Origin: a bacterium | GTDB lineage: Bacteria; ARS69 | Assembly (NCBI GenBank): GCA_025774865.1 | Contig: JALGZO010000311.1 | Span: 1 to 9,629 of the forward strand | Length of the DNA stretch: 9,629 nt | Reading direction: 5' to 3' | Shown: in pieces, positions 1-9,629 of the stretch | How the letters are laid out: each line of letters starts with the position of its first letter | Numbering within the stretch: the stretch's first letter is position 1 | Position numbers and translations under genes: made by a program | Notes under the pieces: model-generated | Told to the model about the DNA's origin: nothing | What the model saw: the letters and a program-made list of their open reading frames with translations, nothing else | Databases searched by the model: none

Positions 1-288
1 GTGCCCGGGAGGCCGTGAGCGAGACCGATCTGCCCGAAGCGAGACGGGCGCTCGAGCGTGCCGTCCAGATTCAACGAAGCGCCTGGGAGGCGTATCGCGG
101 GCGTCACTTCCGACGGGCGCTCTCGGCAACGAAAGAGGCGCGCCAGCTTCAGGGCCCGAGAGTATCAGTCCGACGCGAAGGTCGTCTTCGCGGACGGTCG
201 GATGCGGGTGGCTCTCGGCAAGACCCGCGTGGCGGCCGGCCTCGCGAAGCGCGCGATCCGCGTCGTCCAGGGAGGAGCTGAGCTGTGA
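1..288 (+). CDS. 3' end of a helical-repeat protein, truncated by the window edge and apparently frameshifted
   Basis: This is the C-terminal part of a gene that begins before the window. From base 3 to about 155, the frame starting at position 3 reads as amphipathic helix rich in Ala, Arg and Glu (ARRALERAVQIQRSAWEAYR and on), resembling a TPR-like pair of helices. After about 157 that frame becomes low-complexity Arg/Gly/Pro, while the frame starting at position 1 takes over with helical sequence (AREYQSDAKVVFADGRMR, then ALGKTRVAAGLAKRAIRVV) and high GC at third codon positions. That second frame ends at a TGA (286-288) overlapping the next gene's GTG start. One extra base, or two missing, near the GGGCCC run at 152-157 would join the halves. 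It could be a true mutation or an assembly error. No function is recognised. Confidence 0.55.
271..277 (+). promoter_or_regulatory. Shine-Dalgarno GGAGGAG for the GTG start at 285
   Basis: GGAGGAG lies 7 nt before the GTG at 285, inside the upstream coding region. It supports the GTG start and a coupled, GTGA-overlapping gene pair. Confidence 0.7.
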
Positions 289-593
289 TCCGGAGAATCG
301 TGGCCGTCGTCGCGACCGGGTTCCTCCTCGGGTTCGGATCCGCACGGGCGGATCCGGACCCGGCGGCGACGGCCCCCGGGCAGCCTCCGGACGGTGCCTA
401 CGAGGAGCTCCTCGAATCCTTCGACGAAGTCGTCGAGGTGGCGCGCGAGAACGCCCCCGACGAGCTGGCTCTCGTGGAGGCCGAGGAGATCGCGGTGATC
501 GCCGAGGAGTTCTTCGCGGAGGGTGACTCGGAGCTGGCGCTGGAGCTTCTCGAGGAGGCGATCGCTCTTCTCGACGCACCCGAGGGTGGTTGA
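285..593 (+). CDS. Small exported acidic protein with one TPR-like helical hairpin
   Basis: A 102-residue protein of unknown function. Residues 1-22 form a Sec-type signal peptide: Arg-Arg at 3-4, a hydrophobic core (IVAVVATGFLLGFG) and a likely cleavage after SARA. A short Pro/Ala linker follows (about 23-38). The rest is strongly acidic and helical; residues about 62-97, ending in a GDSELALELLEEAIALLD stretch, look like a single TPR-type helix-turn-helix. The mature protein probably sits in the periplasm. The GTG start overlaps the upstream stop by GTGA, has a good Shine-Dalgarno sequence, and gives the signal peptide directly at the N-terminus. The beta-barrel gene begins 6 nt after its stop, so the three genes probably form one operon. 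It may be an accessory to the barrel, but that is inference from position alone. Confidence 0.8.
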   Translation: MIRRIVAVVATGFLLGFGSARADPDPAATAPGQPPDGAYEELLESFDEVVEVARENAPDELALVEAEEIAVIAEEFFAEGDSELALELLEEAIALLDAPEGG

Positions 594-599
594 CGGCAA

Positions 600-1862
600 A
601 TGAGAGTCCTCCCCGTCCCGGTCTTGCTCGTCGTCCTCGCGAACGGCGTGGAGGCCGGGACGGAAGTTCATCCCTGGGTGGGATTCGACTTCGAGTACTT
701 CGGCGAGACCTACCGGATCAACGCGGACGACGACACCGTCACGACGACCAATGACTACGGCCCTACCGTCGGACTTTCCGTGTTCGATCTGTCGCGGCCG
801 GAGCGCCGATTTCGGCTCGACGCCGACGCGCGGCTCGGCAACGACACGCGGCGTTTCCGCCTCGATTTCGACGCGAAGCTCCAGGGCGCGCGGCAGGGAT
901 TCGAGATCCAGCACCAGGGCATGTACCGCACCTTCGACGAGAACAGCGAGCACCTGTCCAGCGATTACCTTCAGGAGTATCTCCGGGCCACCTACGAGCG
1001 GCACTTCGGGCGCGCGCGACTGCGCGTGCGTGATCGGTTTTCCCTCACGTGGTACCGGGATCCGAGCGAGTACAACCTCACGTCGTGGACTCATGAACCC
1101 GGCGCGGATCTCCGCCTTCGCGTCGCCGATCTGAGTGACGTTCGATTCGGATACCGGGTCGGCCGACGCTCCGTCCCGGACTCGACCTCGCTGAATTACT
1201 GGCGTCACACGGCGGAGGTCGGAGTGGGGATCCTGGTCGGCTGGACGACCTCCCTCGACGTGGTCAGCCAGCTCGATCGCCGGATCTACGAGCCGGGGAG
1301 CGCGCGCGAAAGCTCCTGGGAAAACCGCGCGGACGCGGCCCTCTCGTTCGACGCGGGGGATCGGACCACGATGCGGCTCCTCCACGAGAACGAGATCGTC
1401 CGGTTCGACCGACCCGACGAGCTCTACTACGACTTCGACTGGTTTCGGACCGGCTTCCAGGTGGAGGTCCACCAGTCCCGAAGCGTCGATCTCTCGCTGA
1501 TGCCGCTCTATGCGTTTCTGTCCAGCGGATCCGCTACGGCCGAAGAGTACTCCGAGACCGGAATCGAGTTCGGGCTCGACTGGCGTGCCGGGAGCGCCAC
1601 CTGGATTCACGTCTCCGACGAGATCGGCCGGCGAGAATACGAGTCCGCTCAGCTGGCGGAGGTGGATCTGAGCGGGCAGGACTTTCTGACCGCGCTTTAT
1701 TCCGACTACATCTACAATCGCGTCACCATCCTGGTTACCTCCGAGATCCGGCGCGGCGTCGCCGCCAACCTCTTCGTGAACTGGGAGCCGGAGAACCACC
1801 GCGTGTCGAGCCACGACACGGACACCCGCATCGTCTCCGGTGGCATCCAGTACAGGTTCTAG
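600..1862 (+). CDS. Predicted outer-membrane beta-barrel protein
   Basis: A 420-residue protein of no family I recognise by name. Residues 1-19 look like a signal peptide (hydrophobic VLPVPVLLVVL, cleavage near GVEA). The mature protein consists of alternating polar/hydrophobic segments typical of transmembrane beta strands, for example RFRLDADARL, RRFRLDFDAKL, ARLRVRDRFSLTWY, DLRLRVADLSDVRFGYRV, TTSLDVVSQLDRRIY and RVTILVTSEIRRG. It ends in IQYRF, the C-terminal aromatic signature of barrels inserted by the BAM machinery. Many aromatic and Arg/Asp residues are spread evenly, and there is no plug, POTRA or TonB box. The start at 600 is 6 nt downstream of the previous stop, with a modest GAGGG ribosome site at 582-586. 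It is likely the last gene of an operon with the two upstream genes. The transported substrate is unknown. Confidence 0.8.
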   Translation: MRVLPVPVLLVVLANGVEAGTEVHPWVGFDFEYFGETYRINADDDTVTTTNDYGPTVGLSVFDLSRPERRFRLDADARLGNDTRRFRLDFDAKLQGARQGFEIQHQGMYRTFDENSEHLSSDYLQEYLRATYERHFGRARLRVRDRFSLTWYRDPSEYNLTSWTHEPGADLRLRVADLSDVRFGYRVGRRSVPDSTSLNYWRHTAEVGVGILVGWTTSLDVVSQLDRRIYEPGSARESSWENRADAALSFDAGDRTTMRLLHENEIVRFDRPDELYYDFDWFRTGFQVEVHQSRSVDLSLMPLYAFLSSGSATAEEYSETGIEFGLDWRAGSATWIHVSDEIGRREYESAQLAEVDLSGQDFLTALYSDYIYNRVTILVTSEIRRGVAANLFVNWEPENHRVSSHDTDTRIVSGGIQYRF

Positions 1863-1876
1863 CTCCGAACCACCGC

Positions 1877-1902
1877 TTGACGGCGCCGGCCGCCGGTATT
1901 TT
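1877..1902 (+). promoter_or_regulatory. Possible promoter of the M48 protease gene
   Basis: TTGACG (1877-1882; five of six bases of the sigma-70 -35 consensus) and TATTTT (1897-1902) lie in the short gap after the barrel gene. The spacer is only 14 nt, shorter than the usual 16-18, so only part of this pair may be real. Confidence 0.3.
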
Positions 1903-1922
1903 CCTTTCGTGTCCATCCCGCC

Positions 1923-1928
1923 GGAGGT
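1923..1928 (+). promoter_or_regulatory. Shine-Dalgarno GGAGGT that fixes the M48 start
   Basis: GGAGGT ends 4 nt before the ATG at 1933. The reading frame is open back to 1840, but only the 1933 start has a ribosome site, and it places a signal peptide at the N-terminus. Confidence 0.75.
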
Positions 1929-1932
1929 ACCG

Positions 1933-2736
1933 ATGGTCCACAGGCGCCGGGTCACCGTCGCGATCGCGCTCGCGTTTCTCGCCACGGCCGGATGTGCCGC
2001 GCTGAGCCAGATCAATCTCGTCTCGGAGCAGGACGAGCTCGCCATGGGCGCTCAGTTCGCGACCGAGCTCGAGGGGGAGCTCGAGTTCATCGAGGATCCC
2101 TTCGTCGTCGCGTACGTCGACAGCCTCGGGCAGGAGCTGGCCCGCGTCTCCAAGCGCAACCACATTCCGTACACCTTCCACGTCGTCGACACGGACGACG
2201 TCAATGCGTTCGCGGTCCCCGGCGGATACCTCTACGTGAACCGTGGCCTCATCGAGGCCGCCGACACCGAGGCGGAGCTCGCCGGCGTCCTCGGTCACGA
2301 GATCGGACACGTCGTCGGGAAGCACAGCGCGCGTCAGCTGTCGCAGCAGTACGGGCTCCAGGTTCTCGCCGGTCTCGCCCTGGGAGACGATCCCAACATG
2401 GTCGCGGAACTCACGGCCAGCATCGTCGCGACCGGCACGATCATGAAGTACAGCCGAGACATGGAGAGCGAGGCGGACGCGCACGGAGTCCAGGAGCTCT
2501 ACGACGTCGGGCTCGATCCGCGGGGTCTCGCCACGTTCTTCGACAAGCTGGAAGCGATGCGGGGCGAAGGCGGGGGAAGCTCTCTCGAGATGTTCTTCTC
2601 GACGCACCCGGATCCCGGGGCCCGGGCGGCGGACGTGCGCGCGCGGGCCGCCCGGCTACCTCCGAAGGATCTGAGGAGCGACTCGCCGCGGTTCCACGAG
2701 GTCCAGGATCGCGTGAGGGCGGGTCAGGGCGGATAA
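1933..2736 (+). CDS. M48-family zinc metalloprotease, probable lipoprotein
   Basis: A 267-residue peptidase of the M48 family (BepA/YcaL/Oma1-like, short form). The zinc site is HEIGH at 122-126 (His122, catalytic Glu123, His126), and the third ligand is Glu178 in the ESEAD motif (178-182). The conserved STHPDPGAR segment (about 223-231), with His225 and Arg231, is also present. An N-terminal signal with Arg4-Arg6 and a hydrophobic core runs to a Cys at 21 (TAGC), so the protein is probably lipid-anchored in the periplasm; the -3 residue is Thr, so the lipobox is imperfect. No TPR domain follows, unlike E. coli BepA. Family members degrade misfolded or stalled outer-membrane proteins, which fits a genome segment with two barrels. 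The preceding barrel gene is 70 nt upstream. The downstream gene converges on it. Confidence 0.9.
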   Translation: MVHRRRVTVAIALAFLATAGCAALSQINLVSEQDELAMGAQFATELEGELEFIEDPFVVAYVDSLGQELARVSKRNHIPYTFHVVDTDDVNAFAVPGGYLYVNRGLIEAADTEAELAGVLGHEIGHVVGKHSARQLSQQYGLQVLAGLALGDDPNMVAELTASIVATGTIMKYSRDMESEADAHGVQELYDVGLDPRGLATFFDKLEAMRGEGGGSSLEMFFSTHPDPGARAADVRARAARLPPKDLRSDSPRFHEVQDRVRAGQGG

Positions 2737-2741
2737 CGAAA

Positions 2742-2767
2742 GGCCCTCCAGCCGAAACCGAAGGGCC
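2742..2767. terminator. Weak inverted repeat after the M48 gene
   Basis: GGCCCT (2742-2747) can pair with AGGGCC (2762-2767) around a 14-nt loop, 5 nt after the M48 stop. There is no T-tract on either strand. It could contribute to termination but is weak alone. Confidence 0.25.
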
Positions 2768-2785
2768 GGCGAGGGAACGCTCGAA

Positions 2786-2816
2786 GCGGGCGCGCCGGGA
2801 CGGCCGCCGCGCCCGC
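2786..2816. terminator. Perfect 9-bp all-GC hairpin between convergent genes
   Basis: GCGGGCGCG (2786-2794) is exactly complementary to CGCGCCCGC (2808-2816), with a 13-nt loop. It lies between the M48 stop (2736) and the PDZ gene stop (2822), so it could stop transcription from both sides. Neither strand has a T-tract, so it is not a classical intrinsic terminator. Confidence 0.45.
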
Positions 2817-2821
2817 GCCGC

Positions 2822-3742
2822 TCACTCGACGTTCTTCAACTCGTCCAGCTCCTTCCGTAGCGACTCGATCTCCGCGCGAAGCTCGTCGATCGCTTCCTTC
2901 ATCGCTCCCTTCACTTCGTCGTCTCCCATGATCTCGACCACGTGCCGCCGCAGGCCGTTGGCGTGTCGATCCCAGTCGAAATCGAAATGAGGAGGCAGAC
3001 CCATCCCGAGGTGCCCGAAGCCGAGCGGGGACTCCCGCACCTCGATCGTCGCCTTTCCCTTCTTCTGTTTCTTGTCGCGGATCCAGACGACCTCGACCTC
3101 GGACTCCTCTTCGAAATCGCGGATCACCGCTCGGAGCTCCTCCGGGTTCGTCACGTCGGTGCCGCCCACCGCGACGATCACGTCGCCGGCCTTCAGTCCG
3201 AGCTTGGCGGCGGGACTTTCCTCGACGACCTCGGCGACGAGCGCGCCGCCGTTCTCGGCCCCGAAGAACTCGCCCAAACCTCCGCTGAGTGGTTGCGTCA
3301 TCACGCCGAGGTAGCCGCGGTTGCCTCCCAGCCGGAGCTCGTGAGGTCCGCGGAAGCCGGGCTGTCGGCTCGGCCTCTCAGCGAGCTTCGCGCGCACCGT
3401 CGCACTCTTGCCATCGCGCAGGTACTCGATCTCGACCTCGTCGTTCACGCCGTGCTTCCCGACCGCGCGGCGGAGCGTCGAGGGCGTATCGACCTTCTCG
3501 CCGTCAAGGGCGACCACGATGTCGCCTGACTTGAGCCCCGCATCCTCCGCGGGACTACCGTCCATCACCTGGCCGACGAGGACGCCGGAGTCTTCCTGCA
3601 TGTTCAACGCTTCCGCGAGCCCGCCCTCCAGACGCTGAAGCGAGACGCCGAGATAGGCGCCGTCCGGACTCGCCAACCCGACCACGGGCGTGGCCGCGAG
3701 CAGGGCCACGACCAAGATCGCGGCGGGTTTCCGGGAATTCAT
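2822..3742 (-). CDS. Exported tandem-PDZ protein without a protease domain
   Basis: A 306-residue protein. A signal peptide spans residues 1 to about 24 (Arg4-Lys5, then AAILVVALLAATPVVGLA). Two PDZ domains follow, at about 29-120 and 143-236. Each begins with the carboxylate-binding loop (AYLGVSLQ at 29-36, GYLGVMTQ at 143-150) and contains a matching core (SPAEDAGLKSGDIVVALDG at 63-81; SPAAKLGLKAGDVIVAVGG at 176-194). A Gly/Pro/aromatic linker leads to a charged C-terminal helix (about 276-305, ELRAEIESLRKELDELK) that looks like a coiled coil for self-association. There is no trypsin-like or S41 protease domain, so it is probably a periplasmic binding or adaptor protein resembling the PDZ half of HtrA/DegP. 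The ATG at 3742 was chosen for its signal peptide and the GGGAGAG ribosome site 7 nt upstream; the longer open frame beyond it is spurious. Confidence 0.88.
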   Translation of the reverse strand: MNSRKPAAILVVALLAATPVVGLASPDGAYLGVSLQRLEGGLAEALNMQEDSGVLVGQVMDGSPAEDAGLKSGDIVVALDGEKVDTPSTLRRAVGKHGVNDEVEIEYLRDGKSATVRAKLAERPSRQPGFRGPHELRLGGNRGYLGVMTQPLSGGLGEFFGAENGGALVAEVVEESPAAKLGLKAGDVIVAVGGTDVTNPEELRAVIRDFEEESEVEVVWIRDKKQKKGKATIEVRESPLGFGHLGMGLPPHFDFDWDRHANGLRRHVVEIMGDDEVKGAMKEAIDELRAEIESLRKELDELKNVE

Positions 3743-3830
3743 CACGTGTCTCTCCCGTGCTGCAGGGGTTGCGGTGTGCTTCCGGTCACGCCCCCAGAAA
3801 CCCGGATCTGGCCGCAAAGTTTCCATCCGG

Positions 3831-3859
3831 TTGCGGTGGAGCCGAGAGCGGCCTAGATT
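3831..3859 (+). promoter_or_regulatory. Candidate leaderless promoter of the beta-propeller gene
   Basis: TTGCGG (3831-3836) and TAGATT (3854-3859) are separated by exactly 17 nt. The -10-like box ends 6 nt before the ATG at 3866, so transcription would begin at or next to the A of the ATG. No Shine-Dalgarno sequence precedes this start, and an in-frame TAG at 3854-3856 rules out a longer protein. Confidence 0.45.
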
Positions 3860-3865
3860 CGGCGA

Positions 3866-5275
3866 ATGCTGTCGGCTCTCGCGCCCGTCGCGACTCTCGT
3901 CCTTGCCTGCACGGGCCCGTACTGCGCTCCGGACACCGACTTCGAGCGACCGACCCTCGGCGCCATGGGAACGGCCGGGGCGCCCGCGCTCGCCGTCGCG
4001 CCCGACGGTGCCGCACTCCTGCTGTGGGAGAGCCGGGTCGGGGGCGAGTCGGACATCCTGTTCAGTCGCCGCGAGTCCGGCCCGGATGGACGTTGGCTCG
4101 CGGAACCGATCCGCCTGGACACCGACCCGCCAGGGACGTCGCGGTCGATCGAGCCGCGTCTGGCCACCGGCCCCGAAGGTCGGATCTATGCCGCCTGGCA
4201 GGACGGGCGCAACGGCAAGGACGACATCCTGTTTTCGAGCTCGATCGACGGAGGACTCGGCTGGTCGAAGGAGATTCGCCTCGGTGCCACCGCGGCCGGC
4301 GTCTCGTCGGCGTCGATGGCGGCGCTGGCCGCTGGCGCGGGCGGCCACGTGTTCGTGACATGGGAGGACACGCGCGACGGTGAGCGAGACGTCTATCTCG
4401 CACGTTCTCTGGACTTCGGATCGACCTGGGATGAGCGTCGCATCAACTCCGGCGAACCGGGGGCGAGCGCCTCGTACCACCCTCAGATCGTCGCGGCCGA
4501 CGACGGGACACTCCTCGTGGTCTGGTGGGACGAGCGCCACGGTCTCTCCGATCTGTACGTGCGCTGGAGCGGGGATTTCGGCGCGACCTGGAGTCCCGAG
4601 GTGCGACTCGATTCCGGCGAGCCCGGTGCCGTGCCGAGCCGCGACGCGAGGGTCGCGGTCTCCGGCGACCGCGTCGTCATCGCGTGGCAGGAGGCCCCCG
4701 ACGACCCGTTCGCGACACTCGTATCGAGGACGTCGGAGGATCGCGGGGCGAGCTGGGGAGAGATCCGGGAGATCGGCCGGGGGCGGCATCCGTTCCCCGT
4801 CGTGATCGGGGATCATTCGCCGTGCTTCGCCTGGCTCGTGGCGCAGCGGGCCGGACCGGCGGAGAAGACGTCGATCGGAGGGCGCATTCGCGAGATGCCG
4901 CAACCCGTGCGCCTTCAAGCCATGCACGCCAGCGCGGAGGGCCCCGGACGGGAAGTGCAGGTGTTGTCATCGCTGACCGGTCCGGCGTCGCTGTGGCTGG
5001 GAGCTGCGCCCGACCGGATCTGGGCGGTCCGGACGGGAACGCTCGTGGGGCGGGCGGCGCTCGAAGTGTTCGAGAACCCGGGAGACCAGCGCTGGAGCTC
5101 GGCTATCCAGCTCACGTTCGGGCTCGATCTCGTCACGACGGACGTGGAGATCACGGCGCACTCGCTCCGGGGGGCGGTGAGCGCCGATGGGGTCGTGCAT
5201 ATCGCGTGGGTGGCCGACTACGATGGCGTCGGCGATCTCGGCTACTTCCGCCTGCAGCCGAGCGAAGACCGCTGA
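3866..5275 (+). CDS. Exported sialidase-fold (BNR/Asp-box) beta-propeller protein
   Basis: A 469-residue protein built from propeller blades. Four Asp-box motifs (S-x-D-x-G-x-x-W) are visible at 126-133, 181-188, 235-242 and 290-297. A second motif, W-x-x-x-R-x-G-x-x-D-[IVL], recurs near residues 54, 111, 166 and 221, giving a blade spacing of about 55 residues. A further related segment (HIAWVADYDGVGDLGYF) lies near the C-terminus at 445-461. The N-terminus is a short hydrophobic segment ending in LVLAC (Cys15), possibly a lipoprotein signal, but it lacks a basic n-region and the lipobox is poor. The catalytic hallmarks of true sialidases (the FRIP motif and a clear arginine triad) were not seen, so this is probably a non-enzymatic surface or periplasmic propeller. 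The PDZ gene diverges from its 5' side. Confidence 0.82.
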   Translation: MLSALAPVATLVLACTGPYCAPDTDFERPTLGAMGTAGAPALAVAPDGAALLLWESRVGGESDILFSRRESGPDGRWLAEPIRLDTDPPGTSRSIEPRLATGPEGRIYAAWQDGRNGKDDILFSSSIDGGLGWSKEIRLGATAAGVSSASMAALAAGAGGHVFVTWEDTRDGERDVYLARSLDFGSTWDERRINSGEPGASASYHPQIVAADDGTLLVVWWDERHGLSDLYVRWSGDFGATWSPEVRLDSGEPGAVPSRDARVAVSGDRVVIAWQEAPDDPFATLVSRTSEDRGASWGEIREIGRGRHPFPVVIGDHSPCFAWLVAQRAGPAEKTSIGGRIREMPQPVRLQAMHASAEGPGREVQVLSSLTGPASLWLGAAPDRIWAVRTGTLVGRAALEVFENPGDQRWSSAIQLTFGLDLVTTDVEITAHSLRGAVSADGVVHIAWVADYDGVGDLGYFRLQPSEDR

Positions 5276-5325
5276 CGCTCGTACGATGACATCTGGCCCA
5301 CTCCCGCACATCTTCGCGTCGAGAT

Positions 5326-5652
5326 CTAGCACCCGCCGAAGAACAGGCCCCCCAGCGCGCAGCAGACGGCGCCGGCCAGGAACAGGATCCCCAGACCGCC
5401 GGCCAGCAAGAGCAACGGCACGCCGAGTCCCAAGAGGAGCGGCAGCCCGATTACGAGCAGCGGGAGGAAGATCAGGGCCAGTATCAGCCCGCCCAGAATC
5501 TGGAACGGCAAGAGCACGAGGTGGAAAGCCGCGCCGATCAAGAAGAAGACGATCTTGAAGGGCAGCAGTAGGACCGCGATCAGAAAACGGGCGATCCCCG
5601 CAAACACCGCGAGAGCGAGGAGCACACCCGCCAAAATCAAGAGCTCGAGCAT
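5326..5652 (-). CDS. Very hydrophobic small integral membrane protein
   Basis: A 108-residue protein that is almost continuously hydrophobic, with three or four likely transmembrane segments (about 3-30, 33-48, 51-76 and 78-103) and very few charges (Glu3, Arg22, Lys33). The chain contains repeated Leu/Pro/Phe turns (LLLPFKIVFFLIG, LLPFQILGG, LPLLVIGLPLLLG) and ends in AVCCALGGLFFGGC, with two adjacent cysteines and a terminal cysteine. I do not recognise the family. The ATG at 5652 was chosen because GGAGGT sits 7 nt upstream; an in-frame ATG at 5688 would add 12 residues but has no ribosome site. It converges with the propeller gene, 50 nt apart, and diverges from the crotonase gene. Confidence 0.75.
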   Translation of the reverse strand: MLELLILAGVLLALAVFAGIARFLIAVLLLPFKIVFFLIGAAFHLVLLPFQILGGLILALIFLPLLVIGLPLLLGLGVPLLLLAGGLGILFLAGAVCCALGGLFFGGC

Positions 5653-5659
5653 CTCGGCG

Positions 5660-5665
5660 ACCTCC
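5660..5665 (-). promoter_or_regulatory. Shine-Dalgarno GGAGGT that selects the start of the membrane protein
   Basis: On the minus strand GGAGGT is followed by 7 nt and then the ATG at 5652. This favours it over the ATG at 5688. Confidence 0.65.
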
Positions 5666-5828
5666 GTCGCGAACCGGATCCAACCCATGATACGGAATCC
5701 GGGGGTTCTGGGTTGCGCCCGGGTCACCCGGGATTCTAGCGCCGCCCCGTACGCCAAGTCCCGGATTTTCCAGCAGTTCCGCGTGGAGCCGATCCCCCTT
5801 TGGTCTCGCCCCTGGTCCGGGTCCGGGC

Positions 5829-5834
5829 TACATT
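5829..5834 (+). promoter_or_regulatory. Possible -10 box (TACATT) upstream of the crotonase gene
   Basis: TACATT matches TANNNT and lies 42 nt before the ATG at 5877, in the 224-nt gap between divergent genes. No convincing -35 at the right distance was found. An AAGGGAG ribosome site (5865-5871) follows, so this transcript would have a leader. Confidence 0.3.
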
Positions 5835-5876
5835 GAGTCGACGGCGAAGAGGGGGCATCGTCTCAAGGGAGCGGCG

Positions 5877-6683
5877 ATGACGAGGTTCCAGGCCAGCCGG
5901 GAAGCGATCAGCTGCGAGATCCGCGAAGGCGTGGCCCTCGTCACCCTGAACCGCCCCGAGGCGATGAACGCGATCACGCCGGACCTCGCGCGCGGCCTCG
6001 CAGAGATCCTCACCGAGCTTCCCGACGATGGCAGCGTGCGTGCGATCCTCGTCAGCGGGACGGGTCGTGCGTTTTGTTCCGGCGGCGACATCCGCGCGAT
6101 GTCGGCGGCGCTGGAAGAGGATCCGAAGGCGTTTTTCTTCGAGTTCACCGGGGACCTGCATCGCATTGCGCTCGCGCTCCTACGGGCGGAGGTGCCGACG
6201 GTCGCCGCCGTCAACGGCGTCGCGGCCGGCTTCGGCTTCGGGCTCGCGCTGTCCTGCGATCTGGTGATCGCTTCGGAGCGCGCGACGTTCTCGATGGCCC
6301 ATGGACAGGTGGCGCAGATCCCCGACGGGGGCGGCTGGTATCTGCTGCCGCGCGTGGTCGGACGCAAGCGCGCGCTCGATCTCTACCTGACCCGGCGCGT
6401 GCTGGACGCGAAGATGGCGGAGGACTGGGGAATCATCACGGAGATCCTGCCCGTCGCGAACTTCCGCGAGGTAGCATTCGGGTTCGCGCGCGAGATCGCC
6501 CAGGGCCCGACGCTCGCTTACCGCCATGCGAAGCATCGGCTCGGCGAAGGGTGGCATCAGCCGCTGGAGGAGTACCTCACCGAACAGCAACGCGTCATCG
6601 CCGAGCTCGGAGGGACCCGGGACTTCGGAGAGGGTGTGCGCGCGTTCCTCGATCGGCGAGCGCCCGAGTTCTGCGGCGAATAG
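5877..6683 (+). CDS. Enoyl-CoA hydratase/isomerase family protein, PaaG-like active site
   Basis: A 268-residue crotonase-superfamily enzyme acting on acyl-CoA thioesters in the cytoplasm. The family landmarks are clear: LVTLNRPEAMNAI (21-33), the oxyanion-hole segment GTGRAFCSGGDIRAM (61-75), the second oxyanion segment AAVNGVAAGFGFGLALSCD (110-128) and IPDGGGWYLLPRVVGRKRA (148-166). Aligned by eye to rat enoyl-CoA hydratase, Glu144 is replaced by Gly122 and Glu164 by His142, so classical hydration is unlikely. Asp150 in IPDGGG is at the place of the catalytic Asp of PaaG-type isomerases, which suggests double-bond isomerisation or related chemistry. The ATG at 5877 follows an AAGGGAG site. 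The gene stands alone, converging with the aminotransferase gene 12 nt away, so no pathway partner is visible. The family is certain; the substrate is unknown. Confidence 0.92.
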   Translation: MTRFQASREAISCEIREGVALVTLNRPEAMNAITPDLARGLAEILTELPDDGSVRAILVSGTGRAFCSGGDIRAMSAALEEDPKAFFFEFTGDLHRIALALLRAEVPTVAAVNGVAAGFGFGLALSCDLVIASERATFSMAHGQVAQIPDGGGWYLLPRVVGRKRALDLYLTRRVLDAKMAEDWGIITEILPVANFREVAFGFAREIAQGPTLAYRHAKHRLGEGWHQPLEEYLTEQQRVIAELGGTRDFGEGVRAFLDRRAPEFCGE

Positions 6684-6695
6684 GGCGGCGCCGCG

Positions 6696-7802
6696 TCAGG
6701 CATCGTCGAGCGCCCGGCCGAGTCGGGCGAGCGCTTCGTGCAGGCGGTCCTCCTCGATTCCCCAGCTGATTCGGATCCACCCCGGCATCTCGAAGAACTC
6801 GCCCTCGGCGACCGCGACGCTCTCACGTTCGAAGAGATTCGCCGCGAAGCGGCGGGTGTCGGACACGCGCTCGAGCTCGAGAAACCCGGAAAGCCCACCG
6901 TCGGGGCGCGTCCAGCTGACGTCGCCCCGACCTCCCATCCAGGTCTCGACGATCGAGAGCCCCCGCGCGGCGATCTCGCGCGAACGCGCCAGCACGGAGC
7001 CGCGATGTCTCAGTACGCGGAGAGCCGCCGCCTGCGACCAGCTCGCGCCGTTGACTGCGAGGTAAAACGAGAGCTCCTTCATGGGCGCGATCACATCGGG
7101 CGCGCCCACGATCCAGCCGACGCGCAGTCCCCCGAAACCGTGCACTTTCGTGAGGCTCGTCGTCGTGACGAAGCGAGGTGAGATACGGTGGGCCGGAGTC
7201 GCGCCCGCGACGAATTCGAGATACACCTCGTCAAAGAGGACGTGGAAGTCGAAGAGCTCCGCGAGCTCGGCGAGCTCGTCGAGGAACCCGGCCGGGACGT
7301 CGACGCCGGACGGATTGTGCAGCCGCGTGAGCACGACGGCCTTCACGGGATCACCGGGCTGCTTCGCGAGCTCCCGGATTTCGCTCGGGGACGGCTGCCA
7401 GCGCGCGTCCGGCCGACGCGCGAACCCGTTCACGGCGGCCCCGTGGAAGCGGGGGATCTCCTCCAGAGACGGATACGACGGACGCTCCACGAGAACGCGG
7501 TCTCCGGGACCGGCCAGGGCCGCGAGCGCCGTGTAGTTCGCGAGGCTGGCCCCGCCGGAGACGAGAACGCACTCGGCGTCCACGCCGTGCGCCGCCGCGA
7601 TCGCATCCTTGAGAGCGGGGTCGCCCCAGAAGTCTCCACCCGAGGAGAACGGGTCGCCCCCCTCGGCGCCATCTCCCCGCACGAGGCGCGCGAGCTCGCT
7701 TTCGGGGGGCACCATGACGCCGCTCGACCCGAGCGAATAAGTCGCTCGCTCGGAACGTTCCTTCGCCCAGTGCATCATGTCGAACCGTCGAGGGAAACGC
7801 AT
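6696..7802 (-). CDS. PLP-dependent aminotransferase, class I/II fold
   Basis: A 368-residue fold-type I PLP enzyme. The visible active-site residues are: a GGASLANY segment at the phosphate-binding turn (83-90), the NPSG motif with Asn163, Asp191 in FDEVY (pairing with the pyridine nitrogen) with Tyr194, Lys219 in SLTKVHGFGGLRVGW as the Schiff-base lysine, Arg227 in the same stretch, and Arg344 in RISWG as the likely substrate-carboxylate arginine. The length is slightly short for the family (about 390), because the N-terminal arm is brief. It probably transaminates an amino acid or related amine in the cytoplasm; the substrate is not readable, and it resembles the bacterial MalY/Aat-like 'aminotransferase class I and II' annotations only in general. 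There is no Shine-Dalgarno sequence before the ATG; a TAGTCT box sits 6 nt upstream. A second in-frame start exists at Met9-Met10. Confidence 0.9.
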   Translation of the reverse strand: MRFPRRFDMMHWAKERSERATYSLGSSGVMVPPESELARLVRGDGAEGGDPFSSGGDFWGDPALKDAIAAAHGVDAECVLVSGGASLANYTALAALAGPGDRVLVERPSYPSLEEIPRFHGAAVNGFARRPDARWQPSPSEIRELAKQPGDPVKAVVLTRLHNPSGVDVPAGFLDELAELAELFDFHVLFDEVYLEFVAGATPAHRISPRFVTTTSLTKVHGFGGLRVGWIVGAPDVIAPMKELSFYLAVNGASWSQAAALRVLRHRGSVLARSREIAARGLSIVETWMGGRGDVSWTRPDGGLSGFLELERVSDTRRFAANLFERESVAVAEGEFFEMPGWIRISWGIEEDRLHEALARLGRALDDA

Positions 7803-7808
7803 GCGGAC

Positions 7809-7814
7809 AGACTA
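7809..7814 (-). promoter_or_regulatory. Candidate leaderless -10 box (TAGTCT) of the aminotransferase gene
   Basis: On the minus strand TAGTCT is followed by 6 nt and then the ATG at 7802. The spacing is the same as for the TAGATT box before the propeller gene, and again no ribosome site is present. No -35 was recognised. Confidence 0.35.
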
Positions 7815-7899
7815 AGGCAATCCGGAGCGCGACGCGCCATCACAGATCGCAGGAGATTGACCCTTCTCACCCGGCTCGCGTCGAGGCATATTTCCGGAA

Positions 7900-7905
7900 A
7901 GGAGG
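7900..7905 (+). promoter_or_regulatory. Strong Shine-Dalgarno AGGAGG for the selenoprotein gene
   Basis: AGGAGG, within AAAGGAGGAG, lies 6 nt before the ATG at 7912. It is one of the best ribosome sites in the window, although the frame hits UGA after only ten codons. This supports real translation from 7912. Confidence 0.8.
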
Positions 7906-7911
7906 AGCCGC

Positions 7912-8145
7912 ATGAAGGTCACCATCGAATTCTGCAAGGTTTGAAACTACGATCCCATCTCCGCCAGTCTGGCGGAGGCGATCGAGAAGGAATTCGGCGC
8001 CGACGTGACGCAGATCGCCGGCGACGGAGGAATCTTCGACGTCAAGGTCGACGGCGCACTGGTCTACTCGAAGCACGAGACCGGCCGACACATTCGTGAC
8101 AATCAGGAAGTACTCGACTTGATTCGCGAGCTTCAAGAGACCTGA
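7912..8145 (+). CDS. SelW-like (Rdx family) selenoprotein; in-frame UGA at 7942-7944 read as selenocysteine
   Basis: A 77-residue protein if UGA (7942-7944) is decoded as Sec at position 11. The residues are then MKVTIEFCKV-U-NYDPI, giving a CxxU redox motif (Cys8, Sec11) at the end of the first beta strand, exactly where the Rdx/SelW thioredoxin-like family carries CxxU or CxxC. Other family marks follow in the same frame: an amphipathic helix (18-28), an FGADV strand, the GGIFDVKVDG segment (39-48), YSK (52-54) with a following ETGR, and a C-terminal helix (65-74). The full length matches the family's compact size (about 75-90 residues). The codons after the UGA remain GC-rich at third positions, and the frame stays open to a TGA at 8143-8145. 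Family members are thought to be thiol/selenol oxidoreductases. The gene diverges from the aminotransferase gene and converges with the barrel gene. Confidence 0.9.
7951..7983 (+). promoter_or_regulatory. Candidate bacterial SECIS hairpin downstream of the Sec UGA
   Basis: An upper stem pairs 7959-7965 with 7971-7977 (CTCCGCC/GGCGGAG, all Watson-Crick) around an AGTCT loop; an A-T closing pair would leave a GTC loop. A lower stem pairs GATC (7951-7954) with GATC (7980-7983). Between the two stems, A7957 and T7958 are bulged on the 5' side. The upper stem starts 14 nt after the UGA. Counting the U of UGA as 1, the bulged U is position 17. The hairpin is entirely within the coding sequence, as in bacterial SelB-dependent elements, and the loop shares GUCU with the E. 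coli fdhF element (AGGUCU). SelB recognition is inferred. Confidence 0.65.
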
Positions 8146-8155
8146 CGCGGTCCGT

Positions 8156-8172
8156 CGCGGTCGTCTTCCGCG
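8156..8172. terminator. Short hairpin between the selenoprotein and barrel genes
   Basis: CGCGG (8156-8160) pairs with CCGCG (8168-8172) around a 7-nt loop, in the 30-nt gap between two converging stops. The stem is only 5 bp, with no T-tract, so a terminator role is weakly supported. Confidence 0.2.
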
Positions 8173-8175
8173 AAG

Positions 8176-9507
8176 TCACTGCCCGACGGTGAAGCCGAAG
8201 CGGTAGGTCCAGGCGTCGTGACCGCGGTCGAGCCGGCGGGTGATGTCGAGGCGGAGTTGACCGCCTCCGCCGGGCACTCCCAGGAGGTTCTGGCGGATCT
8301 CGATCCCGGTGGAGAAGCGATACTGCACATCGGCGAAGTGGACCGGAGTGCCGTCTCGCTCCTGGCCCTGGAAGATGGCGGCCGCATCGAAGAACGGCCC
8401 CGGCTGCAGGTGCAGACGGCCGACGAACGGGACCCACTTCAGCAGATCGGTGCCGAGCTTGTAGTCGAGTCGAGCGTGAGCGAACTGCCGCGCCGGGATC
8501 TCGTTCACGTCGTAGCCGCGGAGCGTCTCGAACCCACCGAGCAGGTGGAGCCCTTGCCAGGGCACGTCGCCGGTCGCGGCGCCGCCCATGAGCCTCGCCG
8601 TCAACAGGTCGCCGAGCCACAGTAGCTTTCGCCCGACGATCTCGGCCCGCCACGACTCGTAGTCGAAGTCGCCGCCCAGGGCCCGTCCCGACACCCGACC
8701 GGACGCACTTGCCGCGAAGGATCCCCGGTCCTCGTCCCCAAACGCGAACTTCAGTTTCGCGATGCGGCTCTCGCCGGGGTCGATCGGCGGATTGGGCCGG
8801 AAGGAGCCCGACGCCAGCGAAAAGTCCGTCGCATTGGACAGCGACTCGAGATCTTCCGCACGGAAACCGAGCCCGATTCCGACGCGGCCGGGGGTCACGC
8901 CGAGCGTCGCGGACAGGCCTTCCGCGAGGAAGTAATCGTCCCAGTCCTCCCCGAGCAGAAGCGCGTTCAGACTGTTTCCGGCGATGCCTCCCGATCCGTA
9001 CGAGTACACGTCGCGGGCGTGCGCGACCTCGAGCGTGGGGTCGACGGGGCCGGGCGAGAACCGCACGCGCAATCCGCCGCGCCATGTGACTTCCTCGCTC
9101 GCCCACCCGTACCCGACCTGACCGAACGCACGGAGCGGGAACGGCGTCGGCACGGAGAGCTCCGCCCCCGGAATCACGTTCACGCCCTCGACCCGGTTGT
9201 ACCGGAACCCGGCGAGCTCGGTGTCGAGCCGCCACCGCCGCTCGTATTCGACGTACCCGTTCGCGGGCTCAGGCATCTCGCCGGTCGCTTCCCAGGCGCG
9301 GACGAGGCTGTCGACTTCCGCGTCGGAGATCGACAGTGCCTGGAGCCGGAACGCCTCGTCGGTGCGGTCAGCGAGGTCGTCGAGGTAATTCGACAGGGAG
9401 CTGTCCGCCGTTGCGGCCGGCGGGCGCGGGGTGGAGTCGGCGGGGGCCGGTGCCTGGGCAGACGTCACCGTCGGCACCAACGCGATCGCAGTGATGAGCG
9501 ATCTCAC
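8176..9507 (-). CDS. Omp85-superfamily-like outer-membrane beta-barrel without POTRA domains
   Basis: A 443-residue protein. Residues 1-18 are a signal peptide (ITAIALVPTVTSAQA, cleavage after AQA), followed by a Pro/Ala-rich linker (19-36) and a short helical region (about 38-75). From about 88 the chain is beta-barrel strands. FRYNRVEG (101-108) resembles the strand-1 signature seen in DUF5686- and surface-antigen-type barrels. GGFETLRGYDVNEIP (324-338) contains LRGY (329-332), matching the conserved loop-6 [V/L]RG[F/Y] tetrad of Omp85 proteins. FFDAAAIFQ (372-380) and STGIEIRQNLLG (399-410) fit the last strands of that family. There is no room for POTRA domains, so it is not BamA itself. 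The GTG start at 9507 was chosen for the signal peptide, a GGAGGT site 9 nt upstream and the GTGA overlap with the preceding gene. Confidence 0.85.
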   Translation of the reverse strand: MRSLITAIALVPTVTSAQAPAPADSTPRPPAATADSSLSNYLDDLADRTDEAFRLQALSISDAEVDSLVRAWEATGEMPEPANGYVEYERRWRLDTELAGFRYNRVEGVNVIPGAELSVPTPFPLRAFGQVGYGWASEEVTWRGGLRVRFSPGPVDPTLEVAHARDVYSYGSGGIAGNSLNALLLGEDWDDYFLAEGLSATLGVTPGRVGIGLGFRAEDLESLSNATDFSLASGSFRPNPPIDPGESRIAKLKFAFGDEDRGSFAASASGRVSGRALGGDFDYESWRAEIVGRKLLWLGDLLTARLMGGAATGDVPWQGLHLLGGFETLRGYDVNEIPARQFAHARLDYKLGTDLLKWVPFVGRLHLQPGPFFDAAAIFQGQERDGTPVHFADVQYRFSTGIEIRQNLLGVPGGGGQLRLDITRRLDRGHDAWTYRFGFTVGQ

Positions 9508-9629
9508 CGTTCCGTGACCTCCACCACCGGTGTCGTCTCCCAACCTTCGTTCAGCTTGTGGTCGCGGAAGTGGACCATGAACTCGACCGTGTCCGGGATG
9601 TCGTCGTCGAACACGCGCAACCATCCCAT
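9504..9629 (-). CDS. C-terminal end of an unrecognised protein, cut by the window edge
   Basis: The last 41 codons of a minus-strand gene (LRVFDDDIPDTVEFMVHF... ending VVEVTER). Its TGA (9506-9504) overlaps the barrel gene's GTG start as GTGA, so the two are probably translationally coupled. A Met codon lies exactly at the window edge in frame (9629-9627), so it could be either an internal Met or the true start. The acidic and aromatic composition reads as real protein, but no family is recognised. Confidence 0.6.
   Translation of the reverse strand: MGWLRVFDDDIPDTVEFMVHFRDHKLNEGWETTPVVEVTER
9517..9522 (-). promoter_or_regulatory. Shine-Dalgarno GGAGGT for the barrel GTG start
   Basis: On the minus strand GGAGGT is followed by 9 nt and the GTG at 9507. 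It lies inside the end of the upstream gene and supports the GTG start over the long open frame reaching 9624. Confidence 0.65.

Follow-up and report, generated by a model that had tools for sequence, protein, structure and literature searches.

A SelW-like Rdx-family gene with an in-frame UGA, very probably read as selenocysteine, in a bacterium of a thinly sampled phylum

SelW-like selenoproteins of bacteria have been in the literature since 2005 at the latest (PMC1088965), and in the Sargasso Sea and GOS surveys they form the most abundant selenoprotein family (PMC1088965, PMC2398784). For the SelW of Campylobacter jejuni, read-through is backed by ribosome profiling and peptide evidence (PMC11955535). 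SelW genes that had been overlooked by annotation have also been reported before (PMC4607533). Here we analyze a locus in a stretch of 9,629 nucleotides, referred to as the window. Homology identifies the locus as a true gene for a small redox protein of the Rdx family, of the bacterial SelW-like type, and we are close to certain that it encodes a SelW-like Rdx protein whose UGA codon 11 would be decoded as selenocysteine via SelB, tRNA-Sec(UCA) and a bSECIS element. Since standard gene callers take UGA for nothing but a stop, they can overlook or cut short such genes, and this one is a clear instance.

The original prediction had described a Shine-Dalgarno sequence, an ATG, ten codons, an in-frame TGA and 66 further codons, and direct reading of the DNA agrees, with a TGA stop after the 66 sense codons (Table 1). 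Translation with the UGA as a residue yields 77 amino acids (MKVTIEFCKVUNYDPISASLAEAIEKEFGADVTQIAGDGGIFDVKVDGALVYSKHETGRHIRDNQEVLDLIRELQET), in which the predicted C8-K9-V10-U11, GG-I-F (39-42) and S53-K54 segments are all present. At the base composition of the window (68% GC), 66 open codons alone have a chance of about 0.23 (TAA and TAG counted as stops), and the open frame past the UGA is no evidence by itself; the significance of the gene rests on homology. The predicted kinship with Rdx/SelW proteins is borne out by the Pfam Rdx profile (PF10262), which matches residues 2-73 over profile positions 1-74 of 74 with 59.9 bits (curated cut-off 22.6 bits; E 2.8e-16), and by TIGR02174 CXXU_selWTH (NCBIfam; 48.3 bits, cut-off 34.2). 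The Rdx match crosses the UGA in a single frame, and solved SelW-type structures are also matched by sequence. Downstream of the UGA, changes are greatest at third codon positions in three of three family pairs, each of which also has more synonymous than non-synonymous change. This GC-rich DNA also contains ORFs in antisense and other frames, as would be expected if the real gene lay in another frame, for example the 89-aa antisense ORF 7867-8136, and the Rdx resemblance were due to chance. However, the strength of the Rdx match, a codon-position pattern that fits the sense frame, and the conservation of the sense-frame protein over phyla refute this idea, which we regard as extremely improbable.

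Table 1. Positions in the window of the SelW-like gene and its elements
Feature	Position	Strand	Basis
Shine-Dalgarno-like sequence AGGAGGAG	7901..7908 (approximate bounds)	+	direct reading
SelW-like (Rdx family) selenoprotein CDS, 77 residues and TGA stop	7912..8145	+	translation, Pfam Rdx, TIGR02174, predicted fold
CxxU motif TGC AAG GTT TGA, residues 8-11	7933..7944	+	both columns invariant Cys/Sec in protein alignments
In-frame UGA, putative selenocysteine codon	7942..7944	+	TGA in 48/49 homologous loci, Sec machinery in genome
Core hairpin of putative bSECIS, CUCCGCCA-GUC-UGGCGGAG, loop 22 nt past UGA	7959..7977	+	MFE, covariation, invariant loop G
Terminating TGA, must act as stop in the same mRNA	8143..8145	+	direct reading

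The protein is predicted to have a thioredoxin-like Rdx fold. An AlphaFold2 model built from the protein of the window together with 25 relatives, with Cys substituted for Sec, reaches a pLDDT of 93.9 and has the topology E-H-E-E-E-H, with CxxU between the first strand (2-8) and the first helix (14-28). The 23 PDB matches at E ≤ 0.001 comprise only bacterial SelW-related proteins, MIEN1 and mouse SelW; the best is 2fa8 (TM 0.88), and mouse SelW (2npb) stands at TM 0.77. Thioredoxins rank below SelW-type structures in similarity to the model.

Read in frame, codon 11 is TGA in 48 of 49 homologous loci from about ten phyla and TGC (Cys) in the remaining one, with no other sense codon seen, although 48:1 is not a family-wide ratio, since the search used the Sec form as query, which favours the Sec clade over more distant Cys forms. 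The loci stem from MAGs labelled Planctomycetota, gamma- and deltaproteobacteria, Verrucomicrobia, Gemmatimonadetes, actinobacteria, Dehalococcoidia, Zixiibacteriota, Holophagae, SAR324 and Fimbriimonadaceae, among others; a profile-based scan of viral contigs found no relative. Among 98 genomes, SelA is present in 13 of the 15 with the UGA form versus 29 of the 83 without it (Fisher P 3e-4), and the two UGA-form genomes that lack a SelA match are 67% and 86% complete. No SelA match was found in two Cys-form genomes, G074 and G053; the Cys form of G053 comes in addition to the one TGC locus among the 49. Within the phylum of the window, four of the five genomes examined have the UGA form and three have SelA; the fifth genome is 82% complete. 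A Cys-type Rdx gene turned into a pseudogene by a recent nonsense mutation (TGC or TGT to TGA) would likewise show one stop codon interrupting an intact frame. Such a mutation does not account for the same TGA at 48 loci over many phyla or for the conserved frame beyond it, which together refute the pseudogene reading; the Sec machinery in the genome and the covarying hairpin after the TGA (both described below) speak against it as well, and we consider it very improbable.

The MAG to which the window belongs, as contig 314, spans 4.7 Mb and is 92.65% complete, with an estimated contamination of 8.3%. If the UGA is a selenocysteine codon, as originally predicted, the host must carry a Sec-insertion system, and a search of this genome family by family recovered all of its parts: selA (C592, 543 bits), selB (C584, 367 bits with neighbours in the frame), selD (C477, 369.5 bits) and a tRNA-Sec with anticodon TCA (C40, 72.7 bits). 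This SelA shares 66% identity with its counterparts in two other genera of the family (G002 and G003), compared with 41-51% for the SelA of seven unrelated genomes; the four contigs with Sec genes have a GC content of 0.65-0.69, versus 0.68 for the window. Given the higher same-family identity and the matching GC, the SelA is probably native, and a binning error unlikely. The SelD of this genome (L011, G000:C477:1420-2355, minus strand) has an in-frame TGA of its own in the N-terminal motif HTAGU-ASK and is probably itself a selenoprotein.

Conserved TGA, Sec machinery and Rdx match together support the selenocysteine reading of codon 11, and the locus makes selenocysteine use by its host very probable. 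The frame would also stay open with TGA as any other residue, as under a genome-wide reassignment of UGA, e.g. to Trp or Gly, with no local Sec recoding. Yet TGA terminates the gene itself and four neighbours (2822-3697, 3866-5275, 6696-7802 and 8176-9624), and Cys is aligned at codon 11 in Sec-less relatives. The TGA terminators and the Cys/Sec column refute reassignment, against which the presence of selA, selB, selD and tRNA-Sec argues too; we give it hardly any credence.

According to a published model (PMC13188914), a bSECIS has a loop of 3-9 nt that carries a G at position one or two and lies 16-37 nt from the UGA, a stem of 4-16 bp and an MFE ≤ -7.5. The hairpin in the window, with its GUC loop starting on G 22 nt after the UGA, agrees with this model. 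The predicted MFE of the 49 nt from the UGA is -21.7 kcal/mol, versus -12.1 ± 2.7 for shuffles (z about -3.6), a z-score that is strong in the window and weak in most homologues. Loose bSECIS criteria are passed by the window hairpin but also by 39% of its dinucleotide shuffles, and by 39 of 49 homologues, with shuffled sequences passing 3-51% of the time. As these criteria are weak by themselves, the weight falls on covariation, the invariant loop G and the choice of serine codon.

Across 32 distinct relatives, 90% of cells in the seven-pair stem are paired versus 18-55% for slid partners, and double-sided stem changes number 18 versus 4.9 in shuffles; the alignment behind these values (A3) excludes minus-strand loci and the actinobacterial members, which have a different hairpin and do not form the same stem. 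In an alignment of all sequences, 83% are paired versus at most 62% for slid partners. Every one of the 43 distinct UGA-form sequences has a loop that begins with G. Where the codon that contains this G encodes serine, it is AGY in 29 of 29 cases, whereas AGY accounts for 62 of 197 serine codons in the rest of these genes (P 1.5e-13, a value that overstates the number of independent events, since the sequences share ancestry). The protein sequence offers no easy reason for this preference for AGY. The conserved hairpin provides a family-specific marker for finding more SelW-like selenoproteins.

A genome of the same family contains a second, divergent Rdx-like frame (L095, G001:C33:8699-8944, minus strand) with an in-frame TGA in the motif CPTU, which translates to MKIEIVYCPTUAGNQQKAASLAARIEKKLGVGVSLRPGSIGQFDVLVDGEPIAQRGGNWFTRGFGLGYPDFERVLQTLEARR. 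It has the hairpin GCGAGTCTCGC at the same position, with an AGT codon, and scores under the NCBIfam cut-offs. No close copy of this frame was found in the 98 genomes.

The UGA-form gene lies in nearly the same surroundings in two other genera of the family (G002 and, in part, G003), as judged by equating neighbour genes with those of the window from their translations. In G002, as in the window, it stands between genes for an aminotransferase and an Omp85-like protein, with an enoyl-CoA hydratase adjoining, whereas G003 has the hydratase and the aminotransferase in common with the window and differs in the other neighbour. The Omp85-like neighbour in the window (8176-9624, minus strand) is an outer-membrane protein that matches Omp85 and DUF5686 weakly; its gene is convergent with the selenoprotein gene, an order kept in G002. 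Elsewhere in the window, two adjacent open frames on the plus strand (600-1859 and 285-590; 420 and 102 aa) lie beside an M48 peptidase gene and have no Pfam match. The neighbour genes gave no hint of a redox partner.

Together, these data suggest a model in which SelB with tRNA-Sec(UCA) would decode UGA codon 11 as selenocysteine, guided by a bSECIS hairpin within the coding sequence, 15-33 nt downstream of the UGA. Family, reading frame, UGA conservation, Sec machinery and hairpin are established by computation; from them we infer that selenocysteine is inserted in vivo, and decoding of the UGA in this way is very probable. The product would be a 77-residue thioredoxin-like protein with its C-x-x-U redox centre between first strand and first helix. 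Motif and predicted fold point to a thiol/selenol redox protein as the most likely function; the selenolate would attack a disulfide or a peroxide-oxidised partner, and the Cys would resolve. More tentatively, and with somewhat less than even confidence, we suggest that Sec use is ancestral and has been retained in this thinly sampled phylum, and that the bSECIS hairpins of SelW-like genes are a single homologous RNA element, conserved at a fixed distance of 21-22 nt in most sampled bacterial phyla rather than evolved anew in each lineage.

Among known systems, the solved bacterial SelW-related proteins (2fa8, 3dex, 2obk, 2ojl, 2oka and 2p0g) and mouse SelW (2npb) share the predicted thioredoxin-like fold (TM 0.77-0.88) at 21-32% sequence identity, and where aligned, 2fa8 and 3dex carry Cys in place of the Sec of the window protein. 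Like C. jejuni SelW, which is encoded on CJnc60 (PMC11955535), the window protein has about 80 aa and an internal UGA, but the C. jejuni protein is documented by ribosome profiling and peptides, whereas that of the window is predicted from sequence. The top NCBIfam match by E-value is NF041051 SelTWH_Campy (4.9e-20), with 71.5 bits under the equivalog cut-off of 88; by this score, the window protein is a relative rather than a member of that narrow model. Compared with the prokaryotic SelW-like selenoproteins of the Sargasso Sea and GOS surveys, which are likewise SelW-related, with CxxU, UGA-encoded Sec and a downstream bSECIS, nothing essential differs, except that the window gene comes from a thinly sampled phylum, with five genomes examined. 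The gene is a further member of the long-known bacterial SelW-like family, one of the commonest bacterial selenoprotein families.
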